Assembly (NCBI GenBank): GCA_902619825.1
Contig: CACNFT010000001.1
Location: 329,534 to 393,533, forward strand
Direction of reading: 5' to 3'
DNA length: 64,000 bases
Source of the DNA: an uncultured Candidatus Actinomarina sp.
Lineage (GTDB): Bacteria > Actinomycetota > Acidimicrobiia > Actinomarinales > Actinomarinaceae
The notes beneath the pieces are model-generated. The model ran no database searches and was not told where the DNA came from. It saw only the letters and a program-made list of their open reading frames with translations. Below, in pieces: positions 1-64,000 of this stretch. Position numbers and translations under genes: made by a program. Numbering within the stretch: position 1 is the first letter of the stretch; each line of letters opens with the position of its first letter.

Positions 1-4
1 GTAA

Positions 5-784
5 CTAGCTATTTCGCTCTAAATATTTTCTTAGCTTTAGTGGTTCGTCAGTCATAATTCCATCACACCCAAACTCCAAACATTTGTCAAAATCTTCATC
101 ATTATTTACAGTCCAAATATGTAAATATAAGTTATTGATTTCACAAAATTCTTTAAGCTTTCTTGAGTGAACTTTTAATCCTCTATAAATAAAAGGTGCT
201 TGAAGAGCTTGTATTCTAAAATTACGTTTTTTTGTTGGTAAATATCTTGCAATGACATTTTCCCTAAATGATCCTGAAGTTAATATTTCACCATTAGAAA
301 GCTCTATAAATTCATCCAATCGTGATGGACTAAATGAGGAGACTAGGGTTCTGTCTTCGGCATTTGTTTCTTTAATTATTTTGTATACTTTTTCCGCCAT
401 ACCAGATTCTTTTAAATCTAAATTAAAACAAAGTTTATCAAAAATAGATAAGGCCTCTTTCAATAAAACAAAGCTGGTCTTTCTGTTTAAATCTTTTCTT
501 TCATAAAATTTTGATCCAGCATTAATTTTTTTTAAATCTTTCCAATTTAACTCAGATATGTTTCCTTTTTCATGAGTTGTTCTATTTATTGTTGAATCAT
601 GGTTTAAAATAATCTCCCCATCTTTTGTCATTCTCAAATCAGTTTCAAAGTGTGTAAAGTTGTGTTCAACTGTATGTTCTAAAGCATGTAAAGTATTTTC
701 AGGGACTACATTAATTCCACCCCTGTGGGGAATTATGATTGGTTTTTCTCCCCTAAAATAATAATTTCTATCCAGAAACACCAC
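5..784 (-). CDS. Glycerophosphodiester phosphodiesterase family protein
   Basis: 259 residues, the usual length of a bacterial GDPD TIM barrel. The family hydrolyses glycerophosphodiesters to glycerol-3-phosphate and an alcohol, in phospholipid turnover and phosphate scavenging. The metal-binding and catalytic motifs are visible: H20-R21 followed by PENT at 28-31, E47 and D49 (ETDLRMTKDG), and the H62-D63 pair. The C-terminal WTVNN and DGIMTDEP segments (about 223-247) are also typical. There is no signal peptide, so it is probably cytoplasmic. The start overlaps the end of the upstream tldE gene by 17 bases, so the two are likely co-transcribed. Family assignment is firm; the exact substrate is not known. 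Confidence 0.9.
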   Translation of the reverse strand: MVFLDRNYYFRGEKPIIIPHRGGINVVPENTLHALEHTVEHNFTHFETDLRMTKDGEIILNHDSTINRTTHEKGNISELNWKDLKKINAGSKFYERKDLNRKTSFVLLKEALSIFDKLCFNLDLKESGMAEKVYKIIKETNAEDRTLVSSFSPSRLDEFIELSNGEILTSGSFRENVIARYLPTKKRNFRIQALQAPFIYRGLKVHSRKLKEFCEINNLYLHIWTVNNDEDFDKCLEFGCDGIMTDEPLKLRKYLERNS

Positions 785-2093
785 CGGTGAAATTAAATTC
801 TTTTAAATGCAACATTGGTACATTTAAAATACCTTCACCAAATTCGGAATCGGCAAATCTACTATCTGATCCAACTCCCAAAACGTTACCTTGTCCTAAA
901 GATGACATAAAACTTTGTGTGAATCTTAATCTTCCAACAGGCTTTGTTACTTTGCCATTCTCAATTAAATATGAACCATTTCTATTTAAACCAGTAACTA
1001 CTTGAGTTATAGGATCTAGAACCCTACAGTACCAAAATTCATTTATATAGATTCCTTTTTTAACATTAGAAATCATTTCTTCTTTGGAAATATCACCAGG
1101 CTTCAGATATAAATTTGTTCCAAGTCCCCCAAAACTATCTCCCCATCCGAACATTTCATGAAATGTGTTGCTTTGATTAAGTTCATTTGCTGTCCGTCTT
1201 GTATGAAAATAGTTTTTTGGGATACCATTTGTAATTATTTCTATTTTTTTCTTAGGTGCACCTGATGCATCAATTTTAAAATTAAGTGCCCCCTTTTTGT
1301 GTGGATCGTCTTCTAGATTTATCTTTTCATCAAATTGCTCTACATTTATTTCTATAGGAGAGGTCCCATCAACTTTACTCTTTGCATTAAATCCATAAAC
1401 AGATAGAAAAACTAAAATTGTACTTACGGCATCAGGTCCTAAAATTACCTCGTAAACTCCAGGGTCAATGTCTTCTGGATTTTGAGATTCTTTAGTTATT
1501 TCGAATGCTTCTTGTCCAACTTTCTGAGCGTCTATATCACTTAAGATTTGATTTCCAATATGAGACGAACCCGCAGATGTCTCCGATCTAAAGATTCCAT
1601 CTAAAAAGGCACTTGTTGCGGTATCACTAGAGTTCAGTCCATTGGTGTTCCATACAAAAACATTAGATACATTTGAAGAACAATAACCAGCACCATTGTA
1701 GGTTTGACCTTGTTCTATAAATTCTTTTACTTTTAGTGCTCTGGTGTCAGGATCATCAGGAGATATGTCTTTATATCCGTTAAAAGAATTTTCCTTACTG
1801 GTCAGACCTGGCCAAGTTGAGTCTTTGGGGTTGTTTCCAATCTCTGAAAGAGCTTTTTTGATAATATCTTCAACTGATCCCATAGAGGTAATGTTTAAAT
1901 TTAAATTTGTTGTTTTTCCATCGGCATGGAAAGTTAAAAAAATATCTGTTAATTCCTCTTCTACATTTTGATGTATATGGGAATTGGCAAACCTTGTAAG
2001 AGACTCTGTAGAATTAATCATTTTTATCTCACACTCGACGCCTGCAGGAATTAATTTTCCAATATCATCGATTAAATTATCCCAGATTTTCAT
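768..2093 (-). CDS. tldE: TldE/PmbA-like subunit of the TldD/E metalloprotease
   Basis: 441 residues with the PmbA/TldE fold and no HExxxH zinc motif, as expected of the non-catalytic partner. In known systems TldD and TldE form a heterodimer that degrades unfolded peptides and matures some ribosomal peptides such as microcin B17. The gene follows tldD directly: its first bases overlap the tldD stop by 4 nt, so translation is coupled. The N-terminal part has the family pattern FHADGKTTNLNLN, and the C-terminal part has LGVGSDSRFADSEFGEG. I saw no precursor peptide gene nearby, so a general protein-quality role is more likely than a dedicated RiPP role. Confidence 0.88.
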   Translation of the reverse strand: MKIWDNLIDDIGKLIPAGVECEIKMINSTESLTRFANSHIHQNVEEELTDIFLTFHADGKTTNLNLNITSMGSVEDIIKKALSEIGNNPKDSTWPGLTSKENSFNGYKDISPDDPDTRALKVKEFIEQGQTYNGAGYCSSNVSNVFVWNTNGLNSSDTATSAFLDGIFRSETSAGSSHIGNQILSDIDAQKVGQEAFEITKESQNPEDIDPGVYEVILGPDAVSTILVFLSVYGFNAKSKVDGTSPIEINVEQFDEKINLEDDPHKKGALNFKIDASGAPKKKIEIITNGIPKNYFHTRRTANELNQSNTFHEMFGWGDSFGGLGTNLYLKPGDISKEEMISNVKKGIYINEFWYCRVLDPITQVVTGLNRNGSYLIENGKVTKPVGRLRFTQSFMSSLGQGNVLGVGSDSRFADSEFGEGILNVPMLHLKEFNFTGGVSG

Positions 2094-3526
2094 CCTCTTA
2101 CACCAATTCTCACATTTTTGAATCGTGCTGGAGAAGCTGGGTGACCAGTGTGTCCTATTTGGCTTGGTTGCCCTTTACCACAATTTGGTGTTCCCCAAAA
2201 TACCCATTCATCTTCACCAGCTAGCATGTCCATACTGCCCCAGAAATTAGGAGTAATTCCTGTGTAAGTTGGATTTTTAACCATATCGGTTATCTTTCCA
2301 TTTTTAACAAGCCACCCAACTTCACATCCAAATTGAAAATTTAACCTTAAATCATCTATTGACCATGAACGATTTGTTTCCATATATACACCATCGTCCG
2401 TTGAAGAAATTATTTCATCCAAAGATGAATCACCTGGAAGAAGGCCAATATTTGTCATCCTAACCATTGGCAACCTTCCATATCCATCAGCTCTTACCAT
2501 TCCTCCTGGACTAACACCAGCAATGGCTGCACTATCGCGTCCAGTCAATACTCCCGTCCATATTCCCTCCTTAACGATGTCTACTCTTTGGGCAGGAGTT
2601 CCTTCATCATCATATTTGAATGTTGCTAAAGCTCCTGGCAAGGTAGCATCTGCAACTATATTCATTAGTGGTGAACCATATTTATGCTCATTTAATTTAC
2701 TAAGTTCAAGGTGAGACGTACCAGCATATGCAGCTTCCCAACCTAAAATTCTATCTAGCTCAATCGCATGACCAACTGACTCATGTATCTGAAGTGCAAG
2801 TTGACTACCTTCTAAAATCAAATCTCTTGTTCCCTCAGGACATTGTGGAGATTTTAAAAGTCTTTTAGATTCTTCAGAAATTCTCTCAACATGATCTAAA
2901 AATTTAAAACTTTGAATGACTTCCCATCCTCCTGTTCTGTATTCACCAAAAGATTGTGGATATGATCGTATTTGTGTTTCTCCATCACCAATACTTAAGG
3001 AAGAAATGCCACCACCAGATTCAATTATGTTCTGGTATATTTCATGACCCTGGCTCGATGCAAACCACTTCTCAGTATCCCAAAAATTTAGCCTGCCAAA
3101 GGCTCTGGAGCTACCTATTTTTTTCATTTCATGAGTTGAGGAAACTATTAAATCTATTTGATCAGTTGTCGAAACCTTAAATGGATTTTGTTCATGTGGT
3201 GTTACATATTCATCTTTTACAATTGGAACATCAGCTAATGGGAAATCTTTACCTGGTACCTTAGAGGATGCTTTTGCAATTAAATATGCTTTTTTTCCAG
3301 CCTCCTTTAGTGACTCATCTGATAGGTCATAAGTGGCATAAAATCCCCATGACGATCCCACTAAGGCTCGTATACCTAAACCCATGTTTTCAGAGTTACT
3401 AAAATCTTCCAACTCACCGTCTTTTGAAGATATATCTCTACTTTTTGATATTAGAATTCTTGCGTCAGCGTATTGTGCACCTGAGCTTATTGCTGCATCA
3501 ATACTTTTGTTTATTTCATTAAACAT
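2090..3526 (-). CDS. tldD: TldD-like zinc metalloprotease subunit
   Basis: 478 residues, the normal TldD length. The zinc motif HESVGH (HExxxH) is at residues 248-253, and the conserved GCEVGWLVKNGK segment near the C-terminus supplies the expected Cys region. TldD is the catalytic half of the TldD/TldE complex; the partner tldE is immediately downstream with a 4-base overlap. A divergent promoter region of about 50 bases separates it from the LOG-family gene on the plus strand. Identity is clear from the motif, the length and the gene pair. The physiological substrate cannot be read from the sequence. Confidence 0.92.
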   Translation of the reverse strand: MFNEINKSIDAAISSGAQYADARILISKSRDISSKDGELEDFSNSENMGLGIRALVGSSWGFYATYDLSDESLKEAGKKAYLIAKASSKVPGKDFPLADVPIVKDEYVTPHEQNPFKVSTTDQIDLIVSSTHEMKKIGSSRAFGRLNFWDTEKWFASSQGHEIYQNIIESGGGISSLSIGDGETQIRSYPQSFGEYRTGGWEVIQSFKFLDHVERISEESKRLLKSPQCPEGTRDLILEGSQLALQIHESVGHAIELDRILGWEAAYAGTSHLELSKLNEHKYGSPLMNIVADATLPGALATFKYDDEGTPAQRVDIVKEGIWTGVLTGRDSAAIAGVSPGGMVRADGYGRLPMVRMTNIGLLPGDSSLDEIISSTDDGVYMETNRSWSIDDLRLNFQFGCEVGWLVKNGKITDMVKNPTYTGITPNFWGSMDMLAGEDEWVFWGTPNCGKGQPSQIGHTGHPASPARFKNVRIGVRG

Positions 3527-3575
3527 TTATTTTATTTTACACCTCTATATGATTGAGCGTCTGTAATCTTTTTAT

Positions 3576-4127
3576 ATGAAACAAATTACAGTATTTGGAT
3601 CTTCAAGATGCAAAGAAGGTGACTCAGAATATGAATTTGCTGAAAGTGTTGGTAACTTGATCGGTAAATATGGACATAATGTTGCAACCGGTGGGTATCA
3701 AGGGACTATGGAGGCCGTATCAAAAGGAGCAGCGAAGCAAGGAGTTAAAGTTACCGGAATTACTGTACCAACATTGTTTTCAGATAAAGCAAGTAAAGGT
3801 TTCGAACGTACACCTAATTCATATGTAAACAATGAAATTAAAGCTGAAAGTTTATCAAATCGAATTCATTACTTGCTGAACACATCAAAAGCTTTCATTG
3901 TGTTACCGGGTAAAATTGGAACACTTACAGAGCTTTTTGTTGCTTGGAACTCAAATTATTTATACAACATCAATAAAGAATATGACTTAATCCCCATTTA
4001 CTTGAAAAAAGATTATTGGAAAGAAATTATTGATAATCTTCCCGAGAATATGGAACTTGATAAACAGTTTTTAAATTATTTTGAAAGTATTGAAGATTTA
4101 GAGGAAATTATTTCTAAATTAAACTAG
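3576..4127 (+). CDS. LOG-family (TIGR00725/lysine decarboxylase-like) protein
   Basis: 183 residues with a Rossmann-like LOG fold. The N-terminus is [16 protein letters not shown], followed by [20 protein letters not shown] at about 33-52. The signature PGKIGTLTE, a variant of the family PGGxGTxxE, is near residue 110. LOG proteins include cytokinin-activating phosphoribohydrolases and nucleotide-5'-monophosphate nucleosidases, and others of unknown role; the Lys within PGKIGT makes a specific activity uncertain. It is divergently transcribed from tldD. Its stop codon overlaps the sigma-factor gene tail-to-tail by 9 bases. Family assignment is good; function is inferred only at family level. 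Confidence 0.8.
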
Positions 4128-5174
4128 GTCTTGCTCTCTAATTCCAAATGAAGGATGCCTTAACCTACAAAGTGCAAGTTTTTCAAGCTGTCTGATTCTT
4201 TCTCTAGTTAAATCAAATTCTTCACCAATTTCTTCTAAAGTTCTTGGAACGCCATCATAGAAACCATATCTGAGAGCTAGTATTCTTCCTTCTCTTTCGG
4301 GTAGCCTACTAATACTATCTCGTAAACTTTCAGCAACATCAAGATCTTGTACGATTAATGATGGATCACTTGCATCTTCATCTTGTATGAAATCTCCAAG
4401 TTGAGCTCCATCTTCTCCGACAGGTTGCTCCAGAGAAACAGTATCAGCTACGCTCAATGCTAATTCAACTTTGTCTACACCAACACCTGCTTCTTTTGCT
4501 ATTTCTTGTGGTTTTGGATCTCTTCCAAGTTCAGCTTTTAATTGTGCTTGAGCGGCTCTGACAGCAGCCATTGTATCGTGCAAGTGAACAGGTATCCTTA
4601 CTGTTCTTGATTTATCAGCAATTGCTCTTGTAATTGCTTGTCTGATCCACCATGTTGCATAAGTTGAAAACTTAAATCCTTTTCTCCAATCGAATTTTTC
4701 AACTGCTCTTATTAATCCTAAGTTCCCTTCTTGAATTAAATCTAAAAAGTCAATTCCAGAAGTGTTTGCATATCTTCGAGCATTTGCGACTACAAGTCTC
4801 AAGTTAGCAGTTAGGAACGCGTCTTTTGCTTCAGCTCCTTTTTTTCGGTCTCGCTTTAGCCTAATTTCACCTTTTTTATCTTTGTATTGCTTTTTAGTCA
4901 ATTTAACGGCAGCTTTTTCACCAGATTCAATTTTTTGGGCTAATTCAACTTCTTGCTCAGCAGTTAAAAGATCAAAGTTTCCGATAGCTGTTAGATATTG
5001 GCTAACTAAATCGGTTGTAAGTTTTCCTTTATCGTCAGCAAGTTTCTTAACCAATGATTTTGCTTTTTCTCTAGCTTCAGCTTCTTGTTCAGGGGTTAAT
5101 GAATCTTCCTCAGCAGAAAGTTCTGCTTCCATTTTTGAAGCTTTAGGTTTAGATGGGATTGTTTTTGTCACCAT
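4119..5174 (-). CDS. RNA polymerase sigma-70 family factor (primary or group 2)
   Basis: 351 residues. Region 1.2 lies at about 55-87 ([20 protein letters not shown]) and region 2 at about 118-195, with the core-binding and -10-melting sequence [17 protein letters not shown]. Region 3 is at about 200-260. Region 4 carries the helix-turn-helix [20 protein letters not shown] near the C-terminus. A lysine-rich insert (about 88-117) separates regions 1.2 and 2, and the N-terminus is short and charged, shorter than in typical actinobacterial SigA. The near-consensus residues suggest the housekeeping sigma or a close SigB-like paralogue. It overlaps the LOG gene tail-to-tail and has its own upstream gap of about 60 bases before ctaA. 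Confidence 0.9.
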
Positions 5175-5241
5175 TGTTTTGACCTTTAAATTTAATTTCT
5201 AGTTACCGAAAAGTAAGGATAGAGCTGTTTTTAATTTAAAG

Positions 5242-6144
5242 CTAATTAAATTCTCCAATATTTTCAGTGTTTTCTAACAATACTGATTTTTTGGCCGATT
5301 TATACATATATGTAATCCACAAGAGGTCAGCTAGTAACAAATGAAGGATGCTTAAGGGCAAAATAATATTTGATACTACATTTAATGTTCCAAGTGCTAC
5401 ACCAGTGTAAATTAACAATTTTATACTTTGAGTTTTAATTCCGAATTCTTTACTCAACCTATTCGATTCCGAAAACAGAAAAATTGATAGAATAATCGAC
5501 ACTATTGGATGAACTATTCTCAATCTTGTAAGTAGTTCACTTGTTGAGTCAAAATCGTCTGCAAGTCCTTCAATAAATGATGCGCTTGGAAATAGTACGT
5601 CTGCCAATGCTGTAATTGAACCCGTCGCTCCGGTTAAGAAGAACAGGATGAATGCAATCTTTAATCTCTGATCAAAAAAATAATTTAAGCTACTTTTTGA
5701 TTCATTTAGAAGAAAATAAATTAAAGTATAGAAACCTAAAAGTGCAAAGGTATTTACTAGGTGTAGTGGTACTGCGATAATTCTTGGTAATGATGAATTC
5801 AGACCTACCCATTCATAAATTACAATTACTGCCCCTATTAAAGCTTCCAGTAAAATAAAAAAAGTTAAGTAATTTATAATTTTTTTTTGAAGCAATGGCG
5901 TATTTGAATCTCTACTTTTTAAAAACAACATAATTGTAATGATTAACAAAACTCCACTGATAGACCTATGACTAAATTCAATAATCTCGGATGTGGTATC
6001 AAGACTTGGAACTACTCTTCCATTACAAGTTGGCCAAGATGCTCCACATCCATCTCCAGATCCTGTTGCTCTAACAATTGCTCCCGCAAGAATTGAGAGA
6101 ATTGAGGTTACAAGGCCTGCTGTTGCTAGAGTATGCAATTTCAT
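5242..6144 (-). CDS. ctaA: Heme A synthase (CtaA/COX15)
   Basis: 300 residues, about eight membrane helices. The enzyme oxidises the C8 methyl of heme O to make heme A for the aa3-type cytochrome oxidase. The diagnostic loop GCGASWPTCNG holds the Cys pair C33 and C40. The four heme-ligand histidines are seen as H59 (EFSHR), H128 (PLHLVN), H212 (IVHPI) and H268 (LHLLLAD). It sits downstream of and overlaps by 4 bases a membrane-anchored HTH protein, so both share a transcript. The oxidase genes it serves are at 15.6-20.3 kb, with heme O synthase at 14.7-15.6 kb. Confidence 0.93.
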   Translation of the reverse strand: MKLHTLATAGLVTSILSILAGAIVRATGSGDGCGASWPTCNGRVVPSLDTTSEIIEFSHRSISGVLLIITIMLFLKSRDSNTPLLQKKIINYLTFFILLEALIGAVIVIYEWVGLNSSLPRIIAVPLHLVNTFALLGFYTLIYFLLNESKSSLNYFFDQRLKIAFILFFLTGATGSITALADVLFPSASFIEGLADDFDSTSELLTRLRIVHPIVSIILSIFLFSESNRLSKEFGIKTQSIKLLIYTGVALGTLNVVSNIILPLSILHLLLADLLWITYMYKSAKKSVLLENTENIGEFN

Positions 6145-6734
6145 AAAAGATTATCAATAAATAAGTTGAAAGAATTTAAAAACATTTGGAATGCTTTTAC
6201 TGCAATATACAAAAGTATGCTTACAGAAATGAATGTTTTTATGTTCCTAGAAAAATAAAATGATAATTGTTTTGGATCTCCAATGTAAGGTCTTTCTTCT
6301 AATGCATTTTCATATAATTCATCAAAATCAATTTTTTTGTCATCATCAATAACTTCCTTATCTGAGTAAACATCAAAAACATTCATTTCTGATGTAGTAT
6401 TTTTCTGCTTCTTCTCTTTGTCTGATTTAAATCTATTAAATATTCCAGACTTTAGATCAACATTCTTTTCCTTGTCGATTGTAAATAATGAGTCTTCAAT
6501 TATTTTTTCTGAAGTTTTGATTGGTTTAAAATCATTTGATTCTAAAGTTTGAGAAATTTCTTTTCCCAATAATCCTTCAAGCGCGGCTATTATTTTTGTA
6601 TCTGTTGGTAAGCTTGTTCCAGACTCCCATTTTTTTACATCTTTTGTTGTTGCCCCTGTAAAAGAGGCTACTTGCTTTATAGAAAGACCTCTCTCTTCCC
6701 TAAGCTTTACAAAGTTTGTAGAAAAATTATTCAT
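6141..6734 (-). CDS. XRE-type HTH protein with C-terminal membrane anchor
   Basis: 197 residues. An XRE/Cro helix-turn-helix occupies about residues 9-60 (LSIKQVASFTGATTKDVKKW, then ESGTSLP). A long charged linker follows, then one hydrophobic helix at about 168-188 near the C-terminus. The layout of a cytoplasmic HTH plus a membrane segment recalls RodZ-like or anti-sigma-like membrane regulators, but no RodZ periplasmic domain is present. It is the first gene of a two-gene unit with ctaA (4-base overlap), which suggests a link to membrane or respiratory biogenesis. The target is unknown. Confidence 0.72.
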   Translation of the reverse strand: MNNFSTNFVKLREERGLSIKQVASFTGATTKDVKKWESGTSLPTDTKIIAALEGLLGKEISQTLESNDFKPIKTSEKIIEDSLFTIDKEKNVDLKSGIFNRFKSDKEKKQKNTTSEMNVFDVYSDKEVIDDDKKIDFDELYENALEERPYIGDPKQLSFYFSRNIKTFISVSILLYIAVKAFQMFLNSFNLFIDNLL

Positions 6735-6741
6735 TATTTAA

Positions 6742-6776
6742 TAATTGTATTCGATAATTTAGTTTTTATACAATTA
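6742..6776 (+). promoter_or_regulatory. Probable promoter of tRNA-Sec, with dyad symmetry
   Basis: A -35-like TTGTAT (6745-6750) and a -10-like TACAAT (6769-6774) are 18 bases apart, putting transcription start just before the tRNA at 6788. The two boxes lie within a perfect 9-base inverted repeat, TAATTGTAT (6742-6750) and ATACAATTA (6768-6776). The symmetry may be chance in AT-rich DNA or a regulator site. Promoter call by inspection only. Confidence 0.45.
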
Positions 6777-6787
6777 GTCTTATTTGT

Positions 6788-6879
6788 GGAGGTGAATGAG
6801 CGCCTGGTGGGCTCCACAGTCTTCAAAACTGTTGAAAGGCTTAAGTGTCTTTGGCGGGTTCGATTCCCGTCCACCTCCG
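6788..6879 (+). tRNA. selC: tRNA-Sec (anticodon TCA)
   Basis: A 92-base cloverleaf with the hallmarks of a bacterial selenocysteine tRNA. The acceptor begins GGAGGTG and pairs with CACCTCC at 6872-6878; an eighth position would be A-C. The D arm is GAGC/GCTC with possible extra C-G pairs closing a TGGT loop. The anticodon stem is ACAGT/ACTGT around the loop CTTCAAA, with TCA at 6823-6825. A long variable arm follows. The T arm is GCGGG/CCCGT around TTCGATT. CCA is not encoded. It reads UGA and is consistent with the two in-frame TGA genes in this window (selD and the Rdx-type gene). An overlapping minus-strand ORF is a shadow. Confidence 0.93.
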
Positions 6880-6930
6880 CTAGTTTTATTTATTAATATA
6901 GATAACATTAAATTAGAAATTAATGAGTAA

Positions 6931-8256
6931 TTGAACGAAAGAAATAATCCAAACCAGGTTGATAGACGATTACTGACAGTATCTGATAGGGATATCTTTG
7001 TAACTGTACAGAGAGCTCTTCTGGTTGGAATAATTTTAAAAAATGAAACTAGAGCAGATAAAGAAGAATCTCTTAAAGAACTTACTAATTTAGTAAAAAC
7101 TGCTGGTTCGACTCCATATATTGTCCAAACTAAACGTGTTGATAAAATCGATCCAAAAACATTTATTGGCAAAGGTTCGATAAAAGAATTAGAAGACATT
7201 TCTAAATCGAATGATATTGACGTAGTAATATTTGATTGCGAACTAACACCAAACCAACAAAAAGAACTAAGAGCGATTTTTCAATGTGATGTTGTTGATA
7301 GAACTGGTTTGATACTGGATATATTTTCACTACATGCTCAATCAAAAGAAGCCTCATTACAAGTTGAGCTTGCAATGTCTGTGTATTTAAAGCCAAGATT
7401 AGCTGGACTTGGTAAAACCTTGAATCAACAGGGTGGTGGAATTGGAACAAGAGGTCCAGGTGAAACCAAATTAGAAACAGATAGCAGGCTTATCGATAAT
7501 CGTATAAATAAATTAAAAAAAGAATTGAAGAAGATAGAAAAACAGAGAAACGTTCAATCAAGCTCAAGAGAGAGAAATAATATTCCATTGGTATCAATTG
7601 TTGGTTATACAAATGCTGGTAAATCTACTTTATTAAAGAAATTAACTAATTCTGATGCTTACGCTGCTGATGAACTCTTTGCTACTGTTGACTCTTTGCA
7701 AAGAGAATTAAGAATTAAGGATATTCAAGATCCTTTAATACTTTCGGACACAGTTGGGTTTATTCAAAATCTTCCCACTACATTAATCGAATCATTTAAA
7801 TCAACATTAATGGTTGCAACAAAAGCTGATTTGTTAGTTCACGTTGTTGATGCCGCCACTGCCCTTCCTGAGATGCATATCAACACGGTTGTTAGTATTC
7901 TCAAACAAATTGAAGCGAAATCAAATGAAATTATGGTATTTAATAAGATTGATAAAATTGATAAGGCATCATTAAATCAACTTAAAGAGTCCTACCCCCA
8001 AGCATTATTTGTCTCGTCTCTAAAAAATGACGGACTAGATTTATTAAAAGATAAAATCGCGGAGGAAATTTTTGGCATTGTTAGCCTTGGGTCTTACCAA
8101 ATCAATCCATCAAAATTAGACACTGTTGCCAAATTTGGAAAAATCCTTAATGTTAAGAATGAATCAAATTACTTAGTCTTAGAATTAGAGATGAGAGATA
8201 AATTAGTCGATAGGCTTATAAATCTTAAAATAATGGAAAAGAATATAAATGCTTAA
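6931..8256 (+). CDS. hflX: Ribosome-associated GTPase HflX
   Basis: 441 residues starting at TTG; no in-frame ATG lies nearby. The N-terminal HflX domain ends with the glycine-rich signature GGGIGTRGPGETKLETDSR at about 168-186. A basic coiled coil follows (about 187-215), then the GTPase domain: P-loop GYTNAGKS at 225-232, DTVGF at about 273 and NKID at about 337. HflX binds the 50S subunit and splits stalled ribosomes under stress. It lies 50 bases after tRNA-Sec and overlaps the next gene, gnd, by 8 bases. Confidence 0.95.
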   Translation: MNERNNPNQVDRRLLTVSDRDIFVTVQRALLVGIILKNETRADKEESLKELTNLVKTAGSTPYIVQTKRVDKIDPKTFIGKGSIKELEDISKSNDIDVVIFDCELTPNQQKELRAIFQCDVVDRTGLILDIFSLHAQSKEASLQVELAMSVYLKPRLAGLGKTLNQQGGGIGTRGPGETKLETDSRLIDNRINKLKKELKKIEKQRNVQSSSRERNNIPLVSIVGYTNAGKSTLLKKLTNSDAYAADELFATVDSLQRELRIKDIQDPLILSDTVGFIQNLPTTLIESFKSTLMVATKADLLVHVVDAATALPEMHINTVVSILKQIEAKSNEIMVFNKIDKIDKASLNQLKESYPQALFVSSLKNDGLDLLKDKIAEEIFGIVSLGSYQINPSKLDTVAKFGKILNVKNESNYLVLELEMRDKLVDRLINLKIMEKNINA

Positions 8257-9598
8257 TGAAATTGGATTAGTTGGCCTTGGTGTCATGGGTAAAAATATAG
8301 CTCTAAATTTATCAGATAAAGGAGTAACAATTAAATCGTTCAATGATTCAATGAAAAAACTTGATGACATTAAGAAAGAATTTTCAAATGAATTTATAGG
8401 CTACACCAGTCTTGAAGAATTTGTTGAGAGCTTAGAAACCCCAAAAACAATATTGCTAATGGTTCCATCAGGCAAAGCAACTAAAGAAGTAATAGAAAGA
8501 CTGGCTGATTTATTGGAAGAGGGAAGCATGATTATTGATGGAGGTAATTCTTTTTATGTAGACAGTATTGATAACGGGAAGTATCTCTCAGAAAAATCTA
8601 TACATTTTATTGGAATGGGAGTTTCAGGTGGTGAAGATGGAGCTCGTAATGGCCCTGCATTAATGGTCGGTTCAGATTTATCTTTAGAGACTTCTCTTTT
8701 GGATACACTCAAAAATATTGCCGCAAAAAGTGGAGTGGAGTGTCTGGGAGTATATCAAGGTCCCGGAACAGGTCACTTTATAAAAATGGTACATAACGGC
8801 ATTGAATATGCTGAGATGCAAACAATCGCTGAGATATATTTAATATTAAAAAATTTAAATAAAACAAATGAGGATATGTCCAATTTCTTTTCCTCTCAAA
8901 CAGAAAAGAATAAATCATCTTACCTTATTGAAATCACATCAGAAATTCTTCAAAAAAAAGATGGAGATAAATTTATTATTGACCAAATAAAACCAGTCGC
9001 ACAAGATAAAGGTACTGGAAGACTGACAATACAAACTTCATTGGCATTAAATGTGTCCATACCATCTATTGCAGCCTCTTACGATGCACGTGTTCAGAGT
9101 AGTAATCAATACAATACAAAAATTAATCAGGAACTAATAAGTGAGAATATATCTACTAAAGAACTCAGTGATGCACTATATTTTTCTAGAGTGTGCTCAA
9201 TGATTCAAGGTTTAGAATTAATATCAAAATTTAGTAATGATGAAAAATACAACATATCAATCTTAGAAGTTCTTGATAATTGGAGTGGAGGATGCATCAT
9301 TAGATCCAATTTATTATCCGAATTAAAGAAAGAATTTGGCGAAAATAATGATGTATTTAATTTAAATACTATTTTTAGTACTTTGAACAAAAACAGAGCA
9401 TCTATCAGTAACGTTCTGCAAATAACAACTAAATACAACATACCAACACCTGTACTATCAGCATCTTTAAATTGGTTCAATAATGTGACTTCTGTAGATA
9501 ATCCATCGAACATTATTCAGGCTCAAAGAGATTTTTTTGGAAGACACAAAGTTCAACTAATTGACTCATCCAACGACATAAATATTGATTGGGATTAA
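8249..9598 (+). CDS. gnd: 6-phosphogluconate dehydrogenase, decarboxylating
   Basis: 449 residues, slightly shorter than the roughly 468 of the common long-form enzyme. The NADP-binding GLGVMG is at 9-14. The substrate segment GVSGGEDGARNGPALMVG lies near 125-143, and the catalytic Lys/Asn region HFIKMVHNGIEYAEMQ near 173-190. It converts 6-phosphogluconate to ribulose-5-phosphate with NADPH formation in the oxidative pentose phosphate pathway. It starts inside the end of hflX, so translation is probably coupled. No glucose-6-phosphate dehydrogenase lies in the window. Confidence 0.93.
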   Translation: MLNEIGLVGLGVMGKNIALNLSDKGVTIKSFNDSMKKLDDIKKEFSNEFIGYTSLEEFVESLETPKTILLMVPSGKATKEVIERLADLLEEGSMIIDGGNSFYVDSIDNGKYLSEKSIHFIGMGVSGGEDGARNGPALMVGSDLSLETSLLDTLKNIAAKSGVECLGVYQGPGTGHFIKMVHNGIEYAEMQTIAEIYLILKNLNKTNEDMSNFFSSQTEKNKSSYLIEITSEILQKKDGDKFIIDQIKPVAQDKGTGRLTIQTSLALNVSIPSIAASYDARVQSSNQYNTKINQELISENISTKELSDALYFSRVCSMIQGLELISKFSNDEKYNISILEVLDNWSGGCIIRSNLLSELKKEFGENNDVFNLNTIFSTLNKNRASISNVLQITTKYNIPTPVLSASLNWFNNVTSVDNPSNIIQAQRDFFGRHKVQLIDSSNDINIDWD

Positions 9599-9607
9599 GT
9601 TAACTTA

Positions 9608-12127
9608 ATGAATAAAAAGAGGTTGCCCAAATCAACTTATCCCAATAGATACGAAATCGAACTTGATGTTGATTTAGATAATTTCTCATACACCGGGGCA
9701 CAAAAAGTCGATTTAAATGTTGTTGAAGCAACAAACAATATTGTTTTAAATAGCGTTGGAATTGAAGTTACAAAAGCAAAAATTCAAACTACTAAACAAG
9801 ATATTCCTTTGGAAGTTAACTATATAGAGGAAGATGAAAAAATAGTTTTTGAATCCCAAGAGACATTGAGTGAAGGTGTTTACGAATTATATCTTGAATT
9901 CAATTCGGAAATTACAAATGACCTTAAAGGCTTTTATAAAAGTAGCTACATGTCTGAAGATGGTGAAAAAAAATGGATTGCTACCACACAATTTGAACCA
10001 ACTGCGGCAAGATCGGCTTTCCCCTGCTGGGACGAACCTGAATATAAAGCTATATTTTCAATGACAATAATAACTGATGAAAAGTATTTAAGAGTCAGCA
10101 ATGAAATGGTTGTCGAGGAAGAAAAAGTAGAAAATAATAAACTACGAACTAAATTTGCAGACTCAATGAAAATGTCATCATATCTTGTAGCTTTTGTAAT
10201 AGGAGATCTTGAAGCTACTGTTGTTGGAAAGTCTAAAACGACAGATATACGAATAATACATAGACCTGGGTTTTCACACCAAACTTCTTACGCGGGAACA
10301 GCTGCGATTAAACTTTTAGACTTCTTTGAAGACTATTACAAGATTCCCTATCCAGGAACTAAATTAGATCTTATTGCTATCCCGGACTTTGCAATGGGTG
10401 CTATGGAAAATGTAGGAGCAGTTACTTTTCGTGAGAACTTGCTTTTATTTGATAAGGATAAAGCTACTAGATCAGAACTTGATAGATCAATAACAGTAAT
10501 CGCACATGAACTTGCTCATATGTGGTTTGGAGATTTAGTGACTATGAAATGGTGGGATGGAATCTGGTTAAATGAGGCATTTGCAAGTCTGATGGAAGTA
10601 ATTGCATCATATAATACATATCCTGAATTCAAACAGTGGAACGCAATGAATATGTCAAGAACTGCTGGATTTTCTATCGACTCACTCGAAAATTCTAGAC
10701 CGGTCGAGTTTGATGTTGAAACTCCGGATCAAGCAGAAGAGATGTTTGATGTTCTCACCTACGAAAAAGGTTCAACTGTTTTAAGAATGTTTCAAATGTT
10801 TATTGGCGAAGAAGCTTTTCAAAATGGAGTTGAAGCTTATTTAAACAAATTTAAATTTGAAAATACCAACTCGTCTGATTTATGGGATGCATTAAGTGAG
10901 GCAAGTAATCAACCTCTCAATAAAATATTACCTTTTTGGATAAGAGAAAAAGGTTATCCCTTTTTACAAGTAGACTGCTCCAATAATTTTTTAACAATTA
11001 AACAAAAACCTTTTCTTCTTAAAAATGTAGAAACTGATAAAAATAATATAAAACCAGTACCTGTTCAAATTAAGTTTCTTGATACAGGAAATGAAGAAAA
11101 ATTTTTGCTAGACGAAGCTGAAAGAGTCATAGATTTAAGGAATTTAGGTGAAGTTCCTCACATAAATAGTGGAGGTTGGGGATTCTTTCATACATTTTAT
11201 GATGATGAGATTTTTGAAAATATACTTGCAAATTTTGACAAACTAAATGATCTCGAAAAATACAGACTTCTTGAAGATAAATGGATGCAATTTAAAAAAG
11301 CTCCGACAGGTATAAAAGACTTTTATAAATTCTTAATGTTCTTTAAAAAGGAGAAAGACGAAGACATCTGGATTTATATGTCTTCGATAATAGCAACATT
11401 AGCAAATCTTTTTGAATCTAATAACTCTGATAGTTTTAAAGCTTTTGTAAGGGACTTGACTGACGAGTTGCACAATGAGCTTGGATTTGAGGTTAAAAAA
11501 GACGAAAAATTAGAAATCAAAGAAGTAAGAGATACTATTAACAAGTTGAGAGCTAAAAATTTAGATGATGATTCGTTTATAAAAAAATTTAGTGATATTT
11601 TTAAAGAAAATAAAATGGAGTCTATTTCAGAAGGAACATTTTTTAGCTCGATCCTTTTTATATCCGCACTTGATGAGACAAACAAAATTGAGATTTTTTT
11701 AGAAAAGTTCGAAAACGCAGAGTCTCCTCAAATGCAAGGAAGGTACAGAGCGGTATTAGGTCAAGTAAGAGACCAAAATGCAAGTAAAAAAATTGTTGAA
11801 TTTATGCTTGATGGAAGAATCCGCGGAGCAGATTGCCCATATATATTAGCTTCGATGATAACCAACAAATATATCGGGAAAAAATCATGGAAGGTAATTA
11901 AAGAAAATTTTAATGACTTGCTAAGTGTTATGCCAGATTGGACCGCATCAAGGATTTTAGACGCACTTCCAGCAATATATGACGAAGAATTTGCTGATGA
12001 TATAAAAAACTTTATCAAAAAGAATCCGCTTCCATCATCTGAAAAACTTGCAGCACAAAAATTAGAAAGATTGGAAGCTAACATAGAATTTATGGATAAT
12101 TTAAAGGAAGTTAACAATGAAACCTAG
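9608..12127 (+). CDS. pepN: M1-family aminopeptidase (PepN-like)
   Basis: 839 residues. The exopeptidase motif GAMEN is at 264-268. The gluzincin motif is HELAH at 300-304, with the third zinc ligand E323 in WLNEAFA (HExxH-x18-E). The C-terminal ERAP1-like helical region is present, so the enzyme is full length for the M1 class. It releases N-terminal amino acids from peptides, fitting a lifestyle based on peptide and amino-acid uptake (compare the ABC operon at 50-55.6 kb). It starts 10 bases after gnd, and its stop overlaps the LLM oxidoreductase start by 11 bases. Confidence 0.95.
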   Translation: MNKKRLPKSTYPNRYEIELDVDLDNFSYTGAQKVDLNVVEATNNIVLNSVGIEVTKAKIQTTKQDIPLEVNYIEEDEKIVFESQETLSEGVYELYLEFNSEITNDLKGFYKSSYMSEDGEKKWIATTQFEPTAARSAFPCWDEPEYKAIFSMTIITDEKYLRVSNEMVVEEEKVENNKLRTKFADSMKMSSYLVAFVIGDLEATVVGKSKTTDIRIIHRPGFSHQTSYAGTAAIKLLDFFEDYYKIPYPGTKLDLIAIPDFAMGAMENVGAVTFRENLLLFDKDKATRSELDRSITVIAHELAHMWFGDLVTMKWWDGIWLNEAFASLMEVIASYNTYPEFKQWNAMNMSRTAGFSIDSLENSRPVEFDVETPDQAEEMFDVLTYEKGSTVLRMFQMFIGEEAFQNGVEAYLNKFKFENTNSSDLWDALSEASNQPLNKILPFWIREKGYPFLQVDCSNNFLTIKQKPFLLKNVETDKNNIKPVPVQIKFLDTGNEEKFLLDEAERVIDLRNLGEVPHINSGGWGFFHTFYDDEIFENILANFDKLNDLEKYRLLEDKWMQFKKAPTGIKDFYKFLMFFKKEKDEDIWIYMSSIIATLANLFESNNSDSFKAFVRDLTDELHNELGFEVKKDEKLEIKEVRDTINKLRAKNLDDDSFIKKFSDIFKENKMESISEGTFFSSILFISALDETNKIEIFLEKFENAESPQMQGRYRAVLGQVRDQNASKKIVEFMLDGRIRGADCPYILASMITNKYIGKKSWKVIKENFNDLLSVMPDWTASRILDALPAIYDEEFADDIKNFIKKNPLPSSEKLAAQKLERLEANIEFMDNLKEVNNET

Positions 12128-12935
12128 AATTGCAGTATTTTTACACCCACAGCATGCAGAATATGATCAAATAAGAAATGCAGCTGTTGAAGCAGAGGAA
12201 TTGGGGGCAGACGTTCTTTATAATTGGGACCACTTCTACCCCTTATATAAAGAAGATGGTACACAATGGGCTGAAGGAGAAAGAAGAGAGGGTAAACATT
12301 TTGAGTGCTGGACTATGCTTGCGAGTTGGGCAGAAGTAACTGAAAAAATAGAAATTGGTCCTCTTGTAACTTGTAATTCATACAGAAATCCTGAATTGCT
12401 TACTGATATGGCAAGAACTATTGACCATATATCAAATGGAAGACTTGTTTTTGGAATTGGTTCAGGTTGGTTCGAACAAGATTATCAGGAGTATGGTTAT
12501 GAATTCGGAACTGCTATTTGGAGGTTAAAAGAATTAGAAAAATCTCTTGAGAGAATTGAAAAAAGAATGGCAATGTTAGATCCTCAACCAAAAAGAAAAA
12601 TTCCAATATTAATTGGCGGTGGAGGAGAAAAAGTTACTTTGAGAATCACAGCTCAATATGCAGATGTTTGGCATGGATTTGCAACAAAGACAGAGGATCG
12701 CTCAGGCATAGAGACAGTTGCTCATAAAAACAGTGTTTTAGATAACTGGTGTAAAGAAATAGGAAGAGACCCTTCTGAGATTGGAAGGTCAATAGGAATA
12801 GACCTGAAGAGAATTGACAAGGCCGATGAACTTGTCGAAGCAGGAGCAACTGAAATAACTCTTCCCCTAAACGGACCGGACTATGACATGTCAATCGTCA
12901 AAGAGTGGATTGCTTGGAGAGACTCTAAAGACTAG
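12117..12935 (+). CDS. LLM-class (luciferase-like, F420-type) oxidoreductase
   Basis: 272 residues forming a luciferase-like TIM barrel. Recognisable parts are the N-terminal IAVFLHPQHAEYDQI, LYNWDHFYPLY near 37-47, IEIGPLVTCNSYRNPELLT near 76-94, the RLVFGIGSGWFEQDYQEYG stretch near 108-126 and the PILIGGGGEKV loop near 163. Close relatives are annotated as coenzyme F420-dependent (TIGR03560 type) and are common in actinobacteria. The cofactor, F420 or FMN, cannot be proven from the sequence. The start ATG lies inside the end of pepN. The exchanger gene follows after 6 bases. Confidence 0.82.
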   Translation: MKPRIAVFLHPQHAEYDQIRNAAVEAEELGADVLYNWDHFYPLYKEDGTQWAEGERREGKHFECWTMLASWAEVTEKIEIGPLVTCNSYRNPELLTDMARTIDHISNGRLVFGIGSGWFEQDYQEYGYEFGTAIWRLKELEKSLERIEKRMAMLDPQPKRKIPILIGGGGEKVTLRITAQYADVWHGFATKTEDRSGIETVAHKNSVLDNWCKEIGRDPSEIGRSIGIDLKRIDKADELVEAGATEITLPLNGPDYDMSIVKEWIAWRDSKD

Positions 12936-12941
12936 ATTCCT

Positions 12942-13865
12942 ATGGAAACTTTCTTAATATTCGGTGGTTTTGTTTTAGGACTAATACTTTTAGTTAAAGG
13001 CGCTGATGAAATGGTCAAATCTGCAATTCAAATTGCAGTTAAATTTAAACTTCCAAATTCTGTTATTGGTGCAACTTTTATAGGTTTTGGAACATCAGCA
13101 CCAGAATTATTTACAAGTACAGGAGCTGCTATCAATGGTGATTTGTCCCTGGCTATCGGAAATATTATTGGATCTAATATTGCAAATTCATTACTTGTTT
13201 TGGCTGTCCTTTATTTATTTATTGATAAAGGCTTTTCCAAAAAAATTAATATAAATCAAATTAGTCCTGTGTGGATGATGATATTTACCACAATATTTGT
13301 ATCAACTTATATACTTACAAATCAATTTCCATTAGTTTTAGGAATTGTTTTACTGTCGCTTGTTATTTTTGTAACTTACAAGATGGTTAATGAAGAAGCA
13401 ATTGATGAAGAAGAGCTCGTCTCGGAAGAAAAAAAATATATTTGGTTAAGGGGAATATTAGCTATCTCAATAACTATATTTGGAAGTTCGTTAGTGGTTG
13501 ATAATGCCATTGCAATTGCTGACTTATTTAATATATCGTCCTTGATAGTAGGTGTAACAATAATTGCAATAGGAACAAGCCTTCCAGAAGTTGCAGGGGC
13601 AATTTCAGCAGCAAGATTAAAGAAACCAGATTTAATTATGGGAAATGTTTTTGGATCCAATCTATTTAATATTGGTCTCGTTGGTGGATCTGCAATTATA
13701 TTTGAACCTGGCGAAATTAGTTCAAATATCGATTATCAAATGTTTCTTATGTACTTTGTATCTTTTCTCGCAGTTCTCTTAACAAGATACGTCATAAAAA
13801 GAAATGTCCTTGTGGGAATTATTTTCATCGCTGCATATTTTGGATTTATATTTAGCTTATTTTAA
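12942..13865 (+). CDS. Calcium/sodium (CaCA family) antiporter, YrbG-like
   Basis: 307 residues, about ten membrane helices in two homologous halves. The two alpha repeats are clear: FGTSAPELFTS with GNIIGSNIAN in the first half, and IGTSLPEVAGA with GNVFGSNLFN in the second. An acidic cytoplasmic loop (NEEAIDEEELVSEEKK) lies between the halves. This is the standard layout of prokaryotic YrbG/TIGR00367 exchangers, which move Ca2+ or a similar cation against Na+ or H+. It overlaps the Lgt-like gene tail-to-tail by 9 bases. Confidence 0.9.
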   Translation: METFLIFGGFVLGLILLVKGADEMVKSAIQIAVKFKLPNSVIGATFIGFGTSAPELFTSTGAAINGDLSLAIGNIIGSNIANSLLVLAVLYLFIDKGFSKKININQISPVWMMIFTTIFVSTYILTNQFPLVLGIVLLSLVIFVTYKMVNEEAIDEEELVSEEKKYIWLRGILAISITIFGSSLVVDNAIAIADLFNISSLIVGVTIIAIGTSLPEVAGAISAARLKKPDLIMGNVFGSNLFNIGLVGGSAIIFEPGEISSNIDYQMFLMYFVSFLAVLLTRYVIKRNVLVGIIFIAAYFGFIFSLF

Positions 13866-14681
13866 ATTTTTATTTTTTTGAAAATATAGAAATCCCAATA
13901 ACGCTAACAATAAACCTCCTACTTGATTCCAAGTAAATGAACCAATTGTTGCATCGCCCATACCAAACCTTAATGTATCTAAGATCGATCTTTGTACTCC
14001 GTACCAAACTGCCCATAATCCCATCCATGAACCGGGTCCAAATTCATATCGCTTCTTTAAATTCATAAATATATAAAAAACTACTAAAGCCAATAGCATG
14101 TCATACATTGCTACATGATGATAGGTTCCACATGTTGTAAGTGGCTCAGCACATTCTAGACCATTGTGTTGTGGAGCAACATCGTATCCGGGTAATATTT
14201 CATAACCCAAAAAAAAGTTTGTTTTTCGACCTAGATGCTCAACTATTGCTAAATCACCTATACGTCCAATTACAGTTCCTAGGATTAATCCAGTAGCTGC
14301 GTAATCACCATATCTTTTGAAACTTTCTTTTCCGACTATTTGAATTCTGTAGAAAGCAGCGATTATACCCCCTGCCATTCCTCCCATGATTGAATAGCTT
14401 CCAGCTAATGTAAAAATATCATCTAGACCGTAGCCAGTTTCGCCTATGTGCGCAGGTATTGTAAAAAATCTAGCACCCAATATTGCACCAAATATTGCCC
14501 ACGTTAATCCATCTGAAAAAAGGTCTGAGTTAGCACCATCTTTTTCAGCAAGTTTAATTGCATGATTTGCACCAAAATAAAATCCAATCGCAGCAAAGAC
14601 ACCATGCAATGAAAAAAATACCGGACCTATCTTAGTTATTGGAATTGGTGGGTATGTTATTGATAAAAATGAGTCAAGCAA
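13857..14681 (-). CDS. Lgt-like (prolipoprotein diacylglyceryl transferase family) membrane protein, divergent
   Basis: 274 residues with about seven membrane helices and the Lgt fold signature GRIGDLAIVEHLGRKT at 139-154. Arginines matching the essential pair of E. coli Lgt are present (R140 and R231), and so is the Glu at 148. The residue matching Asn146 is Asp (D143), the one matching Glu243 is Asp (D235), and the usual catalytic-loop His of GGMxFHGG is missing (SIMGGMAGG at 97-105). It may be a functional but divergent Lgt or a paralogue with another role. It directly follows ctaB in a two-gene minus-strand unit beside the oxidase genes. Confidence 0.7.
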   Translation of the reverse strand: MLDSFLSITYPPIPITKIGPVFFSLHGVFAAIGFYFGANHAIKLAEKDGANSDLFSDGLTWAIFGAILGARFFTIPAHIGETGYGLDDIFTLAGSYSIMGGMAGGIIAAFYRIQIVGKESFKRYGDYAATGLILGTVIGRIGDLAIVEHLGRKTNFFLGYEILPGYDVAPQHNGLECAEPLTTCGTYHHVAMYDMLLALVVFYIFMNLKKRYEFGPGSWMGLWAVWYGVQRSILDTLRFGMGDATIGSFTWNQVGGLLLALLGFLYFQKNKNLK

Positions 14682-14682
14682 T

Positions 14683-15564
14683 TTAAATATTCCTTAAAGT
14701 CCAAAATACATCTGCCACAATACTTATGAATATAACAGCCAAATATGTATTAGAAAATATAAAATAATTTATTGGTTTTATTTTTTTCCTATACAAATTA
14801 AATGCTTTATACATTAAATTGACTCCAAAAAATATAGATACGAATAAATAAATTATTCCTAATTGAAGAATTGGTGCTGCTACTAGAGAAATTAAAACTG
14901 TTGAACAGCTGTAAATACCTATAAATATACATGTTCTTTTGTAGCTTTCCTGAATAGGAAGCATTGGAAATTCAGCATTTTTATAATCCGCTTTGTTCTC
15001 GATTGACAATGCCCAGAAATGTGCGGGTGTCCACATAAAAACCAATAGGAATAAAACCCAAGGTCCTGTCTCCAGTTCTGAACCTGTTGCGGTCCAACCG
15101 ATTAAAACGGGGGCAGCTCCCGATGCGCCTCCAATGACAATATTTTGATTTGTTCTTGGCTTCAAAATTAAGGTGTAAATAAATACATAGAAAATATTGG
15201 CAGCTAATCCTATAAATGATGAAAGAGGTGTAACTAAAGAATATAAAATTAAAAATCCAATTAATCCAGATGAGATAGAGTAGATTATTCCATTGGTTTT
15301 TGTAAGCTCACCTGTGACAATTGGTCTATCTGATGTTCTTTCCATAAGCTTGTCTGTCTCTACTTCTAAAACCTGGTTCATAACATTGGCACTTATTGCT
15401 AGGAGAGTTCCACCGGCCAGTGTGTATATGACAAGTGATAAAGGTGGCATACCATATATTGAAATCACCATTGAGGGAACTGTTGTGACTAGCAACAACT
15501 CAATAACACGTAATTTAGAAAGTTTTAAATAGCTTTTGAATGTGGAAGGTTTATTTGACTTCAT
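14683..15564 (-). CDS. ctaB: Heme O synthase (protoheme IX farnesyltransferase)
   Basis: 293 residues, a UbiA-type prenyltransferase with about nine helices. The first Asp-rich region reads NQVLEVETDKLMERTSDRPI (about 62-81), and a second Y-K motif is YTLILKPRTNQNIVIGGASG. It attaches a farnesyl group to heme B, giving heme O, the substrate of CtaA at 5.2-6.1 kb. It is transcribed divergently from coxB, sharing about 90 bases of upstream DNA that contains a TATAAT at 15597-15602. The Lgt-like gene follows with a one-base gap. Confidence 0.92.
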   Translation of the reverse strand: MKSNKPSTFKSYLKLSKLRVIELLLVTTVPSMVISIYGMPPLSLVIYTLAGGTLLAISANVMNQVLEVETDKLMERTSDRPIVTGELTKTNGIIYSISSGLIGFLILYSLVTPLSSFIGLAANIFYVFIYTLILKPRTNQNIVIGGASGAAPVLIGWTATGSELETGPWVLFLLVFMWTPAHFWALSIENKADYKNAEFPMLPIQESYKRTCIFIGIYSCSTVLISLVAAPILQLGIIYLFVSIFFGVNLMYKAFNLYRKKIKPINYFIFSNTYLAVIFISIVADVFWTLRNI

Positions 15565-15652
15565 ATTGACATAGTAACGATGCCTAGACTTTAACTTATA
15601 ATTACCCTATTTCAGGTGTAGACGCTATTCTTAAATATTGACTAGATAATTT

Positions 15653-16669
15653 ATGCATATAAAAAAATTTTTAAAACCTAAAAACTTTATCCTATGCAGT
15701 TTTTTATTCATTACTGCATGTATTGAGGATGCTCCTCTTGACTCTTTGAGTCCAGCTGGTCCCTATGCAAGAACAATCGATGAGTTGTTTTGGTTAACTT
15801 TTTGGATTGCAGTTGTTATATTCTTTATTGTTCAAGGTGCTTTACTATTTTCAGTTTTTTATTTTAAAGATTCTCCAGACAAACCTGAGCCTAAACAAAT
15901 TCATGGAAATAATTTTTTAGAAATTTTGTGGACAATAATTCCGGTAATTATTTTAGCTTCTATCGCGGTTCCTACAGTAAGAACAATATTTGATCTTGCA
16001 AGAGAACCTGAGGATGCTCTAAAAATTGAAGTAATTGGCCACCAGTGGTGGTTTGAGTATAAATATCCAGATTATGGAATAACGACAGCAAATGTACTTG
16101 TAATTCCTGAAGATACTCCAATTAGATTAGAGATGTGGTCAAATGATGTCCTTCATAATTACTGGGTTCCTAAATTAAATGGAAAGAGGTATCTTGTTCC
16201 TGGACAGAAAACTTATTTAAATTTACATGCTGATAATGCAGAAGAATTCTGGGCACAATGTGGAGAATACTGTGGATTAAGTCACTCAAAAATGAGAGGT
16301 AGAGTTTTATCAATGTCTGAATCAGATTTTGATGCCTGGGTAATTAATGAACAAAAAAATGCTGACAATACACTTTCTGAAGGTTCCTTGGCATATGAAG
16401 GGCAGCAGGTATATCTAAATGCAGGCTGTACCCAATGCCATGTTATTGGTGGAGTTTGGGATGTTCAAGGTGAACGGATAGCGCCCAACTTAACACATTT
16501 TGCAAATAGAAATGTCTTTGCAGGAGCAGCATTAAAAAACAATAGTGAAAATTTAACGAAATGGTTAGCAAATCCAGCTGAGTTAAAACCAGGTACTTTC
16601 ATGCCTAATCTAGAATTGACTGAGAGAGAAATTGAAGCTTTAATAGAATATTTAGGAACACTTAAATGA
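15653..16669 (+). CDS. ctaC: Cytochrome c oxidase subunit II with fused cytochrome c domain (caa3 type)
   Basis: 338 residues. A lipoprotein signal ends in the lipobox FITAC with C23, followed by two membrane helices (about 46-72 and 90-110). The CuA domain has H168, C203, E205, C207, H211 and M214 (CGEYCGLSHSKM). A C-terminal c-type heme domain has CTQCH at 259-263 and a probable Met ligand in PGTFMPN (M317). It receives electrons, through CuA or its own heme, for the aa3 centre in subunit I. First gene of the oxidase operon; its stop overlaps ctaD by 4 bases. Confidence 0.95.
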   Translation: MHIKKFLKPKNFILCSFLFITACIEDAPLDSLSPAGPYARTIDELFWLTFWIAVVIFFIVQGALLFSVFYFKDSPDKPEPKQIHGNNFLEILWTIIPVIILASIAVPTVRTIFDLAREPEDALKIEVIGHQWWFEYKYPDYGITTANVLVIPEDTPIRLEMWSNDVLHNYWVPKLNGKRYLVPGQKTYLNLHADNAEEFWAQCGEYCGLSHSKMRGRVLSMSESDFDAWVINEQKNADNTLSEGSLAYEGQQVYLNAGCTQCHVIGGVWDVQGERIAPNLTHFANRNVFAGAALKNNSENLTKWLANPAELKPGTFMPNLELTEREIEALIEYLGTLK

Positions 16670-18654
16670 CAAAAATTATAGAACCAAAAAAACAAAGGAA
16701 TATTTTTTCAAGACCCTCCTCTGAAGAAGGTGTGTGGAGCTGGATCACAACTGTTGATCATAAAAGGATTGGCATAATGTATGGTTATGCTGCATTTTTC
16801 TTTTTGCTAGTCGGTGGGCTTGAAGCTCTTTTATTAAGAATCCAGTTATCCCAACCAGATAACAACTTCTTGAGTGCCGCTGAATATAATGCAATGTTTA
16901 CGATGCACGGAACAACAATGATATTTTTAGCAATCATGCCGATAAGTGCTGCATTTTTTAATTATCTTTTACCGTTACAAATTGGAGCAAGAGATGTGGC
17001 TTTCCCAAGACTAAATGCACTTTCTTTTTGGATATTTATTGCAGGTGGATTGTTTCTATACTCAACTTTTCTTTTTGGTACAGCCGGCGCTCCAGAAGGA
17101 GGTTATCTAGCTGAGGAAGTCAGTCGATTGGCTTCAGCACCTAATGGTGGCTGGTTTGGATACCAACCTAATGCAGGGCTTAAGTATTCACCTGGTACCG
17201 CAATGGACTATTGGGCAATCGGACTTCAGATTCTAGGTATTGCATCCCTCGTTTCAGCATTTAATTTCATCACAACAATTCTTAACATGAGAACTAAAGG
17301 AATGAGATTAATGAGAATGCCAGTATTTACCTGGATGACATTTGCCGTTTCATTCCTTCTCGCTTTTTCTTTACCAATAATCGCAATTGCGTTATTTTTC
17401 GTGACATTTGATAGACAATTTGGGACAACTTTCTTTCTCACTGAAGGTGGGGGCGATCCAGTGTTATGGCAACATCTATTCTGGTTATTTGGTCATCCAG
17501 AAGTTTATATTCTTATCCTTCCAGCTTTTGGGATAGTTTCAGAGGTCCTCCCAACTTTTTCAAGAAAACCATTGTTTGGATATCCAGCAATAGTGTTTGC
17601 TGGATTTGGAATTGCATTTATCGGGTTTGGTGTCTGGGCACATCATATGTTTGCATCTGCAATTAGTCCTGTGGCACAGGCTGGATTTGGCCTATCAACA
17701 ATGATTATCGCAGTACCTACAGGGGTTAAAATATTTAATTGGCTTGGGACAATTTGGGGAGGAAGGCTAACTCTTAATACCCCAATGTTATTTGCTTTAG
17801 GATTTATAGGGATGTTTGTAATTGGTGGCTTAAGTGGTGTTACACATTCAGTGGTGCCAGCAGATACACAACAAACAGATACATATTATATAGTTGCACA
17901 TTTCCACTATGTACTTTTTGGTGGTGCTCTTTTTGGAATTTTTTCAGGACTTTATTTCTGGTTTCCAAAAGTATGGGGAAGAATGTACAACGAGACAATG
18001 GGGAAAATTCACTTTTGGCTAATGATTATTGGTTTTAATTTAACTTTTGGACCAATGCATTGGTTAGGACTACAGGGTCAAGTTAGAAGAACTTGGGTGT
18101 ATGCTGAAGAAACCAATCTTGGATTTTGGAATCTAATTGTTACGATTGGTGCATTTATTCTAGCCATTGCAACTCTTGTTTTTATGGCAAACTGGATATA
18201 TTCAAGAAGAAAAGGTGAGGTTGCTCCTTTTGATCCCTGGGACGCAAGAACAATTGAGTGGAGTATTCCTTCTCCCACTCCGGTGTGGAATTTTTCAAAC
18301 GCACCTGAAGTTAAATCGTTAGATGATTTTTGGCATCAAAAGTATGGAGAAGATGAGGATGGTAGAGCAGTAAGGAGAGAAGGTACGGATGAGTTGTTAC
18401 TACAACTTGAGGAAGAAGGACTAAATCCAAAAGAGGAAATACATCTTCCTAGCCCATCTTATTTTCCAGTAGTTATGGCTTTTGGTCTTCCTTTTTTGGG
18501 ATATGCAATAATTTACAAATCGATACCACTAGCATTGATTGGCGTAATTATGCTACTGATTGGTGGTTTTGGTTGGGGAACTGAGCCTCTAGAGGAAGAG
18601 TTTGAAAGCTCAGAAGAAGAGCCAGAATCTGGAGAGTCTAAAAACTATGAGTGA
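16666..18654 (+). CDS. ctaD: Cytochrome c oxidase subunit I
   Basis: 662 residues. The twelve-helix core carries the heme and CuB ligands in FTMHGTTM, HLFWLFGHPEVYILILP, WAHHMF and VAHFHYVLFGG. The core ends near residue 525. The protein then continues about 130 residues further than a minimal subunit I. That extension has an acidic segment, two more hydrophobic helices near 600-640 and a Glu/Ser-rich tail. Such extensions occur in some actinobacterial and caa3-type oxidases, so this is notable but not unique. It sits in the operon ctaC-D-E-F-G; ctaE starts inside its last codons. Confidence 0.95.
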   Translation: MTKIIEPKKQRNIFSRPSSEEGVWSWITTVDHKRIGIMYGYAAFFFLLVGGLEALLLRIQLSQPDNNFLSAAEYNAMFTMHGTTMIFLAIMPISAAFFNYLLPLQIGARDVAFPRLNALSFWIFIAGGLFLYSTFLFGTAGAPEGGYLAEEVSRLASAPNGGWFGYQPNAGLKYSPGTAMDYWAIGLQILGIASLVSAFNFITTILNMRTKGMRLMRMPVFTWMTFAVSFLLAFSLPIIAIALFFVTFDRQFGTTFFLTEGGGDPVLWQHLFWLFGHPEVYILILPAFGIVSEVLPTFSRKPLFGYPAIVFAGFGIAFIGFGVWAHHMFASAISPVAQAGFGLSTMIIAVPTGVKIFNWLGTIWGGRLTLNTPMLFALGFIGMFVIGGLSGVTHSVVPADTQQTDTYYIVAHFHYVLFGGALFGIFSGLYFWFPKVWGRMYNETMGKIHFWLMIIGFNLTFGPMHWLGLQGQVRRTWVYAEETNLGFWNLIVTIGAFILAIATLVFMANWIYSRRKGEVAPFDPWDARTIEWSIPSPTPVWNFSNAPEVKSLDDFWHQKYGEDEDGRAVRREGTDELLLQLEEEGLNPKEEIHLPSPSYFPVVMAFGLPFLGYAIIYKSIPLALIGVIMLLIGGFGWGTEPLEEEFESSEEEPESGESKNYE

Positions 18655-19231
18655 TGCCCACGCTTATCCTCATGAACCAACTGGAGTTGAAACAAGAAAA
18701 TTAGGGTTTTGGGTATTTTTATCAACCGAAATCTTATTTTTTGGAACCTTAATCACTACATTTCTAATCTTTAAAGGTAGGGATTTTCCAGGTATCAAAT
18801 TAACTGATGTTTACGATATTCCATTTACATCTGTCAGTTCTTTCGTCTTGTTAATGAGCTCATTAACAATGGTCCTCGCGCACAACGCCCTCGAGACTAA
18901 TGATCAAGAAAAAACTAGGGTTTGGTTACTTGCAACAGCTATGCTTGGTGCTGTTTTTTTAGCTGGCCAAATTTATGAGTTTACAGAGTTTTATCATAAG
19001 GGGTTTGAACTATCAACCAACATCTTTAGTTCAACTTTTTATGTTTTGACTGGCTTTCATGGACTTCATGTATTTATTGGTGTTGTTTTGTTACTAGCTT
19101 TATGGGGTATTGGACAAAGACAAAAAGGCCTGTCTTTAAATGAAGGTATGAATCTTGAATTTATTGCACTTTATTGGCACTTTGTTGACATTGTTTGGAT
19201 TGTGTTGTTTACGGTAGTCTATCTTATCTAA
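18647..19231 (+). CDS. ctaE: Cytochrome c oxidase subunit III
   Basis: The ATG at 18647 (MSDAHAYPHEP) gives 194 residues and an 8-base overlap with ctaD. An upstream in-frame ATG at 18602 would need a 53-base overlap and adds a Lys-rich tail unlike the family. There are about five helices, with conserved TEILFFGTL, NALETNDQEK, the QIYEFTEFYHKG segment, TGFHGLHVFIGV and YWHFVDIVWI. It stabilises the catalytic core of the oxidase. The stop TAA shares its last base with the ATG of the next gene. Confidence 0.93.
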   Translation: MSDAHAYPHEPTGVETRKLGFWVFLSTEILFFGTLITTFLIFKGRDFPGIKLTDVYDIPFTSVSSFVLLMSSLTMVLAHNALETNDQEKTRVWLLATAMLGAVFLAGQIYEFTEFYHKGFELSTNIFSSTFYVLTGFHGLHVFIGVVLLLALWGIGQRQKGLSLNEGMNLEFIALYWHFVDIVWIVLFTVVYLI

Positions 19232-19530
19232 TGTCAGAAACACATAAAGAACACCCCAGCCCGACAAAATATGTACAAATTGCAATTGTTCTAGCAATAC
19301 TTACAGCAATAGAGGTTGCACTATATTACACAGAAGATATTGTTGGCGCTCTTGCACCACCATTATTGATTATTTTAGCTGTTGGGAAATTTGTAATTGT
19401 GGTTGGTTGGTTTATGCACTTAAGATATGAGAATAGTTTGGTAAATAAATTTTTCGCAGGTGGAATGATTCTTGCTTTGATACTGTTTGCAATTGTAATG
19501 ATTGAGCGTGCTGTAGGTAATTTCTTTTAA
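19231..19530 (+). CDS. Cytochrome c oxidase subunit IV family protein (small membrane subunit)
   Basis: 99 residues from the ATG at 19231 (MSETHKEHPSP), overlapping the ctaE stop by one base; this is preferable to the longer reading from 19195. It has three predicted helices, with the family pattern ILTAIEVALYYTE, LIILAVGKFVIVVGWFMHLR and a last helix ILALILFAIVMIERAVG. It resembles the COX4_pro/CtaF-type fourth subunit found after ctaE in caa3 operons. Assembly and stability roles are known for the family. Its position in the operon supports the call. Confidence 0.88.
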   Translation: MSETHKEHPSPTKYVQIAIVLAILTAIEVALYYTEDIVGALAPPLLIILAVGKFVIVVGWFMHLRYENSLVNKFFAGGMILALILFAIVMIERAVGNFF

Positions 19531-19531
19531 A

Positions 19532-20308
19532 ATGATTCTTGAATGGCATCCACATTTTGACGTATGGGCACTTATTATCTCATTAGTTATATTTTTTGAA
19601 TACACAACCGATAACAATGAATTAAAAAAACCAAAAAGAAAATTTTGGTATTCTGGCTTGTTTATTCTCTGGCTCTTTACAGACTGGCCAATACATGATA
19701 TTGGAGAAAAGTATCTGTTTTCAGTTCATTCTGTTGAGCATCTTGTACTAGCACTTGTTTCTCCCCCATTGCTTCTTCTTGGTCTTCACAGTTCACAGAA
19801 AAAACTCATATCAATAAAGCCCTTTATTAATCTCCTTAAAATCACTAGTAAGCCTGTAGTTGCTTTCTTTTTATTTAATTTTGTAATGGTAGGAATGCAT
19901 TGGAGTACAGTTGTTAACTTGATGGTCACCAATCATATATTTCATTTTTTTGTACATTCAATAATGTTGCTTGTATCACTTAACATGTGGGTCCCGGTTA
20001 TTGGTTTCAGCGATGAAGTAAATAAGTTAAGTTCAGCTGCAAGCATAGGATACCTATTCTTACAATCATTATTACCGACAGTGCCTGCAAGTTTCTTAGC
20101 ATTTGGTACCGAACCTCTATATTCAGCATATGTTGGCATTGATAACATATTTAATATTTCTACTTTGAATGATCAGGTTCTTGGTGGATTAATTTTGAAA
20201 TTAGGTGGAGGAATAATTCTTTGGGTATCAATATTAACAATTTGGATGAGATGGTACAAAACAGAAAAAACCTTTGATGATGTAGTTAGAAATGTCTCAT
20301 CAGACTAA
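19532..20308 (+). CDS. ctaG: Cytochrome c oxidase assembly factor CtaG (caa3 type)
   Basis: 258 residues, seven or so hydrophobic helices. The His-containing segments typical of caa3_CtaG are present: WHPHFDVW at the N-terminus, FSVHSVEHLVLALVSPPLLL, GMHWSTV and NHIFHFFVHSIML. The family is needed for CuB insertion or assembly of caa3 oxidases in Gram-positive bacteria; it is not homologous to the Cox11-type CtaG of proteobacteria. It starts two bases after the subunit IV stop and is the last obvious oxidase gene of the operon. Confidence 0.88.
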   Translation: MILEWHPHFDVWALIISLVIFFEYTTDNNELKKPKRKFWYSGLFILWLFTDWPIHDIGEKYLFSVHSVEHLVLALVSPPLLLLGLHSSQKKLISIKPFINLLKITSKPVVAFFLFNFVMVGMHWSTVVNLMVTNHIFHFFVHSIMLLVSLNMWVPVIGFSDEVNKLSSAASIGYLFLQSLLPTVPASFLAFGTEPLYSAYVGIDNIFNISTLNDQVLGGLILKLGGGIILWVSILTIWMRWYKTEKTFDDVVRNVSSD

Positions 20309-20324
20309 AATTTAAATAAATCTC

Positions 20325-21443
20325 ATGGATGAAAAGTTAGTAGAACAAATAAGTACAGATACAGGTGTACCTCAAGAATTGGTTTCTCGTTCAGCACAAG
20401 CTAGAGCGGAAGCTAATGGAGTCGATGTTAACGCAATTCTTGCAAGTTGGTCCAGCGGAGAAGCTCCAGCAGTGAGTTCTGCTCCCGTAGAAACGGTTGT
20501 AGAAGAGGCTCCCGTAGAAACGGTTATAGAAGAGGCTCCCGTAGAAACGGTTGTAGAAGAGTCTCCTGTAGAAACGGTTGTAGAAGAGTCTCCCGTAGAA
20601 ACAGTACTAAGTTTCGTTGATGAAGAAATTCCTCCACCAGCTCAACTCTCAGTGAAAATTTTTAGAGCTTTACAGTATGGAACAGTTTTTGGAATCGTTG
20701 CTGGATTTATTCAGGCATTTATCGTAAGTTCATATCTTTATGAAGGTCTAATTCTAGAGTCCGAAACTCTAAATTTGATTGCAAACTATACCCCTACTCA
20801 GTACATTTTGAATATTGCTTTAACTACAACTTTTTTTGCTGTAATAAGTTCAATAAACTTAAAAAAAATTCTCGAAAAAAATTATGAGGGTTTTGGAATT
20901 CTTACAAACGATAGGGAGTCGTTATTTCTTGGAGTTGGCCTTGGTTTAATATTTGGTTCTTCAATTGGATTTGCAATAACTTCAAATATCGGGGTAACTA
21001 TAGAAGCAATACTTGAAGACGATGTTACGACTTATCTAATTCCGGTAATTGGATCTTTTTGGAGGATTGTATTGTTTTCAACTATCTCGCAAGCAATAAT
21101 TGCTTCAATCGTGATGGTCTTTGGTATACCTAAAGGTTTGGACATATATGAGCTGAAAGAGGCAAATGTAATTAGAAATAGAGTAACTGGATCTATTGTA
21201 ATTCCGTTGGGGGCAATTTTATTTGGTGGTGTAATATCAGTATTAATTTCTCAAGTATTTATTAATTTTCACGATTATGCACCTTTATTTGCACTAATAA
21301 TATCTGCAGCAATTTTATTGTTTGCTTCTGTAATGAGTTCTGCACCAAAAATTAAAATTACTAGAAACGAGGTGCTTATCGCTGCAACAGGTGTTATTAC
21401 ACTAACTGTAATAATTGCTAGTGTTGCAGCTAGCCAAAATTAA
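20325..21443 (+). CDS. Membrane protein with N-terminal helical domain and acidic PVETV repeats (unknown function)
   Basis: 372 residues; not recognised at the functional level. Residues 1-45 (VPQELVSRSAQARAEANGVD and around) look like a small soluble helical domain. They are followed by a tandem of four full and one partial copies of a nine-residue acidic unit, PVETVVEEA/S (about 53-94). About seven hydrophobic helices then fill 115-372. It starts 17 bases after ctaG and could belong to the oxidase operon or stand alone. The repeat linker probably holds the N-terminal domain away from the membrane. No enzyme motif was seen. Confidence 0.6.
   Translation: MDEKLVEQISTDTGVPQELVSRSAQARAEANGVDVNAILASWSSGEAPAVSSAPVETVVEEAPVETVIEEAPVETVVEESPVETVVEESPVETVLSFVDEEIPPPAQLSVKIFRALQYGTVFGIVAGFIQAFIVSSYLYEGLILESETLNLIANYTPTQYILNIALTTTFFAVISSINLKKILEKNYEGFGILTNDRESLFLGVGLGLIFGSSIGFAITSNIGVTIEAILEDDVTTYLIPVIGSFWRIVLFSTISQAIIASIVMVFGIPKGLDIYELKEANVIRNRVTGSIVIPLGAILFGGVISVLISQVFINFHDYAPLFALIISAAILLFASVMSSAPKIKITRNEVLIAATGVITLTVIIASVAASQN
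20481..20606 (+). repeat. 27-base in-frame tandem repeat (four full copies plus a partial fifth)
   Basis: Units begin at 20481, 20508, 20535, 20562 and 20589 (the last partial, about 18 bases). Each reads close to gctcccgtagaaacggttg followed by tagaagag, with a few substitutions (gct to tct, gtt to ata). The unit length is a multiple of three, so copy number can change without a frameshift. It encodes the acidic linker of the surrounding membrane protein. Confidence 0.92.
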
Positions 21444-21508
21444 TTTAACAAAAATGTAATACATTATTGCAAAAGGACTGCTATATTATTCTCATGTTTA
21501 AATTAAAT

Positions 21509-21591
21509 GCGGCAAAAGTGGTGGTGATCTACATATAGATAGCCCTGTTGCATGCGTTTGATGGACCGGGCAGATTGCCCGGATTTTTTTT
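21509..21591 (+). ncRNA. Structured leader RNA upstream of the glyoxylate-shunt operon (putative attenuator or riboswitch)
   Basis: A non-coding stretch between the 20325-21443 gene and the 74-residue gene can fold into a closed structure. The outer helix pairs 21509-21515 (GCGGCAA) with 21548-21555 (TTGCATGC). The hairpin ATCTA-CATA-TAGAT lies at 21527-21540, and an intrinsic terminator at 21566-21591. GCCC at 21542-21545 could alternatively pair with GGGC at 21568-21571 and open the terminator. A TATATT at 21482-21487 may be the -10. I could not match it to a riboswitch class I know. It could also be a free small RNA. Confidence 0.5.
21566..21591 (+). terminator. Intrinsic terminator just before the small-protein/aceA/aceB genes
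   Basis: A perfect 7-base G+C-rich stem, CCGGGCA and TGCCCGG, with loop GAT, followed by A and eight T residues. It ends only 12 bases before the ATG at 21604, so it would cut transcription ahead of the downstream genes unless it is antiterminated. This is the G+C-richest hairpin noted in the window. Confidence 0.88.
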
Positions 21592-21603
21592 GAAAGGAAA
21601 AAA

Positions 21604-21828
21604 ATGATTGACGAAAACACGTTTTATGATGAAGAATATTATGAAAAAGATGATGAAAAAAAATCATCTAAATTCGTGAATAATTTTCTTTCTTTTGAAG
21701 ATAAAATCTTCAGAGCTCCTTACAACTTTTTGAAAAAAATTGGATTTATACGAACTTATCGAAATGTTGCAAAAAAATTAAAACAAACAAAAGACGACAT
21801 TTACGAAAGTTTTTATGATGGAGAATAA
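21604..21828 (+). CDS. Small charged protein of unknown function
   Basis: 74 residues with no signal peptide or membrane helix. The N-terminal third is rich in Asp, Glu, Tyr and Lys ([20 protein letters not shown]); the rest is basic and amphipathic ([20 protein letters not shown]). AAAGGA seven bases before the ATG is a usable ribosome site. The end overlaps the isocitrate lyase start by 14 bases, so it is translated in the same operon, under the leader-terminator described above. Not recognised. Being the first gene after a regulated leader makes a regulatory or accessory role possible. Confidence 0.6.
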
Positions 21829-23101
21829 AGATCACTTAGATGCCGCTTTGTTGGCTAAAGAATGGGAATCTAACCCTAGATGGAAAGATACTGAAAGAAA
21901 CTATTCAGCAGAAGATGTTGTTTCTTTAAGAAACTCAATAAATATAGAGTATTCTCTTTCACAAAATGGCTCTTCAAACTTGTGGAACTTACTAAATCGA
22001 GAAAAAGAATGGATTTCAGCCTTAGGTGCTTTGTCAGGTAATCAGGCAGTACAAATGGCGAAGGCTGGCCTTGAGGCTATTTATTTAAGTGGTTGGCAGG
22101 TAGCTGCAGACTCAAACCTCGGAGATACGACATATCCTGACCAATCTCTATACCCAAGTAACAGTGCACCTAACCTTGCAAAAAAAATAAATAATGCACT
22201 TTTAAGAGCTGAGCAGGTAGATAAAACCGATGGAATTGAGTCGACAAACTATATTATTCCAATTGTTGCTGACGGTGAAGCAGGATTTGGAGGAGCATTG
22301 AATGTTTTTGAACTTACGAAAAAATTCATAGAGGCTGGAGTTGCTGCAGTTCATTTTGAAGATCAACTTGCTGCTGAAAAAAAATGTGGCCATATGGGAG
22401 GAAAAGTTCTTGTTCCGACAAGCCAACATATCCGAACATTAACCTCTGCAAGGCTTGCAGCTGATACACTTGGAGTTCCACTTGTAATAATTGCTAGAAC
22501 TGACGCTCTGGGTGCAAATTTACTTACCAGTGATATCGATGAAATTGATTCAAAGTTTGTAACTGGAGAGAGAACCGCTGAAGGATTTTACAGAGTAAAT
22601 AATGGACCTGAAGCAGCTATTTCAAGAGCATTATCTTATGCCCCTTATTCAGACTTAGTTTGGTGTGAAACATCTAAACCAGATCTAGGCTTTGCAAAAG
22701 ATTTTGCAGAAGCTGTGCGTGAAAAATATCCAAATAAGCTTATGGCTTATAATTGTTCTCCATCATTTAATTGGAAAGCTTCGCTAAATGAAAAGGAAAT
22801 TGAAACATTCCAAGAACAGCTAAATTCATTTGGATATAAATTTCAATTCATAACATTGGCAGGTTTTCATGCCCTCAATACTTCAATGTTTGAATTAGCT
22901 ACAAACTATAAGGGTGGAAATATGTCATCTTATGTCGAACTTCAAGAAAAGGAATTTTCACTTGAAGAAAAAGGGTTTACCTCTGTTAAGCATCAGAGAG
23001 AAGTTGGAGCCGGTTACTTTGACAAAGTATCAACAATTATTTCAGGTGGCGATGCCTCTACACTAGCACTAGAGGGTTCTACCGAAGAAGAACAGTTTTA
23101 A
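21815..23101 (+). CDS. aceA: Isocitrate lyase
   Basis: 428 residues. The catalytic signature KKCGH is at 189-193 (catalytic Cys C191). Also present are [20 protein letters not shown], the metal-binding DGEAGFGG stretch near 150-157 and the [13 protein letters not shown] segment. It splits isocitrate to glyoxylate and succinate, allowing growth on acetate or fatty-acid-derived carbon. Two adjacent ATGs (21815 and 21818) are possible starts. The stop overlaps malate synthase by one base, so the two shunt enzymes are made together. Confidence 0.96.
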
Positions 23102-24672
23102 TGATTGAAATCCAATCAAATAAAAAAAATGAATACCAATCAATATTATCTAATGATGCAATAAATTTTTTAGAAAAAATTTGCTCAAATTTTGAAATCA
23201 GTCGTCAAGAAATTTTAGAGAATAGAAAAAAAATACAAAATGCAATTTCATCAGGTACTAAACTCTCTTTTCCGAAAGATAAAAAAATAAGAGAGGGTGA
23301 CTGGAAAGTTACTCCGCCTCCAAAAGATGTAGCAAATAGGAACGTTGAAATTACTGGTCCAGTTGATAGAAAAATGATAATAAATGCCTTAAATTCTGGT
23401 GCCGATGTATTCATGGCAGATTTTGAAGATTCAACTTCACCTACCTGGAACAACATAATGAATGGTCAAATAAATTTACTTGATGCAAATTTGAAGAAAC
23501 TTGAATTTGTTGATCCAAAAAACAAAAAGACATACACTCTAGATTCAGAAAGTAACACAAGCCTTTTTGTAAGGCCAAGAGGTTTACACCTTGATGAGAA
23601 AAATGTATTGATAAATGAGTTACCAATTTCAGGAGCATTTTTAGATTTTGCTCTATATACATTTCATAATGCAAAACTAAGATTAGATAACGGCATTGGT
23701 ACGTACTTCTATATACCAAAGCTTGAAAATAGTAAAGAATCACAACTCTGGGATGACATATTTTCTTTTTCTGAAGATGAATTAGATCTACCCAGAGGAA
23801 CAATTAGAGCTACTGTTCTCCTTGAAACAATTTCGGCTTCATTTGAAATTGAAGAGATGCTTTATTCTTTAAAAGAGCACTCTCTTGGTATGAATGCAGG
23901 CAGATGGGATTATATTTTTAGTGCAATAAAAAAACATAGGGACCTAGAAGAAATCAATTTTCCAGATAGATCACAAATTACCATGACTGTTCCATTTATG
24001 AAAGCATATACTGAACTGCTCGTACAAAGTTGTCACAAAAGAGGAGCTCATGCAATAGGAGGTATGTCTGCATTTATTCCAAATAGAAGAGATACAGATG
24101 TTACTGAGAAAGCATTAGAAAATGTTAAGAAAGATAAAGAGCGAGAAGTTTCTATGGGGTTTGATGGTTCTTGGGTAGCTCATCCAGATTTAGTAAAAGT
24201 ATGTAAAGATGTGTTCCAAAATTCCTTAGGTACAAAAGAAAACCAAATTGACTATGTACCTAACGAACCAATTATATCTGAAGAGATGCTCCAAGATTTT
24301 AACATTCCCAATTCAACAATTACCGAAGAAGGGATAAGAACAAACATACGTGTAGGCATCTTGTATATCCAATCATGGCTTCTAGGACAAGGAGCAGCTG
24401 CATTATTTAATCTTATGGAGGATGCTGCTACAGCTGAGATTTCAAGATCACAATTATGGCAATGGCTAAATAATAAAGCAGTGACTGAATCAGACAATAT
24501 GATTACTAAAGGTTTTATAAGTGAATTAATTGATGACGAAGTAAATAAAATAAAAGAGATTCAGGAAAACTCAGAAATGCTGAATGAAGCAGTAGAGGTA
24601 TTTAGCGATCTTATTTTTGATGAGAATTTCGAAGAATTTTTGACTTTATCAGCTTATAATTTAATAGATTAG
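23101..24672 (+). CDS. aceB: Malate synthase A
   Basis: 523 residues, the type A length. Recognisable stretches are VEITGPVDRKMIINALNSGA, FMADFEDSTSPTW (about 104-116), VRPRGLHLDE, the catalytic-base region RATVLLETISASFEIEEML, GMNAGRWDYIFS and GFDGSWVAHPDLV. It condenses glyoxylate with acetyl-CoA to malate, completing the glyoxylate shunt with aceA directly upstream (TAATG overlap). The short-chain dehydrogenase gene follows after three bases and is probably in the same transcript. Confidence 0.96.
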   Translation: MIEIQSNKKNEYQSILSNDAINFLEKICSNFEISRQEILENRKKIQNAISSGTKLSFPKDKKIREGDWKVTPPPKDVANRNVEITGPVDRKMIINALNSGADVFMADFEDSTSPTWNNIMNGQINLLDANLKKLEFVDPKNKKTYTLDSESNTSLFVRPRGLHLDEKNVLINELPISGAFLDFALYTFHNAKLRLDNGIGTYFYIPKLENSKESQLWDDIFSFSEDELDLPRGTIRATVLLETISASFEIEEMLYSLKEHSLGMNAGRWDYIFSAIKKHRDLEEINFPDRSQITMTVPFMKAYTELLVQSCHKRGAHAIGGMSAFIPNRRDTDVTEKALENVKKDKEREVSMGFDGSWVAHPDLVKVCKDVFQNSLGTKENQIDYVPNEPIISEEMLQDFNIPNSTITEEGIRTNIRVGILYIQSWLLGQGAAALFNLMEDAATAEISRSQLWQWLNNKAVTESDNMITKGFISELIDDEVNKIKEIQENSEMLNEAVEVFSDLIFDENFEEFLTLSAYNLID

Positions 24673-24675
24673 ACT

Positions 24676-25524
24676 ATGTCATTTTTTAAAGATAAAACAA
24701 TAATTATGAGTGGAGGATCAAGAGGTGTTGGTCTTGAAATTGCAAAAGCACTCGGTAAAGATGGTGCAAACGTTGTCATACTTGCAAAAACAACAGAACC
24801 TCATCCTACACTTCCTGGAACAATTTATACTGCTGCAGAGGAAATAGAATCTGTAGGAGGAAATGCTTTACCTGTTGTATGTGATATCAGATTTGAAGAA
24901 CAGGTTGAAAATGCTGTAAATGATGCTGTTGAAAAATTTGGTGGAATTGATATTTGTGTAAATAATGCAAGTGCAATTCATCTTACTGATACTGTCAATA
25001 CTCCAATGAAAAGATATGATTTAATGCATGGGATAAATGTAAGAGGAACTTTTATGCTTAGTCAAAAAACAATACCTTATTTAAAAAATGGAGATAATCC
25101 ACACATACTTACTTTATCTCCTCCTCTTAATTTCGATAGAAAATGGTTTGGGATGACACTAGCTTACACTACAGCAAAATATGGAATGACATTGATTGCT
25201 CATGGACTGGCAGAAGAGCTTGGAAAATTTGGAATTGCATCAAATTGTTTGTGGCCCAGGACTTCTTTAGACACTGCGGCTGTTAGAAATGTTATTGGGG
25301 CAGAGCTTGTCAAAGGTTCAAGAAAACCCTCTATTTACGCAGATGCTGCATATGCAGTGTTAAAAAGAGATTCTTCAACATGTACTGGTAATTTCTTTCT
25401 TGACCAAGACGTTCTTGAGGAAGAAGGTATTACAGATTTTGATCAATACGCAGTTGATCCTGAGGCAACTTTAGTTTCAGATTTTTTTGTTGATGATAAT
25501 CCAGAAGACTGGCTACAAGCTTAA
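24676..25524 (+). CDS. Short-chain dehydrogenase/reductase, HSDL2-like
   Basis: 282 residues. The NAD(P)-binding SGGSRGVGLEIAKAL is at about 12-26, NNASA near 96 and the active-site segment YTTAKYGM (YxxxK) near 162. The stretch SPPLNFDRKWFGMTLAYTTA is characteristic of the HSDL2-type subgroup, which in eukaryotes is linked to peroxisomal or mitochondrial lipid metabolism. The substrate is unknown. Its position after aceA-aceB and near an acyl-CoA dehydrogenase is consistent with fatty-acid-related metabolism. It ends before a bidirectional terminator. Confidence 0.85.
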   Translation: MSFFKDKTIIMSGGSRGVGLEIAKALGKDGANVVILAKTTEPHPTLPGTIYTAAEEIESVGGNALPVVCDIRFEEQVENAVNDAVEKFGGIDICVNNASAIHLTDTVNTPMKRYDLMHGINVRGTFMLSQKTIPYLKNGDNPHILTLSPPLNFDRKWFGMTLAYTTAKYGMTLIAHGLAEELGKFGIASNCLWPRTSLDTAAVRNVIGAELVKGSRKPSIYADAAYAVLKRDSSTCTGNFFLDQDVLEEEGITDFDQYAVDPEATLVSDFFVDDNPEDWLQA

Positions 25525-25620
25525 TTTTCACGTGAGTCTATAAATTTATTTTTATAGAATTCTATAAGACTAAATTCGCACAAATTAAAGCAAAAAATAG
25601 TTTGCTTTGTAAATTTAAAA

Positions 25621-25661
25621 CCAAGAAAAGTTATCACAAAAAGTGATAACTTTATCTTTGG
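25621..25661. terminator. Bidirectional intrinsic terminator between convergent genes
   Basis: A perfect 11-base stem, AAAGTTATCAC (25627-25637) and GTGATAACTTT (25643-25653), with loop AAAAA. It is extended outward by CCAA/TTGG with small bulges. It lies between the SDR gene (plus) and the DsrE-like gene (minus) and can serve both strands. It is the only clear terminator hairpin I saw at a convergent junction in the window. Confidence 0.75.
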
Positions 25662-25706
25662 TTTAAGTATTGTTTTAAAACTTTAGCAAGAACCAAAATT
25701 GTAATA

Positions 25707-26072
25707 CTAGAGTGATATAACCTGGTCAGGCATATTTCCTGATAGTGCACCGTAAAGATCTGGGAAGCATCCTACTGCCACTCCATCAACTGTTCCTTCA
25801 GGAACATAGCCACCATCAGTTTTTTCAGAGGCTAATCCTCTTTGATTTGCGCACTGATCACACATCATTAGTAGCATGCCTTTTTCTGTAGCCAACTTTG
25901 ATAGTCTTTCTCCTTTGGGGTTGCCTTTTTGGAGAAGCATTGTATTGTCGTCAAAAAAGAAAATCCCGACCACTTCTACACCATGACTGTCACTTTCAAG
26001 TTGTGGAAGAATCATCTCTCCAACTTTATAGTTTGCAGCATTTGGTGTGTTTAATACATAAGCAACTTTCAT
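25707..26072 (-). CDS. DsrE/DsrF-like small protein with CxxC motif
   Basis: 121 residues with the DsrE-like alpha/beta pattern: MKVAYVLNTPNAANYKVGEM at the N-terminus, VEVVGIFFFDDNTMLLQKGN in the middle, and MLLMMCDQCANQRGLA with C72-x2-C75. The C-terminus is GNMPDQVISL. DsrE-fold proteins carry or sense sulfur or selenium on cysteines; DsrE-like proteins are among the families I recall with selenocysteine forms elsewhere, but both positions are Cys here. It is co-directional with and 49 bases after the ferritin-like gene. The specific role is unknown. Confidence 0.7.
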   Translation of the reverse strand: MKVAYVLNTPNAANYKVGEMILPQLESDSHGVEVVGIFFFDDNTMLLQKGNPKGERLSKLATEKGMLLMMCDQCANQRGLASEKTDGGYVPEGTVDGVAVGCFPDLYGALSGNMPDQVISL

Positions 26073-26121
26073 TTCTAACTTTCTAATTTATTAATGTAAT
26101 AAAGAATAAATAATTTTTAAA

Positions 26122-26529
26122 TTAACTCAAGCTTAAAAGATAAAGAGTTCTACTGTTTGTTTCTGAAATTTCTTCAAGTATATTTTCGATATCATCAAAC
26201 TCATTAGATTCATTCAACTCAGCAACATATCCAGACATAGTTGTTACTTGTTTTTTGAAATCAAGAATTTTGTTTTTAGTTTCTTCTTTTGAGAAGTAAT
26301 TTTCTAGAGAATATGGTCCCTCACTAAATTTTAAGCGGGTATTTTGATTGCCTTGCCAGGACTCAACAAACTTATCGTTTAGTAAGGTGAGGCTTTCATA
26401 GTATTCACCTAAGGCATCATGCTCAGAATATGATTGAGTCTGCCAGTGAAAAACTTGTATGTTGTTTAAAAAACTTATTGTGTAAGATACAAATTCGTCA
26501 ATTTTTAAATTTAAAGTTTTAACATTCAT
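26122..26529 (-). CDS. Ferritin-like/DUF5856-type small helical protein
   Basis: 135 residues, all-helical by inspection, with the opening helix LNNIQVFHWQTQSYSEHDAL resembling the start of Dps/ferritin-like proteins (HWQT...EH..L). It is shorter than Dps, and the full Dps metal-site set (H, D, E) is not obvious. The Dps-like fold, possibly DUF5856, is inferred from this pattern. It precedes the DsrE-like gene on the minus strand and is divergent from the PfkB kinase. A stress or metal-related role is plausible but unproven. Confidence 0.55.
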   Translation of the reverse strand: MNVKTLNLKIDEFVSYTISFLNNIQVFHWQTQSYSEHDALGEYYESLTLLNDKFVESWQGNQNTRLKFSEGPYSLENYFSKEETKNKILDFKKQVTTMSGYVAELNESNEFDDIENILEEISETNSRTLYLLSLS

Positions 26530-26602
26530 AGGTTTTATTTAAACAAATTTGTGTTTTTATGATAAATTTTTAATCAAAGTAATACATAGTAAAATTATTA
26601 AT

Positions 26603-27448
26603 ATGGCGTTCAAAAATGTTCTTTGTTTTGGGACAATAAATCCAGACTTTATTTATTTTATTGATAATTTACCAGTTTTAGGCGGAGACATAAGAAGTAA
26701 TGACTACAAAATTAGACCTGGTGGCACAGCTATAAATTGCGCAGCAAATATTGCAAATTGGGGTGCAAATGTAGAAATTGCTGGAAATAGTATTGGTAAT
26801 GATGAGTTTGGAAAATACCTTATTAATTATCTTGATGTATCAGGTATAAGATATGAAAGTGTAATAGTAAAGGAACACCTTACTCCAACTTGTTCAATTT
26901 ATGTCGATAAAAAAGGTGAAAGAACAATAATATCCTCAGGTTACGAGTTTTGTGAATGGAGTGACATGAACAAAATAAATGATTTTGACTCTCTAATAAT
27001 AGATAGATATTCAATTCCATTTATCAAGGATGATCTCAAAAAACTTAGTAAAGATATTTTTATAACTCAAGCTGGATACCAGGAAGAGATTGAATACAAA
27101 ATAAACTTTTTAGTCGTAAGCAAAGATGAAATAGATGTTGAAGAGGCAAATAGACTTCTTAATGAAGGTTTAGTTGACTGGATACTCTTAACCTCCTCAA
27201 ATCTTCCTGCCCGGCTTCTTAGCAGTGAAGGAACATTAGAAATAACACCGCCAGATTTTAAAACGATTAACTCAACAGGTGCTGGTGATGCAACTGCAGC
27301 ATATATTGGTGCTTTTGGAATTGAAAATATCATTGAAAGTGTCAAAGGTGCCTGTGCTGCTGGTGCAATTACTGCTGGAACAGAGGAACCTCCCACATTT
27401 GAAAAAATAATTGAGGTTTCTCAACTAGTGGAAATAAAACCACGCTAA
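26603..27448 (+). CDS. PfkB-family carbohydrate kinase
   Basis: 281 residues from the ATG at 26603 (MAFKNVLCFGTINPDFIYFI). An upstream ATG at 26549 is in frame but adds an unconserved stretch. The substrate lid region GGDIRSNDYKIRPGGTAINCA is near 29-49, and the C-terminal signature INSTGAGDATAAYIGAFG carries the catalytic Asp in GAGD. Ribokinase/PfkB enzymes phosphorylate sugars or nucleosides; the exact substrate cannot be read. It stands between the ferritin-like gene and the acyl-CoA dehydrogenase with short gaps on both sides. Confidence 0.85.
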   Translation: MAFKNVLCFGTINPDFIYFIDNLPVLGGDIRSNDYKIRPGGTAINCAANIANWGANVEIAGNSIGNDEFGKYLINYLDVSGIRYESVIVKEHLTPTCSIYVDKKGERTIISSGYEFCEWSDMNKINDFDSLIIDRYSIPFIKDDLKKLSKDIFITQAGYQEEIEYKINFLVVSKDEIDVEEANRLLNEGLVDWILLTSSNLPARLLSSEGTLEITPPDFKTINSTGAGDATAAYIGAFGIENIIESVKGACAAGAITAGTEEPPTFEKIIEVSQLVEIKPR

Positions 27449-27487
27449 GGATTTTATGATTTTTCTAATTTTAGTTTAAAATAGAGT

Positions 27488-29275
27488 ATGGCAGTCGCAT
27501 TTAAAGCACCCGTAAAAGATATAGTTTTCGGATATGAAGTAGTGGAAACTTATGACATAATTTCAAAAATTCCCGCTTTTAGTGATTTTAACGAAGATAT
27601 AGTAATTCCAACTATGGAAGAATGTGCTAAATTTGCTGAAGAAGTTCTAGCTCCAATAAATGCAATTGGTGATCAACAAGGCGCAACAATAAAAGATGGT
27701 AAAGTAACAATGCCAAAAGAGTTTGTGGATGCATATAAGAGCTTTTCTGAAGCTGGTTGGGCGTCAATATCATTACCTTCTGAAATAGGGGGAGGGGGTA
27801 TGCCGATAGCTCTTTCAGGTGGAACACTTGAGATATTAAGTACAGCTAACTTAGCATTTGGTTTAGCACCAGGTCTTGCTGCTGGAGCAATATCTGCTAT
27901 TAATTTTCATGGAAGTGAAGATCAAAAAGCAAAATTTTTACCAAAATTAGTCTCTGGTGAATGGACTGGAACAATGAATCTCAGCGAGCCACAATCAGGT
28001 TCAGATCTTGGAACAATTACAACAAAAGCGGAGCCGCAAGAAGATGGTACATACAAAATAACAGGTACAAAGGTATGGATAACTTTTGGAGAACATGATT
28101 TAACAGATAACATAATTCATTTAGTTCTAGCGAAAATTCCAGGCTCCCCCGAGGGAACAAAAGGTATTTCTATGTTCATAGTGCCAAAAGTAATGGTTAA
28201 CGAAGATGGTTCACTAGGTGAGGATAACAATGTAAGTTGTATCTCTATCGAAGAAAAACTTGGTATTCACGCAAGTCCTACTTGTGTCATGGAATATGAC
28301 GGCTCTGTAGGTTATCTTGTTGGTGAAGAAAATAGAGGTCTTAATTATATGTTTACAATGATGAATGAAGCACGTGTATGGGTAGGTGGTCAAGGTTTAG
28401 CATCTGCATCTGGGGCACTTCAAGGAGCAGCTCAATACGCAAGAGACAGGGTTCAGGGTAGACCGGTTGGGATGTCAAAAGAAGATGCAAAAAACTCAAC
28501 GATTATTGATCACGCTGATGTAAGAAGAATGCTTATGACTATAAAGTCTTATGTTGATGCTATGAGATACATGATGTATGACAATCAACTAATGCTTGAT
28601 GTGGAATACTTTGCTGAAGGAGATTTGAAAGCATTTGGCGAAGAAAGATGCGGCATACTAACCCCTATTACAAAAGCGTGGATATCAGATCTTGGTGTAG
28701 AACTGTCTTCAATGGCTATACAAATTTATGGTGGTATGGGATATGTTGAAGAAACTGGGGTAGCTCAATATTTAAGAGATTCAAGAATAGCTCCAATTTA
28801 TGAAGGAACAAATGGAATTCAAGCATTAGATTTAATGTTTAGAAAACTCCCACTTGATAATGGTCAAGCCATGCAAAGGCTCTTAGGAGATGTCCAGAAA
28901 GTCATAGATGAAATGAAAGAAGATGACGAGATAATATCCTCGATGGCTGAAAAGCTCGAAAAAGAGGTAACAACTCTTTCAGAAGTGACATTATGGCTTG
29001 GAGCAAGGATGTTAGAAGGAGAACTTGTTGATGCAAGTGCTGCAGCATCTCCATATTTAAAAATGTTCGGACAGGTTTTAGGTGGTTATTACATGGGCAA
29101 GGCTGCAATGCTTGCTAATAAAAAATTTAAAGAAACAAATGATGAATTTTATTCGGACAAATTAACTCTTTCAAAATTTTATATTGAACAACTTCTTCCA
29201 TTAACTTCAGGCTACGCCTCAGCAGTAACTGCTGGTAAAGAGGACCTCTATGCTATGAAGGCTGAAAACTTTTAA
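27488..29275 (+). CDS. Acyl-CoA dehydrogenase (long form, about 600 residues)
   Basis: 595 residues. It has an extra N-terminal helical region, the acyl-CoA dehydrogenase core and a C-terminal extension, as in the roughly 600-residue FadE-type enzymes of actinobacteria and proteobacteria. Motifs include MNLSEPQSGSDLGTITTKAE (FAD/substrate loop), KVWITFGEHDL, RVWVGGQGLASASGALQGAA and IQIYGGMGYVEETGVAQYLR with RIAPIYEGTNGIQALDL. It performs the first step of beta-oxidation with FAD, feeding acetyl-CoA to the glyoxylate shunt encoded 3 kb upstream. The CoA-binding protein gene starts at the base after its stop. Confidence 0.93.
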   Translation: MAVAFKAPVKDIVFGYEVVETYDIISKIPAFSDFNEDIVIPTMEECAKFAEEVLAPINAIGDQQGATIKDGKVTMPKEFVDAYKSFSEAGWASISLPSEIGGGGMPIALSGGTLEILSTANLAFGLAPGLAAGAISAINFHGSEDQKAKFLPKLVSGEWTGTMNLSEPQSGSDLGTITTKAEPQEDGTYKITGTKVWITFGEHDLTDNIIHLVLAKIPGSPEGTKGISMFIVPKVMVNEDGSLGEDNNVSCISIEEKLGIHASPTCVMEYDGSVGYLVGEENRGLNYMFTMMNEARVWVGGQGLASASGALQGAAQYARDRVQGRPVGMSKEDAKNSTIIDHADVRRMLMTIKSYVDAMRYMMYDNQLMLDVEYFAEGDLKAFGEERCGILTPITKAWISDLGVELSSMAIQIYGGMGYVEETGVAQYLRDSRIAPIYEGTNGIQALDLMFRKLPLDNGQAMQRLLGDVQKVIDEMKEDDEIISSMAEKLEKEVTTLSEVTLWLGARMLEGELVDASAAASPYLKMFGQVLGGYYMGKAAMLANKKFKETNDEFYSDKLTLSKFYIEQLLPLTSGYASAVTAGKEDLYAMKAENF

Positions 29276-29668
29276 TTGATAGAAGCCTTACAAAATAAGA
29301 AAAACTCTATCGCTCTAGTAGGAGCATCCAATAATCCAAAAAAATATGGAAACAAAATTCTTCTAGATCTTTTAGAAAAAGGGCACATTGTTTACCCAAT
29401 AAATAAAAATGAAAGTCAAATTGAAGGACTTAAATCATATAAAAAGGTTAGCGATCTCCCTTCATTACCTTCCATTATAAATTTTGTAGTACCACCCAAC
29501 GAGGGTATAGAGGTAACAAAAGATTTAGTTAACAAAGGATATGACAATTTTTGGTATCAGCCAGGAGCAGAGAGCATAGAAATCTCAAATTTCCTAGAAA
29601 GTAATAAAAAAAACTTTATAGATGATAAGTGCATAATGGTTGTAACAAGATTGTCAGCTAATTATTAA
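29276..29668 (+). CDS. CoA-binding domain protein (YccU-like)
   Basis: 130 residues starting with TTG immediately after the acyl-CoA dehydrogenase stop. It has a Rossmann-type CoA-binding domain: SIALVGASNNPKKYGNKILL, GHIVYPINKN and INFVVPPNEG, with YDNFWYQPGAE near 100. Proteins of this family bind CoA but their role is not established. The tight link to an acyl-CoA dehydrogenase suggests a CoA-related accessory role. The stop shares a TTAA with the stop of rmuC on the other strand. Confidence 0.82.
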   Translation: MIEALQNKKNSIALVGASNNPKKYGNKILLDLLEKGHIVYPINKNESQIEGLKSYKKVSDLPSLPSIINFVVPPNEGIEVTKDLVNKGYDNFWYQPGAESIEISNFLESNKKNFIDDKCIMVVTRLSANY

Positions 29669-30690
29669 TCATCCAGTCTTTTATTAACTTCATCAAGTTC
29701 TTCGAATGATTTTTCAAGCTTATTTACTCTTGTAGTTTTTAATGATTCAAATGATTCAACAGTTTGGTTTAATCTCTTTGTTACATCATCAAATGAATCG
29801 ATAAATTTCCTAATTTCATTTTTTATTTTTTCATGAGTAGCAAGAATATTCTTAGTATCGGTTTGTAAACTAAATAATTTCATTGAATGTCTTATTGTTT
29901 CAAGATAGGCCATAAGTGTTTGTGGGCTTACTAATATAACTTTCCTTGAAAAAGCATATTCAATAACTGGTGTTTTTGAAGAACCAATAACTGAGGTAAG
30001 AAGAAAGTGATATAAATTCTCAAGTGGAATATACATTAAAACAAAGTCTACGGTATCTTCATCTGGAGCAATGTAGCCCTCTCTCGAAGCAGTATCATCT
30101 ATTTTTGTTTTAATTGCTTTATCTAAAAATTCTTTGGTTTTGGCCTTAATAGAATCTGTTATTTCTCGTCTTGCTATTTCATCTAAAGTTTCATCTTCTA
30201 AATCTCTGTTAAGTTTTGAAATTTCCATATATATTGTAAGCGGGAATTTTGAATCCATATTGATTGATTTGTCATCTGGAAGGTAAAAAGTAAAGTCAGG
30301 TTTTGTACCACTCTTCATTATTTTTTGAGTTTCATAATGAATCCCTTCTTTATAATCCATAATTCCTAGAAGATCTTCAACTTGAAACTCAGCCCATTGA
30401 CCCCTACTTTGATTATTATTTAATACTGATATTAAATTTCGAGTTTGTTGATCTACTCCTGATATAGAACTTTTTATTTCACCAGTTTTTTCAAGAAATT
30501 CTTTTACAGTTTGATCTGATTTGTTTAATAATTTATAAATTTGAGATTCTTCATTTTCAATAATTTCACTAACAATTCCTTTAATCAAATATTCGTCCTT
30601 ATTTTGTTCTTCAGAATTGTCTTTTTTTGTAACAAAATATAAAATTGCGATTAAAAGCGCTGAAATTATCCCTAAAAATAAAATTTCCAT
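29665..30690 (-). CDS. rmuC: DNA recombination protein RmuC homologue
   Basis: 341 residues when started at the ATG at 30690 (MEILFLGIISALLIAIL), which gives the expected N-terminal membrane helix. The longer reading to 30816 runs into the glycosyltransferase gene and is unlikely. A coiled-coil region (about 30-90) leads into the RmuC nuclease-like domain: RGQWAEFQVEDLLGIMDYKE, KPDFTFYLPDDKSINMDSKF and VDFVLMYIPLENLYHFL. RmuC limits DNA inversions in E. coli and is also reported in phage defence. The tail overlaps the CoA-binding gene by 4 bases. Confidence 0.9.
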   Translation of the reverse strand: MEILFLGIISALLIAILYFVTKKDNSEEQNKDEYLIKGIVSEIIENEESQIYKLLNKSDQTVKEFLEKTGEIKSSISGVDQQTRNLISVLNNNQSRGQWAEFQVEDLLGIMDYKEGIHYETQKIMKSGTKPDFTFYLPDDKSINMDSKFPLTIYMEISKLNRDLEDETLDEIARREITDSIKAKTKEFLDKAIKTKIDDTASREGYIAPDEDTVDFVLMYIPLENLYHFLLTSVIGSSKTPVIEYAFSRKVILVSPQTLMAYLETIRHSMKLFSLQTDTKNILATHEKIKNEIRKFIDSFDDVTKRLNQTVESFESLKTTRVNKLEKSFEELDEVNKRLDD

Positions 30691-30727
30691 GTTACAAGAA
30701 TAGCAAGTTGCGTGGACAGTTTTGAAA

Positions 30728-31858
30728 TTAAACCGTATCAAAAAGTTTTTTGAAACTAAATTTAAAATTGTCTTCAGAATAATTAGATAAAATAAATCCC
30801 TTTGCATTCTTAGCAACTAGAGATGCCTCATCATAATTATTTTTTATATATTCAATCTTTAAGGAGAGGCTATCTAGATTATTACTTTCAAATACATATC
30901 CTGTTTGACCATCAATAACAATATCACTCATTCCTGGAGCATCTGTAACAAGTACTGGACACATTGCTACTTGTGATTCGAAAATTACCCGTGCAAGCCC
31001 CTCTGATATTGAAGGTAGAATCATTAAATTTGAAGTTGAATAATAATCTTTAACACTTTTTCTATCAACAGGCCCTATCAATGAAACTTGATTTTGAAGG
31101 TCTGATTTATCTATTAAGTCTTTGAGCTCTTTAAAATATTTTTCATTAGGAGTTGGCCCAACAATTGATAAGTGATAACTTTTATCATCGATTCTTTGAA
31201 TTGCCTCAATAATCATATGAGGTTTTTTTCTATCTGTCACACTTCCAATAAATAGAATATTAAATTTGTCTTTAGAAAATGGCTTAGGTTCAATATTTTG
31301 AAAATCCTCAAAATCAATCCAAGCAGGAAACCTTACAACACTTTTTGAAGAATCTATATCTAAAACTTGTTGTTCAGTCGAAGATGAAACTGCTCTTATA
31401 ATATTTGATTTACCAATAGAGTATTTGGCCATTATGTAAAATAGTTTTTTGTATAACCTTGGTAAAAATAAATTTTTCTCTAAACTCAAGGTCTCAATGA
31501 AATCACCATGAGTTTCAACAATTATTTGTACTTCAGCTCTTCTTGCCTTTAAAAATAGAATTGAAAAAAAAGAAGATACTGGATCTTGAAAACATACAAT
31601 ATCTATATTTTCCTTTTTAATAATTTTGTAGGTGGTAAAGATTGAAATTTGAATAATTCTAAAATAATTTAATAAACGATTTTTTATCTTCTTATTGAAG
31701 TAGAAGTTTCCATACGTCTCGTTTAAAAAAGTTTTACTGTTTGCAAAAGCTAGAACAGAAACATTACAAACTTCACTTAAAGTAATGAACTTTTTTTTTA
31801 AGTTTTCAGTTAAGGGAAGTTGATATGTAGTGGGTGCAATAAATAGAACATTTTTCAT
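30728..31858 (-). CDS. Glycosyltransferase family 4 protein
   Basis: 376 residues of GT-B fold. The N-terminal domain has CFQDPVSSFFSILFLKARRA and IIVETHGDF. The C-terminal nucleotide-sugar domain has FNILFIGSVTDRKKPHMIIE, LSIVGPTPNEKYFKEL and the ESEGLARVIFE-like signature (PSISEGLARVIFESQVA), followed by VLVTDAPGMSDIV. It probably transfers a hexose from an NDP-sugar to a surface glycan or lipid. It overlaps the hydrolase gene by 4 bases within the long minus-strand cluster. Acceptor and sugar are unknown. Confidence 0.88.
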   Translation of the reverse strand: MKNVLFIAPTTYQLPLTENLKKKFITLSEVCNVSVLAFANSKTFLNETYGNFYFNKKIKNRLLNYFRIIQISIFTTYKIIKKENIDIVCFQDPVSSFFSILFLKARRAEVQIIVETHGDFIETLSLEKNLFLPRLYKKLFYIMAKYSIGKSNIIRAVSSSTEQQVLDIDSSKSVVRFPAWIDFEDFQNIEPKPFSKDKFNILFIGSVTDRKKPHMIIEAIQRIDDKSYHLSIVGPTPNEKYFKELKDLIDKSDLQNQVSLIGPVDRKSVKDYYSTSNLMILPSISEGLARVIFESQVAMCPVLVTDAPGMSDIVIDGQTGYVFESNNLDSLSLKIEYIKNNYDEASLVAKNAKGFILSNYSEDNFKFSFKKLFDTV

Positions 31859-32775
31859 AAATTTAAAAATTTAGTGAGTTCTTCAACAAGTTCTTCATCA
31901 TGTGTCCATGGTATTCCATGAAGTGCATTAGTAAATGTTATTGGTGTAATATTTTGCATTTTTGTAGTCACTTCTTGCGATGCTTTTTGAGGTACAAGAC
32001 TGTCTTTACCACCAATTAGCGCCAAAGTTTCAGTTTTAATATCACCTAGCCAGTCTCTTGAATCAAAAGCTACTACGTGTCTTCCACCATCTCCATAGAT
32101 AAAATCATCTTTAGAACGATGAAGATTGTTCCACGCCCAATCAGTAAACTCATTTTTTAGGGCACTAGATTTTTTAAGAAAAGAATATTTAGATTGTGGA
32201 TTTTTGTTGGGAAAAAGTCTTTCTCTAATCCTTACACCACCAACAAGTAATTTGAAAAGAAAGTTGTCTTTATATCTTTCTCCCTCGATCCAGCTAAATG
32301 GTGTAACCAAAACCATTTTATTTATTCTTTCCGGAATTTTTTTGGATATTGTAAGTGCAACTGCACTTCCCATGGACCAACCTACTAAATGGCATTCTGA
32401 TACATTTAATTCATCTAGGATGCTTATTACTATGTCTGCATTCTCATCAACACTCCATCTTTCCCAACTGGCATCAGATCTTCCATGATTTTTAAAATCA
32501 ATAGTTATAAATGAACTAATATTTTTAATTTTAGGAAGAACATTAAACCAACTCCCAAGTGAGTCAGTACCCCAACTATGCAGAAAAATAATTGGTATTG
32601 TGCCCTCAACAATGTTTTCTCTAATAAAATATTCTTTTTCTCTCACAAAGACAGTTCTTCCAGGAATCTTTATAGGATGTAATTGGGTTATTCCTTCTGT
32701 TTTACTTTTTTGAGTCAAAACCAAATTCTTGAATATGGAAGTGAAAGCGAAAACTTTAGCAATTGTTTTTATCAT
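31855..32775 (-). CDS. Alpha/beta hydrolase
   Basis: 306 residues. The oxyanion segment LHSWGTDSLGSW is at about 65-76, and the nucleophile elbow GWSMGS has S134. The acid is in IGGKDSLVP and the catalytic His near the C-terminus in NALHGIPWTHDEE. An N-terminal hydrophobic stretch (about 1-20) may be a membrane anchor. This is the standard fold of esterases, lipases and C-C hydrolases; no substrate can be assigned. It lies three bases downstream of selD and overlaps the glycosyltransferase start. Confidence 0.85.
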   Translation of the reverse strand: MIKTIAKVFAFTSIFKNLVLTQKSKTEGITQLHPIKIPGRTVFVREKEYFIRENIVEGTIPIIFLHSWGTDSLGSWFNVLPKIKNISSFITIDFKNHGRSDASWERWSVDENADIVISILDELNVSECHLVGWSMGSAVALTISKKIPERINKMVLVTPFSWIEGERYKDNFLFKLLVGGVRIRERLFPNKNPQSKYSFLKKSSALKNEFTDWAWNNLHRSKDDFIYGDGGRHVVAFDSRDWLGDIKTETLALIGGKDSLVPQKASQEVTTKMQNITPITFTNALHGIPWTHDEELVEELTKFLNL

Positions 32776-32778
32776 CTT

Positions 32779-33801
32779 TTAAATAATATTTATCTTTTCA
32801 TTATATTTAGAATTAATTTCACCTATTTCCCAAATATTTTTGTTAAGCTCCATATCTTTTTGAAGTTTAATATTTTGGTTCTTAGGTATTGAAATGAGAA
32901 AGCCACCATTAGTTTGTGCATCACATAGTATTTTTAAAGATCGCTCATCCAGATCAGAAATAAATTTATCTGATAGGTATTCATAATTTCTCAAGCTTCC
33001 AGAAGGAAATATTTCTTTATCCAAATAATCATAAATATTTTCAATCAAAGGAATAGAATCAAATTTAATTGTTGCTGATAATTTGGAATCATTCAGCATT
33101 TCATACAAATGCCCCAACAATCCAAAACCAGTTATATCTGTAATTGCGTTTGCATTATTATCCAGTGAAAAATTTAAAGATTTTTTATTTAGTTCAGTCA
33201 TAATATCAGTTACAATTTCTATGCTTTCGTCAGAAGCAACTCCTCTTTTAATTGCAGTTGTAATAATCCCAGTTCCTATTGGTTTTGTTAAAAAAAGTCT
33301 ATCTCCATCCTTAATTTCATTATTTTTAAATATCTTATCTTTTATAACACCAGTGATTGAGAAACCATATTTTGGTTCTTTGTCATCGATACTGTGACCT
33401 CCAATGACAGTACAATTTGCTTTTTGCATTGTGTCAAGACCACCTTTAATCACCTCAGACAATATATCAAAACTTATTTCACTACGAGGCCAACAAACTA
33501 ACTGCAAAGCTGAAATAGGTTCTCCTCCCATAGCATAGACATCTGATAGCGCATTTGCGGCTGCTACTCTTCCCCAATCGTAAGGATTATCAAGAATGGG
33601 AGTAAAAAAATCAACAGTTTGAATTATATTTTGATCACCAACTTGAATAACTCCTCCATCATCAGGATTATTTAGTCCAACTAATAAATTTGGAGATTCT
33701 GTAGCTTTATGATTTTTAAATTGCTTCAAAACTTGAGCAAGCTCACCAGGTGGGAGTTTACAAGCTCAACCAGCGCCATGAGAGTATTCAGTTAATCTCA
33801 A
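32779..33801 (-). CDS. selD: Selenide, water dikinase SelD, itself a selenoprotein (in-frame TGA = Sec12)
   Basis: 340 residues when read from TTG at 33801 through the TGA at 33766-33768. The TTG has a strong AGGAGG (33807-33812) five bases upstream. The start then reads LRLTEYSHGAG-U-ACKLPPGE, matching the SelD active site YSHGAGC/UGCK, with Sec at the catalytic position and Lys15 next to it. A reading begun at the first in-frame ATG (33729) loses the active site. The rest has VVGLNNPDD-type (LLVGLNNPDDGGVI), VYAMGGEPISALQL, GGHSIDDKEPKYG and NAITDITGFGLLGHL. It makes selenophosphate from selenide and ATP for Sec synthesis. It sits in a minus-strand cluster with nadE and an aminotransferase. 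Confidence 0.93.
33766..33768 (-). other. Recoded UGA (selenocysteine) codon of selD
   Basis: TGA at codon 12, flanked by GGC GCT GGT upstream and GCT TGT AAA downstream. The conserved SelD motif is continuous across it. A short, imperfect hairpin (33742-33756) follows about ten bases later on the transcript, which fits the position of a bacterial SECIS but is too weak to be proof. Confidence 0.9.
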
Positions 33802-33816
33802 TTGAACCTCCTTTGA

Positions 33817-34644
33817 TTACTTGTTTAATTGTCTTTCTTTGTCAATAAATTCAGTAAATGAACCTCGGATTCTCTCTAAAAGAGGTGATTGAGAGTAAAC
33901 TTGATCATCAATTTTACTTACAAAAATTGCATGTTTGGCTGTTGACAGGGCAAAAACTGTATCGACATTATAAATATCATTAATATGAATTCTGGAAATT
34001 TCTAAATCTAAATCTGTATCGTTTGCTATGTCGATGAGAGAGCGGCGAGTAATGGAATCCAATATCCCAAGTTCTAAATCAGGTACATAAATTTTGTTAT
34101 CAATTATCCAACTTACACAAAATGTTGGACCCTCTAGTACTATTCCATCTTTATTTAATAACAATGAATCTGTGTACCCATTATTTTCAGCTAATCTTGT
34201 CTGATTAAGATTCATTGCGTAGGAAATTGATTTTGAACCAATATTTTTTACTTCATTTAAATCAAAATCACCTCCAGCATGCCAGTGCGCCAAGTGAGAT
34301 TGTAATGTGAAGCTCTCAGGAAAATTTATTAGTTCTTGATAAAAAATATAGACATCACTTTTATCTTTATCCGAGCCTCTTCCAATAATTACCCTCATGT
34401 AGCCATCATCATAATTTGAAGCAATTGAAATAAGATTATCTTTTATTTCTTGAAAATTAATATTGTTGAAAAACATTTTTTCTGCAGATTGGGCGAATCT
34501 TTCCATGTGCTTGTCGATTCCAAATAAATAGCCTTTATGTATGGCTATTGCTTCAAAAATTCCATCACCTCTCCAAATAGCTAGGTTTTCTACAGGTATA
34601 TTAAATTCTTCTTTTGATACCTCAACCCCATTAATAAGATACAT
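33817..34644 (-). CDS. PLP-dependent aminotransferase class IV (BCAT/ADC lyase family)
   Basis: 275 residues. The fold-type IV pattern is visible: IWRGDGIFEAIAIHKG near 23-38, HMERFAQSAEKMF, the catalytic Lys in NIGSKSISYAMNLNQTRLA and DSLLLNKDGIVLEGPTFCVSWI. The C-terminal TRRSLIDIA segment contacts the cofactor. Members include branched-chain aminotransferase, D-amino-acid aminotransferase and 4-amino-4-deoxychorismate lyase, and the sequence alone does not separate them. The gene abuts nadE (start at the base after its stop), with selD 15 bases downstream. Confidence 0.85.
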   Translation of the reverse strand: MYLINGVEVSKEEFNIPVENLAIWRGDGIFEAIAIHKGYLFGIDKHMERFAQSAEKMFFNNINFQEIKDNLISIASNYDDGYMRVIIGRGSDKDKSDVYIFYQELINFPESFTLQSHLAHWHAGGDFDLNEVKNIGSKSISYAMNLNQTRLAENNGYTDSLLLNKDGIVLEGPTFCVSWIIDNKIYVPDLELGILDSITRRSLIDIANDTDLDLEISRIHINDIYNVDTVFALSTAKHAIFVSKIDDQVYSQSPLLERIRGSFTEFIDKERQLNK

Positions 34645-36351
34645 TTAATTTCTTTCCCTTTTATATGTATTTGTAATTGGCATTCTTCTATCTTTTCCAA
34701 AAGCTCTGTTTGTCAATTTTACACCAGGAGCGACTTGATTTCTCTTATATTCATTTCTGTCAATTTTTTCGAGCACATCGTATACAACATTCTTATCAAT
34801 TCCCGAATTTATAATTTTCTCAGAGGAAAAGTCTTCTTCAATATAAAGTTTTATTATTTTATCTAAAGTGTCGTAATCAGGAAGAGAGTCTGAATCAAAC
34901 TGATTTTCACTAAGCTCTGCACTTGGTTCTTTGTCTATAGTGTTTTGTGGAATAACCTCCGATATTGAATTTCTATATTTTGCTAGATTATATACATCTG
35001 CTTTGTAAACATCTTTAAGGAGTGCAAATCCTCCAACTAAGTCTCCATACAAAGTAGCATAGCCTACGGCCATTTCTGATTTGTTGCCTGTAGAGACAAC
35101 CATAGCATTTAACTGATTTGATAGTGCCATAAGCAGGTTGCCCCTAACCCTCGACTGAATATTTTCATCTACGACACTTTTCAATTGTTCTTCAATATTT
35201 TCAGAAACTAATGTTCTTATATTTTCAACAGTATCCTCAATAGTGATTTCTTTCATGTTTATACCTAAGTTTTTAGCAAGTTGTTTTGCATCATCTAAGG
35301 ATGATTCTGGATTGTATTTTGATGGCATTGCAACACCTATGACACGTTCTGGAGTTAACGCATCACAAGCTATAGTTGCCGTTAAAGCTGAATCAATTCC
35401 ACCAGATAGTCCAACAAGCACTTTGTTGAATTTGTTTTTTGTTACATAGTCAGATAGACCTAGTTTCAAAGCAGCAAACATTGACTCGATTTTATCAAGC
35501 TCTTTTGTACTAACTATTGGTTCTAGCTCAACATTCTTATCATTCAAATATAAATTTGACTCTGAAATAATATCTTTAACATCAAGTTCAATGTCAAAAG
35601 TAAAAAAGTCTTCTTCAAATTGTGGAGCCATGTATATAATTTTTCCGTTTTTATCAACCACAAATGAACCACCATCAAAAACAAGTTCATCTTGACCACC
35701 AACCATATTTAGATAAACAATTGGTACACCTAGTTTTTTTGCTTTATTCTTTACTTTGTCTTTCCTTTGGTTGATTTTGTTTAAATCAAATGGGGATGCA
35801 TTTATATTTAATATGATTGAAGCACCTTTTTTTACTTGTTCTTCGGCTGGACCATCTTCGATCCAAATATCTTCACATATATTTATCCCTACAGCAATAT
35901 TTTCATACCAAAAAAGAGTTGAAGCATTTGTACCTTTGTCAAAATATCTTGCTTCATCAAAAACGGAATAATTAGGCAGGAAACATTTATGATAAATTCC
36001 TTTTACATCACCATTTTGAACAATCGCAGCTGCATTGGCTATATCTCTGTCAACATTATCATTTTTTTGTTTCTTTAAGCTACGATCAACAAACCCGATT
36101 ACACCACTTGTTTTTCCAGAAAACTCCGCAATCTCTTCCATAACCGCAAAATTTTTTCCGACAAAACTTTCTCTTAGTAGCAAATCTTCGGGAGGATAGC
36201 CTGTTAGTGCAAGTTCTGGAAATAAGACAATGTCAGAATGTACTTTTTCAGCCTCTTTTAATGTGTTGATTATTTTATCTTTATTTTCTTGGATCGCACC
36301 AACAGGAAAAGACAATTGTGCACAAGATATTCTTAAGGTTTTTGTATTCAC
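34645..36351 (-). CDS. nadE: Glutamine-dependent NAD+ synthetase
   Basis: 568 residues in two domains. The N-terminal nitrilase-type glutaminase has the triad E46 (FPELALTGYPP), K122 (YHKCFLPNY) and C159 (NICEDIW). The C-terminal ATP pyrophosphatase domain has GLSGGIDSALTA, then MSNQLNAMVVSTGNKSE-type (LMALSNQLNAMVVSTGNKSE) and GDLVGGFALLKDVYK. It amidates nicotinic acid adenine dinucleotide to NAD+ using glutamine-derived ammonia. It is the first gene of the nadE-aminotransferase-selD-hydrolase-glycosyltransferase-rmuC run. Confidence 0.95.
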   Translation of the reverse strand: MNTKTLRISCAQLSFPVGAIQENKDKIINTLKEAEKVHSDIVLFPELALTGYPPEDLLLRESFVGKNFAVMEEIAEFSGKTSGVIGFVDRSLKKQKNDNVDRDIANAAAIVQNGDVKGIYHKCFLPNYSVFDEARYFDKGTNASTLFWYENIAVGINICEDIWIEDGPAEEQVKKGASIILNINASPFDLNKINQRKDKVKNKAKKLGVPIVYLNMVGGQDELVFDGGSFVVDKNGKIIYMAPQFEEDFFTFDIELDVKDIISESNLYLNDKNVELEPIVSTKELDKIESMFAALKLGLSDYVTKNKFNKVLVGLSGGIDSALTATIACDALTPERVIGVAMPSKYNPESSLDDAKQLAKNLGINMKEITIEDTVENIRTLVSENIEEQLKSVVDENIQSRVRGNLLMALSNQLNAMVVSTGNKSEMAVGYATLYGDLVGGFALLKDVYKADVYNLAKYRNSISEVIPQNTIDKEPSAELSENQFDSDSLPDYDTLDKIIKLYIEEDFSSEKIINSGIDKNVVYDVLEKIDRNEYKRNQVAPGVKLTNRAFGKDRRMPITNTYKRERN

Positions 36352-36376
36352 ACAATAATGATAATTAAATGATTAA

Positions 36377-36781
36377 CTAAGAAGATACCGTTATGACAAT
36401 ATCTTTTGAATCATCAATCCAATTAGTTACTCTTTTAAGTGAAGGCATTCTGTCAACAATTTTTTTTGCCTGATTTGCATTATGCATCATTTCATGAAGA
36501 CTTTCAGGGTTTCTTCTTTTAAGATCAGCCACACTTTCAACACCAACAGCTTCTAAGAGATCTGCATAATCTCTACCTAGGTTCTTAATTTTCATCAGTT
36601 CGGCGCGTTTGGCCCAATGCAAAAGTTTTGGTGATGTTATTCCAGTCTCTTTTGTAAGCAAGGCCCTTCCAGATCGAGTTGATGCGATTTGGAGAAACGT
36701 TACTGTAGTTCTGACTCTAGCTCTTCTTAATTTTGTAGCTTCAGTATGCGTCATTCCATTTATTGAGTCAATTGAATTCAT
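36377..36781 (-). CDS. DUF4332 domain protein
   Basis: 134 residues, helical and basic. A helix-hairpin-helix-like DUF4332 pattern is visible: TGITSPKLLHWAKRAELMKI, then LGRDYADLLEAVGVESVADL and KRRNPESLHEMMHNANQ. Such domains resemble the HhH elements of DNA-binding or ruler-like proteins, but function is not established for this family. It is a single gene between nadE (26 bases downstream) and the MobA-like gene (62 bases upstream). No membrane segment or signal is seen. Confidence 0.75.
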   Translation of the reverse strand: MNSIDSINGMTHTEATKLRRARVRTTVTFLQIASTRSGRALLTKETGITSPKLLHWAKRAELMKIKNLGRDYADLLEAVGVESVADLKRRNPESLHEMMHNANQAKKIVDRMPSLKRVTNWIDDSKDIVITVSS

Positions 36782-36843
36782 GTTTAAAGTTTACAAAATT
36801 TTTTTTAGAAACTAAGAAAATTTTTAGGGAGATTTTCCCACTC

Positions 36844-37437
36844 TTAAAAATCAGACTGTTTGTCAAAATCTGTAGGTTTAAGAAAATTAAAATTTAGAAT
36901 TTTCATTTTTGATTCAGATGATTCGAAGAAGTCAATCAAATCAAAATTTTTAAATACTGAATCATCACCATCAATATCATCTTGGGTAATAAGTTCAAGT
37001 TTGTTCCAGAAATATCTAGGTATCAAGATTGGGTATCCTGTTTCGTATCGGTATTGAGGGACTACAACCTCATCATCATCATTCTTTGTTAATAGTAATT
37101 TTTCAATTACCTCTGAATTAATTGCTGGCTGATCCCCCATGAATATCAATGCTCCATCGATATTTTTATCTGAGCTCAAATAGAATAAACCGGTTCTAAT
37201 AGATGAAATAATTCCTTCCTCCCAACTTTCATTGATAAGAATTGTGCTGTTTTTAAAATCAATCTTTTCAGTAAGGGTTTCGTTTTCATGTCCTAATACA
37301 ACAATTGAATTTTCAATACTATTGGAAACGGTTTCAACAACAGTTTCCAAAATTGTTTTACCTTTATATTCAGCCAATTGTTTTGGGAATCCCATCCTAG
37401 ACGATTCTCCAGCGGCTAAGATAATTGCTGCTTTCAT
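36844..37437 (-). CDS. MobA/MocA-like nucleotidyltransferase
   Basis: 197 residues with the NTP-transferase opening AAIILAAGESSRMGFPKQLA (residues 3-22), then DGALIFMGDQPAIN (about 100-113) and YRYETGYPILIPRYFW. This is the MocA/MobA-like pattern of molybdenum-cofactor cytidylyl- or guanylyltransferases; relatives act on other substrates. No other molybdopterin gene is in the window, so the cofactor role is inference. The start directly abuts the stop of the Yip1-type gene upstream. Confidence 0.8.
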   Translation of the reverse strand: MKAAIILAAGESSRMGFPKQLAEYKGKTILETVVETVSNSIENSIVVLGHENETLTEKIDFKNSTILINESWEEGIISSIRTGLFYLSSDKNIDGALIFMGDQPAINSEVIEKLLLTKNDDDEVVVPQYRYETGYPILIPRYFWNKLELITQDDIDGDDSVFKNFDLIDFFESSESKMKILNFNFLKPTDFDKQSDF

Positions 37438-38058
37438 TTATATTACTTGTGAAAATAATGAACTACCAAAGCCAGAAACAACTACTAATAAAAAAGCTTC
37501 AATGTTTCTCAGAAGATATACCTGTTTTAAACCTGACCCTAAACAAACCAGTGCAAAAATAGCTGTTCCAATAATTAAAAATATTTGAAGAGGGATAGAA
37601 CTAGTAAAGAAGATTACTCCATTTAAAAAAACTGGAATGTTTGAAAATCCATAAATTATTCCTACTTGCCTAAAATTTGTCTCTTTCCTAAAAAAACGCG
37701 TCAACAATAAATAAACAAGGCCAACACCAACAAACCCTGATACAAAACTAGATATTAAATAACTTGTAAGTAATCCAAATAATTGTTGAGAATCGAATAC
37801 ATTCTCAAACTCTCTTATTAAATTATTTAATTCATTGACTGTTTGTACTGGAAGGGTGCCAACAATTAATCCAAGATTTTCCTCAAGATAAACAAGTGAG
37901 TTTCTTAAAAAGTTTAAGGCTGCAAGACCGCTAAATAAGAAACCAGAAATGTAGATTGCAATAGCAATTTGGAAATTGCTAACTTCTGATGCAAGTTCAT
38001 TGTAAATATTTTTATCCAATCTAAATATTTTTAAAATTACTTGTCTATTGTTTCCCAT
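37438..38058 (-). CDS. Yip1/YIP-like multi-pass membrane protein
   Basis: 206 residues with about five hydrophobic helices after a short cytoplasmic N-terminus (RQVILKIFRLDKNIYNELAS). The pattern of the middle helices, GFSNIPVFLNGVIFF and IGTAIFALVCLGSGLKQVY, resembles bacterial YIP1-family proteins. Function is unknown for bacterial members. It is divergent from the DUF1475 gene (about 30 bases apart) and directly precedes the MobA-like gene on the same strand. Confidence 0.6.
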   Translation of the reverse strand: MGNNRQVILKIFRLDKNIYNELASEVSNFQIAIAIYISGFLFSGLAALNFLRNSLVYLEENLGLIVGTLPVQTVNELNNLIREFENVFDSQQLFGLLTSYLISSFVSGFVGVGLVYLLLTRFFRKETNFRQVGIIYGFSNIPVFLNGVIFFTSSIPLQIFLIIGTAIFALVCLGSGLKQVYLLRNIEAFLLVVVSGFGSSLFSQVI

Positions 38059-38088
38059 ATACTTTTCTTCTTCTTTAAAATCTAATGT

Positions 38089-38406
38089 ATGACTATAACA
38101 AAAGTAATAGCTTATTTAATAACTATAGCTATGGTATCAACAATATTTTGGGCTCAGAACCAAGTCTCTTTATTTGATTCAATAATTCCATCTCTTCCTT
38201 GGGGTATCGTCTCGCTTGTCGATTTATATGCTGGGTTTGTTCTCGTTGGAATTTGGATATCTTATAAAGAAAAAGGATTATCTGCATTAATTTGGATTTT
38301 TTTCTTGATGATTTTAGGCAATTTAACTACAGCAATATACGTAATCTATAGCCTAAATAAATCTAAGGGAAATATTTCGAAATTCTTTATGGGTAAAAAC
38401 AGTTAA
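38089..38406 (+). CDS. DUF1475 small membrane protein
   Basis: 105 residues, three hydrophobic helices (about 5-22, 38-57 and 62-90), with the family pattern GIVSLVDLYAGFVLVGIWIS and LGNLTTAIYVIYSL. DUF1475 proteins are small integral membrane proteins of unknown function. It is a lone plus-strand gene between two minus-strand blocks. Its TAA stop shares a TTAA with the stop of the Fe-S oxidoreductase gene on the other strand. Confidence 0.68.
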   Translation: MTITKVIAYLITIAMVSTIFWAQNQVSLFDSIIPSLPWGIVSLVDLYAGFVLVGIWISYKEKGLSALIWIFFLMILGNLTTAIYVIYSLNKSKGNISKFFMGKNS

Positions 38407-40562
38407 TCTTTTCTTAAATTATCAAGCAATATAAGAGAAACGTCTCTTACTCTGACATTGTCTCCTTGGCCAATCTCTTTCATTCCATCATCCATCATTA
38501 TGTAACAAAATGGACATGCAACAGCGACCTCATCGGCACCAGTTTCGACAGCTTCCTCTACTCTTTCGATATTGACTTTTTTACCGGTTGCTTCTTCCAT
38601 CCACATTCGTCCACCACCAGCACCACAGCAGAAGCTTGTCGTTCCTTGTCTTTTCATTTCTCGAATTTCAATACCACCAATAGATCCAACTATCTCTCTC
38701 GGAGCAGTGTAAATATCATTATGTCTACCTAGGTAACAGGAATCATGATATGTTATGACATGTGGTTTGTCACTTGTTCCTACCTCAATATGTCCTGATT
38801 GGACAAGTTCAGTCAACAATTGACTGTGATGTATGACCTCAAAATTTCCGCCTAATTGGGGGTACTCATTCTTAATCGTATTAAAACAGTGAGGACATTG
38901 AGTGATAACTTTTTTTACATCAAGGTTATTCATTGTCTCAATATTTTGAATTGCCAATTGCTGAAATACAAATTCATTTCCAGTTCTTCTTGCAGAATCA
39001 CCTGTACAAACTTCTTTTGGACCCAGAACTGCATATGATACGTTTGCTCTTCTAAGGAGTGTTGCAACAGCTCTTGTTACGGGAACATTTCTATCATCAA
39101 AAGCTCCTGCACAACCTATCCAGTACAGGTAATCGATTTTCTCTTTATTTTTTTCATCAAGCAAAGGAACTTCAAAATCTAAGTCTTCTGACCATTTCAT
39201 TCTATCTTCTTGAGATGCACCCCAAGGATTTGAAGAATTTTCCATTGCAACATATGCCTTTCCTAACTCAGAAGGAAAATCGGAAGCCATCAATGCTAAG
39301 TATCTACGCATATCAAGTATCTTGTCTAGAATTTCAATGTTTACCGGACAAATTTCATCACATGCCTTGCAAGAAGTACAGGCCCAAAGCTCTTCTGGTG
39401 TAATTCGCTCAAATACACTTGATGATTTCACTTTTAAGTCTATGGGGGTTGATACGGTTGTAGGAACGGCAGGATTTCCAGTTTCTGACATAACCTGTCC
39501 AACTTTCAAGATAATCTCTCGGGGATCTAATGGTTTTCCAGTAAGGTTAGCTGGACAAACGGAAGTACAGCGGCCACATATAGTACATGCATCAAGATCT
39601 AAAAGTTGCTTCCATGTAAAGTTTTCAATTAGTTCAGCTCCAACAGTTTCAATATCTTCAGCTTCCATTAGATTTCCAATATCTCTCATTGCACCTTTTG
39701 GTCTATCTTTTGGACTTAAATACATATTTACTGGTGAGGTAATGATATGTCGAAGCTTTGATTGGGGAAGGATTAATAAAAATACAAAGAAGCTTACAGT
39801 ATGAAGAATCCAGGAAATTCGATGAAAAAGCTCACCACTTTCAAAGGGTAGTAAAGTAGCAATAAAATACCCAACAAAACTCCACTTTTCGTAACTAGGG
39901 AATCCCTCAACAAGTATTCTTCCTGCTTCAGTTGTAAGGCCGGAAACACCCATAAAAGCCAACAAAGACAAGGTAAGATAGTCATCCATTTTAGTTTTAG
40001 TTTTAATCCTGTCTTCAGTACCAAAAATTCTTCTATAAAAAGCCCAAGCAAGCCCTGCGAGATACAGAAGTGATGCGAGTTCTAATAAAAAAGAATAGAC
40101 AATATATGTTGTACCTTGTAGAAATTTTAGAGGAGGTGGCATTAGGTGGTGAACTTCTAGTGTTAGTGTGCCCGCAAACAAGCCAAGAAATCCAACATAA
40201 ATCATTGAGTGCATGAGGCCGGCAGCCTTAAATCTTAAAGTTGTCCTCATAAGAATTCCATCAAAAAAACTAAAGATTCTCTCTGATATTTTTACTTTCC
40301 TTTTTTCTTCAGAGCCTCTTGACCAATTTTTTGCTCGTAAAGAAAATAAATATCCACAAATAAATACTGAAGAGGCACTGAGAATATAAAATATGTATTG
40401 AATTGATTTTGGTATATTTTCAAATACTCTTCGACCACCGATTATCTCACCTTCAGGAAATATATAGCTAGCAAGCCATAAAAAAATAACAGATAATGCT
40501 GCTCCGGCTGAGAATAATAATACATAGTCGTTTACTTGTTTTTTTGGTTTAATATCATCCAT
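38403..40562 (-). CDS. Membrane-bound Fe-S oxidoreductase (HdrD/GlpC-like with NarI-type membrane domain)
   Basis: 719 residues. About six helices in the N-terminal 270 residues resemble a NarI/HdrE-like cytochrome b domain (candidate heme His in HSMIYVGF, EVHHLMPPP, ELFHRISW and WILHTVSFF). Two [4Fe-4S] motifs follow: C326-C329-C332-C336 (CTICGRCTSVCP) and C395-C398-C401-C405 (CTSCKACDEICP). Two CCG domains come next, the second with HDSCYLGRHNDIY and FCCGAGGGRMWMEE. Such fusions are common in actinobacteria and pass electrons between the quinone pool and an unknown thiol or flavoprotein donor. The gene overlaps proC by 8 bases. Confidence 0.88.
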   Translation of the reverse strand: MDDIKPKKQVNDYVLLFSAGAALSVIFLWLASYIFPEGEIIGGRRVFENIPKSIQYIFYILSASSVFICGYLFSLRAKNWSRGSEEKRKVKISERIFSFFDGILMRTTLRFKAAGLMHSMIYVGFLGLFAGTLTLEVHHLMPPPLKFLQGTTYIVYSFLLELASLLYLAGLAWAFYRRIFGTEDRIKTKTKMDDYLTLSLLAFMGVSGLTTEAGRILVEGFPSYEKWSFVGYFIATLLPFESGELFHRISWILHTVSFFVFLLILPQSKLRHIITSPVNMYLSPKDRPKGAMRDIGNLMEAEDIETVGAELIENFTWKQLLDLDACTICGRCTSVCPANLTGKPLDPREIILKVGQVMSETGNPAVPTTVSTPIDLKVKSSSVFERITPEELWACTSCKACDEICPVNIEILDKILDMRRYLALMASDFPSELGKAYVAMENSSNPWGASQEDRMKWSEDLDFEVPLLDEKNKEKIDYLYWIGCAGAFDDRNVPVTRAVATLLRRANVSYAVLGPKEVCTGDSARRTGNEFVFQQLAIQNIETMNNLDVKKVITQCPHCFNTIKNEYPQLGGNFEVIHHSQLLTELVQSGHIEVGTSDKPHVITYHDSCYLGRHNDIYTAPREIVGSIGGIEIREMKRQGTTSFCCGAGGGRMWMEEATGKKVNIERVEEAVETGADEVAVACPFCYIMMDDGMKEIGQGDNVRVRDVSLILLDNLRKD

Positions 40563-41343
40563 CGTTAGTCTCTTTTGAAATTGTTATTGAACGTTTAACC
40601 GCAGCTTCAATTGCCTCATATATTATTTTATCAAATGAGTTATCTTTCAACGAATTTATACCTGCCTCAGTGGTTCCATTTGGTGATTTAATATTGTTTA
40701 CGATTTCACCAAATTTCTGTTCACCGAGAAAGGAAGGAAGAGATAGGATTAACTGTTCAACAATAAATTTTGCATCATCAGTTTCCATTCCTAATTTGGT
40801 CGCAGCATCTGTAATTTTCGAAGACAATTCAAAATACCATGCTGGACCACTACCGAAAATTGCAGTTATAATATCAAACAAATCTTCAGGGTATTCATTA
40901 GTTTGTCCAAGGTGATTTAACTTTTCAATAAAATGTAAATAATCCTCATCATAATTTTTTGTATAAGGAATAAATCCCGAATTGTTTCTTATTGCTAAAT
41001 TTGGCATAAGTCTTAGTACTTTATTTTTAAAATGATTCTCAAAATGATTTATAGTGACTCCAGCTAGTGGTGAAGCTATCAATACTTGTTCTGATATTTT
41101 AGATTTATTTACATTTATGAATTCATTTAAATTATTCGGCTTAATACAAAGAAGTAAGACACCATTATCAATCTGATCAATATCTGTTGTAACACTGTAA
41201 GAACTTTCTAAATTTTTGATAGTTTCTTTATTATTTTCGTATAAGTAGAGGCATGTATTGTCTTTTAAAGATTTGAAACCTTCTAAAAAGGATATCCCTA
41301 AATTACCAATCCCAACAATATGTATATCAATGCCAGTCATCAT
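40555..41343 (-). CDS. proC: Pyrroline-5-carboxylate reductase
   Basis: 262 residues. The N-terminal Rossmann motif is IVGIGNLGISFLEGF (about 9-23). Next come LLCIKPNNLNEF and RLMPNLAIRNNSGF, and the signature region of the helical domain is IKSPNGTTEAGINSLKDNSF near the C-terminus. It reduces P5C to proline, the last step of proline synthesis. Either of two adjacent ATGs can be the start. It is divergent from the heat-shock operon (158 bases between) and precedes the Fe-S oxidoreductase. Confidence 0.9.
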   Translation of the reverse strand: MMTGIDIHIVGIGNLGISFLEGFKSLKDNTCLYLYENNKETIKNLESSYSVTTDIDQIDNGVLLLCIKPNNLNEFINVNKSKISEQVLIASPLAGVTINHFENHFKNKVLRLMPNLAIRNNSGFIPYTKNYDEDYLHFIEKLNHLGQTNEYPEDLFDIITAIFGSGPAWYFELSSKITDAATKLGMETDDAKFIVEQLILSLPSFLGEQKFGEIVNNIKSPNGTTEAGINSLKDNSFDKIIYEAIEAAVKRSITISKETNDG

Positions 41344-41443
41344 TTAATGATATCAATAATAGAAACTATTTAAAAAGAGGAAACTTATTAGAAATAAATA
41401 ATATTAGTTTGCATAAAATGAAAAGTATATTATATTTATTACA

Positions 41444-41467
41444 AATCTAAGTAAATATACTTAGATT
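41444..41467 (+). promoter_or_regulatory. HspR-type (HAIR-like) operator overlapping the heat-shock promoter
   Basis: A perfect 9-base inverted repeat, AATCTAAGT (41444-41452) and ACTTAGATT (41459-41467), with spacer AAATAT. It resembles the actinobacterial HAIR consensus CTTGAGT-N7-ACTCAAG in its inner AGT/ACT, but has a 6-base spacer and A/T replacements. A TATAAT at 41469-41474 follows at once, so a bound repressor would cover the -35 region. hspR is the last gene of the operon it would control. Confidence 0.7.
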
Positions 41468-41501
41468 ATATAATTAAATAAGGTAAGATTGGAAGGAAAA
41501 A

Positions 41502-41705
41502 ATGAGCGGAACATTAACAGCCTCAACAGTTAAACCTGGTGTAAGGCGTTCAAAAAAATATACAACAGGAAGAGTTTGTGAATTTGATTCCTGTGAAACA
41601 GTAATAAGCATTTATAACAAAAAGAAATATTGTTTTTTGCATGCCCCTGTCTCCTATCCAAGAGTTAGAGGACACTTGCCAAGAGAACAAGAACCACAGG
41701 TTTAA
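41502..41705 (+). CDS. Small zinc-ribbon-like protein, first gene of the dnaK operon
   Basis: 67 residues; basic N-terminus, then C26-x4-C31-x12-C44-x2-H47, a probable zinc site, within GRVCEFDSC...SIYNKKKYCFLHAP and the tail YPRVRG. The LSxYN...C..H/C pattern recalls short zinc motifs I know from actinobacterial proteins. GGAAGG nine bases upstream is the ribosome site. It lies behind the HspR-type operator and 21 bases before dnaK, so it should be heat-inducible together with the chaperones. A paralogue with the same Cys/His positions is at 62867-63061. Function unknown. Confidence 0.8.
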   Translation: MSGTLTASTVKPGVRRSKKYTTGRVCEFDSCETVISIYNKKKYCFLHAPVSYPRVRGHLPREQEPQV

Positions 41706-41726
41706 ATTAAGAAAGGTTTGTAAAAT

Positions 41727-43535
41727 ATGGGAAAAGCGGTAGGAATTGATCTTGGAACTACAAATAGTGTCGTTGCAATTTTAGAAGGTGGCGAGCCAAC
41801 TGTTATAGCTAATGCAGAGGGTAACAGAACTACTCCTTCTATAGTCGCGTTTAAATCTGATGACATACTTGTTGGAGAGCTTGCCAAAAGACAAGCCATA
41901 ACAAACCCTGACAATACAGTTCGTTCAATTAAAAGAAAGGTCGGGTCAAATTGGAAACAAAGTTTTGAAGATAAGGAATATACACCTCAAGAAATATCTG
42001 CTCGTATCTTACAAAAATTAAAAAGGGATGCAGAAGCTTACTTAGGTGATAACGTCACGGAAGCTGTAATTACTGTTCCAGCATATTTTAATGATGCTGA
42101 AAGGCAAGCTACAAAGGAAGCTGGTCAGATTGCTGGCCTAGAAGTTTTAAGAATAATTAATGAACCGACAGCTGCTTCACTCGCATATGGTCTTGAAAAC
42201 AATGAAGATCAAAAAATTCTTGTATTCGATTTGGGTGGCGGTACATTTGATGTATCAATATTAGAAATCTCTGAAGGTGTTTTTGAAGTAAAGTCGACAT
42301 CCGGCGATTCTAAATTGGGTGGTGATGATTGGGACCAAAGAATTATGGACTGGATTATTGAGAAATTTAAATCATCAACTGGAATAGATCTATCGAATGA
42401 CAACATGGCTATTCAGAGAATTCAAGAAGGTGCAGAAAAAGCAAAAATTGAACTCTCATCTACTAGTGAAACAGAAATTAACTTGCCTTTTCTTACTGCA
42501 AATGATTCTGGCCCACAACATTTAGTTGAAAAACTAAGCAGATCTGAATTTGAAAAGATTACTGCTGATTTAGTCGAAAGGACTAAAGCTCCTGTTGAAA
42601 ATGCCCTTAAAGATGCGGGTATGTCCTACTCTGATATAGACCATATCATATTGGTTGGTGGATCAACACGAATGCCATCTGTTCAGGAACTTGTTAAGTC
42701 GTTAACGGGCAAGGATCCTCATAAGGGTGTAAATCCAGATGAGGTTGTTGCTTCAGGAGCAGCTATACAAGCAGGTGTTTTGAAAGGAGATGTTAAAGAT
42801 GTCTTATTATTGGATGTAACACCCCTTACTTTAGGAGTAGAAACAAAAGGTGGCATTATGACCAAAATGATTGAGAGAAACACTACTATTCCAACAAAAA
42901 GATCTGAAGTTTTTAGTACTGCTGAAAACAACCAAACACAAGTAGAAATTCATATTCTACAGGGTGAGAGAGAGGTTGCTTCTGGAAATAAATCTCTTGG
43001 AAGATTTACTCTAACCGACATACCTGCTGCAATGGCGGGAACACCTCAGATTGAAGTAACATTTGATATAGATGCTAATGGTATCGTCAATGTAAACGCC
43101 AAAGACCTTGGAACTGGAAAGGAACAGGCCATAACAATAACTGGTGGCACTGCACTAGAAGATGATGAGATAGATAGAATGATTAAAGATGCCGAGCAGC
43201 ATGCTAATGAAGATGCAAAAAAGAAAGAACTTGTTGAAACAAGAAATATGGCTGAAGGCATAGTCACATCTACAGAAAAAATGCTTGAAGAAAATAAAGA
43301 CAAAGCAACTGAGGAAGAGATAACTTCTATTAATGATGCTAATGATAAATTAAAAAAACTTTTAGAAAATGAAGATACACCAACCAACGACTTAAAAGTT
43401 GGTATTGAAGATCTTTCGAAAGCTAGTCAGACGTTTGCGGAAAAATTATATGCAGAAGCACAAAATGAAAAAACTGACCCTTCATCAGATGAATCCGATG
43501 ATGTAGTTGAAGGCGAAGTTATAGAGGATGAATAA
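41727..43535 (+). CDS. dnaK: Chaperone DnaK (Hsp70)
   Basis: 602 residues. The ATPase domain opens with [18 protein letters not shown] and has [49 protein letters not shown] and [13 protein letters not shown]. The substrate-binding domain has [17 protein letters not shown] and the lid ends in an acidic EGEVIEDE. The N-terminal domain lacks the extra segment found in proteobacterial DnaK, as in Gram-positive bacteria. It is the central gene of the zinc-protein/dnaK/grpE/dnaJ/hspR operon; grpE starts inside its last 8 bases. Confidence 0.98.
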
Positions 43536-44013
43536 AGAAGAATCATCTATTGAGGATATTGAAGATACTATATCCGATGGTGCTTCGGAGCCAGTAGAAT
43601 CAATTTCTTTATCTGAATATGAAAAAATTAAAGATGAGTATCTGAGGCTCGCTGCAGATTTTGATAACTTTAAAAAAAGATCTGAGAAAGAAAGAGACAG
43701 CATTGGAAATGCTTCGATAGCTTACTTTGTAGAAAGTCTTTTTCCTCTAATTGATAATTTTGAAATAGCTTTGTCACAAGATAATGTAAATGAAGAAATT
43801 AAAACTTTGGGAAACATGCTTTCAGCGGTTTTAAACACTTTACAAATAGAAGAAATTGGAGCTCTCGGAGAAGATTTTGATCCAAACATACATGAAGCTG
43901 TTGAACACAGTGGGAATGGGGACTCTCAAAAGGTAGAAAGTGTTCTTAGGAAAGGATACCTCTTTCAAGGCAACTTAATACGCCCTGCTATGGTAAAAGT
44001 TAAAAGTGAGTAG
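43528..44013 (+). CDS. grpE: Nucleotide exchange factor GrpE
   Basis: 161 residues. There is an acidic N-terminus, then the long dimerisation helix ([33 protein letters not shown]) and the beta-domain signature: [13 protein letters not shown], then [23 protein letters not shown]. It releases ADP from DnaK. It overlaps dnaK by 8 bases and dnaJ by 8 bases, consistent with coupled translation of the chaperone set. Confidence 0.95.
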
Positions 44014-44875
44014 AGACTGGTTAGATAAGAATTTCTATGCAACATTAGGTGTCCCACAAGATGCCTCCATCTCAGAAATAAAAAAAGCTTATAAAAAATT
44101 AGCTCGTGAAAATCATCCAGATCTTAATCCTGGAGACTTAGAAGCAGAAAAAAGATTTAAAGAAGTCTCTGAAGCTCATTCAGTGCTTGGTGATGAAAGA
44201 AAGAAACAAGAATACGATCAGATAAGGTCAATGGGTGCTTCAGGCTTTGGCGGGTTCACAAGCCAGGGATTTACGGTAGATGACTTTGGGGATATATTTG
44301 AGAATTTAGGAGATATATTTGGATTTGGTGTCCGAAGGAAAGGTCAGACATATCAAACCAATGTTAATATTTCATTTACTGAGGCTGCTTCAGGAATTGA
44401 AGTTGTGCTTCCCCTTGAAAATGAATCAATTAAAGTTAAAGTTCCTGCTGGCGTTGACAATGGAAGTGTAATTAGGCTTAGAGGTCGTGGTGGTCCTGGC
44501 GCAGCTGGTGCTCCTGATGGAGATTTATTAGTTCAAGTATCTGTAGAGCCACATAAATTCTTTAAGAGAAGTAACATGGATTTAGTTCTTGAGGTTCCTC
44601 TTTTGTTTACAGAAGCTGCATTAGGTGCAAGCATTAGAATTCCAACATTAACTAAATCTGTTACATTGAAGATTCCTTCTGGTACCCCAAGTGGTAAGAC
44701 ATTCAAGATAAGAGGTGAAGGTATAACACCACAAGGTAGAAGATCAGGAGACTTATATGTGAAAGTATTTATAATACCTCCAACAAACTTATCAAGGTCT
44801 GCAAAAAAACATTTAGAAAAATTCAGAGATCAATTTGAATCAGGTGATTCTCCAAGAAAGTATTTAGATGAATAA
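44006..44875 (+). CDS. dnaJ: DnaJ/CbpA-type co-chaperone without zinc finger
   Basis: 289 residues starting at GTG inside the end of grpE. The J domain (about 8-75) has the HPD motif in ENHPDLNPG. A Gly/Phe region (GASGFGGFTSQGF, DIFGFG) follows, then the two beta-barrel C-terminal domains (IRLRGRGGPG, RSGDLYVKVFI). The four CxxCxGxG repeats of type I DnaJ are absent, so it is a type II (CbpA-like) J protein. In this operon it is likely the main DnaK partner unless another dnaJ exists elsewhere. It overlaps hspR by 8 bases. Confidence 0.93.
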   Translation: MSRDWLDKNFYATLGVPQDASISEIKKAYKKLARENHPDLNPGDLEAEKRFKEVSEAHSVLGDERKKQEYDQIRSMGASGFGGFTSQGFTVDDFGDIFENLGDIFGFGVRRKGQTYQTNVNISFTEAASGIEVVLPLENESIKVKVPAGVDNGSVIRLRGRGGPGAAGAPDGDLLVQVSVEPHKFFKRSNMDLVLEVPLLFTEAALGASIRIPTLTKSVTLKIPSGTPSGKTFKIRGEGITPQGRRSGDLYVKVFIIPPTNLSRSAKKHLEKFRDQFESGDSPRKYLDE

Positions 44876-45251
44876 CGAAGAATCAAACGCTATATATTTT
44901 ATTTCAGTTGCATCTTCTTTGTCTGGAATACATCAACAAACAATACGAACTTATGAAAATAAAGGGCTTATTAAACCTTATCGAACAGGTGGAGGTACTA
45001 GGCGCTATTCTCAACAAGATATTGATAAATTGATTCAAATTCAGGAATTATCACAACGAGGTATAAATTTAGATGGTATAAAAATCATTTATGAAATGAA
45101 AGATAAGATTGAAAACCTACAAGCAAAATTAATTGCTTTAGAAAATGAAATAACAAATCAAAAAACTCATTCAAAACTCAAAGAGAAAGAAATTCATAAA
45201 AGCTATAAGAATGAGATAGTGAAAAAAACAGATAAATCAATTCGGAAGTAA
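44868..45251 (+). CDS. hspR: MerR-family heat-shock repressor HspR
   Basis: 127 residues. A MerR winged HTH is at about 8-75: SGIHQQTIRTYENKGLIKPY, then TGGGTRRYSQQDIDKLIQIQ. A coiled-coil dimerisation helix follows and the C-terminus is highly basic (KEKEIHKSYKNEIVKKTDKS). It lacks metal-binding Cys. In actinobacteria HspR, with DnaK as co-repressor, represses its own operon through HAIR sites; the dyad at 41444-41467 is the likely target. It is the last gene of the operon and abuts the DUF885 gene tail-to-tail with no spacer. Confidence 0.92.
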   Translation: MNNEESNAIYFISVASSLSGIHQQTIRTYENKGLIKPYRTGGGTRRYSQQDIDKLIQIQELSQRGINLDGIKIIYEMKDKIENLQAKLIALENEITNQKTHSKLKEKEIHKSYKNEIVKKTDKSIRK

Positions 45252-46940
45252 CTAATTTCTAAATTTCTCAATAAAACTATCGATTTTATTTTCTAAAATT
45301 GGAAGTGTAATTCCGCCATCACATAAAACTTCATCGTGAAAATATCTTATATCAAATTTTTCACCAAGCTCCTTTTCAGCCTTTTTTCGTAGTTGCTCAA
45401 TCTTTAACTGTCCCATTTTATATGAACAGGCTTGACCTGGCCATGCAATATATCTGTCGGTTTCTATATTTGCATTTATTTCTTCAATTGGTGAATTGCC
45501 TCTGAAAAATTCAATTGCTGAATTTCTAGACCATCCCATTCCGTGCATTCCTGTATCTAGTACTAGCCTGCATGCTCTCCAAGCATCATTACCAAGTCTG
45601 CCAAGTTGTTGAACGTCATTTGAGTACAAGCCCATTTCGTTTGCTAGCTGTTCAGAATATAAACCCCACCCCTCTACAAACGCAGTGGAGGCTGTATATC
45701 TCTGAAAATCAGGAACATTTTTAAGCTCTACAGCAATTGTCCTGTCAAGATGATGTCCAGGTATTGCTTCATGAAATGCAACAGATTCAGCTTCAAAAAT
45801 GCTTTTTGTTTCTGGTTTATATGTGTTTAAAAAATAAGTTCCATCTCTTGAACCGTCTGGTAAAGGAGAATAGTAGTATGCTGGTGGAGCGTGTTTTTCT
45901 GACTCTTCGGGAACTGGTAAAACATTACAAGGGGCTTTTGGAAATACTGTAAACCAATCAGCAAGAGGTTCGTATGCTCTTTGAATAATATCTTCTGCCA
46001 TTTGAAGCATCTGTTCTTTACTTTCAAAGCGCATCGATGGTTCAGTTTGCATTTTATAAAGTACCTCTTCTGGAGTTGTTACATCTTCGAACACATTTTT
46101 TCCAATATCAAAAAATTCTTTTTTTAATCTTTCAATCTCAGATAAACCTGTTTCGTGAACTTCTTTAACAGTGATGTCTTTATTTCCTGTAAATTTTCTT
46201 AAACTTCTTAAATAAATATCTTCACCACCCTCAATCCACATTATGCCTGGATTTGTATCCGACCTACCTTTAGGTAAATGCTCTGATTTGAGTTGTTCAA
46301 GATATGAATTAACACTTGGCCTAACATAACTCTCAATGATTAATTTTGCTTTATCTTTCCAGATATTTACATCTTCTTCAGATATTTCAGGAGAAAAATT
46401 TACTAACAAAAGAGGATCCGACTCTAATGATGTTTTGAGATAGCTTTCAATTTGATCGATTGTTCTTAACAAATTTCTTTCAGTTGCTACTCTATTTTTA
46501 TCTAGGCCTTTCTTTTGAACTGCAGATACTTGGTTAAAGAACTGATTGTATTGTTCTAATCTCTTCAATAAAAGATCGGCTGATTCTAAATCAGGAATAA
46601 ACATTTGCTGGTTGTAATCAATTAAATAGCCTGTGAATCCAGAAACTCCAGCTCCAAACTCCCAGCTCCTATCAAGTAATGAATCTTTATTTGATCCAAA
46701 AGCATACTCCAACATTCCATAGGTAACTTTTTCCTTGTTTGACAAATTATTGAAATCTATTTCGTTTAATCTTTTTTCAAACTTATTTAAATCTATTAAG
46801 TTTTGATCAAATTTAGTATCAGTTAATTCTTCGATTTGATCAAAGTATTCCTTGTATCCACGCATAATTGCAGATGTTGGCGAAGTGTTTAAAGAATTTT
46901 TAAAGAAATCTTCTGCTAATTGATTAAGTGCTTCATTCAT
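45252..46940 (-). CDS. DUF885 family metallopeptidase-like protein
   Basis: 562 residues. The family zinc signature HEAIPGHHLD is present in VAFHEAIPGHHLDRTIAVEL, with the downstream FVEGWGLYSEQLANEMGLY helix and WPGQACSYKMGQLKIEQLR near the C-terminus. The DUF885 fold is gluzincin-like and probably cleaves peptides. No signal peptide is seen, so it likely acts in the cytoplasm. Together with PepN and the M20 enzyme it fits a peptide-using lifestyle. It lies downstream of the ion-channel gene with an 8-base overlap. Confidence 0.87.
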   Translation of the reverse strand: MNEALNQLAEDFFKNSLNTSPTSAIMRGYKEYFDQIEELTDTKFDQNLIDLNKFEKRLNEIDFNNLSNKEKVTYGMLEYAFGSNKDSLLDRSWEFGAGVSGFTGYLIDYNQQMFIPDLESADLLLKRLEQYNQFFNQVSAVQKKGLDKNRVATERNLLRTIDQIESYLKTSLESDPLLLVNFSPEISEEDVNIWKDKAKLIIESYVRPSVNSYLEQLKSEHLPKGRSDTNPGIMWIEGGEDIYLRSLRKFTGNKDITVKEVHETGLSEIERLKKEFFDIGKNVFEDVTTPEEVLYKMQTEPSMRFESKEQMLQMAEDIIQRAYEPLADWFTVFPKAPCNVLPVPEESEKHAPPAYYYSPLPDGSRDGTYFLNTYKPETKSIFEAESVAFHEAIPGHHLDRTIAVELKNVPDFQRYTASTAFVEGWGLYSEQLANEMGLYSNDVQQLGRLGNDAWRACRLVLDTGMHGMGWSRNSAIEFFRGNSPIEEINANIETDRYIAWPGQACSYKMGQLKIEQLRKKAEKELGEKFDIRYFHDEVLCDGGITLPILENKIDSFIEKFRN

Positions 46941-47679
46941 TTTTGTCTTCCTTTATTTTTTCAATTTCATCTTCAATTTTTTCAAGCTTAATAAGGACAT
47001 CATCAAGGGTAGTTTGTTTTTCTCCAAAATTCGATAAGAAATATGCAGAAACGGTCGCCGTAATTGTAGCAATAAACCCTATTCCTAAAATCATAAGGGA
47101 ACTAGCAACGATTCTTCCTAGTGTTGTATAGGGCGTTATGTCTCCATATCCAACAGTTGTTATCGTAACCAAAGCCCACCATATTCCATCACTAAATGTT
47201 TCGACCTCCGGTTCAGAAATAAAGAAAAGGAATCCAAAGAAAATTATTAAAAATATAGTTGCATAGACGATCGACCTTAGTCCCCTGCTATTAAAAATAG
47301 CTTTTATATCAGATCCAAATTTCGCAACTACAACTGCAAGTCTGAATAACTGTAATACTCTTAATAGTCTTGGTAGTCTTACAAAACGTAGAAATCTAGA
47401 CGACTCTAATCCCTGAGGAACAAATGGGATAGAGCCGATTACAATAAAAAGTTCCAATTTGTGATTGAGAACATAGTCTTTTTTGTTTTCAGAGAGAATT
47501 AGTAAGTGGACGTACTCCAATAAAAATACAACCCATATCCCCCAATTGAGATAATTTGCAAATTCTTTTAGTCCTGAACTTCTATATTCAATGATTATTA
47601 CAGGTATTAGCAAGACAACTGCTATAAAAACAGGAACTTCATAAAATTTTTCAACTTTTTGATATCTCGAATTTTGCAT
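46933..47679 (-). CDS. Voltage-gated-type potassium channel (ion transporter family)
   Basis: 248 residues, six-helix layout. An S4-like arginine-rich helix spans about 95-113 (RFLRFVRLPRLLRVLQLFR). The pore loop has the K+ selectivity filter TVGYGD at 175-180 (WWALVTITTVGYGDITPYTT), and a C-terminal coiled coil (LDDVLIKLEKIEDEIEKIKE) probably tetramerises it. This is the typical bacterial Kv-like channel. It overlaps the DUF885 start, and is divergent from the DUF4015 gene. Confidence 0.92.
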   Translation of the reverse strand: MQNSRYQKVEKFYEVPVFIAVVLLIPVIIIEYRSSGLKEFANYLNWGIWVVFLLEYVHLLILSENKKDYVLNHKLELFIVIGSIPFVPQGLESSRFLRFVRLPRLLRVLQLFRLAVVVAKFGSDIKAIFNSRGLRSIVYATIFLIIFFGFLFFISEPEVETFSDGIWWALVTITTVGYGDITPYTTLGRIVASSLMILGIGFIATITATVSAYFLSNFGEKQTTLDDVLIKLEKIEDEIEKIKEDKNE

Positions 47680-47736
47680 ATAGATATTATAAAACTAGCT
47701 TTGAAAGAAATTAATAAGTATTCTTAAAATAAGAAG

Positions 47737-49002
47737 ATGAACAGGGTAACAAATTTTTTTCTTGTGTTTGTATTGGCATTTGCCACTACAAATTTTTTTT
47801 CACGGGATATCAACAATGAAAAATCAAACAATCAAATAGTCACGAATACAACAGTATATAAAACAGATGTTGCTGTAGAGATAGCAAAAAATATTAAAAG
47901 TGTTGATGCTAATAAAATCAATGCAGACATAACCAGTAAAGAGCAAAAATTTAGTTCAAAACTAATCTCAGATTTAAATGAAGAGCTCGTTGTTCTTAAT
48001 CAAGAAATTACTTTTTTAATAAAACAACAAAAATTTTCTCAGTTTAGAGAAAAGCATGGAGGAGTCAGAGGAATTTACATAAATGGTTACCACATGACTA
48101 ATAGTTCAAAGTTAGAAAGAATCAACAACATCTTGGGTAATACAAATGTAAATAGCCTTGTTATTGATGTAAAAACTGACAATGGACATATTTTATTTGA
48201 TACTGTTGATGAACTTGCTGGAGAAATGTCAAATATTAGAAGTAAATATAACAGTAAAACATTAAATACTTTAAAAGATACAAATGATCTTTACCTGATT
48301 GGGAGAGTTGTTGTTTTTCAAGATCCGTTATTTGCTAAAAATTATCCAAATGAAGCAATATTTGATTCATATAATAAAAGAATTTATTCCCAAGATGGTC
48401 AATATTTTATTGATCCCGGTAGTGAAAAGGCTAGAAACTATGTGATCAATATTGCAAAAGAAGCATGCGAATTAGGCTTTGACGAAATCCAATTTGACTA
48501 TATTAGATATCCAGATTCTAACTACAAGTATATGGTTTTCAAAGATGAAAATACTTACGAAAACAGAATAAAAAATATAAATAGTTTTCTTAAGGTTGCT
48601 AAAAAAGAGATAAACAGTCTTGGGTGTTTTGTGTCCGCAGATGTATTTGGATACATATTAACTAATAAATTTGATGGTGGAATTGGTCAAAACCTTGAAA
48701 CAATTATCGCAAACGTTGACTTCTTATCACCAATGGTATATCCATCTCATTACAGTAAAGGTTCTTTTGGATATCAAAATCCGAATAGAAACCCATATGG
48801 AGTCATTACCTCAGCTTTAGATGATGCTTTAGAAAGAGGTGTTGAAGAGATTAAATTAAGACCATTCTTACAAGGTTTTTGGCATACTGACGCTGAAGTA
48901 CAAGAAAATATTCGTGCTGCTGAAGATAAGAATTTGGACTGGATTATTTGGAACGTTTCCTCTTCGTATAATTTAGGTTATTTTAGTAAGCTTGATTCAT
49001 GA
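47737..49002 (+). CDS. Putative glycoside hydrolase (DUF4015/GH-like TIM barrel), secreted
   Basis: 421 residues. A signal peptide is at the N-terminus (NRVTNFFLVFVLAFATTNFF), followed by a coiled-coil linker and then a TIM-barrel domain. That domain has VRGIYINGYHMTNSSKLERI, NVNSLVIDVKTDNGHILFDT, GFDEIQFDYIRYPDS with candidate catalytic acids, and DFLSPMVYPSHYSKGSFGYQ. This is the DUF4015 putative glycosyl hydrolase family. It likely acts outside the membrane on polysaccharide or peptidoglycan, but the substrate is unknown. It overlaps the M20 gene by 4 bases. Confidence 0.82.
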   Translation: MNRVTNFFLVFVLAFATTNFFSRDINNEKSNNQIVTNTTVYKTDVAVEIAKNIKSVDANKINADITSKEQKFSSKLISDLNEELVVLNQEITFLIKQQKFSQFREKHGGVRGIYINGYHMTNSSKLERINNILGNTNVNSLVIDVKTDNGHILFDTVDELAGEMSNIRSKYNSKTLNTLKDTNDLYLIGRVVVFQDPLFAKNYPNEAIFDSYNKRIYSQDGQYFIDPGSEKARNYVINIAKEACELGFDEIQFDYIRYPDSNYKYMVFKDENTYENRIKNINSFLKVAKKEINSLGCFVSADVFGYILTNKFDGGIGQNLETIIANVDFLSPMVYPSHYSKGSFGYQNPNRNPYGVITSALDDALERGVEEIKLRPFLQGFWHTDAEVQENIRAAEDKNLDWIIWNVSSSYNLGYFSKLDS

Positions 49003-50138
49003 CAATTAAAAAAGAATTTAAATCTGAGTTAGAATCTTTGCACAAAAGCCTGATTGAAGTAAACGACTGGATGTACGAAAATCCAGAACTTGCTTTCGAA
49101 GAATTTGAAACGTCTAAGTATCTCGTTAACTACATAAAAAAATATGATCCTGAAGTCATGTACCCAACACATGGTCTTGATACAGCTTTTGAGGTAACTT
49201 TTGGTAAAGATGGTCCTCTCGTTGTTCTTTGTGTCGAATACGATGCGTTGCCAGAAATTGGACATGCCTGTGGCCACAACATAATTGCCACTTGCTCGAT
49301 TGGAGCTGGATTAGGTCTGAGAAATCTTGTCGACCAACTAGGTATCAGAGTCAAGCTACTAGGAACTCCTGCCGAAGAAGGTGGTGGTGGAAAAATAATA
49401 TTATTAGACAATGGAGCATTTGAAGATGCAAAATGTTCGATGATGATTCACCCTGGTCCTTATGATGTGGCTAATCCTACATTTTCTACAATTCAACAAT
49501 ATAAAGTTGAGTTCTTTGGGAAGGACGCACATGCTGCTGGTGCGCCGGAAGAGGGTATAAATGCACTAGATGCCCAAATACAACTATTTGTAAATGCTTC
49601 TACGTATCGTCAACAAATGTTAAGAACTGATAGGATGCATGGAGTTATAAAAGATGGAGGGTTTAAGCCGAACATTATTCCATCTTATACTTCATCAGAG
49701 TGGTACCTTAGATCTTTAAACGAAGATGGGCTGAACAAGTTGGAACAAGATTTTTTAAATTTCGTAAACGGGGCGGCAATTGCAACTAAATGCAAATCAG
49801 ACGTTACTTCTCCAGACTTTAGATACCAAGAAATTCTAAATAATAAAACAATGTTCGAATTGTTTATGGAAAACTGTAATGAAATTGGAAGAGACATGCC
49901 ACTACAAGATCCGGCACAACTTGGCTTAGGATCAACAGATATGGGAAACATATCCTTCGCGATGCCATCTATTCATCCTATGTTGGCTATCGACTCAGGA
50001 GACGCAGTCAATCATCAGCCTGAATTTGCAGCAGCTACAATTGAAGCTGGTGGTCATAAAGCTATATTCGATGGAGCATATGGAATGGGTGCAACCATTA
50101 TTGATTTAGCTGAAAAAAATCTCTGGGATAAACTCTAA
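48999..50138 (+). CDS. M20-family amidohydrolase (aminobenzoyl-glutamate hydrolase-like)
   Basis: 379 residues. The metal-site sequence is [19 protein letters not shown] with D82, H89 and the C91/H93 pair. Then [12 protein letters not shown] carries the catalytic Glu pair, and [19 protein letters not shown] belongs to the dimerisation domain. This is the M20D/AbgB-like aminoacylase type, which cleaves N-acyl or aminobenzoyl-glutamate amides. The closing [20 protein letters not shown] segment holds the last ligand. The stop codon overlaps the aapP stop on the other strand by 4 bases. Confidence 0.88.
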
Positions 50139-50863
50139 AGAATCTGACTTAAGAACAACTTGGTTCTGTCATTTTGAGGATTATCAAAAAATTCTGTGGG
50201 GGTATTTTCCTCAACCATCAATCCCTCATCAAATAACATAACTCTGTCGGCAACTTCTTTAGCAAACCCCATTTCATGAGTAACGACAATCATTGTCATT
50301 CCAGATAAAGCTAACTCTTTCATAGCATCCAATACCTCTTTTATCATTTCAGGGTCAAGTGCTGATGTTGGCTCATCAAATAACATTATTTTTGGTTCCA
50401 TTGCTAATGCTCTTGCTATTGCCACTCTTTGTTGTTGGCCACCAGATAGTTGGCCTGGAAATTTTGATGCTTGCTCAGGAATACCAACTCTTGTCAAAAG
50501 CTCCATTGCTTTTTCTTCTGATTCACTTCTGCTTTTTTTTCTAACCCAAATTGGAGCAAGAGTTACGTTTTGTAATACTGTCAGGTGTGGAAAAAGATTG
50601 AAACTCTGGAAAACCATTCCAACTTCAGATCTAATAGCTTCTATATTTTTGAGATCATTAGTTAACTCAATACCATCAACGATAATTTCACCCTCTTGGT
50701 GTTGTTCAAGTCTGTTTATACATCTTATAAAGGTTGATTTTCCAGAACCTGAAGGTCCACATATAACTAAGACTTCACCTTCTTGAACTTCCATAGATAT
50801 ACCTTTAAGAGCTTGGAAATCTCCAAACCATTTTTTAACATCGTTTGTTTTAATAATGCTCAT
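50135..50863 (-). CDS. aapP: Polar amino-acid ABC transporter ATP-binding protein
   Basis: 242 residues. Walker A is [10 protein letters not shown] (about 35-44), the Q loop [10 protein letters not shown], the ABC signature [15 protein letters not shown], Walker [15 protein letters not shown] and the switch VTHEMGF. It is of the GlnQ/AapP subgroup. It powers the importer formed with the two permeases directly upstream, and is the last gene of the four-gene minus-strand operon SBP-permease-permease-ATPase. Three bases separate it from the permease gene. Confidence 0.95.
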
Positions 50864-50866
50864 AAA

Positions 50867-52669
50867 TTATCTTTCTCCTAATCCTAATCTTTTTTCAACT
50901 TTCATGCTTCTTCTGGATAGAGTAAATGTAAATATCCAATAGAAAAATGCAATGAATAATAAGTTCTCTCTATCGTGGCCAACAAAATTTACTGGTATTG
51001 ATTGAGTACCAATTATCACCTTACCGATTGTGAGGAAATCAATAAGTCCGATAATCGTAACCAAACTTGAATCTTTAAATGCAGTTATCGCACTACTAAC
51101 TAACGTAGGAATAATTGCTCTTAATGCCTGTGGCATTACAATCAATGAAGTTTTTTGAAAAGGACTCATTCCTATTGCGTCAGCCGCTTCATATTGTCCT
51201 TTTGGAATAGATTGAAGTCCCCCTCTAATATTTTCTGCGAAATATGCTCCACTAAAGAATGCAGTTACCATAAGCACTCTTACAACTAACTCAAAGTTGA
51301 CACCTTCTGGTAAGAAAACTGCCATGGTAACGCTGGCAAAGAAAAGCCATGTAATATAAGGAACAGAACGAGTTAATTCAATAATTCCTGTACAAACAAG
51401 TCTAACAATAGGTAGTTTCGAGTTTCTTCCCAAGGCTAAAAGCACTCCCAAAGGAAATGAAACATAAGTTCCAAATATTGCAAGAAGCCAAGTTAGAGAA
51501 AATCCGCCAAAAATACTTTGCTGTTGTACGATAATCTGTGTATCTGAAGAGCCACCACGAATTAAAACAGATAAAGTAAATAGTGAAACACCCCAAACAA
51601 TAATAAGGTTTCTCTTACCTTTTGTAGATGAAGACACGGCTGGAATTACGATAGTAAATAACACAAGTAATAAGAGAGCTGATTTAAGAAGAATAGGGAC
51701 CGAGATAAAAAGTGCTATACCCGTAATAGCAATAAGTACACCCAAATATATAGAAAAATATTTCTCAACAACTGGATTGTTGATAAAGGTAATTGTCAAT
51801 GCTCCAATTAAAAAGATCCCTATAAAAATTGGTATATCCTGACCAAGAATTGTTGGTAGATCTATTTCTGGCTTTTTAAAAATCCATGAAAAAATAAATA
51901 ATGGTAAAAGAACCCACGAGATAGACATTGTTCTCTTAATATTTTTAGAATCTTTAAATCTAGAACCTATAAAATAAAAAGCTAAAAATAATCCAAAAAT
52001 GATAGTCCAAGGAGTCTTTGTTGTGTCAGCAATTGGCATTAAAGGATCTGGAAATATTCTTTGGTTACTGCTATCAAGCTGTATTGTCGGGAGCTTTATA
52101 ATCCACATCAAAACTATTGGTATTGCCAAATAAAAACATAATAAGTCTGATTTATTGAATTTGTAATTAAGTTTTAGATTCTTTAGTACAAAAAATACAA
52201 CAACTAATATTGCAGAAGGTATAAGGAGTTGTAAGCGTGTTTCCATCGGGAAGGACTCCTCTGTTTGAATGATTCCGTCGTTGTCTGTAACACTTGAAAA
52301 CGTAGGTGCTACAACAGTGAAGAAAAGAAAAGCTAAACTGACTCGCAGAAATTTTGAGAATACCTCAGATAATGATGATTCTTCAGTACTTTTCCACAAC
52401 CCTATAGACATTCCAGCAAAAACTAGAGCTAATCCTACAGATATCCACACCCTAATAAAATCTTCTTCAGGATATGCCTGGACCATATAAAGTTGCATAT
52501 TATTTAAGACAGACAGCCAGTCTTTATCAGATGCCATTGCAAATCCAAACAATCCTCTAAAGAAACCCAAGACAAAAAATGATGTAGCTACGGTAAGTAT
52601 TGATGATGGAATTGAAGAAAATAAGTTTTCTCTCATCCAGGCTATTGATTTTTTAAATTCTAAATTCAT
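50867..52669 (-). CDS. Amino-acid ABC transporter permease, AapM-like, with long N-terminal membrane extension
   Basis: 600 residues, well over the roughly 385 of AapM. The C-terminal BPD permease domain is normal: ALGRNSKLPIVRLVCTGIIE, then VPYITWLF, and the EAA loop EAADAIGMSPFQKTSLIVMP. The first 380 residues contain about ten hydrophobic helices joined by short polar loops, an apparently lineage-specific expansion. It probably imports polar or general L-amino acids with the neighbouring permease. It directly follows the aapQ-like gene with no gap. Confidence 0.85.
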   Translation of the reverse strand: MNLEFKKSIAWMRENLFSSIPSSILTVATSFFVLGFFRGLFGFAMASDKDWLSVLNNMQLYMVQAYPEEDFIRVWISVGLALVFAGMSIGLWKSTEESSLSEVFSKFLRVSLAFLFFTVVAPTFSSVTDNDGIIQTEESFPMETRLQLLIPSAILVVVFFVLKNLKLNYKFNKSDLLCFYLAIPIVLMWIIKLPTIQLDSSNQRIFPDPLMPIADTTKTPWTIIFGLFLAFYFIGSRFKDSKNIKRTMSISWVLLPLFIFSWIFKKPEIDLPTILGQDIPIFIGIFLIGALTITFINNPVVEKYFSIYLGVLIAITGIALFISVPILLKSALLLLVLFTIVIPAVSSSTKGKRNLIIVWGVSLFTLSVLIRGGSSDTQIIVQQQSIFGGFSLTWLLAIFGTYVSFPLGVLLALGRNSKLPIVRLVCTGIIELTRSVPYITWLFFASVTMAVFLPEGVNFELVVRVLMVTAFFSGAYFAENIRGGLQSIPKGQYEAADAIGMSPFQKTSLIVMPQALRAIIPTLVSSAITAFKDSSLVTIIGLIDFLTIGKVIIGTQSIPVNFVGHDRENLLFIAFFYWIFTFTLSRRSMKVEKRLGLGER

Positions 52670-54469
52670 TTATCTCTCAACAATCTTCAGTTTTCTGTTG
52701 TAAAAATTGATTATGCTAGAAATTGTTAAACTTACGGTACTGTAAAAGATCATCCATACAATAAATACAGGTAAAGTTTGTCCTTCCTGATTGTATAAAG
52801 TTTGACCGACAGCAACAATTTCAGGGAAAGCTACAGCTATCCCCAATGAAGTATTTTTTGCAAGGTTTAGATACTGATTACCCATTGGAGGCAACATTAC
52901 TCTAATTGCCTGGGGTATAACAATTAACCTCAGAAGAGCACTTCTTCTAAAACCTAAAGAGAGTCCAGCTTCAGATTGCCCTTTGGCAACAGCCATAATG
53001 CCTGCTCTTACTACTTCGGATATAAATATTGCAGTATATAAAACTACTCCAACCCAGGTTGCAAAATAGCCAACTGACAACTTTTTACCATAATCATCAG
53101 AATATCTCTTAAATTTTGTAGTACCTGTTTGCTCAATCCTTGGTCTTGATAATGTAAAGGGATCACCCTCTGTGACTTGAATTTCGTAAAACTCTTCGCC
53201 CACTTTAAGTGATTTACCTTCTTCAAGATAAAGTGTTTCAATAGTACCTGCGTACTTAGCAACAATTTCATACTCTACTTTTTCTTCATTTGGCTTTCTA
53301 ATAATGTAGGCATCAGCAATTTTATCCCCAACTTCTACTCTTGATCCTGGTTCGACTACCCAATTAATAATCTCTGCTTTTTTCATTTCTACATTTTCTT
53401 TTTCGATTTCAACATCATGCATTGGGAACCAATATAATTTATTTTCAATACCGTGGAAGAGTTGTGGAAGCCCCCAATCGGCTTTATAGGTCAGTTCATC
53501 TCCTACTAAAAATTTTGAGACACTTGCTCCAAATGATGTAAGAAAAAGAAAAACTAATAATACAACTATTGCAACATTAAATATTATTTTAAAATAATCA
53601 TCATCACTATAAATTCCCTGAGCTTCTTCAGATTTTTTACTATCAATAAATCTTTTGGTAACTCTAAATCCAATAAAAACTGTAATTGCCGAAAATAGAA
53701 TCTGATAAAAAATTCCTGGAACACTCTCTAAGCCTATTGAAAGATATCCTGCAATTAGACCAATTATTCCAACTACTCTAAAACCTCCGAACCATCCGAC
53801 AATAATAAGTACAACAAAAGATATCACGGCCCATAATGTTGGATATGTCTCTCTTCCTTCTTTTTCAAGGGTTCTAACTCTCCATTTAAATATCTGGTTA
53901 GCAATGTATAAAACTAAAATAAAGTAAACCATAAATAAAATCGCATTAGGTTCTCTATTTGGCCATGGGAATGCGATACCTTTTGCACTTGCATGAATTG
54001 TATATGTACCAATTTCTGATACTTCTAATCTAGGTAGTGTAAGTATCAAGGCTTGAAAGAAAAGAATTTGAACTAAAAGTGGTACGTTCCTCACGATTTC
54101 TAATATTCCTGTTGCACTTTTTTCCACAATATAGTTTTTTGATAGTCTTGCGATACCAAGCATTGTCCCAAGAATTGTTGCCGCAAAAATTCCTGTAACT
54201 GTAATCCTTAGCATGTTTAACATACCAACCTGAAGCATCTGTAAACCAGAAACTGGAAGGGTATACATTCCTTCAGCAATAGAAACACCTGGTGTTTCTC
54301 CCAAAAAATCCCAGGAAAATGCTATATTTGTTGATGCAAAGTTAGTTGATGCATTTCCTAAATATCTTAAGACAATGCTTATAAAACCAACAAGAAAAAC
54401 TATTTGGCTTAACCATTTTAAGAAAACAACATTTCTAAAAAAAAGTAAATATTTGAGAGCGCCTTTCAT
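52670..54469 (-). CDS. Amino-acid ABC transporter permease, AapQ-like, with embedded lipoyl/biotinyl-like domain
   Basis: 599 residues against roughly 400 for AapQ. The N-terminal half (helices to about 315, including LPVSGLQMLQVGMLNMLRIT) and the C-terminal EAA part (GQSEAGLSLGFRRSALLRLI at 497-516) are of permease type. Between them, about residues 361-433 read like a lipoyl/biotinyl hammerhead (INWVVEPGSRVEVGDKIADA and AKYAGTIETLYLEEGKSLKV, then GEEFYEI). The usual DKA modification site is not clear, so it may be an unmodified barrel-sandwich. It pairs with the AapM-like subunit downstream. Confidence 0.82.
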   Translation of the reverse strand: MKGALKYLLFFRNVVFLKWLSQIVFLVGFISIVLRYLGNASTNFASTNIAFSWDFLGETPGVSIAEGMYTLPVSGLQMLQVGMLNMLRITVTGIFAATILGTMLGIARLSKNYIVEKSATGILEIVRNVPLLVQILFFQALILTLPRLEVSEIGTYTIHASAKGIAFPWPNREPNAILFMVYFILVLYIANQIFKWRVRTLEKEGRETYPTLWAVISFVVLIIVGWFGGFRVVGIIGLIAGYLSIGLESVPGIFYQILFSAITVFIGFRVTKRFIDSKKSEEAQGIYSDDDYFKIIFNVAIVVLLVFLFLTSFGASVSKFLVGDELTYKADWGLPQLFHGIENKLYWFPMHDVEIEKENVEMKKAEIINWVVEPGSRVEVGDKIADAYIIRKPNEEKVEYEIVAKYAGTIETLYLEEGKSLKVGEEFYEIQVTEGDPFTLSRPRIEQTGTTKFKRYSDDYGKKLSVGYFATWVGVVLYTAIFISEVVRAGIMAVAKGQSEAGLSLGFRRSALLRLIVIPQAIRVMLPPMGNQYLNLAKNTSLGIAVAFPEIVAVGQTLYNQEGQTLPVFIVWMIFYSTVSLTISSIINFYNRKLKIVER

Positions 54470-54507
54470 TATAAAATTTTATCAAATAAATATGGTACTT
54501 ACAAAGC

Positions 54508-54531
54508 AAAAGGGGCTTTTCAGCCCCTTTT
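54508..54531 (-). terminator. Hairpin between SBP and permease genes
   Basis: A perfect 10-base inverted repeat, AAAAGGGGCT (54508-54517) and AGCCCCTTTT (54522-54531), with loop TTTC. Read on the minus strand it ends in TTTTGCTTTG, a partial T tract. It sits between the substrate-binding-protein stop and the permease start and probably reduces transcription into the permeases, as is usual in SBP-first ABC operons. Confidence 0.7.
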
Positions 54532-54554
54532 ACATTTATATAAAGATAATTAAA

Positions 54555-55631
54555 TTATCTTGCAGGAGGTGCGTAAATTAACCCACCGTTTGTCCAACGA
54601 TCGTTAGCTCCACCTTCTCTGAAGAGACCTAATGGATTTAGGTTTCTTGAGTAGATTTGGTCATAGTTACCAACTTGCTTGATAACATTGTAGAACGCGT
54701 CTGCGCTAAGACCCATCTTTGTTTGAAGCTCACCATCATTTGCACCAAATAATCTTCCAAGTTCTGGAAGTGCGTCTGTGTCAACAGAGTCAACGTTTGC
54801 GCTAGTAACACCATACTCATCTGCGATGATTGTTGCGTATACTGTCCAGTTGACTACGTCTGCCCATTCGCTGTCATTTGATCTATATGTTGGTCCTAAT
54901 GGCTCTTTTGATATTGGTGATGTTGGGAAAATTACCCAATCATTAAGAGCGTCATTAACTGCTCTTCTACCAACAAGTGCTGAACCATCAGTTGTGATAA
55001 TATCACATTCACCTGCAATGAATTTGTCAACAGCTTCTGCGAAAGCTTCAACTGTAACAAGTTCGATTGTTGCACCAGCAAGTCCTGCACCTTCAGTAAT
55101 ATTCTTTTCGGTTGTAGTTCCTGCGTTAGTACATACTCTAAGTCCGTCAATATCAGCTAGTGTAGAGCTTTCGGTAATACCGTCTGCTTTTCTACCAAGT
55201 AATTGCTGACCATCAAAGTAGGTTGTAGGACCGAAGTCATTACCTAACTCTGTGTCACGGCTTTGAGTCCAAGTTGTGTTTCTAAAAAGAACATCAACCT
55301 CACCAGCTGCTAGAGATGTGAATCTTTCAGCAGATGTAAGTTGCTTGAATTCGACTTTACTGTAGTCGCCGAAAACAGCAGCTGCCACTGCATAACAGAA
55401 ATCAACATCAAATCCACCAAAGGATCCGTCATCAGCTTGCTCACTGAATCCGGTAGCACCAGTACTGATTCCACACTTAAGAAATCCTCTTTCGATTACT
55501 TCATCTAGTGTAGATTCATCTGAGTGATCGTGTTCTTCTTCAACTGCTACTTCCTCAACTGCTTCTTCTGTAGCACAAGCTACTGCAATCATAGAAAGTA
55601 TAAGTAAAGAAACGATTGCTTTTTTACTCAA
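54555..55631 (-). CDS. aapJ: Amino-acid ABC transporter substrate-binding lipoprotein (AapJ-like)
   Basis: 358 residues from the TTG at 55631, with AAGGAG six bases upstream. A lipoprotein signal ends in the lipobox AVAC with C19. A short acidic/His linker (EEEHDHSDES) follows. The SBP_bac_3 domain has ERGFLKCGISTGATGFSEQA, GSFGGFDVDFCYAVAAAVFG and SAERFTSLAAGEVDVLFRNT. It captures extracellular amino acids for the downstream permeases. The gene is noticeably G+C richer and more codon-biased to the eye than its neighbours, as expected for a highly expressed protein. Confidence 0.94.
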   Translation of the reverse strand: MSKKAIVSLLILSMIAVACATEEAVEEVAVEEEHDHSDESTLDEVIERGFLKCGISTGATGFSEQADDGSFGGFDVDFCYAVAAAVFGDYSKVEFKQLTSAERFTSLAAGEVDVLFRNTTWTQSRDTELGNDFGPTTYFDGQQLLGRKADGITESSTLADIDGLRVCTNAGTTTEKNITEGAGLAGATIELVTVEAFAEAVDKFIAGECDIITTDGSALVGRRAVNDALNDWVIFPTSPISKEPLGPTYRSNDSEWADVVNWTVYATIIADEYGVTSANVDSVDTDALPELGRLFGANDGELQTKMGLSADAFYNVIKQVGNYDQIYSRNLNPLGLFREGGANDRWTNGGLIYAPPAR

Positions 55632-55750
55632 TGTTTTCTCCTTTTATATAAAAGCAGACAGGAACAAAACAACTATAAATAAATTAAGTTCCCGTCTAAG
55701 TACTAATCTAATCTTTATTTGATTTTGCACCAAATTAATTTAATTATTAG

Positions 55751-55768
55751 ATAGAAAAATCTTTCTAT
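55751..55768 (+). promoter_or_regulatory. Short dyad upstream of purA/aapJ
   Basis: ATAGAAA (55751-55757) and TTTCTAT (55762-55768), separated by AATC, form a perfect 7-base inverted repeat in the divergent region between aapJ and purA. It has no T tract and could be an operator for either gene. The rest of 55632-55816 is AT-rich with no other structure I can support. Confidence 0.3.
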
Positions 55769-55816
55769 ACATCAGAAATGCATGTATTATCCATTGTTGT
55801 AATTCAAGGAGAAAAG

Positions 55817-57088
55817 TTGTCAACTACCATTGTTTTAGGCGCTCAGTGGGGCGATGAAGGCAAGGGTAAAGTCACAGACTTTTTTGCATCAAAAGCTGAT
55901 CTTGTAGTCCGATTCCAAGGTGGAAATAATGCAGGTCACACAATTGTTGTGGGTAATGAAAAATTCGCCCTTTCGATGGTTCCATCAGGAGTGATGTATG
56001 AATCATGTACTCCAGTCATTGGTTCAGGATGTGTAATTGATTTTGAAGTTTTGAAAAATGAAATTGAAACTTTAAATAGTAAAAATATAGACACCACTAA
56101 ATTAAAGCTTTCATATAACGCACATATCATCATGCCATATCACAAAATTCTTGATGAATTAATTGAAGATAGTTTGGGTGATAAGAAAATTGGAACTACT
56201 AGAAAAGGTATAGGGCCTTGTTATGGCGACAAGATACAAAGAAAAGGTATACGCATACAAGATTTTTTATCTGAAGAAAAGTTTTATGAAAAATTAAAAA
56301 ATAATCTTGAAGAAAAAAATCAAATAATTGAAAAAATTTATGGTGGAAATTCTATAAACTTTGACGAAATAGTCGAGGAGTATAAAAAATACAAAGAACT
56401 TGTTTCATCAATTGCAGACGACACATCATTGGTTATATCTAATTCAATAAAAGAAAATAAAAAAATCTTATTTGAAGGAGCCCAAGGCACTCTTCTTGAT
56501 ATTGATCATGGAACATATCCATTTGTCACGAGTTCAAATACAAGTGCAGGTAATGCAGCTACTGGGTCTGGAATTGGTCCTTTAAATTTTGATGAAGTTG
56601 TTGGTGTAACCAAAGCCTACATATCTAGAGTTGGTACTGGTCCTTTCATAACTGAACAAGAAAATGAAATTGGTGATTACATGATTGAAAAAGGGGCTGA
56701 GTTTGGAACAGTTACTGGAAGAAGACGGCGTTGTGGATGGCTAGATTTAGTTTCTTTACAGTATTCGAGAAGGATTAACTCTCTAAGTCAATTATTTATA
56801 ACAAAATTAGATGTTTTAAGTGGCCTTGAGAAAATCAAGGTATGCGTAGGATATAACTTTGAAGATAAAAAAATCACAGACTATCCATTAGTTGATGAGA
56901 TATTAGATAAGTGTGAACCAATTTATGAATCGTTTGAAGGTTGGGATGAAGATATTTCTGGAATTACGAAATATGATGAACTTCCTGAGAATGCTAAAAA
57001 ATATATTGATTCCATTGAGGATTTCGTTGATGTGCCAATTAAATATATATCTGTTGGACCAGAGAGAAACCAAAATATAATTAGATAA
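55817..57088 (+). CDS. purA: Adenylosuccinate synthetase
   Basis: 423 residues from the TTG at 55817, which follows AAGGAG by five bases; an in-frame ATG at 55778 lies before this ribosome site and is less likely. The start then reads STTIVLGAQWGDEGKGKV, with catalytic D13 as in the E. coli enzyme. Later motifs are GGNNAGHTIV with the catalytic His, GTTRKGIGPCYGDK and EGAQGTLLDIDHGTYPFVTS. It converts IMP and aspartate to adenylosuccinate using GTP. The purB gene follows at once (stop and start adjacent), so both steps to AMP are co-expressed. Confidence 0.96.
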   Translation: MSTTIVLGAQWGDEGKGKVTDFFASKADLVVRFQGGNNAGHTIVVGNEKFALSMVPSGVMYESCTPVIGSGCVIDFEVLKNEIETLNSKNIDTTKLKLSYNAHIIMPYHKILDELIEDSLGDKKIGTTRKGIGPCYGDKIQRKGIRIQDFLSEEKFYEKLKNNLEEKNQIIEKIYGGNSINFDEIVEEYKKYKELVSSIADDTSLVISNSIKENKKILFEGAQGTLLDIDHGTYPFVTSSNTSAGNAATGSGIGPLNFDEVVGVTKAYISRVGTGPFITEQENEIGDYMIEKGAEFGTVTGRRRRCGWLDLVSLQYSRRINSLSQLFITKLDVLSGLEKIKVCVGYNFEDKKITDYPLVDEILDKCEPIYESFEGWDEDISGITKYDELPENAKKYIDSIEDFVDVPIKYISVGPERNQNIIR

Positions 57089-58372
57089 ATGATAAAAAGA
57101 TACGAAGTAAAAGAAATAGTTGATATATGGAGTCAAGAAAACAAGTTAAGTACTTGGAAGAAAGTTGAATCCTCTGTCACAAAAAGTCTTGAAGAGAAAG
57201 GTATTGTACCTAAAGGTTTGTCAGAAAAAATACTTGCTGCAAATGTAACCGTAAAAGAAGTTGAAGCTCGAGAAAAAGTTACAAACCATGACTTAGCTTC
57301 ATTTGTTGACATATTACAAGACAAGATAAATGAAGATTCCGAATGGATACATTATGGCCTAACCAGTTCAGACGTAGTTGATACATCAAATAGTTTATTA
57401 ATTTTAGAATCATTAAATTTCCTAATAGGAGAAGTTGATAAATTAATCAGTACTTTGAAGAATCTTGCAATAAAAGAAAAAGATACCAAAATAATCGGAA
57501 GAACTCATGGAGTATTTGCAGAAGTAACTTTCCTTGGAAATATAATTTCAAACTGGTTGTTGGAGATACATCGAAATAAAGAACGTCTTGAAAGAGCAAA
57601 AGAAAATATAAGCATCGGAAAGCTAAGTGGAGTTGTTGGGAACTACACCATAATTAAAAGTGATGTTGAAAAAAAATCTTTAGAAAATTTAAATCTTAAG
57701 CCAGAGCTATTTGCTTCTCAAATTGTTAGCCGTGATAGATATGCTGAAGTAATTAGCTCTATAGGAATGCTTGCAAGTTCCTATGATCGTATAGCTATAA
57801 ATCTAAGAGGTTATCAACGTTCAGAGGTGAGTGAAATTCACGAGTCATTTTCAAGAGAACAAAAAGGTTCTTCTGCAATGCCACATAAAAAAAATCCAAT
57901 TACTTCTGAAAGAATATCAGGAATTTCAAGAATCCTCAGAGGTTATGTTGTAAGTGCGCTTGAAAATATATCTCTTTGGCATGAAAGAGATATATCAAAT
58001 TCATCAGTAGAAAGAATCATTTTTCCAGATAGTTTTAATCTCATTTGTTTTTCAACAATTGAGATGGAAGAGCTATTCAAAAATATCAACATTAATCATG
58101 AAAAAATAAATTCAAATATTAATTCAGCAAAAGTGAGTTTGCTAACTCAATCTTTTCTATCTCATTTAGTAACTAAAGGGGTTGAAAGGGATGAAGCATA
58201 TAGATTTTTGCAATCTCAATCGTTTGAAATCGATAACTTAGATTCTTATATAAAAAATATTTCAACAAATTTTGAGGAAGTTGAAGAAAAAGAATTACAG
58301 GAAATTGGAAAAAGTTTTCTATCTGCGAAAACCAACAAAAATTTTGAAGAAAAAATAAATTCTGTTGTTTAA
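57089..58372 (+). CDS. purB: Adenylosuccinate lyase
   Basis: 427 residues. The fumarase/aspartase superfamily motifs are present: WIHYGLTSSDVVDTSNSLL, IIGRTHGVFAEVTFLGN and the signature loop GSSAMPHKKNPITSERISG near 258-278. It splits adenylosuccinate to AMP (and SAICAR to AICAR) with release of fumarate. It directly follows purA. The DUF3159 gene starts within its last 8 bases. Confidence 0.95.
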   Translation: MIKRYEVKEIVDIWSQENKLSTWKKVESSVTKSLEEKGIVPKGLSEKILAANVTVKEVEAREKVTNHDLASFVDILQDKINEDSEWIHYGLTSSDVVDTSNSLLILESLNFLIGEVDKLISTLKNLAIKEKDTKIIGRTHGVFAEVTFLGNIISNWLLEIHRNKERLERAKENISIGKLSGVVGNYTIIKSDVEKKSLENLNLKPELFASQIVSRDRYAEVISSIGMLASSYDRIAINLRGYQRSEVSEIHESFSREQKGSSAMPHKKNPITSERISGISRILRGYVVSALENISLWHERDISNSSVERIIFPDSFNLICFSTIEMEELFKNININHEKINSNINSAKVSLLTQSFLSHLVTKGVERDEAYRFLQSQSFEIDNLDSYIKNISTNFEEVEEKELQEIGKSFLSAKTNKNFEEKINSVV

Positions 58373-59048
58373 AAGATTTAAAAATCAATTCACTGAGATA
58401 AAAAGTGAGGTACTGGGTTTAAATGAATCACAAAATAATATCTTTGATTCAATTCTTGCTCCAGTGTTCTTTGTTTTAACATTTAGATTCTTTGATTTAA
58501 ATATTGCAATTATAAGTACAGCCATATTGGTTGCCCTAACGTTTGGGTACAGGTTGGTAAAAAAAGATGAAATTAAATTTGCATTTTACGGTGTTCTTGG
58601 AACTTTAGTTGCTTTGTTAATTGCTCAGATTCAAGGGACTGCATCAGGTTTTTTTCTACCAGGCATTATAAGAGATTTAAGCATTGCATTTATAGGATTG
58701 GTATCAATCTTATTGAGAAAACCATTTACGATCTATTCATCAATGTATTTTAGAAAATGGCCTAGAGAGTGGTATTTATTACCAACAGTAAAACCAGCTT
58801 ATAATCGGGTTGCAATCTTGTGGGTCATATTTCTTGGAGTAAAAGGTGGTTTACAAGTTTTATTTTTTGATAACCCAGAAGTGCTTGCAGTTATTAAATT
58901 GGCAACTTCAAACCAAACTACTTTAATTCTTTTAGTAGTTTCATATTTTATTGGTTTAAATAAATTGAAAGCTTTACGTGGTCCAAGTGTTGAAGAGTTT
59001 AAAAACAATACTCCTCCCCCTTGGAAAGGTCAACAAAGAGGATTCTGA
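58365..59048 (+). CDS. DUF3159 membrane protein
   Basis: 227 residues starting at TTG inside the end of purB. About six hydrophobic helices follow a short polar N-terminus. The segment LRKPFTIYSSMYFRKWPREW and the IFDSILAPVFFVLTFRFFDL start match my memory of DUF3159, a family found almost only in actinobacteria; the conserved R/K-P-W cluster lies between helices. Function is unknown. It shares the transcript of purA-purB and precedes the MscS gene by 18 bases. The family is one of the better lineage clues in the window. Confidence 0.72.
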   Translation: MFKRFKNQFTEIKSEVLGLNESQNNIFDSILAPVFFVLTFRFFDLNIAIISTAILVALTFGYRLVKKDEIKFAFYGVLGTLVALLIAQIQGTASGFFLPGIIRDLSIAFIGLVSILLRKPFTIYSSMYFRKWPREWYLLPTVKPAYNRVAILWVIFLGVKGGLQVLFFDNPEVLAVIKLATSNQTTLILLVVSYFIGLNKLKALRGPSVEEFKNNTPPPWKGQQRGF

Positions 59049-59066
59049 CTAAGGTATCATGCTTAT

Positions 59067-60275
59067 ATGGTAGAAGATAATTTAAAACTCCTGGTTGTCG
59101 CAGGAAGCAGTCTGGGTATTTATATAGTCTTAAGAACACTAGTTTTTCCACTTCTCAAACGTATAGCGAAAAAAACAAATACTATCATTGATGATCTTTT
59201 TTTAGAAAAAAAATTTTTAAATAGAGTATCTTTTGTCGCTGTATTTACTTTTTTAAATGGAATATTATTTACAGACTTTTCAACAGAATTATTAGACAGT
59301 GAAATTAGTCAACGAATAATTAGTTCGCTATTAGCAGTGTTCTTAGGTTTATCTCTAAATGAATTGCTTTCAATATTTAATAATGCATCAAGTAAATATG
59401 AAGCATTGAAAGACAGACCAATTAAAGGTTATATTCAGATCGTTAAAATTATTCTGAACGCATTTATATTCATTATCATTTTTGCAATTTTGTCTGGACA
59501 GTCAGTTACATATTATATAAGTGGACTTGGGGCGTTAACAGCAGTTCTCCTTTTAGTATTTCAAGACACAATTCTATCTTTTGTCGCATCGGTTCAAATT
59601 GGACAAAACAATATCATAAATAATGGTGACTGGATAGAGGTCCCAGAATTTGGAGCTGATGGGGATGTAATTGACATAGCTCTTCACACAGTAAAAGTAC
59701 AAAACTGGGATAAAACCATTACAACCATACCCACCTCAAAAATAATCTCTACATCAGTCAAAAACTGGAGAGGAATGTCTGATTATGGTGGTAGAAGAAT
59801 CATGAGATCAATAAGTATTGATATTTCAAGTATTAAATTTTTAACATTTGAAGAAATTGAAAAATTAAAAAAAATTGCTCCTATTAAAGATTATCTGAAT
59901 GAAAAAGTGCAAGAGTTGGAAATATTTAATAACGAATTAGCGTCTGGAGAATCAGTAACAGAACAAAGAAATTTAACAAATATTGGGACATTCAGAGCCT
60001 ATATAGAAAGCTATCTCAGACAAAATGAAAACCTAGATACTGAAAACATGACATTTTTAGTAAGACAATTATCACCAACAAACCAGGGTGTCCCTATACA
60101 AATCTATACATTTACAAAAACTACTGACTGGGTTGAATATGAAAACATTCAGTCAGATATATTTGATCATTTAATAGCAGTGTTACATAAGTTTGATCTG
60201 AGAGCCTACCAAGATGGTATTGTCGAAGCTGCAGCAATGAAAAATTTGCACTTTAATGAGGGTCTTGAAAACTAA
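59067..60275 (+). CDS. MscS-family mechanosensitive ion channel
   Basis: 402 residues. The N-terminal helices are followed by the pore helix and beta domain: YYISGLGALTAVLLLVFQDT, then ILSFVASVQIGQNNIINNGD and WIEVPEFGADGDVIDIALHT, VKVQNWDKTITTIPTSKIIS. The C-terminal soluble domain is larger than in the smallest MscS and resembles YbdG-type channels. It releases solutes during hypo-osmotic shock. Its stop overlaps the lnt stop on the other strand by 4 bases. Confidence 0.88.
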   Translation: MVEDNLKLLVVAGSSLGIYIVLRTLVFPLLKRIAKKTNTIIDDLFLEKKFLNRVSFVAVFTFLNGILFTDFSTELLDSEISQRIISSLLAVFLGLSLNELLSIFNNASSKYEALKDRPIKGYIQIVKIILNAFIFIIIFAILSGQSVTYYISGLGALTAVLLLVFQDTILSFVASVQIGQNNIINNGDWIEVPEFGADGDVIDIALHTVKVQNWDKTITTIPTSKIISTSVKNWRGMSDYGGRRIMRSISIDISSIKFLTFEEIEKLKKIAPIKDYLNEKVQELEIFNNELASGESVTEQRNLTNIGTFRAYIESYLRQNENLDTENMTFLVRQLSPTNQGVPIQIYTFTKTTDWVEYENIQSDIFDHLIAVLHKFDLRAYQDGIVEAAAMKNLHFNEGLEN

Positions 60276-61756
60276 CTTAAAACTCTCTCTCTTAAGAGAA
60301 TAACAAATGCAATAACAACTATTAGATAATTAAAGTAATTTCCAAACAAACTAAATGGAGTTTGTGAGTTAATTGGATTTATGTTTTTGTTTAAGATTTC
60401 AGAAGTGAATAAATTTGTCTGTGATAAAACCTTTCCATTATTGTCGATGAATGCAGATTTTCCAGTTATTGCAGAATGTATGACAGGCCTATCATTTGAA
60501 ATCGCATTTGCACGAGACATTAATATAAATTGATCAGACATTCCGCTTTCTCCATAGCTGGCTTGATTTGTAAGAATTACAATAATCTCTGCTCCAGCCT
60601 GAACACTACTTCGAATATATCTTTGGAATGATCCCTCAAAAGAAATAACAGAGGCCAATTTATGTGATCCCATTTGAAATATTTTCTCTTGTTCTCCCCT
60701 AATCATATCTCTTGGAACTAGCGAAAGGGAAGGGATCCAATCAAGATATCTCCTAAAAGGAATGTACTCTCCAAAAGGTACTGGGTGTTGTTTCAGATAT
60801 TGATCTACAATTGTTCCCTCATTGTTGATAAATAGACCATAATTTTCAAAATTAGCTTCCCGTATTGGTCTGTCTCCACCAATTAAAAAATAAGAATTTA
60901 ACCTCTCAACTTCTATTTGAATATCGGTCAAGACCCGATCGTGAATCAGAGGATCATTGTTAAAACCGGTCGAGCTTTCAGGCCAAATAATCAGATCTTT
61001 TTCAGAGCTAATACTTTTTGTTAAATTTATATGACTTTCATATATTCTTGCTCTTTCGTTATTACATCTGTTTTTTGCTCCAGGACAAGGACTGTTTCCC
61101 TGGACAATCACAACACTAATCTGTTCAGATTTATTATTTTTGTCTAATAAATTAAAACTGTCGTTTAATAAAAATAATGAAAGAGGTGTAAATATTAAAA
61201 TGAAAAATACTAGTGAATCTTTCAAGTATGTATATTTCTTTTTATTTTCAAGTACAAATAAGACAACTAAAAGAGTCAACGATTGAATGATTAAAGAATA
61301 ACCTGTCGGACCAAATGTTTTAAAAATGCTTGGTAGGAGATTGAACGAGGTATCTCTATATCCTGAAATTAAAACTGTTGAAGTTGAACCCCATGGAAAA
61401 CCGCCAAATGGAAAGTAAGCCCTTAGTAAATCAAAAGTGCTTATTATTCCAATCAATATAAAAAAATTGTTATTGGTTTTTACAGCAATAAATTTAAACA
61501 GTTTTCCATAAAATCCATATAAAAGACCCATAAGAACAGAAAGAGGAATCCAAGCTTCGTAACCAATTGATTGGATACCAAATAAAATTACACCAAATGA
61601 TATTGCTCCAAATACTAGGCCTGAAAGAAATGGTTTACTACTTAATAAAATCCCTGAGTAAAAAAAGAACAGGGATGGAAATATGAAATACCAGAAGTTA
61701 AATGGGGGGAAGCTCAAAAAAAATAGGACTGAGGATATTATGATTCTAGTTTTCAT
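60272..61756 (-). CDS. lnt: Apolipoprotein N-acyltransferase (Lnt) homologue with Ser at the catalytic Cys position
   Basis: 494 residues. About six to eight N-terminal helices precede a nitrilase domain. The catalytic Glu (E260 in IIWPESSTGF) and Lys (K322 in LKQHPVPFGEYIPF) are in place. The position expected to hold the catalytic Cys reads VISFEGSF, with S372 (codon TCT) instead of Cys. Lnt adds the third acyl chain to lipoproteins. With Ser, the enzyme may be inactive or altered, or this may be a paralogue; canonical chemistry cannot be assumed. It follows the TauE gene on the minus strand by 38 bases. Confidence 0.82.
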   Translation of the reverse strand: MKTRIIISSVLFFLSFPPFNFWYFIFPSLFFFYSGILLSSKPFLSGLVFGAISFGVILFGIQSIGYEAWIPLSVLMGLLYGFYGKLFKFIAVKTNNNFFILIGIISTFDLLRAYFPFGGFPWGSTSTVLISGYRDTSFNLLPSIFKTFGPTGYSLIIQSLTLLVVLFVLENKKKYTYLKDSLVFFILIFTPLSLFLLNDSFNLLDKNNKSEQISVVIVQGNSPCPGAKNRCNNERARIYESHINLTKSISSEKDLIIWPESSTGFNNDPLIHDRVLTDIQIEVERLNSYFLIGGDRPIREANFENYGLFINNEGTIVDQYLKQHPVPFGEYIPFRRYLDWIPSLSLVPRDMIRGEQEKIFQMGSHKLASVISFEGSFQRYIRSSVQAGAEIIVILTNQASYGESGMSDQFILMSRANAISNDRPVIHSAITGKSAFIDNNGKVLSQTNLFTSEILNKNINPINSQTPFSLFGNYFNYLIVVIAFVILLRERVLS

Positions 61757-61794
61757 TATCTATTTAATGTTAACTCCGAATTTAAATTTCAAAA

Positions 61795-62529
61795 CTAAAT
61801 TATATTTCTCAATATAACTACCAATCCTGAGATTATTGAAAAGTATGTTACGGCTTTTGAAATTGCATTGTCAGAGACATCTGAAAACAGTAAGGAAGAT
61901 ATTTTTAATCCTACAGCAACTGGAATTGCAAGATATAAAAATAAAACTATATGATCTCTATAAATCTCACCACTAAAAAGCAAAAGACTAAGTGTTATCA
62001 TTATTCCAAACGTAAAAACAGCGTTTAACGATGGTCTGAACTCCTTACCAGAAGCTCCTCTATATAAAATTGCAATAGGAGGGCCTCCTACTCCTGCAAT
62101 CATTGCAAATATTCCAGATAATGTTCCAGCGATCCATGACGAATTATTATTCCTATTCACAGTCCAATTAAATAATGTTGCAATTCCTGCAAAAAGCACA
62201 ATTGATCCTACGCTTATTGAAAGTAGTTTCTCGTTCAAATTAATAAGGAGCAATAAACCCAAAGGGCCACCAATAATTCTTCCTAGAAATAAGAATTTAA
62301 ACGGTTTCCAATCTACTTCTTTTTTTTCACGTTGATATATACGAAAAGCCATAGGCAAGGCAAGTAAACTTAGAATTTGTGGCACTAGTAGTGGCTCAAT
62401 TTGGACAAGTATTGGTGAAGAAATAACAGCAAAGCCAAAACCTAATATTCCTTGGATCGCTGCACTTACAAATAGAAGTATTGAAATAAATATAAGCTCA
62501 ACTAGGGAAAGATCAAATGGATATGTCAA
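61795..62529 (-). CDS. TauE/SafE family permease (sulfite/sulfonate exporter type)
   Basis: 244 residues from the TTG at 62529, about eight helices. The family repeats are clear: AAIQGILGFGFAVISSPIL in the first half and GTLSGIFAMIAGVGGPPIAI in the second. Such carriers export small sulfur-containing or carboxylate anions, but the substrate is not predictable. Its start overlaps the end of the upstream selenoprotein gene by three bases, so the two are likely co-transcribed and translationally coupled. Confidence 0.85.
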   Translation of the reverse strand: MTYPFDLSLVELIFISILLFVSAAIQGILGFGFAVISSPILVQIEPLLVPQILSLLALPMAFRIYQREKKEVDWKPFKFLFLGRIIGGPLGLLLLINLNEKLLSISVGSIVLFAGIATLFNWTVNRNNNSSWIAGTLSGIFAMIAGVGGPPIAILYRGASGKEFRPSLNAVFTFGIMITLSLLLFSGEIYRDHIVLFLYLAIPVAVGLKISSLLFSDVSDNAISKAVTYFSIISGLVVILRNII

Positions 62530-62762
62530 CTAAGTGCTTTTTCCATTAACTCTAATATTTCACCTTCGTTTGTATGCCTTCCCGTTTCAAGTTTTGAATA
62601 AATAAGTACACCATTTAAATACAATTCAAAAACACCGCCTGTTCCTGGAATAAGATCAATCGATTTTACTTCTTTTCCGTATTTTTCAAGTATGTCTTCT
62701 ACCGTACTAACTGCACGGGGTGTATAGTTTCAAACAATACAAAATTCTAGTTTGATTTCCAT
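62526..62762 (-). CDS. Rdx-family (SelW/SelT-like) selenoprotein with CxxU motif
   Basis: 78 residues read through an in-frame TGA at codon 11 (62730-62732). The start MEIKLEFCIV-U-NYTPRAVS gives the redox motif C8-x2-U11. The downstream GTGGVFELYLNGVLIYSKLE and GRHTNEGEIL match the SelW/Rdx thioredoxin-like fold (C/UxxU..., GxF and G-x-F/Y blocks), and the length is typical. No ribosome site precedes the ATG; a TATAGT (62773-62778 on this strand) lies close enough to suggest a leaderless mRNA. It overlaps tauE by three bases. Sec insertion is inferred from the motif plus tRNA-Sec and SelD here. Confidence 0.88.
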
Positions 62763-62797
62763 AAACAAATGTTACTATACGTAGCTGGATAAAAAGT

Positions 62798-62823
62798 TTT
62801 GAAAAACTTGCAGGTTTTTCAAA
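62798..62823. promoter_or_regulatory. Perfect 10-base inverted repeat in the divergent promoter region (dyad 1)
   Basis: TTTGAAAAAC (62798-62807) and GTTTTTCAAA (62814-62823) flank TTGCAG. The core AACTTGCAGGTT recalls metal-responsive operators such as MerR/CueR-type sites, but no regulator gene is adjacent. It lies between the selenoprotein gene (minus) and the zinc-ribbon/copZ/copA genes (plus). Confidence 0.5.
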
Positions 62824-62835
62824 TATTTGTTAAGC

Positions 62836-62853
62836 TTGTGAATATATTCACAA
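62836..62853. promoter_or_regulatory. 18-base perfect palindrome (dyad 2)
   Basis: TTGTGAATATATTCACAA is fully self-complementary and ends 13 bases before the ATG at 62867. The pattern resembles ArsR/SmtB-type metal-sensor operators (TGAA...TTCA), which would fit the downstream copper genes. Inferred from symmetry and position only. Confidence 0.6.
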
Positions 62854-62866
62854 AGTGGGGAATTAA

Positions 62867-63061
62867 ATGACTGACGGATTAAAAGCAAGTCAAATAAAAG
62901 GTGGTATAAGACCTTCAAAGAGTTTTGACCAGGGCAGAGTTTGTAAAGAAGAATCTTGCAATACTCAACTAAGTATTTATAACAAAAGAGAGCACTGCTT
63001 TAACCATGCTCCTGTTAAATACCCAAGAGTTAGAGGAAGAATTCTTCAAGAAACTGCATAA
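62867..63061 (+). CDS. Small zinc-ribbon-like protein, second paralogue
   Basis: 64 residues with C26-x4-C31-x12-C44-x2-H47 at exactly the same positions as the dnaK-operon protein at 41502-41705. Shared blocks are GRVC, SIYNK, C..HAPV and YPRVRGR; the N-terminus is basic. GGGG six bases upstream could serve as ribosome site. It lies just after two operator-like dyads and 51 bases before copZ. Function unknown; the two copies in stress-linked contexts suggest a zinc-binding stress accessory family, possibly binding RNA or protein. Confidence 0.78.
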   Translation: MTDGLKASQIKGGIRPSKSFDQGRVCKEESCNTQLSIYNKREHCFNHAPVKYPRVRGRILQETA

Positions 63062-63112
63062 GTTTAAAAATTCAACTTAACAATATAAACAACTAACAAT
63101 TATTATTCTTAT

Positions 63113-63316
63113 ATGGCTACCAAATTTAGCGTTCCCGAAATAAGTTGTGATCATTGTAAAAGTACTATAGTAAACACTTTGTCAGGTGTTGAAAATATTG
63201 AATCAGTTGATGTTGACGTTCAGACAAAAAATGTAACACTGGAGTCCTCAGAAGAGATAAATTTAGATCTTGTTAAATCACTTCTTGATGAACAAGGCTA
63301 TACCATTGTCAGCTGA
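63113..63316 (+). CDS. copZ: Heavy-metal-associated domain protein (CopZ-like copper chaperone)
   Basis: 67 residues with one HMA domain. The metal site is SCDHCK with C12 and C15; ISxCxxC-x9-G pattern and the VENIESVDVDVQTKNVTLES strand-turn-strand fit the ferredoxin-like fold. It delivers Cu(I) (or another soft metal) to the P-type ATPase whose gene starts inside its last 11 bases. Gene pair and motif make copper the likely metal. Confidence 0.9.
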   Translation: MATKFSVPEISCDHCKSTIVNTLSGVENIESVDVDVQTKNVTLESSEEINLDLVKSLLDEQGYTIVS

Positions 63317-64000
63317 GACAAAAACGTTAGTTTTATCTGTTGAAGGAATGACCTGTGCAGCATGTGCTGCAAGAATAGAGAGAGTTCTAACAAAAGAAAA
63401 ATCTGTCAAAGATGTAGTTGTAAACTTTCCCCTAAAAAAAGCAATCTTAGAAGTTAACCCCGAAGATAATAATTCGGATGAATATATTCAAAGAATTAGA
63501 TCAATTGGATATTCAGCACGAGAAGAAATAGCTGAGGAGAAAAAAAGTAATACTAGAAAATTTCTTACTCCGTTTCTTTCTCTAATACTTACACTTAGTA
63601 TCAACCCACTCATTGGGGCTGATCAAGGTCTCGCCGCCTTAGGAGTAGGTTCATTAATAATTTTTGTTTTTGGTAGAAAATTTCACGTATCTGCTTTAAA
63701 AAATATAAAAAAACTTAATTTCAATATGGATACATTAATCTCCATTGGTAGTCTCTCCTCTTTCGCCATTGGAATTTTGCCAAATAATGGAGAATTAATG
63801 TACTTAGAAACAGGAGGATTCATAATTAGCTTCATTCTCCTTGGTAAGACAATAGAAGATATTTCAATTAAGTCATCTGTTTCAGTATCAGACTCCATAA
63901 TCGAAAGTATTCCCAAAGATGTAAATGTTTACAAAAATCAAATAATTGTTCGCAAGCCTTTAAATCAAATTGAAATTGGTGATGTCATCATAGTTAAGAA
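63306..64000 (+). CDS. copA: Copper-type P1B ATPase, N-terminal part (runs off the window)
   Basis: Partial: 231 codons are visible from the TTG at 63306, overlapping the copZ stop. The N-terminal HMA domain has GMTCAACAARIERV with the CxxC at residues 17-20. Membrane helices follow (about 80-150 onward; LIIFVFGRKFHVSALKNIKK). The FNMDTLISIGSLSSFAIGIL helix is characteristic of P1B ATPases, and the actuator domain starts with VNVYKNQIIVRKPLNQIEIG. The CPC and DKTGT motifs lie beyond the window end. It exports copper with ATP hydrolysis. Confidence 0.9.
   Translation, partial: MSAETKTLVLSVEGMTCAACAARIERVLTKEKSVKDVVVNFPLKKAILEVNPEDNNSDEYIQRIRSIGYSAREEIAEEKKSNTRKFLTPFLSLILTLSINPLIGADQGLAALGVGSLIIFVFGRKFHVSALKNIKKLNFNMDTLISIGSLSSFAIGILPNNGELMYLETGGFIISFILLGKTIEDISIKSSVSVSDSIIESIPKDVNVYKNQIIVRKPLNQIEIGDVIIVK

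Follow-up and report, generated by a model that had tools for sequence, protein, structure and literature searches.

We consider it highly likely that the region 21494–21591 of the window (the whole 64 000-nucleotide stretch of DNA analysed) is a conserved transcription attenuator of the leader-peptide, ribosome-mediated type, for which translation and a response to valine are predicted. Comparison of sequences supplies the open reading frame, its conservation, three competing RNA pairings and a family of sister leaders; we infer valine as the amino acid sensed and the direction of the response. The element is not an amino-acid-biosynthesis attenuator in the strict sense, as the operon that follows encodes isocitrate lyase and malate synthase, a non-cognate target.

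The source genome is 1.08 Mb in size (91% complete) and the G+C content of the window is 33.6%. The operon is arranged as leader, small open reading frame (sORF), aceA and aceB, and all features from the promoter element to aceB lie on the + strand. The first gene (21604–21828) encodes a small protein, 74 residues long in the window's clade and shorter in the other clade, for which no match was found in Pfam. Its C-terminus is conserved and its gene overlaps the start of aceA, which suggests translational coupling of the two. The aceA gene (21815–23101) encodes an isocitrate lyase with the KKCGH motif, as indicated by alignment and by the Pfam ICL match (9e-109), and aceB (23101–24672) encodes a malate synthase (Pfam malate synthase domains, 6e-96). 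Elsewhere in the window, at 6788–6878, there is a selenocysteine tRNA gene (Rfam RF01852, 75 bits); its presence in a 1.08 Mb genome makes a selenoprotein likely.

The original prediction described a leader folding into an outer helix, an inner hairpin and an intrinsic terminator, and the fold of 21470–21620 places all three where they had been proposed. The minimum free energy is −38.4 kcal/mol compared with −29.1 ± 3.6 kcal/mol for dinucleotide shuffles (z = −2.6), and 3 of 200 shuffles fold as well as the native leader. The terminator (the 3:4 pairing; 21566–21591) consists of the hairpin CCGGGCA-GAT-TGCCCGG at 21566–21582 followed by eight T at 21584–21591, and is kept in all leaders. A terminator scan returned exactly this one hairpin, with 7 bp (six of them GC), against 0.2 expected. 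The T-run ends 12 nt 5′ of the ATG at 21604, the distance given originally, and a U-run intrinsic terminator thus precedes the first structural gene, as the attenuator class requires. The second pairing, the protector (1:2; 21502–21562), combines the outer helix P1 (21502–21515 with 21548–21562) and the inner hairpin, in which the Val-codon region pairs with 21542–21547; it is taken from the minimum-energy fold of the window, is similar in the other leaders and shows double changes. The third is the antiterminator (2:3; 21542–21571), in which GCCC at 21542–21545 pairs with GGGC at 21568–21571, extended by 21547–21553 with 21561–21566. It forms in all distinct leaders with energies of −8.5 to −13.8 kcal/mol. 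The GCCC at 21542, for which a role in alternative pairing had been suggested, is the predicted switching element: it may pair with the Val-codon region or with the GGGC of the terminator, and a ribosome that has reached the stop codon would cover it. Protector, antiterminator and terminator are mutually exclusive, and every distinct leader has all three. Two features had been overlooked: an open frame at 21494–21538, which lies inside the outer helix and the inner hairpin, and, at 21479–21487, an extended −10 element.

This putative promoter element, TGCTATATT, is conserved 6 nt before the leader ATG. Its hexamer TATATT ends exactly 6 nt before the ATG, a spacing found in all 19 aceA leaders, which share the pattern TGnTAnnnT (with CG in one leader); a promoter scan gave no good −35 upstream of the leader. 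From this spacing a leaderless transcript is probable, with the ATG at most 1 nt from the transcript start, and initiation is predicted to be of the leaderless kind. The peptide, MFKLNAAKVVVIYI, has 14 residues, encoded by ATG TTT AAA TTA AAT GCG GCA AAA GTG GTG GTG ATC TAC ATA TAG. The candidate control codons are the three Val codons 9–11 (21518–21526), all of them GTG.

To establish how far these features are conserved, 42 genomes of the genus were sampled. An aceA gene of the window's kind (type A, 76–100% identical) is present in 20 of them, 19 with enough upstream sequence. The same −10, 6 nt spacing, reading frame, Val codons, protector, antiterminator and terminator are found at all 19 loci, which comprise 13 distinct leader ORFs. 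The frame is open in each of the 13 and frame +1 is closed in each. Under a simple model of random substitution at the observed numbers, the chance that five divergent representatives would keep the frame open is about 1e-4. Differences in ORF length are whole codons, the two clades differing by one codon and one member lacking exactly one codon. Beyond the genus, a scan with AceA, which covered distant taxa only, found no leader, its one match being at chance level (E = 0.19); of 80 distant aceA loci, three have a terminator-like hairpin upstream and none has a Val-rich peptide.

The hairpin lies about 120 nt 3′ of the stop codon of an upstream membrane-protein gene, and it could in principle be only the terminator of that gene, with a constitutive start further down. 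We regard this as barely credible. In the window's clade the leader–sORF–aceA–aceB cassette lies between this membrane-protein gene and a short-chain dehydrogenase, but in the other clade several other genes lie upstream of aceA–aceB, and the −10, ORF and hairpins have accompanied the two genes to these loci. Moreover, a second, paralogous type of aceA (type B, about 54% identical, without a leader and without aceB) occupies the slot between the same two genes, directly behind the membrane-protein gene, with no terminator between them. Since the leader travels with the cassette and is absent from type-B aceA in the same slot, it belongs to aceA–aceB and not to the upstream gene; the concern that it might be the 3′ end of the upstream transcript is thereby answered. 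The genus thus contains two isocitrate lyase types (window 21815–23101; L039–L048), and some genomes have both.

The switching behaviour of the leader was modelled by partition functions on the transcript up to the 3′ arm of the terminator, with a ribosome at set positions. For the window leader the modelled probability of the antiterminator is 0.00 without a ribosome, 1.00 with a ribosome stalled at codons 7–12, 0.51 at codon 13 and 0 at codon 14 and at the stop. The zero at the stop depends on the ribosome footprint assumed, but the position of the Val codons inside the permissive range is footprint-independent. In several clade-2 leaders and in L027 the ribosome-free probability of the antiterminator is already 0.61–1.00, so the default state differs between lineages.

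The mechanism that we propose is as follows. RNA polymerase would begin at the A of the leader AUG or at a neighbouring base, and a ribosome would load on the leaderless end and trail the polymerase. With plentiful valyl-tRNA, the ribosome would reach the UAG at 21536 and cover the GCCC at 21542–21545, the terminator at 21566–21591 would form and sORF–aceA–aceB would be off. With scarce valyl-tRNA, a stall on the rare GTG codons 9–11 (or at Ile12) would break the protector and leave the GCCC free to pair with the GGGC in the terminator's 5′ arm, and the polymerase would read through. If the window leader carried no ribosome, its GCCC would be held in the protector and termination would be the default.

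A covariance model for which nine aceA leaders were the only input has matches in 41 of the 42 genus members sampled and in none of 254 genomes from elsewhere in the class. Among the additional matches are leaders that encode, for example, MYKVTNWNWWTLHM upstream of trpB or MKLNNTYFYFREHI upstream of DAHP synthase–tyrA–aroA (each closed by a stop codon); these gene names, like ilvBNC, are ones that we take to apply from recognising the sequences, with no family search. Of 67 additional loci read, 32 lie before DAHP synthase, 14 before trpB (15 with L199, which was read by eye) and two before ilvB, most of the remainder being Trp leaders with no evident target gene. The control codons are WNWW or WHWW before trpB and YFYF before DAHP synthase–tyrA–aroA. 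They fall at approximately codons 7–10 in the ace, trp and aro families, with codon 10 located 18–22 nt before region 2. The source genome itself carries MINVINWHWWTTT before trpB, MKINTYFYFRAHI before DAHP synthase and MKKSVNLISLLVLVLM before ilvB (again each with a stop), and ilvBNC has its own related Leu/Val leader in all 30 loci read, that of the source genome included.

Within the nine clade-2 leaders alone, covariation was no greater than in shuffled alignments. As this covariation was too low to judge, a joint alignment of ace, trp and aro leaders was used. In its 37 leaders 91% of cells are paired, with 125 double changes compared with 46 after shuffling, and the covariation score of 0.320 exceeds that of all shuffles (0.124) and slides (at most 0.06); because the model structure guided this alignment, and P1/P2 are out of register in the aro leaders, we regard these values as support and not as proof. 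Double changes occur in helices 1, 2 and 4 across the ace and trp leaders. The closing pair of the terminator, which is unaffected by the P1/P2 misalignment, is CG in the ace and trp leaders and UA in all ten aro leaders. An RNAalifold consensus of the mixed-clade alignment selects exactly the antiterminator, and only this pairing, because the clades misalign by one base in P1. The comparison among relatives proposed with the original prediction thus finds the stems conserved and covarying.

A stable conserved fold with alternative pairing and a terminator would also suit a riboswitch, in which a metabolite such as glyoxylate, isocitrate or glycine binds the leader and the open frame is accidental. 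We consider this very improbable. Rfam at the gathering score assigned no family to the leader, in keeping with the earlier remark that no common riboswitch was known with this sequence, and matched only the selenocysteine tRNA elsewhere in the window; sub-threshold matches on the leader at relaxed thresholds were chance-like, and the sister-leader loci had no match. The frame is kept open in every leader while frame +1 is closed, and the same scaffold recurs before trpB and the aro genes with cognate codons swapped, which no aptamer explains. Of the original proposal, then, a conserved structured leader with a terminator before sORF–aceA–aceB stands, but the sensor is very probably a leader peptide with Val codons and not an aptamer.

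If the sensor is such a peptide, its signal might still be the general speed of translation, or alanine, isoleucine, tyrosine or several amino acids together, which we think unlikely. The window ORF also contains Ala6-Ala7, Ile12 and Tyr13, and in the model a ribosome stalled anywhere from Ala7 to Ile12 has the same outcome. However, only Val9-Val10 are invariant across both clades, with changes that are synonymous only (GTT, GTA); other leaders have Ser, Ile or Val at positions 6–7, and codons 11–14 differ between the clades. GTG is the rarest Val codon, accounting for 7.6% of the 642 Val codons in 20 window genes and for three of three in the window leader. Because these codons are also base-paired in the protector, part of their conservation is structural; position 3 of codon 9, which is paired in other leaders, varies synonymously. 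Finally, the sister leaders hold exactly the amino acid made by their operon, Trp or Tyr/Phe, at the positions occupied by valine in the aceA leaders. In our view, nothing argues more strongly for translation, and for valine as the signal of the aceA leader, than this swapping of codons at the same place according to the product of the operon.

Several Trp leaders were found in other settings. In many genomes a Trp leader with its terminator stands alone, with the genes behind it on the opposite strand (L153, L154, L155, L156, L200, L221, L224 and L247). A block like TGTCACTGAAATTAAATCTCCGGGCTCAACCC follows the T-run at these solitary leaders and is also present before some trpB genes. The solitary Trp leader may function in trans as a small RNA, by analogy with rnTrpL in Sinorhizobium. 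In L209 (1–1227) a Trp leader, MKNVTSWNWWSTT with its stop codon, directly precedes an ORF reading MNNRLSYGNKAKNLEYVAKNTD…, and trpB is missing. This ORF resembles one found after trpB elsewhere, possibly a PEP-utilising enzyme, and is another unexpected target of a Trp leader.

Attenuators have been predicted for trp, ilvB and cys genes of actinobacteria (PMC1262725), and that of M. tuberculosis ilvB1 has recent experimental support (PMC13236596). As in the ilvB(N)C attenuators of Corynebacterium, Mycobacterium and Streptomyces (PMC1262725, PMC13236596), a short ORF with branched-chain codons overlaps a structured leader with an intrinsic terminator, but the targets there are in branched-chain synthesis, whereas here they are isocitrate lyase and malate synthase and the codons are nearly only Val; the ilvB leader is separate from the aceA leader within the same genome. 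The 1:2, 2:3 and 3:4 logic, with control codons in the peptide, is that of the classical actinobacterial trp attenuators (PMC1262725), and the trpB leaders of this genus are matched by the aceA model. The differences are that Val replaces Trp codons at the same positions and that the target is non-biosynthetic. Mycobacterial leaderless poly-Cys ORFs act as attenuators, as Canestrari et al. (2020) are cited in PMC9031893, and a leaderless short ORF sensing one amino acid is also what we predict here; no conserved intrinsic terminator was seen in the cys leaders (PMC1262725), whereas a T-run terminator is present here. In E. coli, EttA controls the translation of aceB and aceA (PMC11282234), and pausing of ribosomes tunes glyoxylate-shunt genes there as it does in our model; EttA, however, acts on acidic residues at the N-terminus of AceB itself and not through an upstream leader peptide and terminator. 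In the part of the literature covered, no report was found of glyoxylate-shunt genes under the control of an amino-acid attenuator.

We know of no established reason linking valine to the glyoxylate shunt. Valine is made from two pyruvates, and low valyl-tRNA may therefore mark a shortage of three-carbon compounds, when the shunt is needed. We conjecture that valine serves as a gauge of pyruvate supply, with the shunt on when carbon arrives as acetyl units. Tentatively, and as a possibility that we would not yet favour, a leader was re-coded and moved to a central-carbon operon, with valyl-tRNA charging as a proxy for pyruvate, the aceA and trpB leaders (xVxVV and xWxWW on one scaffold) descending from a common ancestor by a codon swap. 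Another explanation, that valine breakdown refills the cycle via propionyl-CoA, was weakened, as no methylmalonyl-CoA mutase was found in the source genome (one genome, 91% complete).

To our knowledge, examples of attenuation through amino-acid codons come mainly from genes of amino-acid synthesis and of tRNA synthetases. That a single scaffold precedes different operons of one genus, bearing Trp codons at some and Tyr/Phe or Val codons at others, amounts to a natural codon-swap experiment, in which the swapped codons predict the sensed amino acid from the sequence. If the reading proposed here is true, a streamlined marine actinobacterium would, by coupling its glyoxylate shunt to valyl-tRNA, link anaplerosis to its amino-acid status.
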